DNA of 64,000 nt from Ralstonia pickettii DTP0602 (GTDB taxonomy: Bacteria > Pseudomonadota > Gammaproteobacteria > Burkholderiales > Burkholderiaceae). The notes beneath the pieces are model-generated. The model ran no database searches. It was not told the DNA's origin and worked only from the letters and a program-made list of their open reading frames with translations. Where the stretch lies: the NCBI GenBank assembly GCA_000471925.1, contig CP006667.1:868001-932000 (forward strand), given 5' to 3'. Numbering within the stretch: the first letter of the stretch is position 1; every line of letters starts with the position of its first letter. Made by a program: the position numbers and the translations under genes. Of this stretch, positions 1 to 64,000 are shown piece after piece.

Positions 1-1
1 A

Positions 2-154
2 GGCCCGAAAGGCCCGTACGCCAACCTGATCGCCATCCGCGAGGTCGACAAGAACAAGCCCTGGGTGGCCAAGCTGGTGAAGGCCTACCACTCGCCGGAA
101 ATCAAGCAATACGTCACTTCGACCTACAAGGAGTCCGTGATTACCGCCTGGTAA
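2..154 (+). CDS. metQ: MetQ/NlpA-family substrate-binding lipoprotein, 3' end only
   Basis: The last 50 codons of an open frame enter from the left edge and stop at TAA 152-154. The peptide contains GPYANLIAIREVDKN and ends in YKESVITAW, which resembles the C-terminus of NlpA/MetQ lipoproteins. These bind methionine or a related ligand in the periplasm for an ABC importer. The signal peptide, lipobox and any metN/metI partners lie outside the window, so the ligand cannot be judged. A hairpin terminator follows 74 bp downstream, which suggests this is the last gene of its operon. Confidence 0.75.
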   Translation, partial: GPKGPYANLIAIREVDKNKPWVAKLVKAYHSPEIKQYVTSTYKESVITAW

Positions 155-227
155 GTCGAAGGTTTCATCCAATCCGACGAGCCCCGCAAGCCCCGGTTTG
201 CGGCAAAATCGTCGGACGGCTGGGGTC

Positions 228-253
228 TGCCGGGCTATGCCCGGCATCATTTT
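228..253 (+). terminator. Rho-independent terminator after the metQ-like gene
   Basis: TGCCGGGC-TAT-GCCCGGCA forms a perfect 8-bp stem with a 3-nt loop, followed by TCATTTT. It separates the metQ-like gene from the etf genes. Confidence 0.7.
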
Positions 254-265
254 GCCGATAAAATA

Positions 266-313
266 GTACGATCGTTCGAAAAACAGGGAAGCCGCCAGCC
301 CGGTGGTTATAAT
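266..313 (+). promoter_or_regulatory. etfBA promoter region with near-palindrome
   Basis: A perfect -10 hexamer TATAAT lies at 308-313, 42 bp before the etfB start; no good -35 is visible. Upstream, GTACGATCGTTC (266-277) is an inverted repeat around the core ACGATCGT. Such cores occur in operators of TetR-type fatty-acid regulators of beta-proteobacteria, so an operator is possible but inferred. Confidence 0.45.
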
Positions 314-354
314 GACGAGCGAACAAAATTTCTGACTATCAGTGGAGTGAGCGC

Positions 355-1104
355 ATGAAAGTACTCGTCGCAGTCAAGCGGGTGGTGGATTACAACGTCA
401 AGGTCCGTGTCAAGGCGGACGGCACCGGCGTCGATCTGGCCAACGTCAAGATGAGCATGAACCCCTTCGACGAAATCGCCGTCGAAGAGGCCGTGCGCCT
501 GAAGGAAGCCGGCGTTGCCACCGAAGTCGTCGCCGTGTCGTGCGGCGTCACGCAGTGCCAGGAAACCCTGCGCACCGCGATGGCCATCGGTGCCGACCGC
601 GGCATCCTGGTGGAATCGAATGAAGACCTGCAACCGCTGGCCGTGGCCAAGCTGCTGAAGGCGCTGATCGACAAGGAACAGCCGCAACTGGTGATCCTGG
701 GCAAGCAGGCCATCGATGATGACTCCAACCAGACCGGCCAGATGGTGGCCGCGCTGGCTGGCCTGCCGCAAGCCACGTTCGCCTCGAAGGTGGTGGTTGC
801 CGACGGCAAGGCTTCGGTGACCCGTGAAGTGGATGGCGGCCTGGAAACGCTGTCGATCAAGCTGCCGGCCGTGGTGACCACCGACCTGCGCCTGAACGAG
901 CCGCGCTACGTCACGCTGCCGAACATCATGAAGGCCAAGAAGAAGCCGCTCGATATCGTCAAGCCGGAAGACCTCGGCGTGGACGTGAAGCCGCGCCTGT
1001 CGACCGTGAAGGTGGTCGAGCCTGCCAAGCGCAGCGCGGGTGTGATGGTGCCGGACGTCGCGACGCTGGTGCAGAAGCTGAAGAACGAAGCCAAGGTTAT
1101 CTGA
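355..1104 (+). CDS. etfB: Electron transfer flavoprotein, beta subunit
   Basis: This 249-residue protein has the usual length of EtfB and starts [20 protein letters not shown], the typical EtfB N-terminus. The AMP-binding and adenosine-pocket region ([18 protein letters not shown], about residues 119-136) and the recognition-loop region near 190-200 are present. With EtfA it forms a soluble FAD/AMP heterodimer that takes electrons from acyl-CoA and related dehydrogenases and passes them to ETF-ubiquinone oxidoreductase. The ATG is preceded by GTGGAGTGAGCGC, a plausible ribosome site. etfA follows after 20 bp, so the pair is cotranscribed. Confidence 0.97.
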
Positions 1105-1124
1105 GAGCGCGGGGGAGAAATAAC

Positions 1125-2060
1125 ATGACTGCACTCGTCATTGCTGAACACGACAATCAATCCATCAAGGGCGCCACGCTGAACACCGTGACCGCCGCAG
1201 CCCAATGCGGCGGCGACGTGCACGTGCTGGTGGCCGGTTCCAACGCCAAGGCCGCGGCCGACGCCGCCGCCAAGATCGCCGGCGTGACCAAGGTGCTGCT
1301 GGCCGACGCCCCGTACTTCGGTGACGGCCTGGCCGAGAACGTGGCCGAGCAGGCGCTGGCCATCGCCAACGACTACTCGCACATCCTGGCCCCGGCCACC
1401 CCGTACGGCAAGAACATCCTGCCGCGCGTGGCCGCCAAGCTGGACGTGGCCCAGATCTCGGAAATCTCCAGGGTCGACGCCCCGGACACCTTCGAGCGTC
1501 CGATCTACGCCGGCAACGCCATCGCCATCGTCAAGTCGTCCGACAAGGTCAAGGTCATCACCGTGCGCGGCACGGCCTTCGACGCCGCCGCCGCCGAAGG
1601 TGGCTCGGCCGCCGTCGAGACCCTGCCGGCCGTGGCCGACCAGGGCATCTCGCAGTTCGTCTCGCGCGAAGTGGCCAAGAGCGACCGTCCGGAACTGACC
1701 GCCGCCAAGATCATCGTCTCGGGTGGCCGTGGCGTGGGTTCGGGCGAGAACTACACCAAGGTGCTGACGCCGCTGGCCGACAAGCTGGGCGCCGCACTGG
1801 GTGCCTCGCGCGCCGCCGTGGACGCCGGCTTCGTGCCGAACGACTACCAGGTCGGCCAGACCGGCAAGATCGTCGCGCCGCAGCTGTATATCGCCGTCGG
1901 TATCTCCGGCGCGATCCAGCACCTGGCCGGCATGAAGGACTCCAAGGTGATCGTCGCGATCAACAAGGACGCCGAAGCCCCGATCTTCTCCGTGGCCGAC
2001 TACGGCCTGGTGGGCGATCTGAACACCGTGGTGCCGGAGCTGGTTGCCGCACTGGGCTGA
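1125..2060 (+). CDS. etfA: Electron transfer flavoprotein, alpha subunit
   Basis: The 311-residue product is full length for EtfA. The N-terminal domain ([19 protein letters not shown]) is followed by the C-terminal FAD-binding domain, with [15 protein letters not shown] near residues 196-210, [23 protein letters not shown] near 245-267 and [23 protein letters not shown] near 277-299. All are classic FAD-contact motifs of EtfA. It partners EtfB in carrying electrons from acyl-CoA dehydrogenases to the respiratory quinone pool. GGGGGAGAAATAAC precedes the ATG. A hairpin terminator 54 bp downstream closes the operon. Confidence 0.97.
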
Positions 2061-2113
2061 TGCTGCTGCGCCGGCCACCGCCTCGCGCGGCGGCCGGCAA
2101 GGATGCACATAGA

Positions 2114-2146
2114 GCCGTTCCGGGGCAACCCGTGAACGGCTTTTTT
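2114..2146 (+). terminator. Rho-independent terminator after etfA
   Basis: GCCGTTC (2114-2120) pairs with GAACGGC (2134-2140), followed directly by TTTTTT. Confidence 0.85.
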
Positions 2147-2166
2147 ATACACATTGGGAGACATCG

Positions 2167-3951
2167 ATGACCTACCGTGCTCCGCTCAAGGACATGCTGT
2201 TCGTCATGAACGAGCTGGCTGGCCTTGAAGCCGTCAGCCAGCTGCCCGGCTTCGAGGAAGCCACGCCGGAAACGGCCGAGGCCGTGCTCGAGGAAGCCGC
2301 CAAGTTCAACGAGCAGGTCGTCGCACCGCTCAACCGTGCCGGCGACCTGGACCCGAGCAGCTGGAAGGACGGCGTCGTCACCACCACGCCAGGCTTCAAG
2401 GATGCGTTCCGCCAGTTCGGCGAGGGCGGCTGGCAGGGCGTGCTGCATCCGCAGGAGTTCGGCGGGCAGGGCCTGCCCAAGCTGATCGCCACTGCCTGCA
2501 ACGAGATGCTGAACACCGCGAACCTGTCGTTCGCGCTGTGCCCGCTGCTGACCGACGGTGCCATCGAGGCGCTGCTGACGGCAGGCACGGATAAGCAGAA
2601 GGCCACCTTCCTGCCCAAGCTGATCTCGGGCGAGTGGACCGGCACCATGAACCTGACTGAGCCGCAGGCCGGCTCTGACCTGGCCGCGGTCCGCACCCGC
2701 GCCGAGCCGCAGGGCGACGGGACCTTCAAGCTGTTCGGCACCAAGATCTTCATTACCTACGGCGAGCACGACATGGCGAAGAACATCGTCCATCTCGTGC
2801 TGGCGCGCACGCCCACCGCGCCCGAGGGCGTCAAGGGCATCTCGCTGTTCATCGTGCCGAAGTTCCTGGTCAATGCCGACGGCAGCCCGGGCGAGCGCAA
2901 CGACGTGCACTGCGTGTCGATCGAGCACAAGCTGGGCATCAAGGCCAGTCCTACGGCGGTGCTGCAGTTCGGCGACCACGGCGGCGCCATCGGCACGCTG
3001 GTGGGCGAAGAAAACCGCGGCCTCGAGTACATGTTCATCATGATGAACTCGGCGCGCTTCTCGGTCGGCATGCAGGGTGTGGCGGTGTCCGAGCGCGCCT
3101 ACCAGCAGGCCGTGGCGTACGCGCGCGAACGCGTGCAGAGCCGCCCGGTCGACGGTTCGGCGCGCGAGGCGGTGACCATCATCCACCACCCCGACGTCAA
3201 GCGCATGCTGATGACGATGCGCGCGCTGACCGAAGGCGCACGCGCGGTCGCCTACGTGGCCGCGGCCGCGAGCGACGCGGCGCACCAGCATCCGGACGAG
3301 GCCGTGCGCCAGCAGAACCAGGACTTCTACGAGTTCCTGGTGCCGGTGGTGAAGGGCTGGAGCACCGAGCTGTCGATCGATGTCACCAGCCTGGGCGTGC
3401 AGGTGCACGGCGGCATGGGCTTTATCGAGGAAACCGGCGCGGCGCAGCACTACCGCGACGCCCGCATCCTGCCGATCTACGAAGGCACCACCGCGATCCA
3501 GGCCAACGACCTGGTCGGCCGCAAGACCGTGCGCGACGGCGGCGCGGTGGCGCGCGCGATCTGCGCGCAGATCGCCGAGACCGAGGCGGCGCTGGGCAAG
3601 CACAGCTGCGCCGGGTTCACCGCGGTGCAGGCGCAGCTGGCCAAGGGCCGCGCGGCGCTGGAAGACGTGGTGGCGTTTGTCGTGGCCAATGCCAAGTCGG
3701 ACCCGAACGCCGTCTTTGCGGGCAGCGTGCCTTACCTGAAGCTGTGTGGCATCGTGTTCTCTGGCTGGCAGTTTGGCCGTGCCATGCTGGCCGCCGACGC
3801 GAAGCGTGCCGAGGATCCGGGCTTTTATGACGCCAAGATCGCCACCGCGCATTTCTTCGCGGAGCACATCCTGTCGCAGGCATCGGCATTGCGCGATGCC
3901 ATCGTCAGCGGTGCGGCACCGGTGAATACGATGACGGCCGAGCAGTTCTGA
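2167..3951 (+). CDS. Large acyl-CoA dehydrogenase (594 residues)
   Basis: This is an FAD-dependent acyl-CoA dehydrogenase of the roughly 595-residue subfamily that carries an extra C-terminal acetyl-CoA-dehydrogenase-like domain. Visible motifs are MNLTEPQAGSDLAAVRTRA (FAD/substrate loop), a central beta domain, VQVHGGMGFIEE, and the catalytic-base region ILPIYEGTTAIQANDLVGRK. It would oxidise an acyl-CoA to the trans-2-enoyl-CoA and reduce ETF. The adjacent etfBA supports that electron path, although a terminator and about 100 bp separate them. Chain-length preference cannot be read from sequence. GGGAGACATCG precedes the ATG. Confidence 0.93.
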   Translation: MTYRAPLKDMLFVMNELAGLEAVSQLPGFEEATPETAEAVLEEAAKFNEQVVAPLNRAGDLDPSSWKDGVVTTTPGFKDAFRQFGEGGWQGVLHPQEFGGQGLPKLIATACNEMLNTANLSFALCPLLTDGAIEALLTAGTDKQKATFLPKLISGEWTGTMNLTEPQAGSDLAAVRTRAEPQGDGTFKLFGTKIFITYGEHDMAKNIVHLVLARTPTAPEGVKGISLFIVPKFLVNADGSPGERNDVHCVSIEHKLGIKASPTAVLQFGDHGGAIGTLVGEENRGLEYMFIMMNSARFSVGMQGVAVSERAYQQAVAYARERVQSRPVDGSAREAVTIIHHPDVKRMLMTMRALTEGARAVAYVAAAASDAAHQHPDEAVRQQNQDFYEFLVPVVKGWSTELSIDVTSLGVQVHGGMGFIEETGAAQHYRDARILPIYEGTTAIQANDLVGRKTVRDGGAVARAICAQIAETEAALGKHSCAGFTAVQAQLAKGRAALEDVVAFVVANAKSDPNAVFAGSVPYLKLCGIVFSGWQFGRAMLAADAKRAEDPGFYDAKIATAHFFAEHILSQASALRDAIVSGAAPVNTMTAEQF

Positions 3952-3980
3952 GCGGCCTGTCGGTAGCTAGGGACGAAGAA

Positions 3981-4007
3981 GGGCGACCCCGCGGGGTCGC
4001 CCTTTTT
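3981..4007. terminator. Terminator between convergent acyl-CoA dehydrogenase gene and dadA
   Basis: The perfect palindrome GGGCGACCCC-GC-GGGGTCGCCC is followed by TTTTT on the plus strand. It can also serve the convergent dadA, although the run on that side is weaker. Confidence 0.85.
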
Positions 4008-4029
4008 GCTTATCGAGGCTGCGCCTGCT

Positions 4030-5334
4030 TCAGGCCGTGGCCGGCCGCGGTGCCAGGCGATGGCGGGCCGGCTTCAGGTAGCGGCCCACTGACAGGTCAT
4101 CGGCCCGGATTGCCGGCGACGTACCCGACACCAGGTCCGACAGCAGCTTGCCCGAGCCGCAGGCCATGGTCCAGCCGAGTGTGCCGTGGCCAGTGTTCAG
4201 CCACAGGCCGCGCACCTGGGTCGGACCGACGATCGGCGTACCGTCCGGCGTCATCGGCCGCAGGCCGGTCCAGAAGGTGGCCTGGCTGACATCGCCGGCG
4301 CCCGGGAACAGGTCGGTGACCACGTGCTCGAGCGTGCGGCGCTTGGCCGGGTCCAGGCTGCGGTCGTAGCCGACGATCTGCGCCATGCCGCCCACGCGGA
4401 TGCGGTCGTCGAAGCGGGTGATGGCAACCTTGTAGGTTTCGTCCAGCACCGTGGACACGGGGCTGCGCGACGGGTCGCTCAGCGGAACCGTGATCGAGAA
4501 GCCCTTGAGCGGGTACACCGGCAGGTTGGACATGCCGTGCAAGAACGGCTTCACCAGTTGCGTGGTCCAGCTGCCCAGCGCCACCACTACCAGGTCGGCG
4601 TCCATCGGCTCGCCATCGACCACGGCGCCGGTGACGGCATCGCCCTGGGTCATCAGGCTGTCGATCGAGCGGTTGTACAGGAATTTCACGCCCAGCATCT
4701 CGGCCATGCCTGCCAGCCGATGGGTAAAAAGCGCGCAGTCGCCGGTTTCATCGTTGGGAAGGCGCAGGCCGCCGGCCAGCTTGTGGCGGACGGCGGCCAG
4801 CGCCGGTTCGCTCGCCGCGAGTTCGTCGCGCGAAAGCAACTGGTAGGGCACGCCCGCTTCTTCCAGCACGGCGATGTCCTTGGCCGCGCCCTGCAGCTGC
4901 TCGTCGGTGCGGAACACCTGCAGCGTGCCTTGCTGGCGGCCTTCGTAAGCGATGCCCGTCTCGGCGCGCAGCGCGCGGATGCAATCGCGACTGTATTCGG
5001 CCAGCCGCACCATGCGCTCCTTGTTGACGGCGTAGCGCTCGGCGCTGCAGTTCAGCAGCATCTGCCACATCCACTGCAGCTGAAACAGCGTGCCGTCGGG
5101 ACGGATGCTGAGCGGGGCATGTTCCTGGAACATCCACTTGATCGCCTTCAGCGGCACGCCCGGCGCTGCCCACGGCGACGCATAGCCGGGCGAGATCTGC
5201 CCCGCGTTGGCAAAACTGGTGCCGAGCGCGGGGCCCGCCTCGCGATCGACAACGGTCACTTCGTGACCGGCCTTGGCCAGGTACCACGCACTGGTGACGC
5301 CAATAACTCCGCTGCCAAGTACGAGAACGCGCAT
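4030..5334 (-). CDS. dadA: D-amino-acid dehydrogenase (DadA)
   Basis: An FAD-dependent DAO-family oxidoreductase of 434 residues, close to the 432 of E. coli DadA. The start [20 protein letters not shown] is the GxGxxG FAD motif, and the C-terminal FAD motif [20 protein letters not shown] is intact. It deaminates D-amino acids, typically D-alanine, to 2-oxo acids, feeding electrons to the respiratory chain at the inner membrane. An ATG nine codons upstream (5361) is in frame, but 5334 is preferred because TTGGAG lies about 9 nt before it and the protein then begins at the family start. It is divergent from an Lrp-type regulator, as expected for amino-acid-inducible dad genes. Confidence 0.95.
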
Positions 5335-5442
5335 GTCCGGGGGCTCCAACTGCGATGACAAGTTGATGAAGTATTTATCTCTATACTATTGAATACAATC
5401 CAGTCATAGTTATCGAATTTTTCAGGAAAACAGGAAAAACTC
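5335..5442. promoter_or_regulatory. Divergent dadA / lrp-type promoter region
   Basis: This short gap is much more AT-rich than its surroundings, as is common for Lrp-family binding sites. Toward dadA one can read TTGTAT, a 17-bp spacer and AATACT on the minus strand. TACAAT and TATACT elements are present on the plus strand. The assignment of -10/-35 boxes is tentative; that it holds both promoters follows from the divergent arrangement. Confidence 0.55.
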
Positions 5443-5946
5443 ATGAGAACGAGTCGCCAGCCCGTGCGTTCCCTCGATCGGCTCGACCGCAGGATCCTGA
5501 CTGCGCTGCAGAGTGACGGCAGGATGTCGATGAAGGACCTGGCCGAGGCGGTCGGCCTGACCATCACGCCCTGTATCGAGCGCGTCAAGCGCCTGGAGCG
5601 CGATGGTGTCATCATGGGCTACTACGCCCGGCTGAACCCGGCGCTGCTAGGCAGCGCGCTGCTGGTGTTTGTGGAGATCTCGCTTGGCAACAAGTCGGGC
5701 AATATGTTCGAGCAGTTCCGGCGCGAGGTGCTGCGCATCCCGGAAGTGCTGGAATGTCACCTGGTGTCGGGCGATTTCGACTACCTGATCAAGGCGCGCA
5801 TCCGCGAGATCGGCGAATACCGGAGGCTGCTGGGCGACATCCTGCTGCAGCTGCCCGGCGCAGCGCAGTCGAAGAGCTATGTAGTGATGGAAGAAATCAA
5901 GGAGACGCTGGCCATCTCGGTCGAAGAGAAGAGCCAGCCGGGTTGA
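5443..5946 (+). CDS. Lrp/AsnC-family transcriptional regulator
   Basis: The 167-residue protein has an N-terminal winged helix (about residues 12-70: LDRLDRRILTALQSDGRMSMKDLAEAVGL..) and a C-terminal RAM/ligand-binding domain (about 80-160: VFVEISLGNKSGNMFEQF.. CHLVSGDFDYLIKARI). Lrp-type proteins bind amino acids and wrap DNA as octamers. Its divergent position next to dadA suggests that it activates D-amino-acid catabolism in response to alanine or another amino acid, like known dad activators. This target is inferred from position. The ATG follows a CAGGAAAAACTC leader. Confidence 0.93.
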   Translation: MRTSRQPVRSLDRLDRRILTALQSDGRMSMKDLAEAVGLTITPCIERVKRLERDGVIMGYYARLNPALLGSALLVFVEISLGNKSGNMFEQFRREVLRIPEVLECHLVSGDFDYLIKARIREIGEYRRLLGDILLQLPGAAQSKSYVVMEEIKETLAISVEEKSQPG

Positions 5947-5957
5947 CGAAGTACACG

Positions 5958-7208
5958 ATGGGGCGCCCCGCACACGAACCGAAGGATCATGACCGCCGCA
6001 ATGCGTGGCACGATGCCGAGGCCGAACCGGAATGGCCACAGGCAGGCACGCGGCCGCCCGTTGTTGCCCGCAAGGGGCGCGGCGCTGTCAGCAACCTGCA
6101 GGGGCGTTTCGAGCGCGACCAGCGAGAGGCGTTCGACGATGGCTGGGACAGTGGGCCTGCTGACGAACCCGTGGTGGCGGATGAGACGAATGGACCAGCG
6201 CAACCCGACGCTACCTTGCCTGCACCGGAGGCGCCACTGCCGCCACTGCGCACCACGGTACGCATCGAACGCGCCCGCTCGATCCTGACGCGCAACGCCT
6301 CGCCCGACATCCCGTTCGATGTCTCGCTCAATCCCTATCGCGGCTGCGAACATGGCTGCATCTACTGCTTCGCGCGGCCGACGCACGCCTACCTCGACCT
6401 GTCGCCGGGACTTGATTTCGAAACCAAGCTATTTGCCAAGGCCAACGCAGCCGAGCGCTTGCGCGAAGCGCTGGCGCGCCCCTCATACCGCTGCGAGACC
6501 ATCGCGCTGGGCGTCAACACCGACGCCTACCAGCCGATCGAGCGCGAGCAGCGCATCACGCGCGGCATCCTGGAAGTCCTGAGCGAGCACGACCATCCGG
6601 TCGCGCTGATCACCAAGTCGTCACTGATCGAGCGTGATATCGACCTGCTGGCGCCGATGGCGGCAAAGAAACTGGCAGTGGCGGCGGTCACCATTACCAC
6701 GCTCGACGCCGGCATCGCGCGCACGCTGGAGCCGCGCGCGGCAACGCCGTCGCGCCGGCTGCGCACAATCCGCACGCTGACCGACGCGGGCATCCCGGTG
6801 GGCGTGAGCATCGCCCCGGTGATTCCTTTCATCACCGAGCCTGACCTGGAGCGTGTACTGGAAGCGGCGCGCGAGGCGGGCGCCGTCTATGCGAACTACA
6901 TCGTGCTGCGGCTACCGTGGGAAGTGCGGCCGCTGTTTGAAGAATGGCTGCAGGCCCATTTCCCCGACCGCGCCGAGCGGGTCATGAATCGCGTGCGCGA
7001 AATGCGCGAGGGCAAAGCCTACGATGCCAGCTTTGCCACGCGCATGCGGGGGACGGGCGTGTGGGCGGACTTGCTGCGACAGCGCGTCTACAAGGCCGCC
7101 GAACGGCTCGGCTTCCGCTACAACCGGTTCGAACTGGATACTTCTCGTTTTCGCCCCCCAGCCAGGGGTCCCCGCGGCAAGGACGATCCGCAAGGTTCGC
7201 TTTTCTGA
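5958..7208 (+). CDS. PA0069-family radical SAM protein
   Basis: The 416-residue protein carries the radical SAM cluster motif CEHGCIYC (CxxxCxxC) near residues 131-138, followed by FARPTHAYLDLSPGLDFETKLFAK, typical of the PA0069 / SplB-like group. Its N-terminal 100 residues are hydrophilic and low in conservation. It should bind a 4Fe-4S cluster and S-adenosylmethionine; no substrate is known to me for this group, although a distant relation to spore photoproduct lyase is often noted. The frame is open from 5754, but that part overlaps the lrp-like gene, so the ATG at 5958, 11 bp after that stop, is chosen. No strong ribosome site is seen. Confidence 0.88.
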   Translation: MGRPAHEPKDHDRRNAWHDAEAEPEWPQAGTRPPVVARKGRGAVSNLQGRFERDQREAFDDGWDSGPADEPVVADETNGPAQPDATLPAPEAPLPPLRTTVRIERARSILTRNASPDIPFDVSLNPYRGCEHGCIYCFARPTHAYLDLSPGLDFETKLFAKANAAERLREALARPSYRCETIALGVNTDAYQPIEREQRITRGILEVLSEHDHPVALITKSSLIERDIDLLAPMAAKKLAVAAVTITTLDAGIARTLEPRAATPSRRLRTIRTLTDAGIPVGVSIAPVIPFITEPDLERVLEAAREAGAVYANYIVLRLPWEVRPLFEEWLQAHFPDRAERVMNRVREMREGKAYDASFATRMRGTGVWADLLRQRVYKAAERLGFRYNRFELDTSRFRPPARGPRGKDDPQGSLF

Positions 7209-7357
7209 GCCCTCAGAGCCGCTTCGGTGGCCTGCTGGTCGCTGATCATGCTGCTAGCGAGATCCAGAGCGGCCTTGGCGCTCGATGGCGACAGTCCTGA
7301 GGACAGCGCCAGCCGGACGGCGATCGCCGCCAGGCGTCCTTCCTCATAGGTTGGCAT
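7118..7357 (-). CDS. Hypothetical small protein (79 residues), uncertain
   Basis: An ORF on the minus strand starts MPTYEEGRLAAIAVRLALSS and has AAAGGAG 11 nt before its ATG. It lies in the 304-bp gap between convergent genes, and its last 91 bp overlap the 3' end of the radical SAM gene. The first 45 residues look like an alanine-rich helical protein; the tail looks like antisense translation. I do not recognise a family. It may be a real small gene, a decayed one, or chance. Confidence 0.35.
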   Translation of the reverse strand: MPTYEEGRLAAIAVRLALSSGLSPSSAKAALDLASSMISDQQATEAALRAQKSEPCGSSLPRGPLAGGRKREVSSSNRL

Positions 7358-7512
7358 GTCGGTCTGTGCTCCTTTGCGCCGCCGAAGCCATGCTTCGCCG
7401 GGCGTAGTGCCGCCGGGAGTGGGCGGTCTTTCCAGTATGGGCGATTTGCGCCAAAGCGGAGCTATCGATTGCGCCCGCCTTGATCGCGCGCAAATGTGCT
7501 TTGCACAAGGTG

Positions 7513-8424
7513 TCAGGTCGTATCCAATCGGTCCCAGTACGGCGGATTGCCGAAGCGCGCCGCAAAGAAATCGACAAAGGCGCGCGTCTTGGCCGGCACT
7601 AGGTGGCGGCTCGGAAACACAGCCCAGATCGACACGGCCGGCAGCACCGGGTATTCGTCCAGCACCGTCACCAGTTCGCCGCTGCGCAACAGCGGCCCCA
7701 CGTCCCAGGTCGACTTGAGCGCGATGCCGACACCGGCCACCAGCGCATCGCGAATCACTTCGCCGTTGTCCACGCGCAGGTTGCCGTGCACGTTGACCAC
7801 GGTCTCGCCCAGCGGCGTATCGAAGCGCCACGCCGACTGGTCGGCCAGCACCAGGCAGTTGTGCTGGCGCAGGTCGTCGGGATGGCGCGGCACGCCGTGG
7901 CGTTGCAGATAGCCGGGCGCGGCGCAGATCACGCGCCGGCTGGGCGCGAGCGGACGTGCCACCAGCGTGGAGTCCGGTAGCACGCCCATGCGCAGCGCGA
8001 CGTCGATGCTGGCATCGACCAGCCCGATCACCTGATCGGTCAGGCGCAGGTCGAGCGAGATGTCGGGGTAGGCGGCCAGGAAGTCGGGCAGGGCGGGCGA
8101 TACATGCTGGCGCCCGAACGAGGCAGGCGCAGTCACGCGCAGTTGCCCGCGCGGGTGCTCGGCACTGGTGCCGACCGATTGGCCGGCCAGTTCCGCCGTA
8201 GCCAGTAGTTGTTCTGCATGCAGAAGGAAACGGTCGCCATCCGCGGTCAGCGCCAGCCGGCGCGTGGTGCGATGCAGCAGCCGGCAGCCGAGGGACTGTT
8301 CGAGCCGGGCCAGCCTGGCACTGGCGGTCGAGGTGGACAGGCCGAGATCGCGCGCCGCCGCCGACAGGTTGCCCAGTGCCGCGGCGCGGGCGAAGACGGC
8401 GACGTCGAGCAGGTCGAAGTGCAT
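7513..8424 (-). CDS. LysR-family transcriptional regulator
   Basis: The 303-residue protein has an N-terminal winged helix (MHFDLLDVAVFARAAALGNLSAAARDLGLSTSTASARLARLEQSLG, about residues 1-60) and a periplasmic-binding-like effector domain (about 90-295). The closest general type is the group that regulates small oxidoreductases or efflux, but no target is evident. It starts 25 bp after the end of the TM2-domain gene on the same strand, so there is no divergent partner to point to a regulon. Confidence 0.9.
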   Translation of the reverse strand: MHFDLLDVAVFARAAALGNLSAAARDLGLSTSTASARLARLEQSLGCRLLHRTTRRLALTADGDRFLLHAEQLLATAELAGQSVGTSAEHPRGQLRVTAPASFGRQHVSPALPDFLAAYPDISLDLRLTDQVIGLVDASIDVALRMGVLPDSTLVARPLAPSRRVICAAPGYLQRHGVPRHPDDLRQHNCLVLADQSAWRFDTPLGETVVNVHGNLRVDNGEVIRDALVAGVGIALKSTWDVGPLLRSGELVTVLDEYPVLPAVSIWAVFPSRHLVPAKTRAFVDFFAARFGNPPYWDRLDTT

Positions 8425-8449
8425 CGAGCGCGCTTTGCCGCCGCCGTTG

Positions 8450-8941
8450 TTATTGCGAAAGGGCTCGAGCGGCCTCGACCTGCGATTCGAAGAAGGTCTG
8501 GAAGCTGATCGCCAGCCCGGCCATCAGCAGGCCGGTACCGATCAGCAGCGACAGGATCACCAGGATCACCACCGGCCAGCCGGAGCGCGTGGGTTTACCG
8601 TGCGGGTTGAAGCGCGCGTCCCATTTGTCGTCGGGGCGCAGCCCATAGACGATGGCTGCCAGGAAGGCGCTGATCACGGACACGCCGCCGGCGACGGCGA
8701 AGGTCCAGTTCAGCGCAGGGGATCCCGCATCGGCCGCCATCGAGGCAACGCCGATGACGCCCGCCAGCAGCGCCAGCAGATGGGCCCAGCCGTACAGGTC
8801 GCGCAGCCCGCCCAGGTAGAAGCGATGCGCACCGAGGCTGCCGAACAGGAACGCCAGCGCCACGGTCAGCAGCTTCGATTTGCCGCGGGTGGGCGGCGAC
8901 GCGAGCGTAGAGGCATGGCGGGCGGGCGTGGCTACTGGCAT
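8450..8941 (-). CDS. TM2-domain (NINE-type) membrane protein
   Basis: The 163-residue product begins MPVATPARHASTLASPPTRG, then has a TM2 domain with the hallmark GSLGAHRFYLGGLRDLYGW (about residues 34-52). Further hydrophobic segments follow near 55-70, 80-105 and 130-155, giving about four to five membrane spans. TM2-domain proteins are widespread inner-membrane proteins of unknown role. The frame is open to an ATG at 9019, but that extension (CAGRYPCAAVL..) looks non-coding, so 8941 is chosen. Confidence 0.75.
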   Translation of the reverse strand: MPVATPARHASTLASPPTRGKSKLLTVALAFLFGSLGAHRFYLGGLRDLYGWAHLLALLAGVIGVASMAADAGSPALNWTFAVAGGVSVISAFLAAIVYGLRPDDKWDARFNPHGKPTRSGWPVVILVILSLLIGTGLLMAGLAISFQTFFESQVEAARALSQ

Positions 8942-9077
8942 GGTCGGATATCGGGCGGTTGCAGGCCGGCAGTGCACCGGCACAAGAACGGCGGCACACG
9001 GGTACCGGCCGGCACACATTGTACGCCGGCAGTCAGCGTAAGGAAGGGAGGTGCGTCAGAAGACGCGCAAGGCGGCG

Positions 9078-9233
9078 CTAATGCCAGCCGTCAAGCAGGA
9101 TCTTGATGAAAGGGGCCGCATGCTCGCTGATATGCGTCTCGCCGTAGAGGACCAGGGTCAGGATGCCCATGAACAGGATTGATAGCGATAACTGGCCTGC
9201 GTGTTCGGCCAGGTCGCTAAAGAGGGGTGACAT
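9078..9233 (-). CDS. Small single-span membrane protein (51 residues)
   Basis: The frame reads MSPLFSDLAEHAGQLSLSIL, a hydrophobic stretch ILFMGILTLVLYG (about residues 19-31), and a short polar tail ending LLDGWH. One membrane helix is predicted. It lies alone between the TM2 gene and a small secreted protein. I recognise no family. A longer upstream extension to 9416 reads as non-coding. Confidence 0.45.
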   Translation of the reverse strand: MSPLFSDLAEHAGQLSLSILFMGILTLVLYGETHISEHAAPFIKILLDGWH

Positions 9234-9495
9234 GACAAACCTCACAGAATTATTGTCGTTCTGGAGGCTGCGCCCGAGCCGTCTTGATCGGGTCCGACAG
9301 GAGGTGTCGGGCAGAGGCAGGTCAGTTCGATTGCCGTCTGCACTGGACGGCACGCTGTTAGCCCCGGGCAGCGCCGGGCGGCAGCCTGTGCGTCGCACCC
9401 GGAAAGCGGGGCACACACTTATATAGAGACACGGAAAGCGAGGGCGGAGTTCCGCGGAATCGGGAAAGTCGCGCGGGGGCGGCCACCGCGCTCAG

Positions 9496-9894
9496 CTAGC
9501 GGCCACCTTCGCGGCCACGCGCCTGCCAGCCGGGGCCGACGTTGTTCGTGCGGACGTCGTTGCGGGCTTCGTTGGGAGGAGTGGCGCGCTCCGGCGGTCG
9601 GCCGCGGTTGTCGTCGCGCGCGCCGGACAGCGCCGCGCGGCGTCCATTCAGGCGGTCGTCAGCACGAGCGCGGGCCTCCATCCGGTCGATTTGGGCCTGC
9701 ACGTGGTCACGGCTTTCGGCGCGCACGCTGGCCACTTGCCAGCCGTCGCTTGATTGCAGGCGCGCGGGGCGCGCTTCGGGGCGGATTTTTTGCCAGAACG
9801 CGACCTGGGCATGACTGGCGGCTACCGCGCCGACCAGGCCCGAGGCCACCAGGATGCCAGCCACCAGGTCGCGCAGGAGAGAGCGGGTGAGCAT
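9496..9894 (-). CDS. Small exported protein of unknown function
   Basis: A 132-residue product. It begins with a signal peptide (MLTRSLLRDLVAGILVASGL, with probable cleavage after ASHA-Q near residue 30), followed by an Arg/Ala/Asp-rich hydrophilic chain with many RxD and NxxR stretches and no cysteine. It is probably periplasmic and largely disordered. No family or neighbouring pathway identifies its role. Confidence 0.6.
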   Translation of the reverse strand: MLTRSLLRDLVAGILVASGLVGAVAASHAQVAFWQKIRPEARPARLQSSDGWQVASVRAESRDHVQAQIDRMEARARADDRLNGRRAALSGARDDNRGRPPERATPPNEARNDVRTNNVGPGWQARGREGGR

Positions 9895-10067
9895 GCGAAT
9901 TCCCAGGTTCCTGTCGCGCTGTGATGCTGTTGGAAGATGGGTTCATGGTACGCATGGGCCATCAGGCCGCCTATGCCAATCCCGTTACCGGTGTAACGGA
10001 TTGTTTCGGCCCCGCTGGCCCCCTTCAGGCCCCGCGCCGCGCGGGTTTCCGGGGAACTCAGGACGCT

Positions 10068-11195
10068 TCACGGCGTATAGCGAATCCGGTAGATCGCACC
10101 GGCCAGGTCGTCGCTGACGAGCAGCGAACCGTCGGGCGCAACCAGGACATCGGCGGGCCTTCCCCACGGCTTGCCGCCACGCAGCCAGCCCTGTGCGAAC
10201 ACCTCCTGCCGCACCGCCTTGCCGGACCCATCCAGCGCCACAGTGACCACGCGGTAGCCGGACGGCTTGCTGCGGTCCCAACTGCCGTGCTCGGCGATAA
10301 AGACGCTGTTGCGGTAGGCCGGCGGGAACTGCGTGCCTGTGTAGAAGCGCATGCCCAGCGCGGCCACATGCGCGCCCAGGCGGGCCACCGGCGGCACGAA
10401 TTCCGAGCACGGGCGCTTGCTGCCATATTCCGGATCGGCAACGTTGCCGGCATGGCAGTACGGGTAGCCGAAATGCTGGCCGGCGGCGGTGGCGCGGTTC
10501 AGTTCGTCGTCCGGCACGTCGTCGCCCATGCGGTCGCGGCCGTTGTCGGTGAACCACAGCTCGCGGGTGGCCGGGTGCCAGTCGAAGCCGACGGTATTGC
10601 GTACGCCGCGCGCCACCACCTGCAGGTCGCTGCCGTCGGGCTTCATCTTCATGATGTTGGCGTAGCGGTTCTCGTCCGGCGCGCAGACATTGCACGGCGC
10701 GCCGACCGGCACGTACAGGTAGCCGTCCGGCCCGAAGGCGATGAATTTCCAGCCGTGGTGCGATTCGGTCGGGAAGCGATCGCTCACCACCACCGGCGCG
10801 GGCGGATTGTCGAGGCGGGACTCGATATTGTCCAGCCGCACGATCTTCGAGACCGAGGACGCGTACAGGTTGCCGTCGCGCAGCGCCACGCCGGCCGGCA
10901 TGCGCAGGCCCGTGGCGACTACGCGCACCCGCGGCCTGGTGCCCAGCGCATCGGTCACCGCATAGACCTTGCCTTCGCCGCGCGAGCCGACGAAGAGCGT
11001 GCCGGACGGCGACAAGGCCATGGCGCGCGCGCCGGGCACGTCCTCTGTCACTACCTCGATGCGGAACCCGGGCGGCAGCCGGACCTGGTCCAGCGGCAAG
11101 GCGGCCCGGGCGGGGGCCGTGGCGGCGAGCAGTACAATGCCGGGCAGTACCGTACGCAGTACGGCGCGAACCATGAAGTGCAGAGCCGGGCGCAT
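10068..11195 (-). CDS. Periplasmic PQQ-dependent sugar (aldose) dehydrogenase-like protein
   Basis: The 375-residue protein has a signal peptide ([24 protein letters not shown]) and a six-bladed propeller of the GSDH/sorbosone dehydrogenase family ([33 protein letters not shown]..). It contains the typical [27 protein letters not shown] and [18 protein letters not shown] segments. Family members oxidise sugars using PQQ in the periplasm; the actual substrate is unknown. The start at 11195 is chosen over 11234 because CAGGAGGCCCAC precedes it and the signal peptide then starts correctly. Confidence 0.85.
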
Positions 11196-11262
11196 GTGGG
11201 CCTCCTGTCGCGGTTTTTGCCACGATGCCCGCACCGCCTGCGCGCGTCAATCACCTAAGTGT

Positions 11263-11291
11263 TTGTTTGGCCTCGGGAATTGGGCTATACT
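11263..11291 (+). promoter_or_regulatory. rpsP operon promoter
   Basis: TTGTTT (11263-11268), a 17-bp spacer and TATACT (11286-11291) form a good sigma-70 promoter 55 bp before the rpsP ATG. It would drive rpsP-rimM-trmD-rplS. Confidence 0.65.
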
Positions 11292-11346
11292 CTTGCGTTT
11301 CGTGTTCGAACGCCCTCGAACACCCCGTTTTCTGAGGAATCATTCC

Positions 11347-11598
11347 ATGGTCGTTATCCGTCTGGCTCGCGGCGGCAGCAAGAAGCGCCCGTTCTTCAAC
11401 ATCGTCGCCACCGACTCGCGCAACCGTCGCGATGGTCGTTTCATTGAGCGCGTTGGTTTCTACAACCCGCTGGCTTCGGAAGGTGAAGAAGGTCTGCGCC
11501 TGGTGCAAGATCGCCTGGCCTACTGGCAAGGTGTTGGCGCCCAGCTGTCGCCGACCGTTGCCCGCCTGGTCAAGCAAGGCGCCAAGGCTGCTGCCTGA
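11347..11598 (+). CDS. rpsP: 30S ribosomal protein S16
   Basis: The 83-residue protein [20 protein letters not shown].. is full-length bS16, which helps assemble and stabilise the 30S subunit. The ATG follows GAGGAATCATTCC. It is the first gene of the conserved rpsP-rimM-trmD-rplS operon. The frame is open further upstream, but that part overlaps the promoter and is not coding. Confidence 0.98.
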
Positions 11599-11619
11599 TC
11601 GCCCGATAGCTGCTTGTAA

Positions 11620-11655
11620 CGCGCCTGGCCTCTCCCGTTGGTGAGGCCAGGCGCG
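11620..11655 (+). promoter_or_regulatory. Strong hairpin between rpsP and rimM
   Basis: CGCGCCTGGCCTC (11620-11632) pairs perfectly with GAGGCCAGGCGCG (11643-11655) around a 10-nt loop, ending 14 bp before the rimM GTG. No U-run follows, so it is not a standard terminator. It may protect the rpsP mRNA end, or reduce read-through to rimM/trmD, whose products are needed in far smaller amounts. Confidence 0.6.
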
Positions 11656-11669
11656 TTCTCGTTGCACAC

Positions 11670-12350
11670 GTGACTGAACGCAAACAAGGCGCCGCCAAGC
11701 CGCTGAACCGACCGTTGGTTCAGCCCCAGGGCGAGCCGCAAAAGGCTCACAAACTGCCGGCGGCGCTGCTGTATGCCGAGCCCCTGCCTGAAGACCTGGT
11801 AGAGGTCGGCTACGTCGGCGCGGCCTACGGCATTCGCGGCTGGATCAAGGTCCAGCCGCATGCCGATGACGCTTCCGCGCTGCTGCATGCCCGCCGCTGG
11901 TGGCTGCTGGCGCCGCCGCAGGCGGGGCTGGTTAGTGCCAATGTCGCAGCTGACGCGGCGCATGCCCGGCCGCTCTGCGTGAAGATCGCGCAGTCGCGCG
12001 AGCACAGCGGCACGGTGGTGGCGCAAGCGACCGGCGTTGCCGACCGCAATCTTGCGGAAGCGCTCAAGGGCCGTCGCGTGTGGATCCGGCGCGCGGATTT
12101 TCCGGCGCCGGAAGAGGATGAGTTCTACTGGGTCGACCTGATCGGGTGCACCGTCAGCAACGAGCAAGGCGAGTTGCTGGGCGAGGTGTCCGGCCTGATC
12201 GACAACGGTGCCCACCAGATCCTGCAGGTGGCCTTTGTGCAGCCTGACGGCAAGACCGGTGAGCGGCTGATCCCGTTTGTCGATGCGTTCCTGCGCTCGG
12301 TCGATGCCGCGGGCAAGCGCATCGTGGTCGACTGGGGGCTCGATTACTGA
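11670..12350 (+). CDS. rimM: 16S rRNA processing / ribosome maturation factor RimM
   Basis: The 226-residue protein has the N-terminal RimM barrel (DLVEVGYVGAAYGIRGWIKVQPH, near residues 44-66) and the C-terminal PRC-barrel (EFYWVDLIGCTVSNEQGELLG.. near 150-172). It binds S19 in the 30S head during assembly. A 40-residue polar N-terminal extension precedes the family start. GTG is the first start codon after the hairpin; an internal start near the barrel is possible, since no strong ribosome site is visible. Confidence 0.95.
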   Translation: MTERKQGAAKPLNRPLVQPQGEPQKAHKLPAALLYAEPLPEDLVEVGYVGAAYGIRGWIKVQPHADDASALLHARRWWLLAPPQAGLVSANVAADAAHARPLCVKIAQSREHSGTVVAQATGVADRNLAEALKGRRVWIRRADFPAPEEDEFYWVDLIGCTVSNEQGELLGEVSGLIDNGAHQILQVAFVQPDGKTGERLIPFVDAFLRSVDAAGKRIVVDWGLDY

Positions 12351-12392
12351 ACCCGTGCCTCCGCGGTGCAGGGTTAGCAAGGGAGAGGGCGG

Positions 12393-13175
12393 ATGCAGTT
12401 CGATGTGATCACGCTGTTTCCCGAGATGTTTCGCGCGCTGACCGACTGGGGTATTACCAGCCGGGCAGCCAAGCAGCAGCGGTATGCGTTGCGCACGTGG
12501 AATCCGCGCGATTTCACCGTCGACAACTATCGCACCATCGACGATCGGCCTTATGGCGGTGGCCCTGGCATGGTGATGCTGGCCAAGCCGCTGGACGATG
12601 CGATCGATGCCGCGGTGGCAGCGCAGGCGCAAGCCGGCGTGCCCAAGCCGCATGTGGTGCTGATGTCGCCGCAGGGCAAGACGCTGTCGCATGCCAAGGT
12701 GATGGAACTGGCCGAACGGCCGGGCCTGGTCCTGCTGTGCGGCAGGTATGAGGCCATCGACCAGCGGCTGATCGACCGCCGCGTGGACGAGGAAGTCAGC
12801 CTCGGCGACTTCGTGCTGTCGGGCGGCGAACTGCCGGCGATGGCGCTGATCGATGCCGTGGTGCGGCATCTGCCCGGCGTGCTGGGCGATGCGCAGTCCG
12901 CAGTGCAGGACAGTTTCGTCAACGGCCTGCTGGATTGTCCGCACTACACGCGGCCGGAAGAATATGAAGGCGTGAGGGTGCCCGAGATCCTGCTCGGGGG
13001 CCATCACGCCGAAATCGAGAAATGGCGGCGCCAGCAGGCGCTGGCCAATACCGCGAGCAAGCGCCCCGACCTGATCGAGGCTGCTCGCGAACAAGGTTTG
13101 CTGTCCCGCGCCGACGAGAAGTTCTTGTCGGAATGGGCGGCGAAGGAAGGGCGGGGGGAAACTCCCGCCAGGTAA
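12393..13175 (+). CDS. trmD: tRNA (guanine-N1)-methyltransferase TrmD
   Basis: The 260-residue SPOUT methyltransferase makes m1G37 in tRNAs to prevent frameshifting. The N-terminus [20 protein letters not shown], the SAM-binding trefoil-knot residues ([16 protein letters not shown], then [16 protein letters not shown], about residues 112-150) and the C-terminal helical domain are all present. GGGAGAGGGCGG precedes the ATG. It is third in the rpsP operon. Confidence 0.98.
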
Positions 13176-13250
13176 AACCCCATCCTCTGCCGGGGCCCGG
13201 GCAATGCCTGGGGCATACAACGCCGGCACGATGGTTATGGAGAAAAAACG

Positions 13251-13643
13251 ATGAACATCATCGAGCAGATCGAGAAGGAAGAGATCGCGCGTCTGACCGC
13301 GAACAAGACCATCCCCGCATTCGCACCTGGCGACACCGTGATCGTCAACGTGAACGTGGTGGAAGGTACCCGCAAGCGCGTGCAGGCCTACGAAGGCGTG
13401 GTGATCGCCAAGCGTAACCGCGGCCTGAATTCGTCCTTCATCGTGCGCAAGATCTCGTCGGGTGAAGGCGTGGAACGTACGTTCCAGCTGTACTCGCCGC
13501 TGATCGCCGGCATCGAAGTGAAGCGTCGCGGCGACGTGCGTCGCGCGAAGCTGTACTACCTGCGCCAGCGTTCGGGCAAGTCCGCACGTATCAAGGAAAA
13601 GCTGGTGTCGAAGGCTGCTGTCGCTGCCAAGGCTGCGCAGTAA
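13251..13643 (+). CDS. rplS: 50S ribosomal protein L19
   Basis: The 130-residue bL19 ([20 protein letters not shown]..) lies at the 30S-50S interface. The core motif [20 protein letters not shown] is intact; the tail is Ala/Lys-rich. TTATGGAGAAAAAACG precedes the ATG. It ends the operon; a terminator lies 44 bp downstream. Confidence 0.98.
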
Positions 13644-13687
13644 GCTGGACGTGCCGGCCGGGGCAGCCCGGCCAGCGTTTCCTCAGG

Positions 13688-13713
13688 AAGGGCACCTCAC
13701 GGTGCCCTTTTTG
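13688..13713 (+). terminator. Terminator after rplS
   Basis: AAGGGCACC-TCAC-GGTGCCCTTTTT is a compact stem with a U-run. A second GC hairpin without a U-run (GGCCGGG/CCCGGCC, 13656-13673) precedes it. Confidence 0.85.
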
Positions 13714-13793
13714 CATTGTGTCAGCGCGGCCACGGGTGCGGCGGATTTTGCTGCGGCGCCGAAACGCGCGCTTCTGTCATACTTGCGCTTGTT

Positions 13794-14474
13794 ATGCGTC
13801 CCGCCTTCGATCCCGAATCCCTCCCCGTCATCGACACCGACCTGCGCAACGGCGCCCTGAGCGCGCCGCGGCTGCAGGTGGACTTTATCCGGCACCGCTT
13901 CGAGGTGCCGCCGGCCTGGGCGCCGGAGCTGACCGATGAATCGCGCGTCTACGACAGCAGCCGGGGGCTGCGCGACGCCGCCGTGCTGGTGCCGCTGGTG
14001 GAGCGGCGCGATGGCCTGACGGTTCTGCTGACGCAGCGCAATGCCAACCTGAGCGCGCATGCCGGCCAGATCAGCTTCCCGGGCGGACGCCAGGAGGAGT
14101 GGGATGCCAACCGCATCGACACGGCACTGCGCGAGACGGAAGAAGAGGTGGGACTGGCGCGCGATTACGTGGAAGTGCTGGGTGCGCTGCCGGACTACAT
14201 CACCGGCACCGGCTTCCACGTAAGCCCGGTGGTGGGGCTGGTGCGCGACGGCTTTACGCTGCGCCCGGACGCGTCGGAAGTGGCCGATGTCTTTGAAGTG
14301 CCGCTGGCCTTCCTGATGGATCCCTCGCATCATGAGCGGCGCCTGTTCCGCTGGGTCGACGGCGAACGGATCTTCTACGCCATGCCCTATCCGCGCGAGG
14401 ACGGCGGCCACCGCTTTATCTGGGGCGCCACCGCGGGCATGCTGCGCAATCTCTACCACCTGCTGGCGGCCTGA
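13794..14474 (+). CDS. CoA pyrophosphatase (NUDIX family, NudL-like)
   Basis: The 226-residue Nudix hydrolase carries an intact Nudix box (GGRQEEWDANRIDTALRETEEEVGL, near residues 95-120 counting from 13794) and the upstream SFPGG element typical of CoA-cleaving members. It would split CoA into phosphopantetheine and adenosine 3',5'-bisphosphate. The frame is open from 13716, but the family start MRPAFDPESLPVIDTDLR at 13794 is preferred, because the extension overlaps the terminator area. Confidence 0.88.
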   Translation: MRPAFDPESLPVIDTDLRNGALSAPRLQVDFIRHRFEVPPAWAPELTDESRVYDSSRGLRDAAVLVPLVERRDGLTVLLTQRNANLSAHAGQISFPGGRQEEWDANRIDTALRETEEEVGLARDYVEVLGALPDYITGTGFHVSPVVGLVRDGFTLRPDASEVADVFEVPLAFLMDPSHHERRLFRWVDGERIFYAMPYPREDGGHRFIWGATAGMLRNLYHLLAA

Positions 14475-14495
14475 GCCGCCTGTCTGCCCTGGACC

Positions 14496-15344
14496 TTAAG
14501 CCGCGGCCTGGTCCTTGCCGCCGATGCAGTGCGGGCAGCTCTTGCCGATCACGTAGTGCGGGCTTTGCTGCTCCTCTGGCGTGACCACCGCGCGGCAGGC
14601 AAAGCACTGCTTGGGGCCGGCCGGCTCCAGGTTCGGATTCAGCGCGGTGCGATAGTCGAAGACAAAGCAGTCGCCGCGATAGTGGCTGCCGCCCACTTCC
14701 TCGAAATACTTCAGGATGCCGCCCTCGAGCTGGTACACGCGCTCGACGCCGACTTCCTGCATATGGATCGCCGCCTTCTCGCAGCGGATGCCGCCGGTGC
14801 AGAATGACACCACGGTCTTGCCCTCCAGCTCCGCCTTGTGCGCGGCGACGGCCTCGGGAAATTCGCTGAACTTGGCGATGTCGTACTCGACCGCCGCCTC
14901 GAAAGTGCCGACCGCGACCTCGAAATCATTGCGCGTATCGAGCATCACCACCGGGCGGCCCTCGTCGTCGTGCCCCTGGTCCAGCCAGCGCTTCAGGTCG
15001 ACCGGCCGCACCGAAGGCGCGCGGCCCGCCTCGGGGCGGATCAGCGGCATCTTCATGGTGATGATTTCCTTCTTGGCGCGCACCAGCGTGCGCTTGAAGG
15101 GCTGGTTCTCCGACAGGCTCTCCTTGGGCGCGATATCGGCAAAGCGCGCATCGGCATGCAGCCACGCCATGAAGCCGTCGATGGCTTCGCGCGGGCCGGC
15201 CAGGAACATGTTGATGCCCTCGGGCGCGAGCAGGATCGTGCCTTTCAGGCCGGCCGCTTCGCAGCGCTCGCGCATGGCCGGGCGCAGGGTCTCGATGTCG
15301 TCCAGCGAGACGAATTTGTAAGCGGAAATATTGACGATCTGCAT
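14496..15344 (-). CDS. trhO: tRNA uridine(34) hydroxylase TrhO (rhodanese-like)
   Basis: The 282-residue YceA/TrhO protein has an N-terminal acylphosphatase-like domain ([24 protein letters not shown]..) and a rhodanese domain with active cysteine in [18 protein letters not shown] (about residue 185). A C-terminal pair of CxxC motifs follows (CFACR.., CPHC). It makes 5-hydroxyuridine at tRNA position 34 using oxygen. A start at 15458 is possible in frame, but 15344 matches the family start. It is divergent from dnaE. Confidence 0.94.
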
Positions 15345-15538
15345 GAGAGACTGTGCCTGCTCGGCCGCGTCCGGGAGGGCGCCGACGGCTTGCGATAACT
15401 GCCTGATTGGAAAGACGAAATTATAACGCGCCCGGGCGCTCCTGCCGCGCATTCCCAAGCACCCCGATCAGCTTTGCGATGCGGCCTCCACGCGGCGCCT
15501 GCACGGAATATTGGAGGCCGGCAAGCGGGCCGAGCCGG

Positions 15539-15552
15539 TACAATGTCGCCCA
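15539..15552 (+). promoter_or_regulatory. Possible -10 element overlapping the dnaE start
   Basis: TACAAT (15539-15544) resembles a sigma-70 -10 box and overlaps the first candidate ATG of dnaE. Transcription from it would begin at or next to the second ATG (15552). No good -35 is visible, so this is a weak call. Confidence 0.3.
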
Positions 15553-18500
15553 TGTCTGCACCCCGCTTCGTACACCTCCGCCTGCATTCCGAATACTCCA
15601 TCGTGGACGGCATCGTCCGCCTGGAAGACGCCGTCAAGGCCGCCGCCGCCGATGGCATGGGCGCGCTCGCCCTGACGGACCTTGCCAACGCCTTCGGGCT
15701 GATCCGTTACTACAAGGAGGCGCGCGGCAAGGGCGTGAAGCCGGTGGTCGGTGCCGACGTCTGGCTCACCAACGCCGAGGATCGCGACAAGCCATCGCGC
15801 CTGCTGCTGCTGGTGCAGGACCGCCGCGGCTACCTGAACCTGTGCATGCTGCTGTCACGCGCGTGGCTGGGCAACCAGCACCGCGGCCGCGCCGAGATCG
15901 ACCCGGCCTGGTTCCTCGAGCCCGGCGAGGATGACCTGCCGCTGGCAACCGGCCTGATTGCTCTGTCGGGGGCGATGGGCGGCGATATCGGCATGGCGCT
16001 GGCCAACGGCAATGCCGACGGCGCACGCCGAGCCGCGCAGCACTGGGCGAGCGTATTCCCGCAGCGCTTCTACATCGAGCTGCAGCGTGCCGGCCACGCG
16101 GGCACCGATGCCTACGTGCAGCACGCCGTGCAGCTGGCGGCCGAGCTGCAGCTGCCGGTGGTGGCCACGCATCCGGTGCAGTTCATGACGCCGGACGACT
16201 ACACCGCGCACGAGGCGCGCGTGTGCATCGCCGAGGGCGAGCTGCTGGCCAATCCGCGCCGCACCCGGCGGTTTACCACCGACCAGTACTTCAAGACCCA
16301 GGACGAGATGTGCGCGCTGTACGCGGACATCCCCTCGGCGCTGGAGAACGCGGTCGAGATCGCGCGCCGCTGCAACCTGACGCTGGAGCTGGGCAAGCCG
16401 CGCCTGCCGCTGTTCCCGACGCCCGACGGCATGTCGCTGGACGACTACCTCGTGTTCATGGCCAAGGACGGACTGGAGAAGCGCCTGGCGGTACTGTTCC
16501 CCGACGAGGCGGCGCGCGAGGCCAAGCGGCCCGAATACTACGCACGGCTGGAATTCGAGACCGGCACCATCATCAAGATGGGCTTCCCCGGCTACTTCCT
16601 GATCGTGGCCGACTTTATCAACTGGGCCAAGAACAACGGCGTGCCGGTGGGCCCGGGCCGCGGTTCGGGTGCCGGTTCGCTGGTGGCGTATGCGCTCGGC
16701 ATTACCGATCTTGATCCGCTCAAGTACGCGCTGCTGTTCGAGCGTTTCCTGAACCCGGAACGGGTCTCGATGCCCGACTTCGACATCGACTTCTGCCAGC
16801 ACGGCCGCGATCGCGTGATCACGTACGTGAAGGAGAAGTACGGCAAGGACGCGGTATCGCAGATCGCCACCTTCGGCACCATGGCGGCCAAGGCCGCGGT
16901 GCGCGACGTGGGCCGCGTGCTCGACCTTGGCTACGGCTTTGTCGATGGCATCGCCAAGCTGATCCCGTTCAAGCCGGGCAAGCTGGTCACCATCGAGGAG
17001 GCGAAGAAGGAAGAGCCGCTGCTCACCGAGCGCGAGAACAACGAAGAAGAAGTGCGCCAGCTGCTGGAACTGGCACAGCGCGTCGAAGGCATGACCCGCA
17101 ACGTCGGCATGCACGCCGGCGGCGTGCTGATCGCACCCGGCAGGCTGACTGACTTCTGCCCCCTGTACACGCAGGGCGCGCAGAACGACGGCATGAGCGG
17201 CGTGGTCAGCCAGTACGACAAGGATGACGTCGAGGCCGCCGGCCTGGTCAAGTTCGACTTCCTGGGCCTGACCACGCTGACCATCCTGGACTGGGCCGAG
17301 CGCTATATCCGCCGCCTCGACCCGAGCAAGGCCGACTGGAACTGCAGCCATATCCCGCTCGACGACAGCCCCGCCTTCGACATCCTGAAGACGGCCAACA
17401 CCGTCGCCGTGTTCCAGCTGGAAAGCCGCGGCATGCAGGGCATGCTGAAGGACGCCAAGCCTGACCGCTTCGAGGACATCATCGCGCTGGTGGCGCTGTA
17501 CCGCCCGGGCCCGATGGACCTGATTCCCAGCTTCTGCGCGCGCAAGCACGGCCGCGAGAAGGTGGAGTACCCCGATCCGCGCGTCGAACCCGTCCTGAAA
17601 GAGACCTACGGCATCATGGTCTACCAGGAACAGGTGATGCAGATGGCGCAGATCATCGGCGGCTACTCGCTCGGTGGCGCCGACCTGCTGCGCCGCGCCA
17701 TGGGCAAGAAGAAGCCCGAGGAGATGGCGCAGCATCGCGTGATGTTCCGCGAGGGCGCCGACAAGAACGGCCTGAGCTCGCAGCAGGCCGACGACATCTT
17801 CGACCTGATGGAGAAGTTCGCGGGCTACGGCTTCAACAAGTCGCACGCGGCCGCGTATGCGCTGCTGGCGTACTACACCGCCTGGCTCAAGGCCCACCAT
17901 CCGGCCGAATTCATGGCAGCCAACATGTCGCTGGCCATGGACGACACCGACAAGGTCAAGATCCTCTACGAGGACTGCAAGCTCAACAAGCTCGCGGTGC
18001 TGCCACCGGACGTCAACGCCAGTGAATACCGCTTCGCGCCGACCGATGCCAAGACCATCCGCTATGGCCTGGGCGGCATCAAGGGCAGCGGCCAGGGCGC
18101 CATCGAAGACATCTTGCGCGCGCGCGAGGAGCGGCCCTTCACGGATCTCTTCGACTTCTGCGAACGTGTCGACCGCCGCCAGGTCAACCGCCGCACCATC
18201 GAGGCGCTGATCCGTGCCGGCGCCTTCGACAGCCTGAATGACAACCGCGCCCAGCTGTTGGCCTCGGTGCCGATCGCGATGGAGGCGGCCGAGCAGAAAG
18301 CCGAATCCGCCAACCAGGTGTCGCTGTTCGACCTGATGGGCGATGGCGGCGAGGCGCACCGCCCCGAGCTGCTCGACGAACCGCGCTGGAGCCCCAAGCG
18401 CACGCTGCAGGAAGAAAAGCAGGCGCTCGGCTACTACTTCTCAGGCCACCTGTTCGATGCCTACCGCGACGAGGTGCGCCGCTTCAACAAGGGCACGCTG

Positions 18501-19064
18501 GCCGCGCTGGAAAAGGAAGTGCAGGGCAACGGCGGCGGCTTCGGCCGCGACGTGCGCGGCAAGACCATCGCCGGCGTGATCAGCGGCATCCGCACGCAGA
18601 TGACCCAGCGCGGCAAGATGCTGATCGTGACGCTGGACGACGGCACCGGGCTGGTCGAGATGACGGTGTTCAATGAGCTGTTCGACGCCAACCGGAATAT
18701 GTTCCGCGAGGACGAGCTGCTGATCGCCACGGGGAATGCGCGGCATGATACGTTCACCGGCGGGGTGCGGTTTACGGTGGAGTCGGTGATGGACCTGGTG
18801 GCGGCGCGTGTCAGGTTTGCCAGCGCGGTGCGGCTGGCGATGAATGGCAACTCATCAACGGGGCTGCTGCGTGAACTGCTGATGCCGCACCTGGCGCGCG
18901 CCAGCGGCGCGCAGGGACTGCCGGTGCGCATCCGCTACGAGGCGAAGGCCGCCTCGTGCGAGGCCATGCTTGGCCCGGACTGGCAGGTGGTGCCTTCCGA
19001 CGAGGCGTTGACGGCCCTGCGGCAGGCGCTGTCGGCGGATTGTGTCAGTACGGTGTACGAATAA
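15552..19064 (+). CDS. dnaE: DNA polymerase III alpha subunit
   Basis: This is the replicative polymerase, 1170 residues from this start. It has an N-terminal PHP domain (FVHLRLHSEYSIVDGIVRLEDAV), the palm with catalytic acidic motif MPDFDIDFCQHGRDRVI, VGPGRGSGAGSLVAY, the HhH region, and a C-terminal OB-fold (KTIAGVISGIRTQMTQRGKML). Two in-frame ATGs lie close together (15543 and 15552); neither has a clear ribosome site. 15552 gives MSAPRFVHLRLHSEYS. Earlier codons to 15474 look non-coding. Confidence 0.97.
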   Translation: MSAPRFVHLRLHSEYSIVDGIVRLEDAVKAAAADGMGALALTDLANAFGLIRYYKEARGKGVKPVVGADVWLTNAEDRDKPSRLLLLVQDRRGYLNLCMLLSRAWLGNQHRGRAEIDPAWFLEPGEDDLPLATGLIALSGAMGGDIGMALANGNADGARRAAQHWASVFPQRFYIELQRAGHAGTDAYVQHAVQLAAELQLPVVATHPVQFMTPDDYTAHEARVCIAEGELLANPRRTRRFTTDQYFKTQDEMCALYADIPSALENAVEIARRCNLTLELGKPRLPLFPTPDGMSLDDYLVFMAKDGLEKRLAVLFPDEAAREAKRPEYYARLEFETGTIIKMGFPGYFLIVADFINWAKNNGVPVGPGRGSGAGSLVAYALGITDLDPLKYALLFERFLNPERVSMPDFDIDFCQHGRDRVITYVKEKYGKDAVSQIATFGTMAAKAAVRDVGRVLDLGYGFVDGIAKLIPFKPGKLVTIEEAKKEEPLLTERENNEEEVRQLLELAQRVEGMTRNVGMHAGGVLIAPGRLTDFCPLYTQGAQNDGMSGVVSQYDKDDVEAAGLVKFDFLGLTTLTILDWAERYIRRLDPSKADWNCSHIPLDDSPAFDILKTANTVAVFQLESRGMQGMLKDAKPDRFEDIIALVALYRPGPMDLIPSFCARKHGREKVEYPDPRVEPVLKETYGIMVYQEQVMQMAQIIGGYSLGGADLLRRAMGKKKPEEMAQHRVMFREGADKNGLSSQQADDIFDLMEKFAGYGFNKSHAAAYALLAYYTAWLKAHHPAEFMAANMSLAMDDTDKVKILYEDCKLNKLAVLPPDVNASEYRFAPTDAKTIRYGLGGIKGSGQGAIEDILRAREERPFTDLFDFCERVDRRQVNRRTIEALIRAGAFDSLNDNRAQLLASVPIAMEAAEQKAESANQVSLFDLMGDGGEAHRPELLDEPRWSPKRTLQEEKQALGYYFSGHLFDAYRDEVRRFNKGTLAALEKEVQGNGGGFGRDVRGKTIAGVISGIRTQMTQRGKMLIVTLDDGTGLVEMTVFNELFDANRNMFREDELLIATGNARHDTFTGGVRFTVESVMDLVAARVRFASAVRLAMNGNSSTGLLRELLMPHLARASGAQGLPVRIRYEAKAASCEAMLGPDWQVVPSDEALTALRQALSADCVSTVYE

Positions 19065-19092
19065 CTAGGGAGCAGGACGCCGTCAGCGTCCC

Positions 19093-20115
19093 TCAGCCGC
19101 GTCGGAACAGGTTGCTCAGGAAGTAGAACGGCGCATAGGCCGAAGGCACGGTGGCGTACAGGAACATCCGCAGCCGATGGCCAAGCGTGACCCGGCGCGC
19201 GCCGAACAGTACCTTTAGCCGCGCGAGGTTGTCCGGCGCAGCGAAAACGTCCGCGGTGTACTGTTCGCGCGCAAGCTTGCGCGCCTTGAGCCGGCGCATG
19301 GCGTCGCCGCAGCCGGCACGCTCGGCATCCTCGATGAACTGGAGCGTCTCCGCCAGCGAACTGCGGTTGGTCAGCCGAATGCGCCGCACGAAGTCCGCCG
19401 GGGTGCGCCACTTGCGCTTGCCGGAGGTCCCGCCGCGCCGGTAGTGCACCAGAGGGCGCCTGAGGTTCAGGGCGCCGCCCATCAGCGAAGCGCGCAGCGT
19501 CGTGATCTGGTCCTCGGAAATCATCCCGGGCGCCATCGGGCCAAAACGGTCGAACATGCGCCGCGTCCACGTGTGTGACGCGCCGATTACATGCGGCGGA
19601 TGCGTGGCCCAGTATTCAAACGAATGGTAGGGCTCCAGGTCGCTGTGGCGAATCTGCCCGTGCAGGGCGCCGTCGTAGGCCATATCGACCAGGTCGGTGA
19701 CGATCAGCTCAGGCTTGCGGTCGTGTGATAGCCAGGCCTGGACCACTTCCTTGCAGCGCGAGGGCATCGAATAGTCGTCGCCGGCAGCGACGAAGATCAG
19801 TTCGCCGTGCGACTGGGCCACCAGCTTGCTCAGGTGCGCGCTGATCCCGAGATTGGCGGGATTGCGCAGCAGCGTCACCTTGTGAGGACCGGCATAGCTT
19901 GCCAGCGCCCGTTGCGCGGCCGCATAGGTGCCATCGGTCGACGCATCGTCCGACACGAAGATCTCAAGGGCCGGGTAGTCCTGCGCCAGCGCACCCTCGA
20001 TGGCATGCGCAATGAACGATTCCTGGTTGTAGGTGATCAGCAGCAGCGATACCGGCGGATATTCCTGCACAGGGCGCTGCGCGCTTTGCTCGCCGTTGCC
20101 GGGGGCCAGACTCAT
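19093..20115 (-). CDS. Family 2 glycosyltransferase
   Basis: The 340-residue GT-A enzyme opens with PPVSLLLITYNQESFIAHAI (about residues 21-40), DDASTDGT and VAAGDDYSMP, the last equivalent to the DxD metal site. The C-terminus is basic and amphipathic, with one hydrophobic stretch (LRMFLYATVPSAYAPFYFLS) suggesting membrane contact. It would transfer a sugar from a nucleotide donor in surface polysaccharide synthesis; the sugar is unknown. GGAAGG 8 nt before the ATG at 20115 fixes the start. It is divergent from the O-antigen-ligase-like gene and at the edge of an LPS cluster. Confidence 0.88.
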   Translation of the reverse strand: MSLAPGNGEQSAQRPVQEYPPVSLLLITYNQESFIAHAIEGALAQDYPALEIFVSDDASTDGTYAAAQRALASYAGPHKVTLLRNPANLGISAHLSKLVAQSHGELIFVAAGDDYSMPSRCKEVVQAWLSHDRKPELIVTDLVDMAYDGALHGQIRHSDLEPYHSFEYWATHPPHVIGASHTWTRRMFDRFGPMAPGMISEDQITTLRASLMGGALNLRRPLVHYRRGGTSGKRKWRTPADFVRRIRLTNRSSLAETLQFIEDAERAGCGDAMRRLKARKLAREQYTADVFAAPDNLARLKVLFGARRVTLGHRLRMFLYATVPSAYAPFYFLSNLFRRG

Positions 20116-20218
20116 TTGTAGTACCTTCCTTAAGCAAGGCAGAAAGATACCATGCGGCCATGGGCTCGCCGTCCCGCCGGCGGCGCGGGGTGCGCAGAGG
20201 TACGCTGCCGCGGGTCGG

Positions 20219-20224
20219 TATAAT
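20219..20224 (+). promoter_or_regulatory. -10 element upstream of the waaL-like gene
   Basis: A perfect TATAAT lies 168 bp before the ATG of the O-antigen-ligase-like gene; no convincing -35 is seen. Confidence 0.35.
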
Positions 20225-20392
20225 GCAGGCCATAAATGGTCAGCTCGCCCCCGTACGCCGGAGCATGAGTGCCTGCCTTCCGGTGCCTCTCGCGGCGCGG
20301 CGCCGGTTGCGGTCTGCGCACATATCCGGTGCAAAGGTAACACTGTGTTTCAGTTCGCAAGTGGCGGGCGCTGCTGCGTGAAAGTCCCCTCA

Positions 20393-21643
20393 ATGCAAGT
20401 CAATACGTACGCCGTTCGCGTGGCCGCTGTGGCCGCCGCGCTGTCTCCCAGTCTGATCCTGACGTTACAAGGCGGCACCGGCTATTGCTACTTCCTGGCA
20501 ATGGCTGCTGCCCTGGTATGGCTGGCGGATGCCGAAAACCGGCGCGCTGCCGCCGGCACGCTTTCCGAATACAAGTGGTATGTCGCCGCCATGACGGCCT
20601 ATCCGCTCGTCATCGTGCTGCAGCAGGTGATTCACGGCGAATTTATCGGGCGCGCCCTCGATGCGCCCGCGCGGCTGCTGTTTGTCGCGCCGATCTTCGC
20701 GCTGCTTGCCGCCGTGCCGGCCAAGGACCTGCGCCCGGTCCAGTGGGGGTGCGTCGTCGGTGCCTTCTGTGCCGCAGGCTGGTCCGTCATCAGCATCGTC
20801 GCGCCCGAAAACTGGGTCATCTCCGGCCGTGCCGGCAACCCCTTCACCAACCCGATCCCGTTTGGAGGGACTGCCCTGGTGCTGGGCTTCATGGGCGTCA
20901 TTCCGCTTGGCGATGACACGCGCCGGCCTGGCTGGGAGTGGGCCTTGCGGCTGCTTGGCCTGTTGGCGGGCTGCTATGCTTCTTACGCATCGGGCAGCCG
21001 GGGCTCCTGGATTGCGGTGCCGGTGATGCTGTGGCTGTTTGCCGGGCGCTTCAGCCGAGTGCACCGGCCCACGCCGGTGTGGCGGATCGCCGGCGTGCTG
21101 CTGCTGGCGCTTGGCCTGTCCGGCCTGGCGAGCACGAACGTGGTGCAGCAGCGTTTCCACGAGGCCGTCTCTGACTTCCATCGCATGGCCATGGGCGACG
21201 AGAACAATTCCATCGGGCTGCGCATGCAATTGTGGCGCGCGTCCTGGGAGCTGTTCCAGGAGCATCCGGTGCTGGGGGTGGGCAAGGGCCGGCTGAAGGA
21301 GAGCCTGGAGGTGATGGCGTCGCAGGGCCGGACTGCGGCAGAGATCATTCACCCGCACGCGCACAACGAGGTGTTCTCGACCCTGGCGCAGATGGGCCTG
21401 ATCGGACTTGCGGCCTTGCTGCTGCTGTATGTCGGATCCGCCTACTACTTCTGGAACCATCGGCATTCCAGGGATCCCGATACCGCCAATGCTGCCACCA
21501 TGGGCCTGGTGCTGGTGTTCGGCACCATCGTGTACGGGCTGACCATCGATGTCTTTTCGCTGGTGATGAACACGGCGTTTTTCGCACTGACAAGCGCAAC
21601 GCTGCTGGGCATCATTGCCAACCGCCGCAAGCACTCGGCCTGA
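20393..21643 (+). CDS. O-antigen ligase / Wzy_C-family membrane protein (WaaL-like)
   Basis: The 416-residue polytopic protein has about ten to twelve hydrophobic segments and a large periplasmic loop with MQLWRASWELFQEHPVLGVGKG and HPHAHNEVFSTLAQMGLIG, the hallmark Wzy_C/WaaL segments. WaaL moves O-antigen from undecaprenyl pyrophosphate to lipid A-core; a polymerase role cannot be excluded from sequence. The location beside core glycosyltransferases, msbA and waaC favours a ligase. ATG 20393 and GTG 20378 are both possible; the longer frame to 20033 overlaps the divergent gene and is not coding. Confidence 0.85.
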   Translation: MQVNTYAVRVAAVAAALSPSLILTLQGGTGYCYFLAMAAALVWLADAENRRAAAGTLSEYKWYVAAMTAYPLVIVLQQVIHGEFIGRALDAPARLLFVAPIFALLAAVPAKDLRPVQWGCVVGAFCAAGWSVISIVAPENWVISGRAGNPFTNPIPFGGTALVLGFMGVIPLGDDTRRPGWEWALRLLGLLAGCYASYASGSRGSWIAVPVMLWLFAGRFSRVHRPTPVWRIAGVLLLALGLSGLASTNVVQQRFHEAVSDFHRMAMGDENNSIGLRMQLWRASWELFQEHPVLGVGKGRLKESLEVMASQGRTAAEIIHPHAHNEVFSTLAQMGLIGLAALLLLYVGSAYYFWNHRHSRDPDTANAATMGLVLVFGTIVYGLTIDVFSLVMNTAFFALTSATLLGIIANRRKHSA

Positions 21644-21679
21644 CCCGCCACACCGCGCCCACAGCTGCTGTATCGCGGC

Positions 21680-22732
21680 TCAGCCGGGTGCGGCGCTTAC
21701 CAGCGCCAGCAACGCGTCGACGTGGACGGATGGCTCCGGGTTGTAGCGCAAGGCCTGCAGCGGCATGTGGATGCGGGCCTTGCCCGCCCGGGCCAGCGTT
21801 GCCGCCTGTGCCAGCGCGGCGGTGGCGGCCGCGGCGTCCAGGCGCGAGAAAGTCAGTGCGGCTTCCGGCGCGATCACTTCGAGGCAGGCGATATTGTCCG
21901 CCATGACCACCGGTGTGCCGCACAGCACCGACTCCACGCCCACCAGCCCGAATGGCTCATAGTTCGACGCCAGCACGGTGAAATCCGCGGCTCGGTACAG
22001 GTCGGCCATGTTGTCGCAATAGCCCAGTTCGCGTACGCCGGGCAGCCGCTCGCCCACCGGCCTGCCGGCCACGGCGATGACCGCCCCGCTGCCGCTTGCG
22101 GCCAGTGCCTGCGCCAGCAGCGGCAGGCCTTTGCGGCGATGGTCCGAAGACGGGAACAGGAACACCGGCTCGTCGCCGAAGCCGAACGCCGCGCGCAGGC
22201 GCGCGCGCTGCCCGTCGTCGACCACACCAAAGCGCGCGGTGTCGACCGGCGGGTACAGCAGCGCGAGCTTCGCCTCAGGCACCCCGTAGAGTTCCTTCAG
22301 TTCCTGCGCCATCAGCCGCGAGTGGGCCACCACGCGGCGCGCAGCGGCGTAGTGGCGGCGCTCGAGTTCGATCTGGCGCCGGTCCCAGAAGGTGGCGGCG
22401 CGCCCGGCGGCGAGCAGGTAACCACGGTGTGTGCCGCCGCAGATGGCGAGGTCGGCGCCGACCACGCGGTTGCAACCGATCAGCACGTCGCAATGCTGGT
22501 GGGCGTGGCGCATCCCCCAGGAGAACATGTAGTCGCGCATCTTGCCCGGCAGCCAGCGCACGTGGATGCGGTGCGCATCGACGGCGCCAAGCTCGGGCAG
22601 GCCCTTGTCGAACCGGCGTGCGAACACGGCGGGCCGCTCGCCGCGCGCGATCATGCCCCGCACGAGGTCCATGGCATAGCGTTCGAAACCGCCGCCCCGG
22701 CCAAATCGGTTGCAGGAGATGCCTGTTCTCAT
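21680..22732 (-). CDS. Family 4 glycosyltransferase (WaaG-like)
   Basis: The 350-residue GT-B fold protein starts MRTGISCNRFGRGGGFERYA (acceptor domain). It has RVVAHSRLMAQELKELYGVP near residues 136-155, SSDHRRKGLPLLAQAL as the donor-site basic motif, and ASNYEPFGLVGVESVLCGTPVV, the E-x7-E nucleotide-sugar motif. It resembles LPS core glucosyltransferase I (WaaG). It is transcribed in the same direction as the WaaE-like gene 69 bp upstream. Confidence 0.9.
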   Translation of the reverse strand: MRTGISCNRFGRGGGFERYAMDLVRGMIARGERPAVFARRFDKGLPELGAVDAHRIHVRWLPGKMRDYMFSWGMRHAHQHCDVLIGCNRVVGADLAICGGTHRGYLLAAGRAATFWDRRQIELERRHYAAARRVVAHSRLMAQELKELYGVPEAKLALLYPPVDTARFGVVDDGQRARLRAAFGFGDEPVFLFPSSDHRRKGLPLLAQALAASGSGAVIAVAGRPVGERLPGVRELGYCDNMADLYRAADFTVLASNYEPFGLVGVESVLCGTPVVMADNIACLEVIAPEAALTFSRLDAAAATAALAQAATLARAGKARIHMPLQALRYNPEPSVHVDALLALVSAAPG

Positions 22733-22801
22733 GGGCTTTTGCGATGTGAAGGTGGAGACGGATGCGACATGCCGCGATGGGGCGCGACAGCCGGATGCGC
22801 G

Positions 22802-23563
22802 TCAGCGCGGCAGCTGTTCGGGCTGGCGCTGCAGGTGCCAGAGCTTGAGGTACTTGTAGTAGCTGGCCTGGCCGTTCATCAGTGCCACCCCGAAGCCTTC
22901 GGTGCCGTCGAGGATGCTGCCGCGCAGCAACCATGTGCGCAGGAACGCCCACAGGCCGTGTCCCAGCGCCGCCGCGGGGGTCGAGCGCTTGCCGCTGCGA
23001 AAGGCCTGCATGGCACCCGCAGTGGAGTAGGCCTCGACCTTGCGCAGCACATCCGAATAGTCGCGGTAGCTGTGATGGATCAGCGCCTGCGTGAGCCGGC
23101 CGACGCGGCCGTCGACAGCAAGGTGTTCGTGAACCAGCGCATCGGTGAAGCGTCCCTTGCCCCGACGGAACAGGCGCGTGACATAGTCCGGGTACCATCC
23201 GCCGTGGCGGATAAAGCGGCCGCAGAACTCGGAAAGCCGGGGCATCTCATAGCCGTCATGGTCCTGGCGCGCAACCGCCTGCAGGATTTCGTCGCGCAAG
23301 GCATCGTTGATGCGCTCGTCTGCGTCGAGGCTGAGGATCCAGTCACCCGTGGCGGCGTCAACCGCGCGATTCTTCTGCGGCCCGAAGCCCGGCCAGTCCG
23401 CCGTCTCCACCACGCAAGCACCCATTTCCCGGGCAATTTCGCGTGTGGCGTCCGCGCTCATGCAATCCACTATAATCGCCTCGTCGCACCACTTCACGCT
23501 TTCCAGGCAGGCCCGGATGTTATGCGCCTCATTGCGGGTAATGATGACAGCGGAAATCCTCAT
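22802..23563 (-). CDS. Family 2 glycosyltransferase (WaaE/KdtX-like)
   Basis: The 253-residue enzyme reads MRISAVIITRNEAHNIRACL.. with IVDCMSADATREIA, the metal-binding ILSLDADERI (about residue 85-94) and ..KNRAVDAATGDW. This set is characteristic of WaaE/LgtF-type enzymes, which add glucose to heptose I of the LPS inner core in some bacteria. The start at 23563 gives the family N-terminus; the open extension to 23608 is unsupported. Confidence 0.9.
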   Translation of the reverse strand: MRISAVIITRNEAHNIRACLESVKWCDEAIIVDCMSADATREIAREMGACVVETADWPGFGPQKNRAVDAATGDWILSLDADERINDALRDEILQAVARQDHDGYEMPRLSEFCGRFIRHGGWYPDYVTRLFRRGKGRFTDALVHEHLAVDGRVGRLTQALIHHSYRDYSDVLRKVEAYSTAGAMQAFRSGKRSTPAAALGHGLWAFLRTWLLRGSILDGTEGFGVALMNGQASYYKYLKLWHLQRQPEQLPR

Positions 23564-23690
23564 AGGCGGATAGCGTGGTGCGGCGGGGCATAGACCGGGA
23601 GCCCGCATTGTACCTTGTGTGACCCCGGGGTTTCGCGCCGGCCGCGCCAGGCGCGCGCCCGCCTGTTTCAGTTTTCCTGAGGAATCGTTC

Positions 23691-25448
23691 TTGTCCAGTC
23701 AAATGGCATCAGAGTCGCAGTCCATGGCGCGGCGGCTCTGGTCTTACCTGCGCCCCGAGCTTCGCGTCTTTGTCGGCGCCATCCTTGCGATGGCGGTGGT
23801 CGCGGGCAGCGAAGGGGTGATCCCCAAGGTCGTCAATGACCTGCTCGACAAAGGCTTCGGTGGCGGCTACGCCGGCACGCTGTGGCATGTGCCCGCCATC
23901 CTGACCGGCGTGGCGCTGATCCGGGGTGTGGCGCAGTTTGCTTCCGGCTACCTGCTGAACCTGATCTCGAACCGCGTGCTGCTGAAGATGCGCATGCAGA
24001 TGTTCGAGCGCCTGTTGCATGCGCCCGCGGGGTTCTTCCACCGCAATACCGCGGCATCGCTGATCAATGCGGTGATCTTCGAGGTCAACCAGGTGCTGCA
24101 GATCCTGACCAGCGTGTTCATCACGCTGGTGCGTGACTCGCTGACTGTGGTGGCACTGCTGATCTACCTGTTCTATACGAACTGGCGCCTGACGCTGATC
24201 GTCGCGGTGATCCTGCCGGTGATCGGCTACCTGATGTCCAAGATCAACCGCAGGCTGCGCAAACTCAATCGCGATCACCAGACCTACACCAACAACGCGG
24301 CCTATGTCGTGGAAGAGGCGGTGGGCGGCTTCAAGGTGGTCAAGCTGCACGGCGGCGAGTCGTATGAGCTGTCGCGCTTCCGCATCGTGGCCGAGCGGCT
24401 GAAGAACTACTCGATGCGCATGGCGGTGGCCGGCGGGCTGAACCAGCCGGTCACGGCCTTCCTGGCCGCGCTGGCGCTGTCGGTCATCATCACCATTGCG
24501 ATGGTGCAGGCACAGGGCAACCAGACCACGGTGGGCGGCTTCACCGGCTTCGTGATGGCGATGCTGCTGCTGATCTCGCCGCTCAAGCACCTGACCGACA
24601 TCAACCAGCCGCTGACGCGGGGCATCACCGCGGCCGAGATGATCTTCCGGCTGATCGACGAGCCGGTCGAGCCGCAGCACGGCGGCAAGCCGCTGGGCCG
24701 CGCCCGTGGCGAACTGGCGTTGGAGAACGTCGGCTTCCGCTATGGCGAGGCGCCGCGCGCTGCGCTGGACGGCATCAACCTGCGCGTCAGCCCGGGCGAG
24801 GTGGTGGCGCTGGTGGGCCCGTCGGGCAGCGGCAAGACCACGCTGGTCAACCTGGTGCCGCGCTTCTTCGATCCCACCGACGGGCAGATCCTGCTGGACG
24901 GCATGCCGCTGCCCGAGCTGGCGCTGAAGGACCTGCGCAATCAGATCGCCTTCGTCAGCCAGGACGTGGTGCTGTTCAACGACACCGTGGCCGCCAATGT
25001 GGCGTATGGTGCGCAGTCCGAAGGCGAGATCGACATGGCGCGCGTCGAGCGCGCGCTGGCGGCCGCCTACCTGACCGAGACCGTCAAGGGCTTGCCGGAG
25101 GGTGTCAACACCAATATCGGCGACAACGGCATGAAGCTGTCCGGCGGCCAGCGCCAGCGTCTGGCGATTGCCCGCGCGCTGTACAAGGATGCGCCGATCC
25201 TGATCCTGGACGAGGCCACTTCGGCGCTGGATTCGGAATCTGAGCGCCAGGTGCAGGCAGCGCTGGAAGAACTGATGAAGGGCCGGACCACGCTGGTGAT
25301 CGCGCACCGGCTGTCGACCATCGAGAACGCCGACCGCATTGCCGTGCTGGACCACGGCCGGCTGGCGGAGCAGGGCACGCACGAGCAACTGCTGGCAGCC
25401 AACGGCCTCTATGCCGGGCTGCACCGGATCCAGTTCGCGACCCAGTAA
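23691..25448 (+). CDS. msbA: Lipid A export ABC transporter MsbA
   Basis: An ABC half-transporter with a six-helix membrane domain (about residues 1-310) and a nucleotide-binding domain with Walker A GPSGSGKT, signature LSGGQRQR, Walker B ILILDEAT and the H-loop AHRLS. It flips lipid A-core across the inner membrane as a homodimer. GAGGA lies 7 nt before the TTG at 23691 but 19 nt before the ATG at 23703, so a TTG start is preferred. A terminator separates it from the convergent waaC, another LPS gene. Confidence 0.95.
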
Positions 25449-25465
25449 GCCATTGCAGCAGCTCC

Positions 25466-25508
25466 AATGAAGAAGGCCGGCACATCTGTGCCGGCCTTCT
25501 TCATTTCG
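25466..25508. terminator. Bidirectional terminator between msbA and waaC
   Basis: A perfect 18-bp stem (25466-25483 with 25488-25505, loop ATCT) is flanked by A- and T-rich ends and can terminate both convergent genes. Confidence 0.9.
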
Positions 25509-25509
25509 C

Positions 25510-26496
25510 TCAGTTCTGCGAAGCCACGGGCGGCTGCACGGACATGACTTCGTCGATGGCGGCCAGCACTTCGGCCCGCGTCGGCACGTCCCCGTGGCCG
25601 CCCAGCGACACTGCGCGTCCCGGCGCAGTGACACCATACAGGTGGCGCGAGGTGGTCGTGAACAGGATCACGGTCGGGCGGCGCAGCGCGTCGGCGATAT
25701 GCACGAAGCCGGTATCCATGCCGACCACCAGCGAGGCTTGGCCCACCATCTGCGCCACGCCGGTGATGCTCAGCCGCGGCATCACTTCGGCACCGGGCAC
25801 GCTGGCGGCGATGGTCTCGGCCTCCTTGCGCTCGGCCTCATTGCCCCACGGCACCAGCACACGTAACCCGCGCGCGGAGATCGCGCTGCCCACGTTGATC
25901 CAGTCGGCTACTGGCCACTTCTTCTCTTCGCTCGAGGTGGCATGGAACAGCATCGCATACGGCCCCTTGGCGGCCGGCGCCGGCGTGTCCCCGGGCATCT
26001 CGAGCCCGTAGTCCATTTCTTTTGTGAGTTCGTAGCCGAAGGCGCGGCTTACGGCGCGGCGCATCCGCTGCCGTGCGCAATCTTCTTCGATATACGGCTG
26101 AAACACATGGTTGTAGGCAAAGCGCGCGCCGCTCTCGCCCAGTTCTTCCACGGGGTAGCCATAGCGATGCCGCGTACGGGCCAGGAACGAGACGATGGCG
26201 CTCTTGTAGACGCCGTGGACGTCGAGCACGGCATCGTATTTCTCGCGGCGCAACTCGCGCAGCGCGCTGAAGATCGCGCGCAAGCCTGCCCAGTTGCGCA
26301 ACTTCTTGAAGCCGCGCAGCGGCGCGGCGATCACCCGGTCGATATTCGGGTTCCAGCGCGGCACATCGGCACAATAGGAGTCGGCAATCCAGTCGATCTT
26401 CACGCCGGGAAAAGCCCGCTGCAGGTCCGCGACCAGCGGCTGGGTGAAAACCATGTCGCCCAGGGATGTCAGCTTGACGATGAGAATGCGTTTCAT
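25510..26496 (-). CDS. waaC: LPS heptosyltransferase I
   Basis: The 328-residue GT9 protein starts MKRILIVKLTSLGDMVFTQP, the typical heptosyltransferase I start, and retains the C-terminal donor-site region VVGMDTGFVHIADALRRPTVILF. It adds the first L-glycero-D-manno-heptose to Kdo2-lipid A. It is convergent with msbA, which exports the finished core-lipid A. Confidence 0.95.
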   Translation of the reverse strand: MKRILIVKLTSLGDMVFTQPLVADLQRAFPGVKIDWIADSYCADVPRWNPNIDRVIAAPLRGFKKLRNWAGLRAIFSALRELRREKYDAVLDVHGVYKSAIVSFLARTRHRYGYPVEELGESGARFAYNHVFQPYIEEDCARQRMRRAVSRAFGYELTKEMDYGLEMPGDTPAPAAKGPYAMLFHATSSEEKKWPVADWINVGSAISARGLRVLVPWGNEAERKEAETIAASVPGAEVMPRLSITGVAQMVGQASLVVGMDTGFVHIADALRRPTVILFTTTSRHLYGVTAPGRAVSLGGHGDVPTRAEVLAAIDEVMSVQPPVASQN

Positions 26497-26682
26497 CGGG
26501 AAGAGTATGGCGGCTCGGAAGGGGCGCTCGCCTTGTTCAGAAGGTGCGTAGTATGCCTGATCCGGTGGACATCAGTACGTGCGATCCATGCGCAACATGG
26601 CCGGCGCCGAACCCGCGCCGATCCGTTAGTATCTGAAGCAGAAGAACACCATGTGACAGACGCACAACTACAGGAGACCACC

Positions 26683-27273
26683 ATGCCCGACCCGGCATTC
26701 CCCATCAGCCGCTACCCCGTCCCGGCCGTCGCCAACCTGCCCGACGACATCCGCGCCCGCATCCTCGAAGTCCAGGAAAAAGCCGGCTTCGTCCCCAACG
26801 TCTTCCTCGCGCTGGCGCACCGCCCGGATGAATTCCGCGCCTTCTTCGCCTATCACGACGCGCTGATGCTCAAGGAGGGCGGGCTGACCAAGGGCGAGCG
26901 CGAGATGATCGTGGTGGCGACCTCGGGCGCCAACCAGTGCCTGTATTGCGTGGTGGCGCATGGCGCGATCCTGCGCATCTACGAGAAGAAGCCGCTGGTG
27001 GCCGACCAGGTGGCGGTGAACTACCTGAAGGCGGACATCCCGCCGCGCCAGCGCGCGATGCTCGACTTTGCGATGAAGGTGTGTAAGGCGTCGCATGAAG
27101 TCGACGAGGCGGACTTTGCGGCGCTGCGCGAGCACGGCTTCTCTGACGAGGACGCCTGGGACATCGCCGCCATCACCGCGTTCTTCGGCCTGTCGAACCG
27201 GATGGCCAACTCCATCAGCATGCGCCCGAACGACGAGTTCTACCTGATGGGGCGGGTGCCGAAAGCGAAATAG
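26683..27273 (+). CDS. AhpD-like peroxidase-related protein (CMD family)
   Basis: The 196-residue protein has a carboxymuconolactone-decarboxylase fold with the redox motif CLYCVVAHG (CxxC near residue 86) and belongs to the group named peroxidase-related or YciW-like. It probably reduces peroxides or acts as a thiol redox partner; this is family-level inference. CAGGAGACCACC precedes the ATG. Longer upstream frames lie antisense to waaC and are ignored. Confidence 0.85.
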   Translation: MPDPAFPISRYPVPAVANLPDDIRARILEVQEKAGFVPNVFLALAHRPDEFRAFFAYHDALMLKEGGLTKGEREMIVVATSGANQCLYCVVAHGAILRIYEKKPLVADQVAVNYLKADIPPRQRAMLDFAMKVCKASHEVDEADFAALREHGFSDEDAWDIAAITAFFGLSNRMANSISMRPNDEFYLMGRVPKAK

Positions 27274-27294
27274 CGCGCCGTTTGCCGTGACGGC

Positions 27295-27816
27295 TCAGCG
27301 TATCTCGGCGCATTTCCCATTGTTGGGATCGAACAGCACCGGCCACGCCTGCTCATAGATGCCGGGCGTGCAGTGCTTCTCGCAGCGGGCATGGGCCAGC
27401 GTCACGCGGCGCGGGTCCTGCCACACCAGCAGCTTGCACTGGCTGCCGTCGATGGCTTGCAGTTCGATGTGGGGCGTGTCGGCGACCTGGCGGAAGTCGG
27501 CCAGGTTGAATTCGCAACTGCCGCGCCGCGACACCCACAGCTTCCACTTCAGCGCCCGCACTTCGTTGCCCCTGACATCCATCTGCGCATCTTCGCGGAA
27601 GCCGTCTTCCTCGGTGCGCTTGCAGGTGGCGACGATATTGATGGTCTTTTGCGCGATCGGGGTGGCACGCGGCGCCTTCTTGGGTGGCGGCGCTTCGGCG
27701 ATCACTGCGGGCGGCAGTGAGGGTGGGCTGGGGCGTCTTGCAATAACAGGAAACTCGATGCAGCCAGCAAGCAGCAGGACGGCCAGCAGACAGGCCCCAT
27801 GGTTCGTGGCGTTCAT
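27295..27816 (-). CDS. Putative lipoprotein, unknown function
   Basis: The 173-residue product has a lipoprotein signal (MNATNHGACLLAVLLLAGC, lipobox LLAG-C at residue 19), a proline-rich linker (PSPPSLPPAVIAEAPPPKKAP) and a C-terminal domain with five further cysteines that may pair in disulfides. AGGAGGAGTCCGGC precedes the ATG and fixes the start. It is probably anchored to the outer membrane facing the periplasm. I do not recognise the family. Confidence 0.75.
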   Translation of the reverse strand: MNATNHGACLLAVLLLAGCIEFPVIARRPSPPSLPPAVIAEAPPPKKAPRATPIAQKTINIVATCKRTEEDGFREDAQMDVRGNEVRALKWKLWVSRRGSCEFNLADFRQVADTPHIELQAIDGSQCKLLVWQDPRRVTLAHARCEKHCTPGIYEQAWPVLFDPNNGKCAEIR

Positions 27817-28043
27817 GCCGGACTCCTCCTCGCCGACCGGCGCAGCCGTGTCCCGCTGTGTCACACCGGGACGCTGCGCGCCGGGCGCGGCATCGGTCAC
27901 GATGCCGCTGACTTCCCTCGCTTAGTTATAGCGGATCGAAGCGCGAACAGGAGGAAGAGGGAGCTAGGGCGACTACCGAGGCGGGAAGGCATGCGAACCG
28001 GCAGCGCTTGCCGGCGGCCGCGCAGCCCCTTCTCCATCTGGCT

Positions 28044-29510
28044 TCACATCAGGATGATGTCGTACTGTTCCTGGTGGAAGGTCGATTCCACCTGCAGAGA
28101 GATCGGCTTGCCGATAAAGTCACCGAGCATGGCCAGGTGCTGGCTTTCTTCTTCCAGGAACAGGTCGATGACTTCCTGCGAGGCCAGGATGCGGAACTCG
28201 CGCGGATTGAACTGGCGCGATTCGCGCATGATCTCGCGCAGGATGTCGTAGCAGACCGTGCGCGGCGTCTTGACCTGCCCCTTGCCCTGGCATACCGGGC
28301 ATTGTTCGCACAATACGTGCGCCAGCGATTCGCGCGTGCGCTTGCGCGTCATCTCCACCAGCCCGAGCTGCGAGAAGCTGTTGACCGTGATCCGGGTGCG
28401 GTCGCGCGACAGCGCGCGCTTCAGTTCAGACAGCACCGCGTCGCGGTGCTCGACATTCTCCATGTCGATGAAGTCGATGATGATGATGCCGCCGAGGTTG
28501 CGCAGCCGCAGCTGCCGCGCGATGGTGTGGGCTGCCTCCAGGTTGGTCTTGAAGATGGTGTCGTCGAAGTTGCGCGCGCCCACGTAGCCGCCGGTGTTGA
28601 CGTCGATGGTCGTCATCGCCTCGGTCTGGTCGATCATCAGGTAGCCGCCTGACTTCAGGTCGACCCGGCGCGACAGCGCCTTCTCGATCTCCGCGTCGAT
28701 ATTGAACAGGTCGAAGATCGGGCGCTCGCCGGTGTAGTGCGACAGCCGCGGCAGCACCGCCGGCGTGTATTCCTTGGCGAACTCCACCAGCATCTGGTAG
28801 TTCTCGCGCGAGTCGATCTGGATCACGCCGGTGGCGTCGTTGATGAAGTCGCGCAGCACGCGTTGCGCCAGGTTCAGGTCCTGGTAGAGCAGGGTGGGTG
28901 CGGGCTGCGTGGTGGCGTTCTGGCGGATCGCGCCCCAGATCTTGCGCAGGTAGGCGATGTCGTTGCCAAGTTCCTCGTCGGTCGCTTCCTCGGCGATGGT
29001 GCGGACGATAAAGCCGCCGCGCTCGTCGGTGGGCACCAGGCCCTGCACGCGGCTGCGCAGCGCCTCGCGGTCCACTTCGCCTTCGATGCGCTGCGAGATG
29101 CCGATATGCGGATCCTGCGGCAGGTACACCAGCGTGCGCCCGGCAATGCTCACCTGCGTGGACAGGCGCGCGCCCTTGGTGCCGATCGGGTCCTTGATCA
29201 CCTGCACCATCAGCGCCTGGCCTTCGAACAGGGTCTTCTCGATCGCCAGTTGCGGCGTGGTGCCATTGCGGTCGGCGTCGCGCGGATGCCAGATGTCGGC
29301 CACGTGCAGGAAGGCGGCGCGCTCCAGGCCGATGTCGATAAAGGCCGACTGCATGCCGGGCAGCACGCGCACGACCTTGCCCAGGTAGATATTGCCGACC
29401 AGCCCGCGCGTGAGCGTGCGTTCGACATGTAGTTCCTGGACGGCGGCCTGCTGCACGATGGCAACGCGCGTCTCTTGGGGCGTGATGTTGACGAGGATGT
29501 CTTCAGTCAT
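28044..29510 (-). CDS. rng: Ribonuclease G
   Basis: The 488-residue RNase E/G-family endonuclease has an S1 domain (about residues 38-125), the catalytic core with INVDTGGY-like (TIDVNTGGYVGARNF) and GGIIIIDFIDME elements, and the zinc-link motif CEQCPVC near residue 404. It matures the 5' end of 16S rRNA and decays mRNAs. It is the last gene of the maf-rng pair and sits downstream of rlmH, rsfS and nadD on the same strand. Confidence 0.97.
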   Translation of the reverse strand: MTEDILVNITPQETRVAIVQQAAVQELHVERTLTRGLVGNIYLGKVVRVLPGMQSAFIDIGLERAAFLHVADIWHPRDADRNGTTPQLAIEKTLFEGQALMVQVIKDPIGTKGARLSTQVSIAGRTLVYLPQDPHIGISQRIEGEVDREALRSRVQGLVPTDERGGFIVRTIAEEATDEELGNDIAYLRKIWGAIRQNATTQPAPTLLYQDLNLAQRVLRDFINDATGVIQIDSRENYQMLVEFAKEYTPAVLPRLSHYTGERPIFDLFNIDAEIEKALSRRVDLKSGGYLMIDQTEAMTTIDVNTGGYVGARNFDDTIFKTNLEAAHTIARQLRLRNLGGIIIIDFIDMENVEHRDAVLSELKRALSRDRTRITVNSFSQLGLVEMTRKRTRESLAHVLCEQCPVCQGKGQVKTPRTVCYDILREIMRESRQFNPREFRILASQEVIDLFLEEESQHLAMLGDFIGKPISLQVESTFHQEQYDIILM

Positions 29511-29597
29511 AGCGGTGAAACGCGGCGCCGGTGGCCCGGCTGTATAGGGTGGCCCGGCGCGCAGGCCGGGTCTTGTCTGGGCGCGGGGGCGGGCCGC

Positions 29598-30200
29598 TCA
29601 GAATTGCAGGCGGGCCTGGCGAAGTAACGCCGCCGTCTCAAACAAAGGCAAGCCCATGATACCTGAATAGCTGCCCGCGATCCGCTCGACGAACTCGGCC
29701 GCGCGGCCCTGGATGCCGTAGGCGCCGGCCTTGCCGAGCGGCTCGCCGCTGGCGACATAGCGCTCGATCTCGGCGGGCTGCATCAGGCGGAAGCTGACTT
29801 CGGAAACCGACAGTGCATGGCACATCCCGGTGGTCGATACCACCGTCACGGCGGTCAGCACGCGGTGCGTGGTACCTGACAGCGAGTCAAGCATGGCCGC
29901 GGCGTCGGCGTCGTCGGCAGGCTTGCCCAGGATGCGGCCGCCCAGGCACACCGTGGTGTCGGAGGTCAGCACCGGCGCGTCGGGCAGTGCCCGGCGCTCG
30001 CGTCGGCGCAGCGCGGCTTCGGCCTTCAGCGCGCACACGCGCTGCACGTAATCGTCGGGGGTCTCGCCGGGCAGCACGACTTCGAGCGCTTCAGCGTCCT
30101 CGTCGTCATCGGCAAGCAGCAGTTCATAGCGCACGCCGAGCTGGGTCAGCAATTCGCGGCGGCGCGGGCTCTGGGAGGCGAGGTAGAGGTAGTCGTGCAT
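29598..30200 (-). CDS. maf: Maf-family nucleotide pyrophosphatase
   Basis: The 200-residue protein has the Maf N-terminus [19 protein letters not shown] and the active aspartate motif [16 protein letters not shown] (about residues 77-92). Maf/YhdE proteins hydrolyse dTTP/UTP and modified nucleotides in a house-cleaning role. Two upstream in-frame ATGs (30248, 30287) exist; 30200 matches the family start. It lies just upstream of rng, as in many beta-proteobacteria. Confidence 0.92.
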
Positions 30201-30329
30201 CGCGGGGGCGAAGATCCCGCCCGTGAAACCGGGCGGCGGAATCGGCATGGATGGAGAGCGTGCCGGTAGCCCGGCGGTGGCCCGCATTGTACCGCCAGCG
30301 GCGATAGCGACCGCCGGTGAGCGGCGGGC

Positions 30330-30809
30330 TCAGGCCCGGTGGTAAGGATGGTTCTGCGTGACCGACCAGGCCCGGTACAGCTGCTCGGCCAGCAGCACGC
30401 GCACCATGCCGTGCGGCAGCGTCAGGCTGGACAGGCGGATCAGGGTGCTGGCGCGCGCCTTCAGCGCCGGGTCGAGCCCGTCGGCGCCGCCGATCAGGAA
30501 GGCGACGTCGCCACCCTCGCGCTGCCAGTCGGTCAGTTGCGCAGCCAGTTGCACGGTGGTGAAGTCACGGCCGCGCTCGTCCAGCGCGACGATGCGGCAC
30601 TGCTTCGACAGCGAGCCCAGCACCGTCTCGATCCGCGCGGCTTCGCGCTGCATCACCGTGGCGGCGTTGTTGCTGGAGGAGCGGGTTTCCGGCTTGACCT
30701 CGCGCAGTTCGATGCGCAACTCGGGCGGCATGCGCTTGGCATACTCGCTGAAGCCGGTTTCGATCCAGCCGGGCATCTTGTGGCCGACGGCCACGATCAC
30801 CAGTTGCAT
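30330..30809 (-). CDS. rlmH: 23S rRNA (pseudouridine1915-N3)-methyltransferase RlmH
   Basis: The 159-residue SPOUT enzyme begins [20 protein letters not shown] and has the SAM-binding [17 protein letters not shown] and C-terminal [20 protein letters not shown] signature. It methylates pseudouridine 1915 in helix 69 of assembled 70S ribosomes. It follows rsfS by 47 bp, the conserved arrangement. Confidence 0.96.
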
Positions 30810-30856
30810 GAGGACTTGTCTGCTGCGCGGCCGGCCGGCAGCCGCGCGCCCGGGAA

Positions 30857-31618
30857 TCAGGCCGAGCGGGTGGTGCGCTTGCGGGCCGCCGGCTTGGCTG
30901 CGGCGGACTTGCTGGCTGCAGCCTTCGTTGCGGTCTTGGTAGCCGTCTTGGTGGCGGTCTTGCGTGCCGTGGTGCCGGCGGCGGTCTTGCGCGGTGCCGC
31001 GGCGTGGGTGCCGGTCGTCTTGGCGGGGGTCTTGGTGGCCGTCTTGGTTGCCGTGGTCTTGGTGGCGGTCTTGCGGGCCGGTTTGCGGATGGTGGCGATC
31101 GCGTCCGGGTCGGTGTCCTCGTGGCCCATCGGCGGCGACGGCTCCTTCATGCCTTCCGGCAGGCGGGCCAGCGCCGGGCGCAGGCTGCTGGCGCGGCGCG
31201 TGCCGCGCACGGCGGGGACGTCGTCCTCGTCTTCTTCCATCGGCTCGCTGGCCTTGGCCAGGCCGCGGGCACCGGTGGCGAGCTTCATGCGCACCGGCTT
31301 GTCGCCCCAGATCTCTTCCAGGTTGTAGTACATGCGCAACTGGGGTTGCAGGATGTGGACCACGGCGTCGCCGCAATCGACCAGCACCCATTCGCCGGTT
31401 TCCAGTCCCTCGACCGCCACGATATGGCCGCCGGCTTCCTTGACCGTATCCCGCACCGAAGCTGCCAGCGCCTTGGTCTGGCGATTGGACGTCCCGCTGG
31501 CAATCACCACCCGGTCGAACAGCTCGGTCAGGTGGCTGGTGTCGTACACCTTGATGTCCTGCGCTTTGACATCCTCGAGGCCGTCGACGATGGCGCGTTG
31601 CAGTTTACGAATATCCAT
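30857..31618 (-). CDS. rsfS: Ribosomal silencing factor RsfS with long basic tail
   Basis: Residues 1 to about 110 form the RsfS/YbeB domain ([26 protein letters not shown].., [28 protein letters not shown]). The domain binds L14 and blocks subunit joining in stationary phase. The total of 253 residues is more than twice the usual 105-120. The extension has an acidic patch (EPMEEDEDD), a linker, then about 75 residues of ATKT/KTA/AAKP repeats ending RKRTTRSA, resembling histone-H1-like tails. The frame is intact to the stop at 30857. Confidence 0.93.
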
Positions 31619-31699
31619 GGTGTCTTCTTGTTCAGCTGAGATCGGTTGGGTGGTGGGCGCCGGGCCTGGTCAGACCCCGGTCACGCCCTGGCCGGGGGG

Positions 31700-32431
31700 T
31701 CACGTCCTCGCAGGAACGTCGCGGTACAGCCCGTGGCTTGCGATGTAGTGTGCCACGCCCGGCGGCAGTTGGTCATCTGCCGGCTGGCCGGTTGCCAGGC
31801 GCTGGCGCAGATGGGTGGAAGACAGGTCGACGGCGAGCGTCTGGTCGATCCACATCCGGCCGGAGGGCGTGCATTGTATCAGGTGTGTGTCGGCCTGGCG
31901 CTCGGCCAGCGCTTCCAGCACCGGGCCCTCCAGCGCGGCCAGCTCGAAGCGCGGGCGCGTGGCGGTGCACAGGTGCACATGTGCGAACAGTTCCTGCCAG
32001 CCGTGCCAGGTGTGCAGGCGCAGCAACTGGTCGGCGCCCATCAGCCAGCACAGCGAGGCCTCGGGGCCGTATTCGGCCCGTAGCTGGCGCACGGTGTCGA
32101 TGGTGTAGCTGGGGCCGGCGCGGTCCACTTCCATGCGGCTCACGCGGACCTTCGCGCCGCCGTCCGCCAGCGCGGCGGCGGCCAGTTCGGTCATGGCCAG
32201 GCGATCGGCGGCGGGCGTCACGTCGGCGCCTTTCTGCCAGGACTGGCCGGTGGGAATCCACACCAGTTCGTCCAGGTCCAGGTGCTCGGTGCACAGCCGT
32301 GCCAGCGCCAGGTGGCCGACATGGGGCGGATCGAAAGTGCCGCCGAGGATACCGAGGCGGTAGGGACGGGAGGGGTGCGGCGGTTCGCCCGCGTCGGCGG
32401 CGGGCTTGCGGTGTTGCGCAGGATTGGCCAT
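31700..32431 (-). CDS. nadD: Nicotinate-nucleotide adenylyltransferase NadD
   Basis: The 243-residue nucleotidyltransferase has LGILGGTFDPPHVGHLALAR near residues 26-45 (the TxxHxGH-type ATP site) and the C-terminal DLSSTHLRQRL (ISSTxIR-type) motif. It converts nicotinate mononucleotide and ATP to deamido-NAD. A start at 32431 leaves 10 bp to the hemF stop; extension to 32518 would overlap hemF and is rejected. Next gene rsfS follows after 81 bp. Confidence 0.96.
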   Translation of the reverse strand: MANPAQHRKPAADAGEPPHPSRPYRLGILGGTFDPPHVGHLALARLCTEHLDLDELVWIPTGQSWQKGADVTPAADRLAMTELAAAALADGGAKVRVSRMEVDRAGPSYTIDTVRQLRAEYGPEASLCWLMGADQLLRLHTWHGWQELFAHVHLCTATRPRFELAALEGPVLEALAERQADTHLIQCTPSGRMWIDQTLAVDLSSTHLRQRLATGQPADDQLPPGVAHYIASHGLYRDVPART

Positions 32432-32441
32432 AGGTCTGCCG

Positions 32442-33353
32442 TCAGGCCCAGTCGCGTGCCGGCAGGAAGTCGGTATACAGCGCCGCTTCGGGGCTGCCCG
32501 GTTCCGGTTGCCAGTCATAGCGCCAGGTCACCAGCGGCGGCATCGACATCAGGATGGATTCGGCGCGTCCGCCCGACTGCAGGCCAAACAGCGTGCCGCG
32601 GTCGAACACGAGGTTGAATTCGACGTAGCGCCCGCGCCGGTAGGCCTGGAAGTCGCGCTCACGCTCGCCGTAGGGGGTGTCCTTGCGCGCCTGCAGGATC
32701 GGCAGGTAGGCGTCCAGGAAGGCATCGCCGACCGACTGCATCATCGCCAGGCTGCGCTCGAAGCCCAGCGCCGAGAAGTCGTCGAAGAAGATCCCGCCCA
32801 CGCCGCGAGCCTCGTTGCGGTGGCGCAGGAAGAAATATTCGTCGCACCACTGCTTGAAGCGCGGGTACAGCTCGTCGCCGTAGGGCGCGAGCGCCTGCTT
32901 GCAGGTGCGGTGGAAATGGGTGCAGTCGTCGACGTTGCCATAGTACGGCGTCAGGTCCATGCCGCCGCCGAACCACCATACCGGCTCGGCCCCGGGCTTG
33001 ACCGCCAGGAAGCAGCGCACGTTCATATGGACCGTGGGCACGTACGGGTTGCGCGGATGGAACACCAGCGAGACGCCCATCGCCTCGAAGCTGCGCCCGG
33101 CCAGTTCCGGCCGGTTGGCGCTGGCCGAGGGTGGCAGGGTATCGCCGCTGACGTGCGAGAAGCCCACGCCGGCACGCTCCATCACCGTGCCGCCTTCCAG
33201 GATGCGGGTGCGGCCGCTGCCGCGCAGGCGTTCGGTGGGCGGTTTCTCCCAGGCGTCGGTCAGGAACGGCTGGCCGTCGATGGCACCGATGGCATCGGTG
33301 ATGCGGTCTTGCAGGCCGAGCAGATAGGCACGGACTGCCTGGGAATCGATCAT
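32442..33353 (-). CDS. hemF: Oxygen-dependent coproporphyrinogen III oxidase
   Basis: The 303-residue HemF carries [34 protein letters not shown] and [21 protein letters not shown], all signature segments. It converts coproporphyrinogen III to protoporphyrinogen IX with oxygen in heme synthesis. The start at 33353 matches the family; nadD follows after 10 bp, suggesting cotranscription. Confidence 0.97.
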
Positions 33354-33527
33354 GGTTGGCGAAGGCGGATAAAACCGGCGGATGGACCGGCTGGATGGCA
33401 CGCCGGCAGCCTGTTGGCTGCCGGGTGGGTCACAGCATTGTCACGATTGTACCGGCTGGGGCGGCCGGGCGGTCGCTTGCGTCCGAAGCCGTCCGGCGCG
33501 GCGACTCAGCCGGGCCGGGGGGCGGGA

Positions 33528-34796
33528 TCAGCGCTTGATGGCGCGGTAGCCGATATCGGTCCGGTACTGCATGCCGTCGAACTGGATCTGCTCGACCGCG
33601 GCATAGGCGGCGCGCTGCGCCGCCTTGACCGTGTCGGCCAGCCCGACCACGCACAGCACGCGCCCGCCCGAGGTCAGCAGCGTGCCGTCCTTGAGCGTGG
33701 TGCCGGCGTGGAAGGTCACGCTGTCGTCGGTCTCGGCCGGGATGCCAGTGATGGCGTCGCCCTTTCGCGGCGCGTCGGGGTAGCCGTAAGCGGCCATCAC
33801 CACGCCCAGGGCGGTGCGGCGGTCCCAGTCCAGTTCGACGGCGTCGAGCTTGCCGTTGACGGCGTGCTCCATCACGTCGACCAGGTCGGTCTTCAGGCGC
33901 GCCAGGATCGGCTGCGTCTCGGGGTCGCCCATGCGGCAGTTGAATTCCAGCGTCTTCAGGTTGCCGTCCTTGTCGATCATCAGGCCGGCGTACAGGAAGC
34001 CCGTGTACGGGATGCCGTCCTTTTCCATGCCGCGCACGGTCGGCAGGATAATCTCGCGCAGCGCACGCGCATGCAGCGCGGGCGTGACCACCGGCGCGGG
34101 CGAGTAGGCGCCCATGCCGCCGGTGTTAGGACCGGCGTCGGCGTCCAGCAGGCGCTTGTGGTCTTGGCTGGTGGCCAGTGCCAGCACGTTCTTGCCGTCG
34201 ACCAGCACGATAAAGCTGGCTTCCTCGCCTTCGAGGAACTCCTCGATCACCACGCGCGCGCCGGCGTCGCCGAGTCTGTTGTCGGCCAGCATCATGTCGA
34301 CCGCCTGATGCGCCTCGTCCAGCGTCATTGCCACCACCACGCCCTTGCCCGCGGCCAGGCCGTCGGCCTTGATCACGATCGGCGCGCCCTGCGCGTCGAT
34401 ATAGGCGTGCGCCTGAGTGGCGTCGGAGAAGGTCTGGTAAGCAGCGGTAGGGATGCCGTGGCGCTGCATGAACGCCTTGGCGAAGTCCTTGGACGATTCC
34501 AACTGCGCGGCAGCCTGGGTCGGCCCGAAAATGCGCAGGCCCTTGGCGCGGAAGATATCGACGATGCCCGCCGCCAGCGGCGCCTCGGGGCCGACCACGG
34601 TGAAGGCCACGCCTTCGCGCTCGGCAAAGGCGGCGATGACCTCGGGATCGGTCAGCGGAACATTCTGCAGGCGCTTGTCGAGCGCGGTCCCGCCGTTGCC
34701 CGGCGCGACGTACACCACTTGCACCCTGGGGGACTGGGCCAATTTCCAGGCCAGCGCGTGTTCACGTCCACCCGAGCCGACAACCAATACTTTCAT
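33528..34796 (-). CDS. purD: Phosphoribosylamine-glycine ligase
   Basis: The 422-residue ATP-grasp enzyme begins MKVLVVGSGGREHALAWKLAQSP and has the VIKADGLAAGKGVVVA, GTRD-region and RMGDPETQPIL motifs. It catalyses the second step of purine synthesis, forming GAR. ATG 34796 is chosen over 34826, which adds ten non-family residues. It lies between yebC (88 bp upstream) and hemF (174 bp downstream). Confidence 0.97.
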   Translation of the reverse strand: MKVLVVGSGGREHALAWKLAQSPRVQVVYVAPGNGGTALDKRLQNVPLTDPEVIAAFAEREGVAFTVVGPEAPLAAGIVDIFRAKGLRIFGPTQAAAQLESSKDFAKAFMQRHGIPTAAYQTFSDATQAHAYIDAQGAPIVIKADGLAAGKGVVVAMTLDEAHQAVDMMLADNRLGDAGARVVIEEFLEGEEASFIVLVDGKNVLALATSQDHKRLLDADAGPNTGGMGAYSPAPVVTPALHARALREIILPTVRGMEKDGIPYTGFLYAGLMIDKDGNLKTLEFNCRMGDPETQPILARLKTDLVDVMEHAVNGKLDAVELDWDRRTALGVVMAAYGYPDAPRKGDAITGIPAETDDSVTFHAGTTLKDGTLLTSGGRVLCVVGLADTVKAAQRAAYAAVEQIQFDGMQYRTDIGYRAIKR

Positions 34797-34884
34797 GATC
34801 CACTGCCAGAAAAGAAACGCATGCAAAAAGGCGGCAGCTTGGGTCTTTGGAGCCGGGCTGCCGCCGATGGGGGCTAGATATGAC

Positions 34885-35610
34885 TTAGTCTTCGATCACC
34901 GCGTTGGTGAAGACTTCCTGCACGTCGTCCAGGTTTTCCAGGGCGTCGAGCAGCTTCTGCATCTTGGCCGCGTCGTCGCCGGTGAAGCTGATTTCGTTCT
35001 GCGGCTTCATCACCACGTCGGCCACTTCCGCCTTGAAGCCGGCGGCTTCCAGCGCAGTCTTGACCGCGGAAAAATCGTTGGGCGGGCAGGTCACTTCGAT
35101 CGAGTCGTCGTCGTTGGTGACGACGTCGTCGGCGCCGGCTTCCAGCGCCGCTTCCATCAGCTTGTCTTCCGGCGTGCCTGGCGCGAACAGGAACTGGCCG
35201 CAGTGCGTGAACATGAACGCCACCGAACCTTCGGTGCCCATGTTGCCGCCGTGCTTGGAGAAGGCATGGCGCACTTCGGCCACGGTGCGGGTGCGGTTGT
35301 CGGTCAGGCAGTCGACGATGATGGCCGCGCCGGCCAGGCCGTAGCCCTCGTAGCGGATCTCTTCGTAGTTCGCGCCTTCCAGGCCGCCCACGCCGCGCTG
35401 GATCGCGCGCTGGATGTTGTCCTTGGGCATGTTCGCGTCCATGGCCTTGTCGATCGACAGGCGCAGGCGCGGGTTGGAGTCGACATCGCCGCCGCCGAGC
35501 TTGGCGGCCACGGTGATTTCCTTGATCAGGCGGGTCCAGATCTTGCCGCGCTTGGCGTCAGCGGCAGCTTTCTTGTGTTTGATATTGGCCCATTTCGAGT
35601 GACCGGCCAT
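34885..35610 (-). CDS. yebC: YebC/PmpR-family DNA-binding regulatory or translation-associated protein
   Basis: The 241-residue protein starts [22 protein letters not shown] and has the three-domain YebC pattern ([63 protein letters not shown]). Members have been described as transcriptional regulators and more recently as factors easing translation of proline stretches. GGAGAGAATC precedes the ATG. It is divergent from the HerA-like gene. Confidence 0.95.
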
Positions 35611-35711
35611 GATTCTCTCCGAGACGGAAAACGCTGTTGTGCGGTGATGGAATGCGGGGTCGCCATGCGCGCCGCGGCTGGGCCGCAAGGCCTCGGGACG
35701 GCGCGCGCCAG

Positions 35712-35742
35712 GTGACGGATATGCCTGGCGGCTGGCTATAAT
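35712..35742 (+). promoter_or_regulatory. Promoter of the HerA/YjgR-like gene
   Basis: GTGACG (35712-35717) and a perfect TATAAT (35737-35742), spacing 19 bp, lie 80 bp before the ATG. Confidence 0.45.
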
Positions 35743-35821
35743 CAGCCCAGGATTTTATCACGCGGGCCTGCCCGCGCCGCTGCCGTGGCGAGCCCCGCGG
35801 CATCTTGTTATCAGGAAGATC

Positions 35822-37357
35822 ATGGCCGACCCCATCCTTATCGCCAAGAACGCCGAACTTGAACTGGTGCTGCTGCCGCAGATGGGCAACCGCCATGGGC
35901 TGATCACCGGCGCCACCGGCACCGGCAAGACCGTCACGCTGCAGACGCTGGCGCAGGGGTTCTCGCGCCTGGGGGTGCCAGTCTTCATGGCGGACGTCAA
36001 AGGTGACCTGACCGGCATTTCGCAGGCCGGTCAGCTCTCGGACAAGCTCAAGCAGCGCCTGGCCGACCTGAACCTGCGGGAGCCGGCGTGGGGCGCGTGC
36101 CCGACCACGCTGTGGGACGTGTTCGGCCAGAAGGGCCACCCGGTGCGCGCCACGGTCTCGCACATGGGGCCGCTGCTGCTGTCGCGCATGCTGGAGCTGA
36201 ACGACACCCAGCAGGGCGTGCTCAACCTGGTGTTCCGCATCGCCGACGCCAACGGCCTGCTGCTGCTCGACGCCAAGGATCTGCGCGCAATGCTGCAGCA
36301 CGTCGGTGACAACGCTTCGCAGTACACCACTGAGTACGGCAATATCTCGGCCGCTTCGATCGGCGCGATCCAGCGCGGGCTGATCGCGCTGGAGTCCCAG
36401 GGCGGCGATGTGTTCTTCGGCGAGCCGATGCTTAACCTCGAAGACTTTATCCAGACCGAGAAGGGCCAGGGCGTGGTCAATATCCTGGCTGCGGACAAAC
36501 TGATGAACTCGCCGCGGATGTATGCCACCTTCCTGCTGTGGATGCTGTCGGAACTGTTCGAGAAGCTGCCGGAGGCCGGGGACCTGGACAAGCCCAAGCT
36601 GGTGTTCTTCTTCGACGAGGCGCACCTGCTGTTCAACGACGCCCCCAAGGCACTGCTCGACAAGATCGAGCAGGTGGTGCGGCTGATCCGCTCCAAGGGC
36701 GTGGGCGTGTACTTCGTCACGCAGAACCCGATCGATATCCCGGACACCGTGCTGGGCCAACTCGGCAACCGCGTGCAGCACGCGCTGCGCGCGTTCACGC
36801 CGCGCGACCAGAAGGCGGTCAAGGTGGCGGCCACCACCATGCGTGCCAACCCGAAGCTGGACGTGGAGACCGCGATCGGCGAGCTGGGCGTGGGCGAGGC
36901 GCTGGTGTCGTTCCTGGATGCCAAGGGCACGCCTTGCGTGACCGAACGGGCGTGGGTACTGCCGCCGCGAAGCCGCATCGGCCCGGCGACGGACGAGGAA
37001 CGCAAGCAGTTGATCGCCAACTCGCTGGTAGCGGGTACTTACGAAACGACCGTGGACCGCGAGTCGGCCTATGAAAAGCTGCGCGGCAGCGTGGCGACGG
37101 TCGGCAATGGTAACGGCGGCACCGCCAAGGCTCCGGCCGGAAAGCCAGCCGGACAGCCAGCCGGCGAACAGGACAGCGGCTGGCTCGGCACCGCCGGCGA
37201 GATCTTCGGCACGCTGACCAAGGGCACTGGCAAGACCGGTCGCGGCGATTCGATCCTGGAATCGATGGCCAAGTCGGCCGCGCGCACGGTGGGCTCGCAG
37301 GTGGGCCGCGAACTGATCCGTGGCGTGCTGGGCAGCCTGCTCGGCAAAAAGAAGTAA
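35822..37357 (+). CDS. HerA-like / YjgR-type ATPase (DUF853)
   Basis: The 511-residue P-loop ATPase has Walker A GATGTGKT (about residues 35-42), Walker [13 protein letters not shown] (about 260-271) and sensor-like [21 protein letters not shown]. The family (E. coli YjgR) is related to HerA/FtsK motor ATPases but its cellular task is unknown. The C-terminal 110 residues include a Gly/Ala/Pro linker and an [28 protein letters not shown] tail that may contact membrane or DNA. CAGGAAGATC precedes the ATG. Confidence 0.9.
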
Positions 37358-37401
37358 GCGTCGGGAAAAAGCAGGACGGGGCGCGGTGCGGCCCGTTACG
37401 G

Positions 37402-37566
37402 TCAGCGGCGTTGCGCCGTCTGCTGTGCCTTCGCGGCTTCCGCATCCTCGCGCATCTTGCGCGCGAACATGCGCGCGAAAAACCAGCCCATGCCGATGAT
37501 AAAGACGATCACGCCCAGGCTCATCAGGCCGGTGCTGGTGCTGAAGAGGATCTTGAAGGCTTCCAT
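37402..37566 (-). CDS. DUF3149 small membrane protein (54 residues)
   Basis: A short gene reads MEAFKILFSTSTGLMSLGVI, then a single membrane helix (about residues 12-31, to VFIIGMGWFF), then a basic and charged tail (ARMFARKMREDAEAAKAQQT). This matches the DUF3149 family of tiny membrane proteins found in beta-proteobacteria. Function unknown. CAGGGAGCCAAGC lies before the ATG on the minus strand. Confidence 0.8.
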   Translation of the reverse strand: MEAFKILFSTSTGLMSLGVIVFIIGMGWFFARMFARKMREDAEAAKAQQTAQRR

Positions 37567-37697
37567 GCTTGGCTCCCTGTGGATTGGCGGTGCGCGCCGG
37601 CGGATTGCCGCCAGTGCCTGCCGCCAGTGTAGGGAGCCACGCGGCGCGGACTATTGAGGCCGGTCAAGCCCGCTCAGGTCCGCACCAGGCGTGACGG

Positions 37698-38348
37698 TCA
37701 GTTCTTGGTGCCGAACAGCCGGTCGCCCGCATCGCCCAGGCCCGGCACGATATACGCGTCGCCATCCAGGTGGCTGTCGAGCGAAGCCACGAACAGCTTC
37801 ACGCCCGGATGCGCCTTCTGGAACACCTCCACGCCCTCGGGCGCCGCTACCAGCGCGACGAAGGTGATGGCCTCGTCCTTGACGCCGCGGCGCTTGAGCA
37901 CCTCCACCGCGTGCACGGCGGAATAGCCGGTGGCCACCATCGGGTCGCACAGGATGAAGCTGCGATCTTCCAGGTCCGGCAGCCGCACCAGGTACTCGAC
38001 CGGGCGATGCTGCTCGTCGCGGTAGACGCCGATATGGCCGATGCGCGCCGAAGGGATCAGTTCGACCAGGCCGTCGCTCATGCCGACGCCCGCGCGCAGC
38101 ACCGGCACGATGGTCAGCTTCTTGCCGGCGATCACCGGCGCATCCAGCTCGACCAACGGCGTCTCGATGCGGCGCGTGGTCAGCGGCAGGTTGCGCGTGA
38201 TCTCGTAGCCCATCAGCAGCGTGATCTCGCGCAGCAGCTCGCGGAAGGTGCGCGTGGAGGTCTCCTTGTCGCGCATATGCGAAAGCTTGTGCTGGATCAG
38301 CGGGTGGTCGAGGATAAACAGATTGGGAAAGCGCGGATCTTGTTTCAT
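37698..38348 (-). CDS. upp: Uracil phosphoribosyltransferase
   Basis: The 216-residue protein has the UPRT PRPP motif [21 protein letters not shown] (about residues 131-151) and the C-terminal uracil-contact region [18 protein letters not shown]. It salvages uracil to UMP with PRPP. It is a single gene, with a 200-bp gap upstream to the transporter gene. Confidence 0.96.
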
Positions 38349-38548
38349 GGCTGGCGGGGAGGGCTCGGCGGAAGAGGGTGAAGCGGGCGGCCGGTCCGGT
38401 GGACCCGGCCGCCACGCCGTTGCAGCCGGATTGTAATGGAAGCGGGCCGCCCTGCCCGTGGCTTCGTTTCAAGACCCCGCCCAGGCCAGCGCCGTCGGCG
38501 GGCGCCCTCGACCGCCGGGACCGCCGACGGGCTCGACGCTACCTTGCC

Positions 38549-39949
38549 CTAATCCAGCGCGCGGTTCCTCGACTCGATATCCACCATGAAAATGGCGATC
38601 GCCGCCAGGGCAAGAAATGACGAAAGGAGCGCAAGGGCAAGTGTGAACTGGGTAGCCATGATCGGGGCAATGATCGAAGGTGCGAAGAGGCCACCGAAGC
38701 GCGCCATCGCACCCGCAGTGCCCATTCCGCTGGCCCGCAGATCCGTCGGATACACCTCAGGCGTAAAGGCGTAAAGTGCTCCCCACGTACCGAGGAGCGC
38801 AAAGCTCATCAGCAAGGTGGAGCCGACGACGAGCGCAGTGGACTGGCCCAGGCTATAGAGCATGCAACCTGCCGCGCTGAGAAGCAGGAAGCCGATCAGG
38901 GTCGGTTTCCGACCCCAACGCTCGACGCCGTGAGCGGCGAGCGCGAAGCCGGGAAGCTGCACGAGCGCGAGCAGGATCAGGAACACTTGACCACGCATGA
39001 AGCCAAAGCCCTGGCCAGCCAGCTTCACCGGGAGATAAACGAAGACGCCGTAGTAGGCGATCGAGATGAGCATCCAGGCGGCAAGCAGGCAGATGCTGCG
39101 GCGTCGGCATCCGGCCGCGAAGAGCGCAAAAACCGATTTGCGCTCCATCGGCTGCGGCTCCAGGGAGCCAATTTCCACGGAAACGCGATTGGCGGCGGCT
39201 ACACGCTGAAGCACGGCGCGTGCCTCTGCTGAGCGTCCCGCTTTATTCAGATAGAGCGGAGACTCGGGAACAAAGAACCGGAAGATCACGCCGACCAGGG
39301 CGGGGATGCCAGTGACGAGGAAGATCAGCCGCCAGGCGTCATCGCCTTGCGAAACGGCAACCAGGGCAAGAACGGCGAGCAAGATCGTGCCGACGGCCCA
39401 GAATGACTCCAGCAGGACCAGCCAGCGACCGCGCCGGTCGGAGGGCAGAAACTCGGCCATCATGGTGTAGTCAACGGGCAAAGTGCCGCCGACGCCGATG
39501 CCGGTCAGGAAGCGCAGCAACAGAAGCCACTGGAAGTCCGGTGCGAAGGCGGACGCGACACCACAGATCGCGTCGATGACCACCGCCATCATGAGCACGG
39601 GTCGGCGGCCGATCCTGTCCGCAAGCCGACCGAACACGAAAGCGCCAATCAGCATGCCGACAAAGAACATCGTACCGGTCTGCAAAGCCGTCGGTACGGG
39701 GATGCCAAATGTCGCAGCAATGGACGGCGCGGTGAAGCCGATCGAGAGCACCTGCATCGCGTCAGCGAGCCAGACCAGGCCGAATATGACAAAGAGCCGA
39801 TACTGGAATCGACCGACACCGGCCGCGCGGATGCCTTGCTCGATAGTGATGGTCTGAGGCGTCCCTACCCTCGCGCTTGGCTGGGGGGGCGAGCTTATCG
39901 TTGCTTCTGGGATTGTCGTTGTTGCCATTGATGAGATTGATGACGACAT
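38549..39949 (-). CDS. MFS transporter, NiaP-like (probable nicotinate importer)
   Basis: The 466-residue protein has twelve membrane spans with MFS motifs GRLADRIGRRPVLMM (loop 2-3) and RWGRKPTLIGF, plus ESPLYLNKAGR and a C-terminal WGALYAFTPEVYPTDLRASGMGTAGAMARFGG segment typical of the SV2/NiaP and sugar-porter-related group. NiaP proteins import nicotinate. The nicotinate catabolic genes start 0.6 kb away, which supports that substrate; aromatic-acid or other organic-acid transport remains possible. Codon third positions are less GC-biased than in its neighbours, hinting at separate origin. A start a few codons further in is possible. Confidence 0.75.
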   Translation of the reverse strand: MSSSISSMATTTIPEATISSPPQPSARVGTPQTITIEQGIRAAGVGRFQYRLFVIFGLVWLADAMQVLSIGFTAPSIAATFGIPVPTALQTGTMFFVGMLIGAFVFGRLADRIGRRPVLMMAVVIDAICGVASAFAPDFQWLLLLRFLTGIGVGGTLPVDYTMMAEFLPSDRRGRWLVLLESFWAVGTILLAVLALVAVSQGDDAWRLIFLVTGIPALVGVIFRFFVPESPLYLNKAGRSAEARAVLQRVAAANRVSVEIGSLEPQPMERKSVFALFAAGCRRRSICLLAAWMLISIAYYGVFVYLPVKLAGQGFGFMRGQVFLILLALVQLPGFALAAHGVERWGRKPTLIGFLLLSAAGCMLYSLGQSTALVVGSTLLMSFALLGTWGALYAFTPEVYPTDLRASGMGTAGAMARFGGLFAPSIIAPIMATQFTLALALLSSFLALAAIAIFMVDIESRNRALD

Positions 39950-40098
39950 TTTGTCTACCTGTCTTTATAGGCTGGTTCTTGAACTCGGAAGCACACGTTT
40001 ATCGAAGCAGGGCCAGACTACGGTACTCACTAATGCGTGATGCCATCGCACCGAGTTGCAACGAAACGTGGTGGCTACTTCAATCTGGCGAGGCTGGA

Positions 40099-40146
40099 CT
40101 AACCCGGTAGCAATCTCGCAACACCTTCTTGATTCTGATACGACAT
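40099..40146 (-). other. 15-codon minus-strand frame with a strong ribosome site
   Basis: AAGGAG lies 6 nt before an ATG that encodes MSYQNQEGVARLLPG and then TAG. It lies 149 bp before the transporter start on the same strand. It could be a leader peptide or the remnant of a gene cut by a deletion. No repeated regulatory codons are seen. Confidence 0.3.
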
Positions 40147-40337
40147 AGTCACTCCTTGTTGTCTACCCTTGGTTGGTCCAGGCCCGGCCCCCGGTTGGCA
40201 CGGCGGTGGACTATGCAAGCCCCGGGCCAGCGCTTCCGGTATGTAGAGGGCCAATCTTTTGGTTGTGTTGTCTCGTCTGCCGCTTGCGGCGCGCCGTCCT
40301 TGTGCGGGGAGGCACCGCTGCGTGCTCACGCCGCACT

Positions 40338-40357
40338 CATGTAGTGCGCACTACATG
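40338..40357. promoter_or_regulatory. Perfect 20-bp palindrome, candidate operator
   Basis: CATGTAGTGCGCACTACATG is a perfect inverted repeat, and a further half-site CTACATG occurs at 40373-40379. It lacks a U-run, so it is not a terminator. It lies 389 bp before the transporter gene and 210 bp beyond the end of the tri-haem subunit gene. The cognate regulator is unknown. Confidence 0.55.
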
Positions 40358-40566
40358 ATCGTTCAGCGTAAGCTACATGAAACTGGCGGGCAAGGCCGAA
40401 TTGCGATTTCCCTCCTCGGGGTTTTCCCGCGCGTGGCGCGCATGTCGCCGGCGTGGGGGCGCACGCCTCCCTGCCCGGTGGCGAAGCGCCTTGCCCGGCA
40501 CGGCGTATGTGCGGTCAGCGTGGATGCGGAGGGCGTGGCGAGCCGCCCCGCGGTTCTCAGTTGGTA

Positions 40567-43497
40567 TTAATGGGCAGGCGTCGCGCGCAGGCGCGCGACG
40601 GTGTTCTCCAGGTCCTGCCAGGCGGGTTGGTCGGGGGCAAAGCGAGCGCGCAGGTACTGCGCCAGTTGCGCGATCTGCCGGTCGTCGAGCGTGTCGGCGT
40701 AGGCCGGCATCGCGCCCAGCTCACTGTTGGGCGGTGCCGGCATGCCTTGCAGCAGCACCTGGATGACGTTGTCGGGCAGCTTGCTGTGCAGGTTGGTGTT
40801 GAGTGCGAGCGATGGCTTGACGCCGAACTGCGCGATACCCTGGTCTGACTGGTGGCAGACCGCGCACGCGCTCTGGTACAGGCGTTCGCCGGGACCGTTC
40901 AGGGTGAGCGCGGCCTGCGCGCTGCGCTGCTCGATTCGCGCTGCCTGCGCGGCCAGCACCGAAGGCGCTGGCGGCGGCGTGCCGAACGAGGCCACGTAGT
41001 GCGCGATTGCGCGCACGTCGGATTCTGGCAACTGCGCGAGTTCTTCCACCACCGGCGCCATTGGTCCAGCCGCGGCGCCATGATGCGGCGCATACCCGCC
41101 GCGCAGATACGTGAACAGTGCCGCTTCGGTCCACGGCACCGGTGCGTGCGAGAGCGAGGTCAGCGGCGCTGCTTCCCAGCCTTCGGCACTGCCGCCGGTC
41201 AGGTACTTGCGCCCGCCCTGTTCCGCGCCGAGCGCGTTGCGCGGCGAATGGCAGGCACTGCAGTGGCCCAGGCCTTCGGCGAGATACGCTCCGCGGTTCC
41301 ATTGCGCAGAGCGCGAGGGGTCGGGCTTGAATGGTTCGTTGCGATGGAACAGCAGGTTCCAGCCCGCCAGCAGTGGCCGCATGTTGAACGGGAAAGCGAG
41401 CTGGGTTTGCGGGACCTCGGACTTCACCGGCTCGGCGGCCATCAGGTAGGCATACAGCGCCTGCATGTCGGCATCGCTGACCTTGGCGAACGCGGTGTAG
41501 GGGAAGGCCGGGTAGAGGCGCCGCCCGTCGCGGTGGATGCCTTCGCGCATCGCGCGCTCGAACGCCGCGAACGACCAGTTGCCGATGCCGGTCTGCACAT
41601 CGGGCGTGATGTTGGTGCTGTACACCGTGCCGAACGGCGTTTCCAGCGGCAGGCCGCCGGCATTCTTCACGCCGCCGGGCGCCGTATGGCACACCGCGCA
41701 GTCGCCTGCTGCGGCCACCAGGCGGCCCCGCTCCAGCGTGGCTGCGGAGTAAAAACCGGGTTCGGGCGGTGCGACCGGCGCGATCGGCGCACGCCACGGC
41801 AATAGCGTCGCGCACAGGCCGGCTGCGGTGGCGGCAGCGGCTGCAAGCCAGCCGCGTTTCTTGCGCCGGCTGCCGCGCTTGTCTTCACTCTCGGCAAGTG
41901 CCAGGCGGATGCGTTCGGCGCTGAAAGGCGGTGCGCGCAGGCGCACGCCGGTGGCATCGAAGATGGCGTTGGCGACTGCCGCTGCGGCGGGCAGCGTATC
42001 GGCCGGCCCCGCGGCGAGCTTGTCGTACCCGGTGAGCGTGCCGGCCAGGCGCACTTCCGGCAGTGCGTTGCCGGCCATCGCAGGCAGCGTCTGGGTCGTG
42101 GGTGCAGCGGATGGCCAGGTGTCGAAGGCAGGCGTGGCGGCTGTCAGTTGCAGTGCGGTGTCGGCGACTGCCTGTTCAAGCGAGCGCGTGGCGGGTACGG
42201 CTTGCGTGGGCGCCAGCGATTCGCTGTCGCGGCCCACGGTCACGCGCGTGACTGCCAGGTCGCCGGTGGTGCCGTCGACTTCCACTTCCGCCACCCACGC
42301 CGACCAGCTCTGGCCGGCATCGTGGTCGACGGTATGCGCATAAGCGAAGCCGCGGCCGCGCCGCACGTTGCCGGCCGCTGCGGCGGCACGCGGCGCGGCC
42401 GGCGTCCAGCCCGCGCGCTCGCTTACCTGCCATACCAGGGCCACGCCGCGCGCGTCGTCGAGATGCGCGAGCCGCAGCGCGATCGGATCGCTGCCTGATG
42501 CGGCGGCGATTTCGTCGAGATGGGATTCGCGCGCAAAGACCTGCGCGCGGGCGGCGGCAAGCGGTGCGGCGTCGAACGCGGCGATGTCGCCGACCGTGCC
42601 GACATCGACATTGGGAATGCGGTAGGGCGGAATGCCGGCGTTGCTTGCGTGGGCCGTGTCGGTGCCGTCCGTCACTGGCGACGGCGTATGCGTCAGCCAA
42701 AGCGCCAGCGGCACCGACGGCGCGGCGGTGCCGGCGAGCGTGGAAGCGTAGGCATCGATCGCATCGCTGGCGCGTGCGGTGTCGACGCGCACGGCCAGTA
42801 CTGCGTCGGATAAGCCGATGTCGTCGGCGCACAGCCGGCGCATCACCGGCTTGCCGGCGGCATGGGCAAGCAATGCGGCGTCGGCAGCGGCGTGGTGCGC
42901 CAGCAGCGCCGGGTCGGCGCCATCGTCCGGCGCTTGCCAGCAGGCCAGCGCCACCTGCTGCGGCGCGATCCCCAGCAGCGCGGCCAGTTCCTCGCGCAAC
43001 GCGCCCGGGCGCGTTGCGGGCAGCCACACATACAGCATGCCATCGCGCCAGTCGGCGATGACGGTGCAGTGGGCCTGGGCACGGGTGCCGGCCAGCGGCC
43101 ACTGGTAGTCCTGCGCATGGCGCGTCGCGGCGTTGGCCAGCACGTCGCCGGCGTCGCCGCGTTGCGTAATCGCGCGACGCGGGACGGGTGCGCCGTCAGC
43201 GCGCGGCGGTGCCGACCAGCGCGCCTGCAAGGCATGTGCGGCATTGGCCGCCAGCGCATCGGTCTCCGCGACAACGCCAGCAAACTGGTTGCGGAGCACC
43301 ACGGCGCGCACGCCCGGCAAGGCCAGTGCCGCGTCGCGGTCAGCACTCAGCAGGCGCGGCGACAGCGGCTTGCCATCGAGCCAGCGCAGGCCGGGCGGCG
43401 TCAGCACATGGGCGACGAGGCAGATCGCGGCCGGCGGCGGCGCAAGGTCCGCCACAACGCTGGCAGGCCCGGGCTGCGGTACGAGTCTTTGCGTCAC
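40567..43497 (-). CDS. Nicotinate hydroxylase subunit: Mo-hydroxylase-like domain fused to three c-type cytochrome domains
   Basis: The 976-residue protein corresponds to the C-terminal half of NicB-type subunits. Residues 1 to about 535 resemble the molybdenum subunit of isoquinoline/nicotinate oxidoreductases. However, where the catalytic partner at 49811 has GAGES (E716), this protein has AAGPA, so the catalytic glutamate is replaced by proline. A membrane helix (about 549-568) follows, then three haem sites CAVCH (600), CSACH (746) and CAVCH (878). It probably carries electrons from the 2Fe-2S subunit to the respiratory chain while docking the enzyme to the membrane. The GTG start overlaps the stop of the 2Fe-2S gene (GTGA); longer frames are rejected. 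Confidence 0.85.
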   Translation of the reverse strand: MTQRLVPQPGPASVVADLAPPPAAICLVAHVLTPPGLRWLDGKPLSPRLLSADRDAALALPGVRAVVLRNQFAGVVAETDALAANAAHALQARWSAPPRADGAPVPRRAITQRGDAGDVLANAATRHAQDYQWPLAGTRAQAHCTVIADWRDGMLYVWLPATRPGALREELAALLGIAPQQVALACWQAPDDGADPALLAHHAAADAALLAHAAGKPVMRRLCADDIGLSDAVLAVRVDTARASDAIDAYASTLAGTAAPSVPLALWLTHTPSPVTDGTDTAHASNAGIPPYRIPNVDVGTVGDIAAFDAAPLAAARAQVFARESHLDEIAAASGSDPIALRLAHLDDARGVALVWQVSERAGWTPAAPRAAAAAGNVRRGRGFAYAHTVDHDAGQSWSAWVAEVEVDGTTGDLAVTRVTVGRDSESLAPTQAVPATRSLEQAVADTALQLTAATPAFDTWPSAAPTTQTLPAMAGNALPEVRLAGTLTGYDKLAAGPADTLPAAAAVANAIFDATGVRLRAPPFSAERIRLALAESEDKRGSRRKKRGWLAAAAATAAGLCATLLPWRAPIAPVAPPEPGFYSAATLERGRLVAAAGDCAVCHTAPGGVKNAGGLPLETPFGTVYSTNITPDVQTGIGNWSFAAFERAMREGIHRDGRRLYPAFPYTAFAKVSDADMQALYAYLMAAEPVKSEVPQTQLAFPFNMRPLLAGWNLLFHRNEPFKPDPSRSAQWNRGAYLAEGLGHCSACHSPRNALGAEQGGRKYLTGGSAEGWEAAPLTSLSHAPVPWTEAALFTYLRGGYAPHHGAAAGPMAPVVEELAQLPESDVRAIAHYVASFGTPPPAPSVLAAQAARIEQRSAQAALTLNGPGERLYQSACAVCHQSDQGIAQFGVKPSLALNTNLHSKLPDNVIQVLLQGMPAPPNSELGAMPAYADTLDDRQIAQLAQYLRARFAPDQPAWQDLENTVARLRATPAH

Positions 43498-43991
43498 GAT
43501 GCCGCTCCCTCGGCGGCCTGGCGCTGCAGCACCGCGGCGCGCTGTACCGCGCGCACGATTTCCACATGCGTGCCGCAACGGCACAGGTTGAAGCGCAGTG
43601 CCTCGCGGATCTGCGCCTCGTCGGGATCGGGGTTCTGCGCGAGCAGCGCCTTCGCGGTCATGATCATGCCGTTCAGGCAGTAGCCGCATTGCGCGGCCTG
43701 CTCGTCGATAAAGGCCTGCTGGACCGGGTCGGGCTGTGTCGCCGTGCCCAGTCCTTCCAGCGTGGTGACGGCGTGGCCGACCACCGCCCTGACCGGCAGA
43801 ACGCACGAGCGCGCGGCCATACCGTCCACCAGCACCGTGCAGGCGCCGCATTGTCCCAGGCCGCAGCCATACTTGGGGCCGTTGCAGGCCAGGTCGTTGC
43901 GCAGGATGTAGAGCAGCGGCGTGTCAGGCGCCACGCTCAGCGTGTGCTCGGCGTGGTTGACCTGCAGCGTCAGGGGGCGGGGCGCGTTCAT
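43494..43991 (-). CDS. nicA: Nicotinate hydroxylase 2Fe-2S subunit
   Basis: The 165-residue protein has both 2Fe-2S sites of the xanthine-dehydrogenase small-subunit family: C43, C48, C51 and C63 (plant-ferredoxin type) and C102, C105, C137 and C139 (CGYC and CRC motifs). It passes electrons from the molybdenum centre to the haem subunit encoded directly downstream, whose start overlaps this stop codon. Its position 121 bp behind nicC on the same strand suggests nicC-nicA-haem subunit is one operon. The name nicA rests on cluster context. Confidence 0.9.
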   Translation of the reverse strand: MNAPRPLTLQVNHAEHTLSVAPDTPLLYILRNDLACNGPKYGCGLGQCGACTVLVDGMAARSCVLPVRAVVGHAVTTLEGLGTATQPDPVQQAFIDEQAAQCGYCLNGMIMTAKALLAQNPDPDEAQIREALRFNLCRCGTHVEIVRAVQRAAVLQRQAAEGAAS

Positions 43992-44112
43992 CGTGGGCTG
44001 GGGGCGGTTTGCACATCACGCATCGCGGCGCCGCGCCCCTTCGTCGGCGAGGGGCTGCGGCGGCATATTGCCTGCCGGCATGCTGTGCCGGCAGGCCAGG
44101 GTCAGGCAGGCA

Positions 44113-45359
<1,247 letters not shown>

Positions 45360-45536
45360 AAAATATCAACGTAAAGGAAGAAAATATCGAACCTATGGAA
45401 AACCCTTATGTAAACATAATTGATCACGCACAACGCCATTTATCGGTGAATTTATGCGCAAAAACAGGGATTGGTTAATTAAGTATGCACTGAACGAGTG
45501 AATCGTGCCCCGCGCAGATTCTGTTTGCCTATATAA

Positions 45537-45548
45537 AGTGTGTACACT
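45537..45548 (-). promoter_or_regulatory. Operator 2, within the nicE promoter
   Basis: AGTGTACACACT on the minus strand (plus AGTGTGTACACT) lies between the -35 TTGCCT and -10 TACAAT of nicE, where bound repressor would block polymerase. Confidence 0.65.
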
Positions 45549-45609
45549 ACAATCGATCGCAGCATGCAGGGGCCGGCAGGCCAGCGCAGGCGGGTAGACA
45601 GACAAACCA

Positions 45610-46377
45610 ATGACGGAGTCGACAGTGCAGAAAGTTTTCCGAATCGGCCAGATCGTGCCGAGCTCCAACACCACGATGGAAACCGAGATCCCGGCGATGC
45701 TGGCCGCGCGCCAGTTGGTGCGCCCTGAACGCTTCACCTTCCATTCCAGCCGGATGCGGATGAAGAAGGTGGTCAAGGAGGAACTGGCGGCGATGGACGC
45801 CGAATCCGACCGCTGCGCGGTGGAGCTGAGCGACGCCCGCGTCGACGTGCTCGGCTACGCCTGCCTGGTGGCGATCATGGCGATGGGCCACGGCTACCAC
45901 CGCGTGTCCGAGCAGCGCCTGCAGGCGCATACCGCCGAGAACGGCGGCGACGCGCCGGTGATCACCAGCGCCGGCGCGCTGGTGGATGCGCTCAAGGTGA
46001 TGGGCGCCAAGCGCATCGCGGTGGTGGCGCCCTACATGAAGCCGCTGACCGAGCTGGTGGTCGACTACATCCGCAATGAAGGCTACGAGGTAGTGGACTA
46101 CCGCGCGCTGGAGATCCCCGACAACCTCGACGTGGGCCGCCACGACCCGTCGCGGCTGCCGGACATCGTCGCGCAGATGAATACCGCCGACGCCGATGTC
46201 ATCGTGCTGTCGGCCTGCGTGCAGATGCCGTCGCTGCCGGCGGTGGCCAAGGTTGAGGCGATGACTGGCAAGCCGGTGGTCACCGCCGCTATCGCCACGA
46301 CTTACGCGCTACTCAAACGCCTCGGCCTGGAGCCGGTAGTGCCGGGCGCGGGCGCGCTGCTGTCGGGCGCTTACTGA
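45610..46377 (+). CDS. nicE: Maleate cis-trans isomerase
   Basis: The 255-residue Asp/Glu-racemase-fold enzyme starts MTESTVQKVFRIGQIVPSSN. Its two catalytic cysteines are visible as C85 (GYACLVAIM) and C203 (LSACVQMPS), three residues later than in P. putida NicE. It isomerises maleate to fumarate without cofactor, the last step of the nicotinate route. It is first in nicE-nicD-nicX-nicF, divergent from nicC; nicD starts 11 bp after its stop. Confidence 0.95.
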   Translation: MTESTVQKVFRIGQIVPSSNTTMETEIPAMLAARQLVRPERFTFHSSRMRMKKVVKEELAAMDAESDRCAVELSDARVDVLGYACLVAIMAMGHGYHRVSEQRLQAHTAENGGDAPVITSAGALVDALKVMGAKRIAVVAPYMKPLTELVVDYIRNEGYEVVDYRALEIPDNLDVGRHDPSRLPDIVAQMNTADADVIVLSACVQMPSLPAVAKVEAMTGKPVVTAAIATTYALLKRLGLEPVVPGAGALLSGAY

Positions 46378-46388
46378 AGGAGCCGGCC

Positions 46389-47219
46389 ATGACGACCAGC
46401 ACCTTCCTCTATGGCGCCAACGTCCACGCCAACGGCATCCGCCAGCACTACCTGCGGTACGGCGGGCAGGATGGCGCGCGCGCGCAGCGCGATGCCATCG
46501 TGATCGTGCCGGGCATCACCAGCCCGGCGGTGACGTGGGGCTTTGTCGGCGAGCAGTTCGGGCGGCAGTTCGATACCTATGTGCTCGACGTGCGCGGCCG
46601 CGGCCTGTCGCAGGCCGGGCCGGAGCTGGACTACAGCCTGGACGCGCAAGCTGCCGACGTGGTCGCCTTTGCCGAAGCTCTCGGGCTGCAGCGCTATGCC
46701 ATCGTCGGCCATTCGATGGGCGCTCGCATCGGCATCCGCGCCGCGCGCGGCAAGCCCGCCGGGCTGACGCGGCTGGTGCTGGTCGATCCGCCGGTGTCGG
46801 GCCCGGGGCGCCGTCCGTATCCGTCGCAACTGCCCTGGTACGTCGATTCGATCCGGCTGGCGCAGCAGGGCATCGACGTCCAAGGCATGCGCCGCTTCTG
46901 CCCGACCTGGACCGAAGCACAGCTGCGCCTGCGCGCGCAGTGGCTGCACACCTGCGACGAGCGCGCGATCCTGGCCAGCTTCAACGGCTTCCATGAGGAC
47001 GATATCCACGCCGACCTGCCACACGTGTCGGTGCCGGCGCTGCTGATGACCGCCGGCCGCGGCGATGTGATCCGCGCGGAAGACGCGCAAGAAATGCGCA
47101 CGCTGCTGCCCGCACTGCTGGTCGCGCATGTCGCCAATGCCGGCCACATGATCCCGTGGGACGACGAGGCCGGCTTTTACCGCGCGTTCGGCGACTTCCT
47201 CGGCGAGGCGCTGAACTGA
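46389..47219 (+). CDS. nicD: N-formylmaleamate deformylase
   Basis: This 276-residue alpha/beta hydrolase has the nucleophile S109 in GHSMGAR, D133 and H253 (NAGHMIPWD). Each is exactly eight positions beyond the S101/D125/H245 triad of P. putida NicD. It splits N-formylmaleamate to maleamate and formate. GAAGGAGCCGGCC before the ATG is a good ribosome site. It lies between nicE and nicX (13-bp gap). Confidence 0.94.
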   Translation: MTTSTFLYGANVHANGIRQHYLRYGGQDGARAQRDAIVIVPGITSPAVTWGFVGEQFGRQFDTYVLDVRGRGLSQAGPELDYSLDAQAADVVAFAEALGLQRYAIVGHSMGARIGIRAARGKPAGLTRLVLVDPPVSGPGRRPYPSQLPWYVDSIRLAQQGIDVQGMRRFCPTWTEAQLRLRAQWLHTCDERAILASFNGFHEDDIHADLPHVSVPALLMTAGRGDVIRAEDAQEMRTLLPALLVAHVANAGHMIPWDDEAGFYRAFGDFLGEALN

Positions 47220-47232
47220 ACAAGGAGCGAAC

Positions 47233-48312
47233 ATGCCTGTAAGCGATTACGACCTGACCGCGGCGTGGAAGCAGGTGCTGACGCTGTCGAAGCTGCAAGC
47301 AGGGCAGACCGTCACCGTGCTGACCGGCGCCGCCACGCACCCGCAGACGCTGCGCACGGCGATGGTGGCGGCGGCATCGATGGGCGCCATCGTCAACCGG
47401 CTCGACCTGCCGCCGGTCAACGGCGAGAAGGCGCTCAGCCGCGACGCGCTGGCTTACCTCGGCACCACGCCACTGACCGGCAACCCGGCCGCCATCGCCG
47501 CGCTGAAGGCGAGCGACCTGGTGCTGGATCTGATGACGCTGCTGTTCTCGCCAGAGCAGCACGAGATCCTGTCGCAAGGGACCAAGATCCTGCTGGCGGT
47601 GGAGCCGCCCGAAGTGCTGGCGCGGCTGGTGCCGACCGAGGCCGACCGCACCCGCGTCAAGGCCGCCACCGCGCGGCTGGCGAAGGCGCGCGAGATGCAT
47701 ATCGTGTCCGACGCCGGCATGGACCTGCGCTGCCGCCTCGGCGAGTTCCCCGCGATCAGCGAGTACGGCTTTGTCGACGAGCCCGGCCGCTGGGACCACT
47801 GGCCGAGCGGCTTCGTGCTGACCTGGCCGGACGAGGGCGGCACCAACGGCACCATCGTGCTGGACCGCGGCGACATCCTGCTGCCGATGAAGTCCTACCT
47901 GCAGGCGCCGATCCGCATCACGGTCGAGGCGGGCTATGTGCGCCGCATCGAAGGCGGCGTGGATGCCGAGCTGCTGGCGGACTACATGGCCTCGTTCAAC
48001 GACCCCGAAGCCTATGCGATGTCGCATATCGGCTGGGGGCTGCAGCCGCGCGCGAGCTGGTCGGCGCTGGCGATGTATGACCGCGAGGCCACCATCGGCA
48101 TGGACGCGCGCGCCTACGAGGGCAACTTCCTGTGCTCGTTCGGCCCCAACAATGAAGCGGGCGGCAGCCGCACCACCGCCTGCCATATCGATATCCCGGT
48201 GCGCCACTGCACCGTCAGCCTCGACGGCGAGCCGGTGGTGGTGCGCGGCAAGGTGATGGACGGCCACCAAGCCCCCGCCGCCTCGCTCTACAAGGAAATG
48301 CGCCATGAATGA
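47233..48312 (+). CDS. nicX: 2,5-dihydroxypyridine 5,6-dioxygenase
   Basis: The 359-residue iron(II) extradiol-type dioxygenase has metal ligands H265 (SHIGWG) and H318/D320 (CHIDIP), the same numbers as reported for P. putida NicX. It opens the ring of 2,5-dihydroxypyridine to N-formylmaleamate. AAGGAGCGAAC precedes the ATG. Its 3' end overlaps nicF by 8 bp, implying coupled translation. Confidence 0.95.
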   Translation: MPVSDYDLTAAWKQVLTLSKLQAGQTVTVLTGAATHPQTLRTAMVAAASMGAIVNRLDLPPVNGEKALSRDALAYLGTTPLTGNPAAIAALKASDLVLDLMTLLFSPEQHEILSQGTKILLAVEPPEVLARLVPTEADRTRVKAATARLAKAREMHIVSDAGMDLRCRLGEFPAISEYGFVDEPGRWDHWPSGFVLTWPDEGGTNGTIVLDRGDILLPMKSYLQAPIRITVEAGYVRRIEGGVDAELLADYMASFNDPEAYAMSHIGWGLQPRASWSALAMYDREATIGMDARAYEGNFLCSFGPNNEAGGSRTTACHIDIPVRHCTVSLDGEPVVVRGKVMDGHQAPAASLYKEMRHE

Positions 48313-48946
48313 CGCAGTGCAGACTTACCAGCGCCAGGGCTTTGGCGCGTCGATGGAGCTCCGGGCGCCGTACGGCCTCTTGATCATCGACTTCGTCAAC
48401 GGCTTTGCCGATCCGGCGGTGTTCGGCGGCGGCAATATCCCCGAAGCGATCCGCAATACGCAGCCGCTGCTGCGCACGGCGCGCGAGCAGGGCTGGCCGG
48501 TGGCGCACAGCCGCATCGTGTTTGCCGACGACGACAGCGACCACAATATCTTCACGCTGAAGGTACCGGGCATGCTGACGCTGAAGGAGCACGGCCACAA
48601 CAGCGCGATCGTGCCGGAGCTGGCACCCGCGCCGGGCGAACTGGTGGTGCGCAAGACGGTGCCGTCGGCGTTCTTCGGCACCTCGCTGGCGGCGTGGCTG
48701 ACGCAGCGCGGCGTGCAGACCCTGCTGGTGGCGGGTTGCGTCACCAGCGGCTGCGTGCGCGCCAGCGTGGTGGATGCGATGTCGCTGGGCTTCCGCCCGC
48801 TGGTGGTGTCGGATTGTGTGGGCGACCGGGCGTTGGGCCCGCACGAGGCCAACCTGTTCGACATGGCGCAGAAGTACGCCACCGTGCTCACCCGCGACAA
48901 CGCGCTGGCGCAGATCGCGGGCGCTGGCGCCCGGGCCGCCGCCTGA
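48305..48946 (+). CDS. nicF: Maleamate amidohydrolase
   Basis: The 213-residue isochorismatase-like cysteine hydrolase has D29 (LIIDFVNGF), K117 (VRKTVPSAF) and C150 (VTSGCVRASV), identical in position to the catalytic triad of P. putida NicF. It converts maleamate to maleate and ammonia. It is the last gene of the operon; the convergent TetR gene ends 26 bp further on, with no clear terminator. Confidence 0.95.
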   Translation: MNDAVQTYQRQGFGASMELRAPYGLLIIDFVNGFADPAVFGGGNIPEAIRNTQPLLRTAREQGWPVAHSRIVFADDDSDHNIFTLKVPGMLTLKEHGHNSAIVPELAPAPGELVVRKTVPSAFFGTSLAAWLTQRGVQTLLVAGCVTSGCVRASVVDAMSLGFRPLVVSDCVGDRALGPHEANLFDMAQKYATVLTRDNALAQIAGAGARAAA

Positions 48947-48972
48947 GGATGGAGATGCGGCCGGGCCCGGCT

Positions 48973-49728
48973 TCAGCCTGCCGCCGCCCGTTTGGCGCGA
49001 GCCGCCTTGCGCGGCGCCGCCGGCGGCGCCAGGCCTGTGTCAGGCACTGCACCGGGCGCGGTCACCGCGCGCAGCACCGTCTGCTGGATCACATCGCGCC
49101 AGTGCGCCAGCGCGGGCGGGCTCATCATGGGCTCGCCCAAAAAGGCGCTGAGCGTATGATGGTTGGAATTGTAGAAGTAGCCGAGCGAAGCGATCACCAT
49201 ATAGACGTCGCGCGCGCCCACGTCCGGCCGGAACAGCCCCGCGGCTTTGCCGCGCGTGAGGATGCCGTCGAGCACCGACAGCGCGTAGCTGGAGATCTCC
49301 CTGAGCCGCACGGACTTCTTCGCATGCTTGCCCTGGCTCATGTTCTCGCTGGACAGGATCGCGACGAATTCCGGGTGGTCGAGGTAGTACTGCCAGATGA
49401 AGTCGATCAGTTGCGACAGCGCGCGCACCGGGTCGGCGGCGTCGAGTTCGTGTTCAAGCTTCTGCTCGGCTTCGTTGAGCTGCAGGTAGATGGTCTCGAG
49501 CACTTCGACGAACAGCTTTTCCTTGCTGCCGAAGTAGTAGTAGATCATCCGGTCGTAGGTCTTGGCCAGCGACGAGATGCGTTCGATGCGGCCGCCGTCG
49601 TAGCCGCGTTGCGCGAAAACCTTGATCGCAGCCCTGAGGATGCGGTCGCGGCTGTCCTGCGCCTGCCTGGCCCGCGTGCCGGCTGCCGCCCGCTTTGTCG
49701 TAGCTTTGGTCGCGGTCGTGATCGTCAT
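48973..49728 (-). CDS. TetR/AcrR-family transcriptional regulator
   Basis: The 251-residue regulator has a TetR DNA-binding domain (about residues 25-75: RDRILRAAIKVFAQRGYDGGRIERISSLAKTYDRMIYYYFGSKEKL) and an all-helical C-terminal domain of the RutR-like type. Both ends carry basic Ala/Lys/Thr tails (MTITTATKATTKRAAAGTRA; APRKAARAKRAAAG). It is divergent from the catalytic hydroxylase gene (82-bp gap), so control of that gene is likely. The ligand is unknown. Confidence 0.9.
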   Translation of the reverse strand: MTITTATKATTKRAAAGTRARQAQDSRDRILRAAIKVFAQRGYDGGRIERISSLAKTYDRMIYYYFGSKEKLFVEVLETIYLQLNEAEQKLEHELDAADPVRALSQLIDFIWQYYLDHPEFVAILSSENMSQGKHAKKSVRLREISSYALSVLDGILTRGKAAGLFRPDVGARDVYMVIASLGYFYNSNHHTLSAFLGEPMMSPPALAHWRDVIQQTVLRAVTAPGAVPDTGLAPPAAPRKAARAKRAAAG

Positions 49729-49810
49729 GGTGGATGGTTAAGCTGTGCCCCTGTTGGCTCGCAGTATAACGGCGCCCCCGGGCGAGGCCGCTGAAGGAGT
49801 CTGGAAAATA

Positions 49811-52078
49811 ATGACGGCAACGAACCTGCAACCCTCGGCACACGCCGATCCCGCCACGCCGCGCGTGCTGCGGCTGGCGCTGCTGCAGGCCACTGGCGTG
49901 CTGCTGGTCACGCGCGCCCCACAGGCAGCAACGCGCCCCGCGCCCGGCCAGCCGGGCGCGGCCTCTGACTATGTGGCGGCGCTGCCGGATATCTTCATCG
50001 CCGTGCGCGACAGCGGCGAGGTGCTGGCCTTCAACGGCCACGTCGACCTGGGAACAGGCATCCGCACGGCGCTGGCGCAGATCGTGGCCGAGGAACTCGA
50101 CGTGCGGATGGAGCGCGTGCACATGGTGCTCGGCCATACCGAAGCCACGCCCAACCAGGGCCCCACCATCGCCAGCGCCTCGATCCAGATCTCGGCCCTG
50201 CCGCTGCGCCGCGCAGCCGCGCAGGCGCGTGCGTGGCTGCAGGCGCGCGCGGCGCGGCAGCTCGGCGTTGACGCTGGAAAGTTGGAGGCGGAGGACGGCC
50301 TATTCCGGGTCTCGGGCACGCAGGCCAACATCGGCTACGGCGCGCTGGTTTCCGGCGAGCATGTGGAGTTGCCGCTGGCCGATGACGTGCCGACCAAGCC
50401 GGTAGAGGCCTACCGCATCGTCGGCCGCCCGGCGGGCCGCGTCGATATCCCCGACAAGGCGCGCGGCGTGCTGAGCTTCGTCCACGACGTGCGCGTGCCC
50501 GGCATGTTGCACGGCCGCGTGGTACGCCCACCGTACGCGGGACGCGACTGCGGCGAATTCATCGGCAACAGCTTGCTGGAAGTGGATCGCGCTTCCGTGC
50601 GCGATGTGCCGGGCCTGGTCGACGTGGTGGTGCAGGGCGACTTCGTCGGCGTGGTGGCCGAGCGCGAGGAGTACGCCGTGCAGGCCGCGCGCCGGCTGCG
50701 CGTGCGCTGGAGGCCGGTACCTCCGCTGCCGGCGCTCGACGACCCCGAGCCCGCCTTGCGCGCCAATCCGGCCACGCGGCGCGAGCTGCTGGCCGACGGC
50801 GAAATGCCGGCAACCGGCAAGGTATTGCAGCGCCAGTACGTCTGGCCCTTCCAGATGCACGGTTCGATCGGTCCTTCATGCGCGGTGGCCGACTGGCACG
50901 ACGATGGCCTGACCGTCTGGTCCGGCACGCAGAACCCGCATGTGCTTCGCATCGACCTGGCAAAGCTGTGCGGGCTCGGCGAAGACCGCATCGAGATCGT
51001 GCGCATGGAAGCCGCCGGCTGCTACGGCCGCAACTGCGCCGACGATGTCTGCGCCGATGCCGCGCTGTTGTCGCGCGCGGTCGGGCGGCCGGTGCGCGTG
51101 CAGTTGTCGCGCGAACAGGAGCATCTGTGGGAGCCCAAGGGCGCGGCGCAGCTAATGGACGTCAGCGCGACGCTGGGGCAGGACGGTGCGCTGCTCGGCT
51201 ACGACTTCACCAGCCGCTATCCGTCCAACGATGCGCCGACGCTGGCGCTGGTGCTGACCGGTGCCGTGCCCAATGCGCCGCGCATGCTGGAGATGGGAGA
51301 TCGCACCGCCGTGCCGCCGTATGCGTATGCCGCGCGGCGCATCGGTTGCGATGACACGCCGGCGATCGTACGCGCATCGTGGCTGCGCGGCGTGTCGGCA
51401 TTGCCAAACGTGTTTGCGCATGAGTGCGTGATCGATGAACTGGCTGCGGAGGCAGGTGATGATCCGGTGGATTTCAGGCTGCGCCACCTGCCAGATACGC
51501 GTGCGGCCGACCTGCTGCTTGCCACCGCCGATGCCGCGGGCTGGCAGCGCGGCGCGCAAGGCTCGCGCGGCATGCCGGGTGCCGATGGTTGCCTGCGCGG
51601 CCGCGGTGTGGCCTACGCCCGCTATATCCACAGCCGCTTCCCGGGCTTCGGCGCGGCGTGGGCGGCCTGGGTGGTCGACCTGGCGGTGGATGCCGCCACC
51701 GGCCGCATCACGATCGGGAAGGTCGTGGTGGGACAAGACACCGGCATGATGGTCAATCCCGACGGCGTGCGCCACCAGATCCACGGCAACGTGGTGCAGA
51801 CACTGAGCCGCGTGCTGAAGGAGCAGGTGCGTTTCGACGCTGACGGCGTTGCCAGCCGTGAATGGGGCAGCTATCCGCTGCTGACCTTCCCGGAGATTCC
51901 GCCGATCGAGGTGGTGCTGATGCCGCGGCAGTCAGAGCCGCCGATGGGGGCAGGGGAGTCGGCATCGCTGCCGGGTGCACCGGCGATCGCCAATGCCTTG
52001 TTCGATGCGATGGGAGTGCGGCTGCGCCGGCCGCCGTTCGTGCCGGAGACCGTCCTGGCCGCGCTGCAGGCGCGCTGA
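49811..52078 (+). CDS. Nicotinate hydroxylase molybdenum (catalytic) subunit
   Basis: The 755-residue protein is a Mo-cofactor subunit of the isoquinoline/nicotinate oxidoreductase type: GHVDLGTGIRTALAQIVAEEL (about residues 77-97), the loop AAGCYGRNCADDVCAD, and the catalytic glutamate E716 in MGAGESASLPG. It matches the N-terminal two-thirds of P. putida NicB but ends before any cytochrome domain. It therefore needs the separate tri-haem protein at 40567-43497 and the 2Fe-2S protein at 43494-43991. AAGGAG lies 11 nt before the ATG at 49811; the frame upstream to 49745 is unsupported. Confidence 0.88.
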   Translation: MTATNLQPSAHADPATPRVLRLALLQATGVLLVTRAPQAATRPAPGQPGAASDYVAALPDIFIAVRDSGEVLAFNGHVDLGTGIRTALAQIVAEELDVRMERVHMVLGHTEATPNQGPTIASASIQISALPLRRAAAQARAWLQARAARQLGVDAGKLEAEDGLFRVSGTQANIGYGALVSGEHVELPLADDVPTKPVEAYRIVGRPAGRVDIPDKARGVLSFVHDVRVPGMLHGRVVRPPYAGRDCGEFIGNSLLEVDRASVRDVPGLVDVVVQGDFVGVVAEREEYAVQAARRLRVRWRPVPPLPALDDPEPALRANPATRRELLADGEMPATGKVLQRQYVWPFQMHGSIGPSCAVADWHDDGLTVWSGTQNPHVLRIDLAKLCGLGEDRIEIVRMEAAGCYGRNCADDVCADAALLSRAVGRPVRVQLSREQEHLWEPKGAAQLMDVSATLGQDGALLGYDFTSRYPSNDAPTLALVLTGAVPNAPRMLEMGDRTAVPPYAYAARRIGCDDTPAIVRASWLRGVSALPNVFAHECVIDELAAEAGDDPVDFRLRHLPDTRAADLLLATADAAGWQRGAQGSRGMPGADGCLRGRGVAYARYIHSRFPGFGAAWAAWVVDLAVDAATGRITIGKVVVGQDTGMMVNPDGVRHQIHGNVVQTLSRVLKEQVRFDADGVASREWGSYPLLTFPEIPPIEVVLMPRQSEPPMGAGESASLPGAPAIANALFDAMGVRLRRPPFVPETVLAALQAR

Positions 52079-52108
52079 AGCTGCCTGCTTGTTGAAGGTG
52101 GCGCCCGC

Positions 52109-52585
52109 TCAGGCGCTGCCGTTGCCCTCGTCGATCTCGCTCATCTTCCGCAGCAGGTAAGTCACCGCCACACGCTCAGCCGGATTGAGACTGCCAAACG
52201 TCTGCTCCGAAATCTGCTTCGCAAACGGCACGGTCTCGTCGATCAAGGCCAGCCCCGCCGGCGTCACCGTCACCACCACCTTGCGCCGGTCATTGGGGTC
52301 GTGCGACACGGCAATCAGCTTGCGCGCCTTCAGCCGCTCGATGATGCCGCGCACCGTAGCCTGGTCGATCGCCGTAGCCCGCACCACCTCGTTCATCGAA
52401 CACGGCTGCCGGTCCCTGACCGCGCACAGCACCACGAACTGCGCCGCAGTGAGCTGCGAGTCCGGGATGGTCTGCTGGAAGATCGCCACATGGCGCTGGT
52501 ACGCGCGCCGCAACAGGTGGCCTACCTGCTCGGTGAAGTCGTAGTCGTTGGCGGTCTTGTCGGACGGGTTGGAGGACTGGGGCAC
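52109..52585 (-). CDS. MarR-family regulator (NicR/BpsR-like)
   Basis: The 158-residue winged-helix regulator (LLRRAYQRHVAIFQQTIPDSQLTAAQFVVLCAV.. DRQPCSMNEVVRATAIDQATVRGIIERLKARKLIAV) resembles NicR of Pseudomonas and BpsR of Bordetella. Those repress nicotinate catabolic genes and respond to 6-hydroxynicotinate. It is the best candidate for the twin operators between nicC and nicE. GTG at 52585 is the likely start; earlier codons to 52882 overlap the binding-protein gene antisense-like and look non-coding. No clear ribosome site, so the start is uncertain. Confidence 0.85.
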   Translation of the reverse strand: MPQSSNPSDKTANDYDFTEQVGHLLRRAYQRHVAIFQQTIPDSQLTAAQFVVLCAVRDRQPCSMNEVVRATAIDQATVRGIIERLKARKLIAVSHDPNDRRKVVVTVTPAGLALIDETVPFAKQISEQTFGSLNPAERVAVTYLLRKMSEIDEGNGSA

Positions 52586-52618
52586 GTCGATGGTGATGCG
52601 GTGGATGAGCGTGCCCCG

Positions 52619-52624
52619 AGTATA
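52619..52624 (-). promoter_or_regulatory. -10 element of the marR-type gene
   Basis: TATACT on the minus strand lies 34 bp before the GTG start; the -35 is weak. Confidence 0.35.
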
Positions 52625-52659
52625 CCGATCCGGGAGAATAGCGAGAGCACCAAACGGGC

Positions 52660-53664
52660 TTATTCGACCGTGATGCCCGCGGTCTTCGCGACCTTGCCGA
52701 AGCGCTCGTATTCCGACTGCGTCAGCGACTGCAATTCGGCCGCGCTGGAGCCCTTCGGATTGAAGCCCGCCTGCGCCAGCTTCTCGCGCACGTCGGGGCG
52801 CGCCAGGGCCTCGACGAAGGCGGCGTTGAGCGCCTGCACCACCGGCGCCGGCAGATTGGCCGGACCATAGACGCCGAACCACGGCTCGACCGCATAACCC
52901 TGCAGGCCCGCCTCGGCCAGCGTCGGCACGTCCGGCAGCGACGGCGCGCGTTGCCTGCCCGCCACCGCCAGCGCGCGCAGCTTGCCGGCCTGGATATGCG
53001 GCAGCGACGCCGGCAGGTTGTCGAACATCACCGTGATATGGCCGCCGAGCATGTCGTTAATGGCCGGGCTGCTGCCCTTGTACGGCGCGTGCGTCAGGCT
53101 GGTCTGCGTCATCTGCGCGAACATCGCGCCGGCCAGGTGCATCGAAGTGCCGGTGCCGGCGGTCGCATAGGTCAGGCCTGGATTGGCCTTGGCGTAGGCC
53201 ACCAGCTCCTTCACGTTCTTCACCGGCAGCGAGGGGCTCACTTCCAGCACGATGGTCGAGGTGCCGAGCAGGCTGATCGCGGTGAAGTCCTTGCGCGGGT
53301 CGAAGGGCACCTGCTTGTAGATATGCGGATTCAGCGCATTGGTCGAGATCGCGCCGAAGCCGATGGTGTAGCCGTCCGGCGCGGCCTTGGCCACGGCGTC
53401 CATGCCGATATTGCCGCCGGCGCCGGGGCGGTTCTCGATCACCACCGGCTGGCCCAGCTTCTCGCCCACGCGCTGGCCGACGGTGCGTGCCACCAGGTCG
53501 GTGGTGCCGCCGGCGGCGTACGGGACGACAAAGCGGATCGGCTTGGAGGGGAAGGCGTCGCCGGGGGCAGCCGTGGCGTTGAAGCTGCCGGCAAGGACAA
53601 CCGCGCCGACCATTGCGGCGAGCAGGAAGGGGCGGCGGCCGGGGCGTGCGGGACAGGTCGTCAT
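52660..53664 (-). CDS. Bug-family (TTT-type) periplasmic solute-binding protein
   Basis: The 334-residue protein has a signal peptide (PARPGRRPFLLAAMVGAVVL.. cleaved near ATAA) and the Bug fold: PSKPIRFVVPYAAGGTTDLVAR, VIENRPGAGGNIGMDAVAKA, YATAGTGTSMHLAG and PAINDMLGGHITVMFDNL. Bug proteins capture organic acids in the periplasm; no TctA/TctB membrane partners are in the window, as is common for the expanded Bug set in this group. Position beside the MarR-like gene suggests a pyridine or dicarboxylate ligand, but this is only contextual. Confidence 0.92.
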   Translation of the reverse strand: MTTCPARPGRRPFLLAAMVGAVVLAGSFNATAAPGDAFPSKPIRFVVPYAAGGTTDLVARTVGQRVGEKLGQPVVIENRPGAGGNIGMDAVAKAAPDGYTIGFGAISTNALNPHIYKQVPFDPRKDFTAISLLGTSTIVLEVSPSLPVKNVKELVAYAKANPGLTYATAGTGTSMHLAGAMFAQMTQTSLTHAPYKGSSPAINDMLGGHITVMFDNLPASLPHIQAGKLRALAVAGRQRAPSLPDVPTLAEAGLQGYAVEPWFGVYGPANLPAPVVQALNAAFVEALARPDVREKLAQAGFNPKGSSAAELQSLTQSEYERFGKVAKTAGITVE

Positions 53665-53836
53665 GATGGCGGGATCTCCTCAGGATATGTTGTTCTGGCG
53701 CCCGCCGTGACGCAGGCGTCGCGCGGCCATTGTATGGGATCGCAGCCATTGGCGGCTGCCCGGGAGCGTCCGGTCCGGGTGCCGATGCGGTTGCGCCTTT
53801 TCGAATACAATCGTCGGGTCGTTTCGCGGGGCCGCC

Positions 53837-54811
53837 GTGGCGGTCCGCTTTCTCCGGCTTTCCCCGCTTTCCCGCGTATTCCCCGTGCCAGCCTCCCAGA
53901 AGCCCCTCGCCGCGCCAGCCGCGCTGCCGTCGCCGCAGCGCTCGGGGCTCGCCATCGCCGCCGTCGGCGCGGTGCTGTTCTCCGCCAAGGCCATCGTCGC
54001 CAAGCTGATGTACCGCTACGACGTCGATGCCGTCATGGTGATCACGCTGCGCATGCTGTTCGCGGTGCCGCTGTTCATGGCGATCGGCTGGTGGCAGTCG
54101 CGCCGGCTGCCGCCACTGTCGTGGGCCGACCGCGGCCGCGTGGTGTTCCTGGGCTTTATCGGCTACTACCTGTCGAGCTTCCTCGATTTCATCGGCCTGC
54201 AATACATCACCGCCGGGCTGGAGCGGCTGATCCTGTTCCTGACGCCGTCGTTCGTGCTGCTGACTACCGCGCTGCTGTTCCGCCGGCCGATCGGCAGGCG
54301 CCAGTGGGTCTCGCTGCTGCTGGCGTACGCGGGCATCGTGCTGGTGTTCGCGCATGACCTGGACGTCAGCGGCAGCCAGGTGTGGCTGGGCGGCGCGCTG
54401 GTACTGGCCAGTGCCATGACGTATGGTATCTACCTGATCCTGAGCGGCGAACTGGTGCGGCGCATCGGCTCGCTGCGGCTGGTGGCGTATGCGATGTGCG
54501 TGTCCACCGCCTGCTGCGTGATCCAGTACCTGGTGCTGGGGCGGCCGGTGGCGGAACTGGCGCAGCCCGCGCCGGTGATGTGGCTGTCACTCATCAATGC
54601 AGTGTTCTGCACCGTACTGCCGGTCTCGCTGACCATGGTGGCGGTGTCGCGCATCGGCGCGCCGCTGGCGTCGCAGGCCGGCATGATCGGCCCGGTGTCG
54701 ACGCTGTTCCTCGGCTTCTGGCTGCTGGGCGAGCCGGTCAGCGGGGCGCAGTTGGCCGGCAGCGCGCTGGTGCTGGGCGGCATGTACCTGCTGTCGGCAA
54801 AGAAATCATGA
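53837..54811 (+). CDS. DMT-superfamily (EamA) transporter
   Basis: The 324-residue membrane protein has about ten spans in two EamA repeats (first near residues 37-170, second near 180-320; for example FLGFIGYYLSSFLDFIGLQY and SQAGMIGPVSTLFLGFWLLGE). It probably exports metabolites, substrate unknown. The start is uncertain: GTG 53837 or GTG 53885; neither has a strong ribosome site. A TACAAT box at 53806-53811 may be its -10. Confidence 0.88.
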   Translation: MAVRFLRLSPLSRVFPVPASQKPLAAPAALPSPQRSGLAIAAVGAVLFSAKAIVAKLMYRYDVDAVMVITLRMLFAVPLFMAIGWWQSRRLPPLSWADRGRVVFLGFIGYYLSSFLDFIGLQYITAGLERLILFLTPSFVLLTTALLFRRPIGRRQWVSLLLAYAGIVLVFAHDLDVSGSQVWLGGALVLASAMTYGIYLILSGELVRRIGSLRLVAYAMCVSTACCVIQYLVLGRPVAELAQPAPVMWLSLINAVFCTVLPVSLTMVAVSRIGAPLASQAGMIGPVSTLFLGFWLLGEPVSGAQLAGSALVLGGMYLLSAKKS

Positions 54812-54865
54812 TGCGGGGCCGGCGCGGAGCCGGCCTGCCAACGACAACGAAACAAGGAGAAAGAC

Positions 54866-55654
54866 ATGGATCTGGGACTGCGCGGCAAGCATGCGCTGGT
54901 ATGCGGCGCGAGCAAGGGCCTGGGCTTTGCCTGCGCCGATGCGCTGGCGGCTGAAGGCGTCGACGTGGTGATCGTGGCGCGCGGCGCCGAGGCGCTGGAG
55001 AAGGCCGCCGCCGGCCTGCGCGCGCGCCATGGCCGCCGCGTGATCGCGGTGGCGACCGACATCACCACGCCGGAAGGCCGCAAGGCCGCGCTCGATGCGG
55101 TGGCCAAGCTGGGCGACCTCGACATCCTGGTCAACAACGCCGGCGGCCCGCCGCCGGGCAACTTCCGCGACTGGAACCGCAACGACTGGCTGGCCGCGCT
55201 CGACGCCAACATGCTGACCCCGATCGAGCTGATCAAGGCCACCGTGGACGGCATGATCGCGCGCAAGTGGGGCCGCATCATCAATATCACCAGCGGCGCG
55301 GTCAAGGCGCCGATCGACGTGCTGGGCCTGTCCAACGGCGCGCGCTCGGGCCTGACCGGCTTTGTCGCGGGCGTCGCGCGCGAGGTGGCGCAGCATGGCG
55401 TGACCATCAACAACCTGCTGCCCGGCCCGTTCGAAACCGACCGCCTGCACAAGACCATGGAAGCCGGCGCCAAGAAGGCCGGCCTGACCGTGGATGAAGT
55501 GGCGCAGCGCCGCGCCGCGCAGAACCCGTCGCGCCGCTTCGGCGACCCGGCAGAGTTCGGTGCCACCTGCGCCTTCCTGTGCAGCCGCCACGCCGGCTAC
55601 ATCACCGGCCAGAACGTGCTGCTCGACGGCGGCGCCTACCCGGGCACCTTCTGA
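54866..55654 (+). CDS. Short-chain dehydrogenase/reductase with altered active site
   Basis: The 262-residue Rossmann protein has GASKGLGFA (residues 14-22), NNAGG, and the serine of NITSGAV. The usual YxxxK is absent: the aligned stretch reads [10 protein letters not shown], with Ser for Tyr and Arg for Lys. The C-terminus [17 protein letters not shown] is ordinary. This matches a divergent FabG-like subgroup whose reaction is unclear. AAGGAGAAAGAC precedes the ATG. It is followed closely by mgsA and the quinone oxidoreductase gene. Confidence 0.9.
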
Positions 55655-55701
55655 CGCTACCGCATTCCGCAGTTCACCGACCCCGCAACAAGGAAACACT
55701 G

Positions 55702-56103
55702 ATGACTCGCCCCCGCATCGCGCTGATCGCTCACGACCACAAGAAGGACGATATCGTCGCCTTCGCCACGCGCCACCGCGCGTTTCTCTCGCAGTGCGAG
55801 CTGCTGGCCACCGGGACCACCGGCGGGCGCCTGATCGACGAGGTCGGGCTGGAGGTGACGCGCATGTTGTCGGGGCCGTGGGGCGGCGACCTGCAGATCG
55901 GTGCGCAATTGGCTGAAGGCCTGGTGCGCGCCGTGGTGTTCCTGCGCGACCCGATGACGCCGCAGCCGCATGAACCCGATATCAATGCGCTGGTGCGCGC
56001 CTGCGACGTGCACAACGTGCCGTGCGCAACCAACGTGGCCACTGCCGAACTGCTGCTCGCGGGCCTGACCCGTGAGATGGCCGACGAAGCGAAGACAGCC
56101 TGA
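55702..56103 (+). CDS. mgsA: Methylglyoxal synthase
   Basis: The 133-residue protein contains [18 protein letters not shown] (N-terminus), ATGTTGG (phosphate site), [12 protein letters not shown] with the catalytic aspartate, and QPHEPDI with the conserved histidine. It turns dihydroxyacetone phosphate into methylglyoxal and phosphate, a glycolytic overflow bypass. AACAAGGAAACACTG precedes the ATG. It is located between the SDR and quinone oxidoreductase genes with gaps of 47 and 42 bp, so one transcript is likely. Confidence 0.95.
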
Positions 56104-56145
56104 TTTCCCCAGATCGATGCAACACCATAACGAGGAGCGACGCAG

Positions 56146-57123
56146 ATGAGCAAAGCCATCCGGATCGAACAGACCGGCGGTCCCGAAGTGATGCAGTGGG
56201 TCGATGTCGAAGTGGGAGAGCCCGGCCCCGGCCAGGTGCGCGTGCGCCATGAGGCGGTGGGCCTGAACTACATCGACGTCTATTTCCGCACCGGGCTGTA
56301 CAAGCAGCCGCTGCCGGCGGGGCTGGGAATGGAAGGCGCCGGCGTGGTCGAGGCGGTGGGCGAGGGGGTCAAGCACCTGAGCGTCGGCGACCGCGTGGCC
56401 TATGCCGGCCGTCCCACCGGCGCGTATGCGCAGGTGCGCGTGATGCCGGCCGATATCGTGGTGCGGCTGCCCGACGCGATCCCGTTCGACACCGCCGCCG
56501 CAATGATGCTGCAGGGCCTGACCGCGCAGTACCTGATCCGCGACAGCTACAAGGTGCAGCCGGGCGATACGGTACTGCTGCACGCGGCCGCCGGCGGCGT
56601 CGGCCTGATCGCCAGCCAGTGGCTCAAGGCGCTGGGCGTGACGGTGATCGGCACCGTGGGCAGCGACGAAAAGGCGGAACTGGCGCGCGCCAACGGCTGC
56701 GCCCACACCATCGTCTATACGCGCGAATCGTTCGTCGACCGCGTCAAGGAGATCACCAACGGCAAGGGCGTGCCGGCGGTGTATGACTCGATCGGCAAGG
56801 ACACCTTCCAGGGTTCGCTTGACTGCCTGGCGCCGCGCGGCACCATGGTCAGCTTCGGCAACGCCTCGGGCCCGGTGCCGCCGTTCGATCTCTCGGTGCT
56901 GGGCAACAAGGGTTCGCTGCGCCTGACGCGCCCCACGCTGATGACCTACGTGGTGCACCGCGAACTGCTGGAGCCGATGGTGGCCGACCTGTTCGATGCC
57001 GTGACCACCGGCAAGGTCAAGATCGACATCCGCCAGCGCTACGCGCTGTCCGAGGTGGCGCAGGCGCACCGCGACCTGGAGTCGCGCAAGACCACTGGCT
57101 CGACCATCCTGCTGCCCAACTGA
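56146..57123 (+). CDS. NADPH:quinone oxidoreductase (MDR family, Qor-like)
   Basis: The 325-residue zinc-free MDR protein begins with IRIEQTGGPEVMQWVDVEVG and has the cofactor motif LLHAAAGGVGLIASQWLKALG (about residues 145-165). It reduces quinones or reactive carbonyl compounds with NADPH. ACGAGGAGCGACGCAG precedes the ATG. Placement after mgsA would fit detoxification of reactive carbonyls, but that link is inferred. Confidence 0.93.
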   Translation: MSKAIRIEQTGGPEVMQWVDVEVGEPGPGQVRVRHEAVGLNYIDVYFRTGLYKQPLPAGLGMEGAGVVEAVGEGVKHLSVGDRVAYAGRPTGAYAQVRVMPADIVVRLPDAIPFDTAAAMMLQGLTAQYLIRDSYKVQPGDTVLLHAAAGGVGLIASQWLKALGVTVIGTVGSDEKAELARANGCAHTIVYTRESFVDRVKEITNGKGVPAVYDSIGKDTFQGSLDCLAPRGTMVSFGNASGPVPPFDLSVLGNKGSLRLTRPTLMTYVVHRELLEPMVADLFDAVTTGKVKIDIRQRYALSEVAQAHRDLESRKTTGSTILLPN

Positions 57124-57144
57124 TCACCGGTCACGCAGGCATGC

Positions 57145-57182
57145 AAAAGCCCCGGGGTGCAGTTCGCAGCCCCGGGGCTTTT
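57145..57182. terminator. Bidirectional terminator between qor-like and DUF1232 genes
   Basis: AAAAGCCCCGGGG (57145-57157) pairs with CCCCGGGGCTTTT (57170-57182), giving A- and T-runs on both sides. Confidence 0.9.
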
Positions 57183-57199
57183 CTTTTGGTGCGACGCCG

Positions 57200-57493
57200 T
57201 CAGCGCGGCCGGACCGTGGTGGCGGCGGCGCGCGACTCCGCCTGGCGCAGAATATGCGGCGGCAGGCGCTTCAGGATCAGGTGTACCGCCAGCGGGATCA
57301 GCACCACGTCGTCAACGATGCCGAGCCCCGCAACCACGTCGGGAATGATGTCGATCGGCGAGATCGCATAGAACAGCAATCCGAGCGCGGCGGGCTTCAG
57401 CCATGCCGGCGCATCCGGGTGGCGCAGCGCGTACCAGAACAGGCGGCCGTCGCGACGAACCAGCGTCCACAGGGCCGAAAATCGCTTCAACAT
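57200..57493 (-). CDS. DUF1232 (YkvA-like) membrane protein
   Basis: The 97-residue protein has the DUF1232 core ALGLLFYAISPIDIIPDVVAG (SPIDLIPD motif, about residues 37-57) and a second hydrophobic stretch VLIPLAVHLIL. Small inner-membrane proteins of this family have no assigned function. GAGGCCTCTC before the ATG is only a weak ribosome site. Confidence 0.85.
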   Translation of the reverse strand: MLKRFSALWTLVRRDGRLFWYALRHPDAPAWLKPAALGLLFYAISPIDIIPDVVAGLGIVDDVVLIPLAVHLILKRLPPHILRQAESRAAATTVRPR

Positions 57494-57686
57494 GAGAGGC
57501 CTCCTTCACATGGCGGCGCCTGACACTGGCGCATACGCAGATAGCTTGGGCCATTGTGGACGGCTTCAAGTTCCGGAGGTGCATGGAGATGCCTTGGGTG
57601 TTTCCAGGGCTGGCGGGTCCTCTCCCTGAGGGGAGAGGGAGAACACCTTGCTGAGGCTAGCTCGGGCTGCTTTGGTGCGCCGGCAA
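57494..57686. repeat. Intergenic gap with REP-like hairpin
   Basis: The gap holds CCTCTCCC-TGAG-GGGAGAGG (about 57619-57638), an inverted repeat of the CCTCTCCC/GGGAGAGG type common between genes of many proteobacteria. It lies just downstream of the BMP-binding-protein gene's stop on the minus strand and may act as transcript end or REP-like element. Only one copy was noticed in this window. Confidence 0.4.
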
Positions 57687-58832
57687 TCAGCCCGGGATCT
57701 TGCCTTCCACGCCCTCGACGTAGAACTTCACGCCATGCAGGAAGCCGTCGTCGGCAACCTGGTCCTTGGCCAGTTGCTCCTTGCCGGTGTTGTCCTTGAT
57801 CGGACCCTTCCAGATCGGCGCGCTGCCATCGGCGATGCCCTTCTTGCGCTCCTCGACCAGCTTCTTGACGTCCTCAGGCACGATCGTGTTGAACGCCTTC
57901 AGGTCGATCATGCCTTCCTTCAGGCCCCACCAGGTGGTGCCATTCTTCCACTGCTTGTTCAGCACGTCTTCGACCACCTTGTTGTAGTAGACGCCCCACG
58001 AGATCACAGAGGCGGCCAGGTGGGCCTTCTCGCCGAACTTGGTCATGTCGCTGTCCCAGCCGAAGGCATACACGCCCTTCTCCTGCGCGGTCTGCACCAC
58101 GGCGGCGGAGTCGGTGTTCTGCATCAGCATGTCCACGCCCTGGCCGATCAGCGTGGTAGCGGCTTCGCGCTCCTTGCCCGGATCGAACCACTTGTTGACC
58201 CACACCACCTTGACCGTGGCGTTGGGGTTGACGCTGCGCGCGCCCAGCGTGAACGAGTCGATATTGCGGATCACCTCGGGGATCGGCACCGAGGCCACCA
58301 CGCCCATCTTGCCGGTCTTGCTCATCTTGCCGGCGACCACGCCCGCCAGGTACGCGCCTTCATAGGTGCGCACGTCGTACTGGGCCAGGTTCTCGGCGGT
58401 CTTGAAGCCCGTGGCGTGTTCGAACTTGACGTCCGGGAATTCCTTGGCGACCTTGAGCATCGACTCCATGTAGCCGAAGGTGGTGCCGAAGATCAGCTTG
58501 TTGCCCTGGCTGGCCAGGTCGCGGAACACGCGCTCGGCGTCGGCGGCGGATTCGGGCACGTTCTCGACGAAGGTGGTCTTGACCTTGTCGCCGAACTTAG
58601 CTTCCACGGCCTTGCGGCCATTGTCATGCGCAAAGGTCCAGCCGGCATCGCCCACCGGCCCGATGTACACGAAGGCGACCTTGAGCGGCTCGGCCTTCTG
58701 CTCGGCAGCGGGCGGGGAGGCCGGGCCTGCCGTCTCGGCAGGCTTGTCGGCCTCTTTCTTGCCGCAACCGGCCAGGGCCAGCAGTGCGGTGGCGGCCAGG
58801 GCCGCCAGGGTCTTCCTGCGCGTGACGATCAT
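57687..58832 (-). CDS. BMP-family (PnrA-like) ABC transporter substrate-binding lipoprotein
   Basis: The 381-residue protein has a lipoprotein signal (KTLAALAATALLALAGC; lipobox LAG-C) and the BMP fold (LKVAFVYIGPVGDAGWTFAHDNG; FEHATGFKTAENLAQYDVRTYEGAYLAGVVAG; NTDSAAVVQTAQEKGVYAFGWD). Family members bind purine nucleosides or similar ligands. CAAGGAGAAATC precedes the ATG. It is last in an ATPase-permease-permease-binding protein operon. Confidence 0.93.
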   Translation of the reverse strand: MIVTRRKTLAALAATALLALAGCGKKEADKPAETAGPASPPAAEQKAEPLKVAFVYIGPVGDAGWTFAHDNGRKAVEAKFGDKVKTTFVENVPESAADAERVFRDLASQGNKLIFGTTFGYMESMLKVAKEFPDVKFEHATGFKTAENLAQYDVRTYEGAYLAGVVAGKMSKTGKMGVVASVPIPEVIRNIDSFTLGARSVNPNATVKVVWVNKWFDPGKEREAATTLIGQGVDMLMQNTDSAAVVQTAQEKGVYAFGWDSDMTKFGEKAHLAASVISWGVYYNKVVEDVLNKQWKNGTTWWGLKEGMIDLKAFNTIVPEDVKKLVEERKKGIADGSAPIWKGPIKDNTGKEQLAKDQVADDGFLHGVKFYVEGVEGKIPG

Positions 58833-58888
58833 GATTTCTCCTTGTGATGAATTGTTGGTGCGGCTCAGGGATATTTCCGTCAGAAAAA

Positions 58889-59809
58889 TCAGGCGTTGCC
58901 GGGGCGGAACGGCTTGCCCAGCGAGGCCGGCATGTTCAGCCGGATCCACGCCGGGTTGCGCGAGATCAGCGCCAGCACCACGATGGTGGCCGCGTACGGC
59001 AGCATCGACAGGAACTGCGACGGCACCGACACGCCGATCCCCTGCAGGTAGAACTGCAGGATGGTGACGCCGCCGAACAGCCACGCGCCCACCAGCACGC
59101 GGCCAGGGCGCCAGGTGGCAAAGGTGGTCAGCGCCAGCGCGATCCAGCCGCGGCCGGCGACCAGGTTCTCGACCCACATCGGGGTATAGACCAGCGACAG
59201 GTAGGCGCCTGCCAGCCCGCAGCAGGCGCCGCCGAACAGCAGCGCGCCGAAGCGGATGGTGCGCACCGGATAGCCCAGCGCGTGCGCCGATTCCGGCGAT
59301 TCACCGATCGCGCGCAGCGTCAGCCCCGCGCGCGTGCGGAACAGGAACCACATGATGGCAATGCACAGCAGCACGCTGAAGTAGACCATCCAGTGGTGCT
59401 GGAAGAACGCCGGCCCGGCGAAGGGCAGGTCGGCCAGTCCGGGCACGGCCTTGGCCTGTGCCGGCATGGCGTAGCCGACGAAGCGCTGGCCCATGAAGGC
59501 CGACAGCCCGGTACCGAAGATCGACAACGCCAGCCCGGTTGCGACCTGGTTGGTGGCCAGCACCAGCGCCAGCCACGAGAACAGCGTGGCCATCAGCATG
59601 CCGGCGAGCGCGCCGGCGGCAAAGCCGAGCATCGGCGACTGGGTCTGGTAGCCGACCATGAAGCCGGCCACCGCCGCGACCAGCATCATGCCTTCGGCGC
59701 CCAGGTTGAGCACGCCCGAGCGTTCGTTGACCAGCAGGCCAAGCGCGGCCAGCAGCAGCGGCGTACCCGCGTTGATGGCGGTGGCGATGAGAGGAGCGAG
59801 TTGTTCCAT
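58889..59809 (-). CDS. BMP-type ABC transporter permease 2
   Basis: The 306-residue BPD_transp_2 permease has about eight to nine spans (APLIATAINAGTPLLLAALG; LNLGAEGMMLVAAVAGFMVG; ATNQVATGLALSIFGTGLSA) typical of the NupQ/YufQ type paired with BMP binding proteins. It follows permease 1 by 18 bp. Confidence 0.92.
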   Translation of the reverse strand: MEQLAPLIATAINAGTPLLLAALGLLVNERSGVLNLGAEGMMLVAAVAGFMVGYQTQSPMLGFAAGALAGMLMATLFSWLALVLATNQVATGLALSIFGTGLSAFMGQRFVGYAMPAQAKAVPGLADLPFAGPAFFQHHWMVYFSVLLCIAIMWFLFRTRAGLTLRAIGESPESAHALGYPVRTIRFGALLFGGACCGLAGAYLSLVYTPMWVENLVAGRGWIALALTTFATWRPGRVLVGAWLFGGVTILQFYLQGIGVSVPSQFLSMLPYAATIVVLALISRNPAWIRLNMPASLGKPFRPGNA

Positions 59810-59827
59810 GTTCTTTGTATGCTCCGC

Positions 59828-60937
59828 TCAGGCGGCCGTGGCGCGCCAGCGCAGGCGGTTTTCGATCAGCGTGTCGCAGGCCAGCAGAAAGAACAGCAGC
59901 ATGCCCTGGAACACCCAGCCAAGGGCCGACGGCAGGCCCAGGCGCGACTGCGCCATCTCGCCGCCGATATAGAACAGCGACATCATGATGCCGCCAAAGA
60001 CGGTACCGACCGGATGCAGCCGGCCGATAAAGGCGACGATGATCGCGGTAAAGCCGTAGCCCGGCGAGATCGACGGCAGCAGCTGCCCGATCGGGCCGAC
60101 CACTTCAAACGCGCCTGCCAGGCCCGCGGTCGCGCCCGAGATCAGCAGCGCGCTCCACAGCGCGCCGCGCGCCGAGAAGCCGGCGTAGCGCGCCGCCGCC
60201 GGCGCGGTGCCGCCGACCTGCAGCCGGTAGCCGGCAAAGCTGCGGAACACGAACACCGTCATCACCGCCACCAGCACCAGCATCACCACAAAGCCGGCGT
60301 GCAGGCGCGAGCCAGACATTAGGTTGGGCAGCAGGTACTCGGACGAGAACACCTTGGACTGCGGGAAGTTCATGCCGTTAGGATCCTTCAGCGGCCCGTT
60401 GACCACCCACAGCAGCAGCTGCTGCGCGATATAGGTCAGCATCAGCGAGACCAGGATCTCGTTGGCGTTGAACCTGTCTTTGAGTAGCGCGGTGATCGAG
60501 GCCCACAGCATGCCGCCGACGATGCCGGCGAGCGAGGCCAGCACCAGCACCACGGTGCCGTTGATGGTCTGGCCCGGCACATCGAAATACAACACCGTGG
60601 CGCCGGCAAAGATACCGCCGGCGATCAGTTGCCCGTCGGCGCCGATGTTCCACACATTGGCCCGGTAGCAGACCGACAGGCCGAGCGCGCACAGCACCAG
60701 CGGCACGGTCTTGAGCAGTACTTCACCGATGGAGCGCTTGTCGCGCAGCGGATCGGCCAGGAAGACCTTGAGCGCGGCCACAGGGTCCTTGCCGAGCACC
60801 AGGAACAGCAGCGCGCCGAACAAGAGCGTCAGTGCCAGCGCGATCACCGGCGACGCATAGGCCATGCCGCGCGACGGCAGGCCGCGCGGCGCCAGCGTAA
60901 TGGGGGAGCGGGGCAGCAGGTGTCGCATCTCAGCCAT
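59828..60937 (-). CDS. BMP-type ABC transporter permease 1
   Basis: The 369-residue BPD_transp_2 permease (NupP/YufP type) has segments such as VIALALTLLFGALLFLVLG, ANVWNIGADGQLIAGGIFAG and FTAIIVAFIGRLHPVGTVFGG. The ATG at 60937 overlaps the stop of the ATPase gene by 8 bp, indicating coupled translation. Confidence 0.93.
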   Translation of the reverse strand: MAEMRHLLPRSPITLAPRGLPSRGMAYASPVIALALTLLFGALLFLVLGKDPVAALKVFLADPLRDKRSIGEVLLKTVPLVLCALGLSVCYRANVWNIGADGQLIAGGIFAGATVLYFDVPGQTINGTVVLVLASLAGIVGGMLWASITALLKDRFNANEILVSLMLTYIAQQLLLWVVNGPLKDPNGMNFPQSKVFSSEYLLPNLMSGSRLHAGFVVMLVLVAVMTVFVFRSFAGYRLQVGGTAPAAARYAGFSARGALWSALLISGATAGLAGAFEVVGPIGQLLPSISPGYGFTAIIVAFIGRLHPVGTVFGGIMMSLFYIGGEMAQSRLGLPSALGWVFQGMLLFFLLACDTLIENRLRWRATAA

Positions 60938-62492
60938 GGCTTGCGACCTCCGCGCTCGTTTGCGCCTGGGCGGGTCCGCCATCCCACAGTCCGCTCATCC
61001 ACAGGCCAACCTGTTCGCGCGTGGCGGTCTCGGTCGGCACCGACGGCGACAGCCGGCCCTTGGCGATCACGTGCAGCCGGTCGCAGATCGCGAACAGTTC
61101 GTCCAGTTCTTCCGACACCACCAGGATGGCGCAGCCGGTGGCCTTCAGCGCCAGGATCTCGTTGTGGATCTGCGCCGCGGCGCCCACGTCCACGCCCCAG
61201 GTCGGTTGCGCCACGATCAGTACCTTCGGGCCGCTCTCGATCTCGCGGCCGACGATGAATTTCTGCAGGTTGCCGCCAGAGAGGCTGCGTGCGAGCGCCT
61301 CGGGTCCGCCGGCCTTGACGCGGAAGCGGTTGATCACCGTCGCGGCGAGCCCGGTGGCGGCCTTCGGCGAGATCATGCCTTGCCGAACATAGGGGGGCGT
61401 CTGGTGCGACAGCAGGATATTGGTCGACAGGCTCATGCCCGGCACCGCGCCGCGGCCCATGCGCTCTTCCGGCACGAAGGCCAGGCCGGCGCGGCGGCGC
61501 TGCCGTGCGTCGAGCCTGCCCACCGGCTTGCCGCCGAGTTGCACGGATACGTTGTCCGCGCGCGTGTCCTCGCCAGACAGCGCCGCCAGCAGTTCCTGTT
61601 GGCCGTTGCCGGACACACCGGCGATGCCGACGATCTCGCCCGCATGAACATCCAGCGAGATCCGGTTCAGCTCGGTCGCAAACGCATGCGTGCGCGGCAG
61701 CGACAGATCCTGCACGCTCAGCCGCACCGGGCCGCGCTCCGCGGCCACGCGCGCCTCGCGCGGGGGCTCGCCGCCGATCATCAGCCGCGACAGCGAAGCC
61801 GCGGTTTCCTGGCGCGGATCGCACACGCCGGTGACCTTGCCCATGCGCATCACGGTGGCGTGATGGCACAGCGCGCGGATCTCGTCGAGCTTGTGGCTGA
61901 TGTAGAGGATGCTGGTGCCTTCGGCCGCGAGTTGGCGCAGTGTGACAAAGAGCGTTTCGACGGCCTGCGGCGTCAGCACCGACGTGGGCTCGTCCAGGAT
62001 CAGCAGTTGCGGGTTGGCCAGCAGTGCGCGCACGATCTCCACGCGCTGGCGCTCGCCGACCGACAGCGTATGCACATGGCGGTTGGGTTCCAGCGGCAGG
62101 CCGTAGCGCTCGGCAGTTGCGCGGATACGCTCGGCCAGTTCCTTCATACCGCCTTGTTGCCCGATGGGCAGGCCGAGCGCGATGTTCTCGGCCACCGTCA
62201 GCGTGTCGAACAGCGAGAAGTGCTGGAACACCATCGCGATGCCCAGGTTGCGCGCATCGTGCGGGCTGTTGATGCTGACCGGCTCCCCGTTGAAGTGCAT
62301 CTCGCCGGCGTCGGGCCGGACTGCGCCGAAGATAATCTTCATCAGGGTGGATTTGCCGGCGCCGTTTTCACCCAGCACGGCGTGGATTTCACCGGGGGCG
62401 ACGCTGAGGCTGACGTCGTCATTGGCGACGACGCCCGGGTATCGCTTGCTGATATGGGCCAGCGCCAGCCTGGGAGGGAGTTGAGATGTCAC
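60930..62492 (-). CDS. BMP-type ABC transporter ATPase (two ATP-binding domains)
   Basis: The 520-residue duplicated ATPase resembles NupO/YufO and ribose-type transporters. Domain 1 has Walker A GENGAGKST, signature LSVGERQR, Walker B LLILDEPT. Domain 2 has GVSGNGQQE in place of a Walker A, signature LSGGNLQK and VLIVAQPTWGVD. With the downstream permeases and BMP lipoprotein it forms a nucleoside-like importer. The frame is open to ATG 62606, but the first 38 codons lack the GC-rich third positions of the gene; GTG 62492 gives the family start. No clear ribosome site for either. Confidence 0.92.
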   Translation of the reverse strand: MTSQLPPRLALAHISKRYPGVVANDDVSLSVAPGEIHAVLGENGAGKSTLMKIIFGAVRPDAGEMHFNGEPVSINSPHDARNLGIAMVFQHFSLFDTLTVAENIALGLPIGQQGGMKELAERIRATAERYGLPLEPNRHVHTLSVGERQRVEIVRALLANPQLLILDEPTSVLTPQAVETLFVTLRQLAAEGTSILYISHKLDEIRALCHHATVMRMGKVTGVCDPRQETAASLSRLMIGGEPPREARVAAERGPVRLSVQDLSLPRTHAFATELNRISLDVHAGEIVGIAGVSGNGQQELLAALSGEDTRADNVSVQLGGKPVGRLDARQRRRAGLAFVPEERMGRGAVPGMSLSTNILLSHQTPPYVRQGMISPKAATGLAATVINRFRVKAGGPEALARSLSGGNLQKFIVGREIESGPKVLIVAQPTWGVDVGAAAQIHNEILALKATGCAILVVSEELDELFAICDRLHVIAKGRLSPSVPTETATREQVGLWMSGLWDGGPAQAQTSAEVASHG

Positions 62493-62635
62493 TGAGGCGG
62501 CTCGGGTTGTTGTAGTGGCAGCAACGTGGGGAATGCGAACAAGGCGAGTCAGAAGCGCGGCAGTGCGTGGCGCAGCATCGCCGCGACGCATTGCAGCATT
62601 CATCATGAATTCGTGATGCCAGATATTGGTGGTGA

Positions 62636-62641
62636 ATTATA
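62636..62641 (-). promoter_or_regulatory. -10 element of the BMP transporter operon
   Basis: A perfect TATAAT on the minus strand lies 144 bp before the GTG 62492 start (30 bp before the alternative ATG 62606). The -35 is poor. Confidence 0.4.
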
Positions 62642-62734
62642 TAAGTGAGCGGGGTCCGGACGGGCCGAATGCGGTGACTTTCCATGCCCTGCAACGGTTG
62701 CAGACAGGTTGCAAGTCGCATGCCGGCCACAGCA

Positions 62735-62773
62735 TGAAAAAAGCCGCCGCCCCCTTGCGGAGGGCGGCGGCTT
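62735..62773 (-). terminator. Terminator after the pirin gene
   Basis: AAGCCGCCGCCC (62741-62752) pairs with GGGCGGCGGCTT (62762-62773); read on the minus strand it ends in a run of T. Confidence 0.85.
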
Positions 62774-62800
62774 GCAGCCTGCTAGCCAATACGGACGGCG

Positions 62801-63730
62801 TCAGGCCCCGGTCGCGGCCGGGATGGTGGCGAAGCGCCCGTCGCGGAAATCCGCCAGCGTCTGGTATATCTGCTCCTGCGTGTTCATCACGAACGGGCCG
62901 TACTGCGCGATCGGCTCGTTCAGCGGCTTGCCGGCGATCAGCAGGAAGCGCGCGTCGGACTCGGCCCGGACGATGACGCCGTCGGCCACGCCGGCATTGT
63001 CCAGCACCCCCATGCGCTGGGCCTCGAGCACGGCGCGGTCGTCGCCGTCACCGATCGACACCTCGCCCCGGTACACATAGACAAAGGCGTTGTGCCCGGC
63101 CGGCAGCGCCTGCGCGAAGGTCTGCCCGGCCGGCAGGTGGACGTCCAGGTAGACCGGTTCGGTCACAGGCCGCGTGATCGCGCCGGCCACGCCGTGCGTG
63201 GCGCCCGCCAGCACGCGCACTGTGCCGCCGTTGTCCAGTGCCACCGTGGGAATCTCTGTGGACGGCAGGTCGCGGTACCACGGCGCGGTCATCTTGTCCG
63301 CGGCCGGCAGGTTCAGCCACAGCTGGAAGCCTTCCATGCGGCCGTCTTCCTGCTCGGGCATTTCCGAGTGCACCACGCCTGAGCCCGCCACCATCCACTG
63401 CGCGCCGCCGTTTTGCAGAAGGCCCTCGTTGCCAGCGCTGTCGCGATGGCGCATGCGGCCGGCCAGCATATAGGTGATGGTCTCGAAGCCGCGGTGCGGG
63501 TGATCGGGGAAGCCGCCGATGTAGTCGTCCTTGCTGTCGGTGCCGAAGGCATCGAGCATCAGGAACGGGTCCAGCCGGCGTTGCAGGTTCTGCGTCAGCA
63601 CGCGTGTCAGCTTGACGCCGGCGCCGTCCGAGGTGGCGATGCCCCGCACGACGCGGTCCACGGCGCGCGAGCGTTGCACGGTTTCCGCGGCGGTGGCGGG
63701 AGCGGTGGCAAGGGTGGTACGGGTGTCCAT
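62801..63730 (-). CDS. Pirin-family protein
   Basis: The 309-residue bicupin has the pirin N-terminal metal-binding motif (FPDHPHRGFETITYMLAG, near residues 74-91, and QWMVAGSGVVHSEMPE) and a C-terminal cupin (QTFAQALPAGHNAFVYVYRGEV). Some members, such as YhaK or YhhW, show quercetin 2,3-dioxygenase activity; others modulate regulators. Function here is unassigned. AGGAGAAAGAC precedes the ATG. Confidence 0.93.
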   Translation of the reverse strand: MDTRTTLATAPATAAETVQRSRAVDRVVRGIATSDGAGVKLTRVLTQNLQRRLDPFLMLDAFGTDSKDDYIGGFPDHPHRGFETITYMLAGRMRHRDSAGNEGLLQNGGAQWMVAGSGVVHSEMPEQEDGRMEGFQLWLNLPAADKMTAPWYRDLPSTEIPTVALDNGGTVRVLAGATHGVAGAITRPVTEPVYLDVHLPAGQTFAQALPAGHNAFVYVYRGEVSIGDGDDRAVLEAQRMGVLDNAGVADGVIVRAESDARFLLIAGKPLNEPIAQYGPFVMNTQEQIYQTLADFRDGRFATIPAATGA

Positions 63731-64000
63731 GTCTTTCTCCTGTGGGCGGGTTGCACCGGCCGGTTGCGCCGTGCTTCCCGTCGTTTCAGCTACCTCGTCA
63801 ATTTAGTGGTTTGGCTGGGAAAGAGTAGAGGGTCGGCCGGGAACAGATTGTTCTATCCGTGTATCGATTTGCTCGGACTTGCCGGCCAAATTCAGAACGA
63901 TCCCCGGCGCGCCGGAACGGGCGCCGGTGCGTGCTGGAGAGGGCGCGTAACGCCCCGAAGTTGACGCCAAATTGGCGCCAGAAAGCGGGAAGATGACAAG
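63731..64000. other. Region upstream of pirin, no gene seen
   Basis: No convincing gene start occurs before the right edge. GAACA-GAT-TGTTC (63841-63853) is a perfect 5-bp-arm inverted repeat, 111 bp upstream of the pirin start, and may be an operator for a regulator encoded outside the window. Confidence 0.4.

Follow-up and report, generated by a model that had tools for sequence, protein, structure and literature searches.

A predicted three-chain nicotinate 6-hydroxylase in Ralstonia pickettii DTP0602, with one presumed catalytic molybdenum subunit and one degenerate copy carried by its tri-haem cytochrome

The nic gene cluster of Ralstonia pickettii DTP0602 encodes two homologous molybdenum (Mo) subunits, of which one (NicB1) is complete and the other (NicB2), which judging from its residues has lost catalysis, runs on into a tri-haem cytochrome c. 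We regard these genes, together with nicA, as probably encoding a three-chain nicotinate 6-hydroxylase, in which NicB1 would perform catalysis, NicA the electron relay and NicB2 the haem transfer, and which would be derived from a duplicated single-chain NicB. Our further proposal is more tentative and may well prove wrong: NicB2 would be a pseudoenzyme subunit and a mandatory assembly and docking partner of NicB1 or NicA, and the enzyme would then be a hetero-oligomer in which a living Mo subunit is joined by a dead one, both having arisen from a single-chain ancestor by duplication and complementary loss.

The cluster lies in a window of 64,000 nucleotides, the whole stretch of DNA that was analysed, from a genome of 8.1 Mb in three contigs whose nearest named relatives are Cupriavidus. 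Its genes follow each other in the order nicT-like MFS gene, nicB2, nicA, nicC, nicE, nicD, nicX and nicF, succeeded by a TetR gene, nicB1 and a MarR gene (Table 1), so that nicB1 and nicB2 stand at opposite ends, as had been anticipated. Maleamate-pathway nic genes surround the NicAB-type genes, nicC, nicE and nicX being recognized by PDB matches and nicD and nicF by domain type and position, and the three PDB matches make the nicotinate-pathway identity of the cluster firm. NicA (P0004) carries two [2Fe-2S] domains, with Fer2 and Fer2_2 both above cut-off. The MarR-family gene is given as its longest open reading frame, and its real start is probably further downstream. The host is a soil bacterium, and the enzyme opens the breakdown of vitamin B3.

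Table 1. Genes of the nic cluster and features of NicB1 and NicB2, in window coordinates
Feature	Position	Strand	Basis
nicT-like MFS transporter	38549..39949	-	
nicB2, pseudo-Mo domain + membrane helix + tri-haem cytochrome c, 976 aa	40567..43497	-	
NicB2 haem site 3, CxxCH residues 878-882	40852..40866	-	sequence
NicB2 haem site 2, CxxCH residues 746-750	41248..41262	-	sequence
NicB2 haem site 1, CxxCH residues 600-604	41686..41700	-	sequence
NicB2 hydrophobic helix, residues 549-568, basic residues before it	41794..41853	-	sequence; hydropathy of relatives
NicB2 pseudo-Mo domain, residues 1-540	41878..43497	-	homologous to NicB1 233-752; Mo-site loops degenerate
NicB2 Pro498 codon, place of NicB1 E716	42004..42006	-	alignment
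nicA, [2Fe-2S] subunit, 165 aa	43494..43991	-	Fer2, Fer2_2; best PDB match 8gy3_B
nicC, 6-hydroxynicotinate 3-monooxygenase	44113..45357	-	PDB 5eow, E 1e-165
nicE, maleate cis-trans isomerase	45610..46377	+	PDB 4fq7, E 1.3e-112
nicD candidate, alpha/beta hydrolase (N-formylmaleamate deformylase by position)	46389..47219	+	domain type; cluster context
nicX, 2,5-dihydroxypyridine dioxygenase	47233..48312	+	PDB 7cn3, E 8.6e-122
nicF candidate, isochorismatase-type amidohydrolase	48305..48946	+	domain type; role from cluster context
TetR-family regulator, divergent from nicB1	48973..49728	-	NicS-like by position
nicB1, complete Mo subunit, 755 aa, presumed catalytic	49811..52078	+	
NicB1 catalytic Glu716 codon (GAGES)	51956..51958	+	sequence, alignment
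MarR-family regulator	52109..52882	-	NicR/BpsR-like by position

NicB1 retains the Mo-hydroxylase motifs and the glutamate that the original prediction assigned to it: MoCoBD_1 and MoCoBD_2 of Pfam are both matched, the subunit is full through its C-terminal helix, and E716 stands in GAGES, where we take it to be the catalytic glutamate of the Mo hydroxylase family. NicB1 is presumed to hold the only working Mo site of the enzyme. The duplication of the Mo subunit is likewise borne out. The frame proposed for the second copy is right, read on the minus strand from a GTG at 43497 that overlaps the nicA stop (GTGA, 4 bases), and its product is a paralogue of the last ~520 residues of NicB1. When only these two proteins are compared, they align over 539 columns at 30% identity with E 3e-34, far above chance level. 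As foreseen, NicB2 is without the N-terminal ~200 residues, or about one third, of the Mo fold, the homology beginning at NicB1 residue 233; since nicA overlaps the start of nicB2, no space exists in the window for the missing part to be coded upstream. The match of NicB2 to MoCoBD_1 falls below cut-off (24.9 vs 27 bits), and Cytochrom_C and Cytochrome_CBB3 are matched as well. Structure prediction gives the pseudo-Mo domain the overall Mo-subunit fold, confident for most of the domain, with parts of residues 428-495 at pLDDT <50.

Where NicB1 has GAGES, NicB2 has GPADT, which agrees with the predicted replacement of glutamate by proline in this genome; the replacement is not a specific change, since relatives vary at the position. 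The aligned sequences have the catalytic glutamate in 54/54 NicB1 and 27/27 fused NicB but in none of 45 NicB2, which show G (18), P (13), A (6), a gap (4), D (2), R (1) or S (1) instead. A place so varied and never occupied by glutamate is a degenerate one. The same erosion is seen within NicB1 residues 233-752, where 225 positions are shared by 95% or more of the 81 active sequences. Of these, 54 are kept by NicB2, the criterion being presence in at least 80% of its 45 sequences, whereas 111 occur in less than 20%. Losses include all 29 conserved positions of the loops 396-412 (Gly/aromatic), 521-534 (RG) and 711-719 (Glu), whose Mo-site roles we assume to be those of xanthine-oxidase-family structures, and compared with a Mo subunit of that family NicB2 has neither the catalytic glutamate of GxGE nor the pterin- and Mo-binding loops. 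Retained positions concentrate elsewhere, with 9 of 11 kept in 720-752, after the glutamate, and 8 of 12 in 535-560.

Downstream of the degenerate domain, the predicted continuation into a membrane helix and three CxxCH sites was found both here and in relatives. A hydrophobic stretch of 19 residues lies among the 75 residues that precede the first haem in 27/27 fused NicB and 44/44 NicB2, with a mean hydropathy of 1.2-2.1 and more Lys/Arg on its N-terminal side, and this asymmetry suggests that in both forms the Mo part lies inside and the haems outside the membrane. Counts of a loose string, RRx[FGAVML][LITMVFK], speak against a Tat signal as a conserved feature: no more than 5 of 53 NicB1 and 3 of 27 fused frames have it ahead of the Mo domain. 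By contrast, in the nicotine dehydrogenase NdhAB a Tat signal is carried by NdhA, according to PMC7688666.

The pairing of an intact with a degenerate Mo subunit is widespread. When the NicB1 alignment was scanned against GTDB genome contigs and the best 80 of at least 581 confirmed stretches were kept as loci, 27 held a single-chain NicB, 47 held NicB1 with NicB2 and 6 held NicB1 alone. The single-chain loci (frames of 1205-1431 codons) belong to Paraburkholderia in 25 cases and are labelled Burkholderia in two. The 47 pair loci bear 16 genus labels, including Bordetella, Achromobacter, Delftia, Acidovorax, Comamonas, Azoarcus, Herbaspirillum and Caballeronia. The arrangement was thus met in genera for which the original prediction had proposed a search, and the two-part NicB that it suggested for Bordetella exists in sequence (L115, L133, L140; P0085) and in print (PMC10269826). 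NicB2 is complete in 44 of the 47, the other three being cut by the locus end. In all 44, spanning 15 genus labels, the dead domain and the cytochrome share one frame and nicB2 is divergent from nicB1, the open frames being 3.7-6.6 kb apart in 41 and 135-726 bases apart in three. One reading frame in every complete pair gives no support to NicB2 being a pseudogene or a frameshift product, with the proviso that a broken nicB2 would escape an open-frame search, the only candidate for which is L127.

Five of the six loci with NicB1 alone are cut by contig ends 0.2-5.8 kb upstream of NicB1, so that NicB2 accompanies NicB1 in 47 of the 48 best-80 loci with enough upstream DNA. The sixth is L127, from a MAG labelled Paracidovorax wautersii. 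In it, no NicB2 was found in the 9.9 kb upstream of NicB1, tblastn with NicB2 gave matches only inside NicB1, nicX and nicF scored weakly, and no nicA or nicC was detected. Another locus with the same species label (L132) holds the full pair, and the lone NicB1 of L127 is likely an assembly problem. In a sample of 399 genomes of the order, seven gave a match of the NicB2 type, and each of the seven also has one of the NicB1 type on that contig, as judged from match pattern and frame length with the best 2-3 candidates per genome scored; in a sample of 60 genomes the pairing holds in 21/21, our own genome included. P0118 (1117 aa), at first sight an intermediate, is read as a NicB2 that contains insertions and shares the degenerate motif. 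Plasmid records yielded distant relatives only (82 records, all <60% identity).

How the parts would work together follows from the chemistry of the Mo hydroxylase family, in which hydroxylation takes place at Mo and the electrons leave via [2Fe-2S] centres. NicB1 would hydroxylate nicotinate at C6, the two [2Fe-2S] centres of NicA would accept the electrons, and the tri-haem part of NicB2 would take them onward to the respiratory chain. Both this order and the union of the three chains in one complex are our inference. The dead domain would have been retained as the surface by which the membrane-bound cytochrome docks to NicA and/or NicB1, a role that is likely because a domain with two tightly held segments has been kept in every complete pair.

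These segments emerge from substitution patterns in Cupriavidus-type sequences, 16 of which were compared by the Nei-Gojobori method in pairs with dS between 0.05 and 1.2, the pairs not being independent. Median dN/dS amounts to 0.15 in NicB1, 0.14 in the cytochrome of NicB2 and 0.32 in its dead domain. Within the latter, values of 0.17 (residues 316-425) and 0.15 (499-536) stand against 0.31 (27-220), 0.48 (221-315) and 0.46 (426-498), and some parts are therefore held as tightly as NicB1 while others drift. The drift would fit a different interpretation, to which we give a minor but real chance: the domain is a passive leftover that folds only so that helix and cytochrome get made, and the cytochrome works alone. 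Consistent with this are the relaxed segments 221-315 and 426-498, a rate of evolution of the NicB2 Mo part about 4.8 times that of NicB1, and relatives with bare tri-haem cytochromes (L178 and L179; 8gy3_A), which indicate that a docking domain is dispensable in principle. However, the domain stays in frame with the cytochrome in all 44 complete pairs with their 15 genus labels (a broken copy would escape the search), whereas a free linker should have dwindled in some lineage; moreover, the kept segments are under purifying selection, with a dN/dS as low as that of NicB1, and most of the domain is a confidently predicted fold. The conserved stretches of NicB2 comprise residues 321-346, 381-412 and 503-525. 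These observations argue indirectly for docking. Tree distances of NicB1 and NicB2 are correlated (r 0.81, 22 loci, 0 of 2000 permutations as high), but congruent trees would also follow from plain joint inheritance.

It is improbable that the NicB2 Mo domain still binds cofactor or substrate, for example as a regulatory or nicotinate-sensing site: the 54 retained positions, which could be read in that sense, lie outside the three emptied active-site loops, and the N-terminal, pterin-side part is absent.

With respect to origin, a Mo-domain tree of 47 rows, built without the outgroup row L002, recovers NicB2 as one clade (100/100) and NicB1 as another (99/99), the latter adjoining a fused NicB of Paraburkholderia (89/91). 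Bigger and differently rooted Mo sets concur, placing NicB1 with Paraburkholderia at 98 SH-aLRT. The Mo branch of NicB2 is long in the trees, and NicB1 and NicB2 as sole sisters are neither backed nor rejected (p-AU 0.336 for one clade, 35 rows, simpler model). The NicB2 cytochrome likewise forms one clade (96/87), with a mean identity of 55% to fused NicB vs 48% to nine stand-alone cytochromes. Another cytochrome tree gives this clade a support of just 77 and intersperses the bare cytochromes of L178 and L179 with the fused ones, so that the descent of the NicB2 cytochrome is argued more from the NicB-type Mo domain to which it is joined. On these placements NicB1 and NicB2 both belong within the fused-NicB family, which points to duplication and complementary loss rather than simple gene splitting. 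The simplest history would be that a single-chain NicB was duplicated; the NicB1 arm would have lost the cytochrome, and the NicB2 arm the Mo-site loops together with the N-terminal third of the fold. Among the genes looked for, nicA is adjoined by nicB2 in 47/47 pair loci and by the fused gene (nicA-nicB) in 27/27 fused loci, and nicB2 therefore appears to hold the ancestral place. Fission of NicB, with NicB1 as its N-terminal Mo half and NicB2 as the C-terminal half with the cytochrome, which one database name (NicB.N for the NicB1 P0133) and the printed term tripartite (PMC10269826) might suggest, is rejected and has next to no probability, because NicB1 is whole to its C-terminal helix and NicB2 nevertheless has a second copy of residues 233-752, an overlap that requires a second gene copy.

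If correct, our interpretation makes NicB2 a pseudoenzyme scaffold within the molybdenum hydroxylases. The pair offers a clear natural case of an enzyme that was duplicated and then divided, one copy serving catalysis and the other combining an electron wire with a dead domain, and it corrects the annotation of such genes as a split NicB. The occurrence of single-chain, bare-cytochrome and dead-domain forms among close relatives offers a clean genetic test of pseudoenzyme domains in redox complexes.

The NicB of Pseudomonas putida is a single chain of Mo domain and cytochrome, and fused relatives of ~1100-1218 aa were found in our analysis. The present enzyme resembles P. putida NicAB in having NicA, a Mo domain, a tri-haem cytochrome and a nic cluster, but it distributes Mo and haem over two chains, the haem-bearing one of which also carries a second, dead Mo domain. 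The P. putida enzyme is described as a two-component NicA/NicB in PMC10269826, which also names a tripartite NicA/NicB1/NicB2 for Burkholderia gladioli and Bordetella. The same three parts, in the gene order of our cluster, are given for Delftia acidovorans in PMC4572682, and the Delftia loci L121 and L123 yield the same NicB1/NicB2 pair. A nicotinate dehydrogenase encoded by three genes, for an FeS subunit, a Mo subunit and a third one of 46 kD, is described in a 2023 review (PMC10331938). The parts list is known already. What appears new within the literature searched is the dead domain, with its origin and conservation; in that literature, including the available portions of PMC10269826, PMC4572682, PMC7688666 and PMC10331938, no mention of a dead Mo domain was found; Jimenez 2008 and Brickman and Armstrong 2018 may describe it.

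The best sequence match of all three parts is the membrane-bound aldehyde dehydrogenase of Gluconobacter oxydans (8gy3; chain A cytochrome, B FeS, C Mo). Its cytochrome chain of 444 residues is without a Mo-like domain, unlike NicB2 with its pseudo-Mo domain of ~540 residues, and its substrate differs. The operons L178 (G168) and L179 (G128) encode, on separate chains as in the present enzyme, an FeS subunit, a tri-haem cytochrome and a Mo subunit with aligned GAGES, which shares 54% and 52% identity, respectively, with NicB1; in contrast to the present enzyme, their cytochrome is plain and the three genes are contiguous.

A molybdenum protein and a tri-haem cytochrome lacking any Mo-like domain (hereafter bare cytochrome) are encoded side by side at two loci, L178 in genome G168 and L179 in genome G128, where the FeS, Mo and cytochrome genes are contiguous and the aligned Mo proteins have the GAGES motif. 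The gene set of L178 shares its genome with a NicB1/NicB2 pair. A further cluster, in the order cytochrome-FeS-Mo and likewise with a bare tri-haem cytochrome, occurs in two same-genus genomes (L180 in G024, L181 in G010). This cytochrome is about 52% identical to that of NicB2, and a weak nicC relative lies close by; the Mo protein is more distant, and at L181 reads GVAE where GAGE is expected.

The NicB1 of Cupriavidus necator H850 (P0133) carries the database name "NicB.N", by which it is taken as one half of NicB. This reading is contradicted by the overlap between NicB1 and NicB2.

In Eoetvoesiella, Pusillimonas and Corticibacter (L146, L168, L153), nicB2-nicA form a compact module, with nicB1 divergent across a gap of 135-726 bases. 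Relatives of nicC, nicT, nicE and nicD follow nicB1 at L153, while within L146 and L168 no nic genes besides nicB2, nicA and nicB1 were detected.

Among loci L098-L177, each of the 18 Cupriavidus-type loci has a TetR gene facing away from nicB1 in divergent orientation, and a TetR relative is divergent from nicA-nicB in 22 of the 27 loci with fused NicB, which hints that nicB1 retained the old regulator.

Features of the window
Feature	Position	Context
TetR gene	48973-49728	divergent from nicB1
Hydrophobic helix	41794-41853	basic N-side; ahead of first CxxCH

A helix of the same character and placement is present in fused NicB. Its position and basic N-side suggest, at the sequence level, that the haems lie outside and the Mo/FeS portions inside. 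No conserved Tat motif was found in fused NicB or in NicB1.

A review (PMC10331938) describes a three-gene nicotinate dehydrogenase, citing its reference 29, with a 46 kD third subunit termed a flavoprotein; the organism, by our reading, is Comamonas. A size of 46 kD would fit a bare tri-haem cytochrome.
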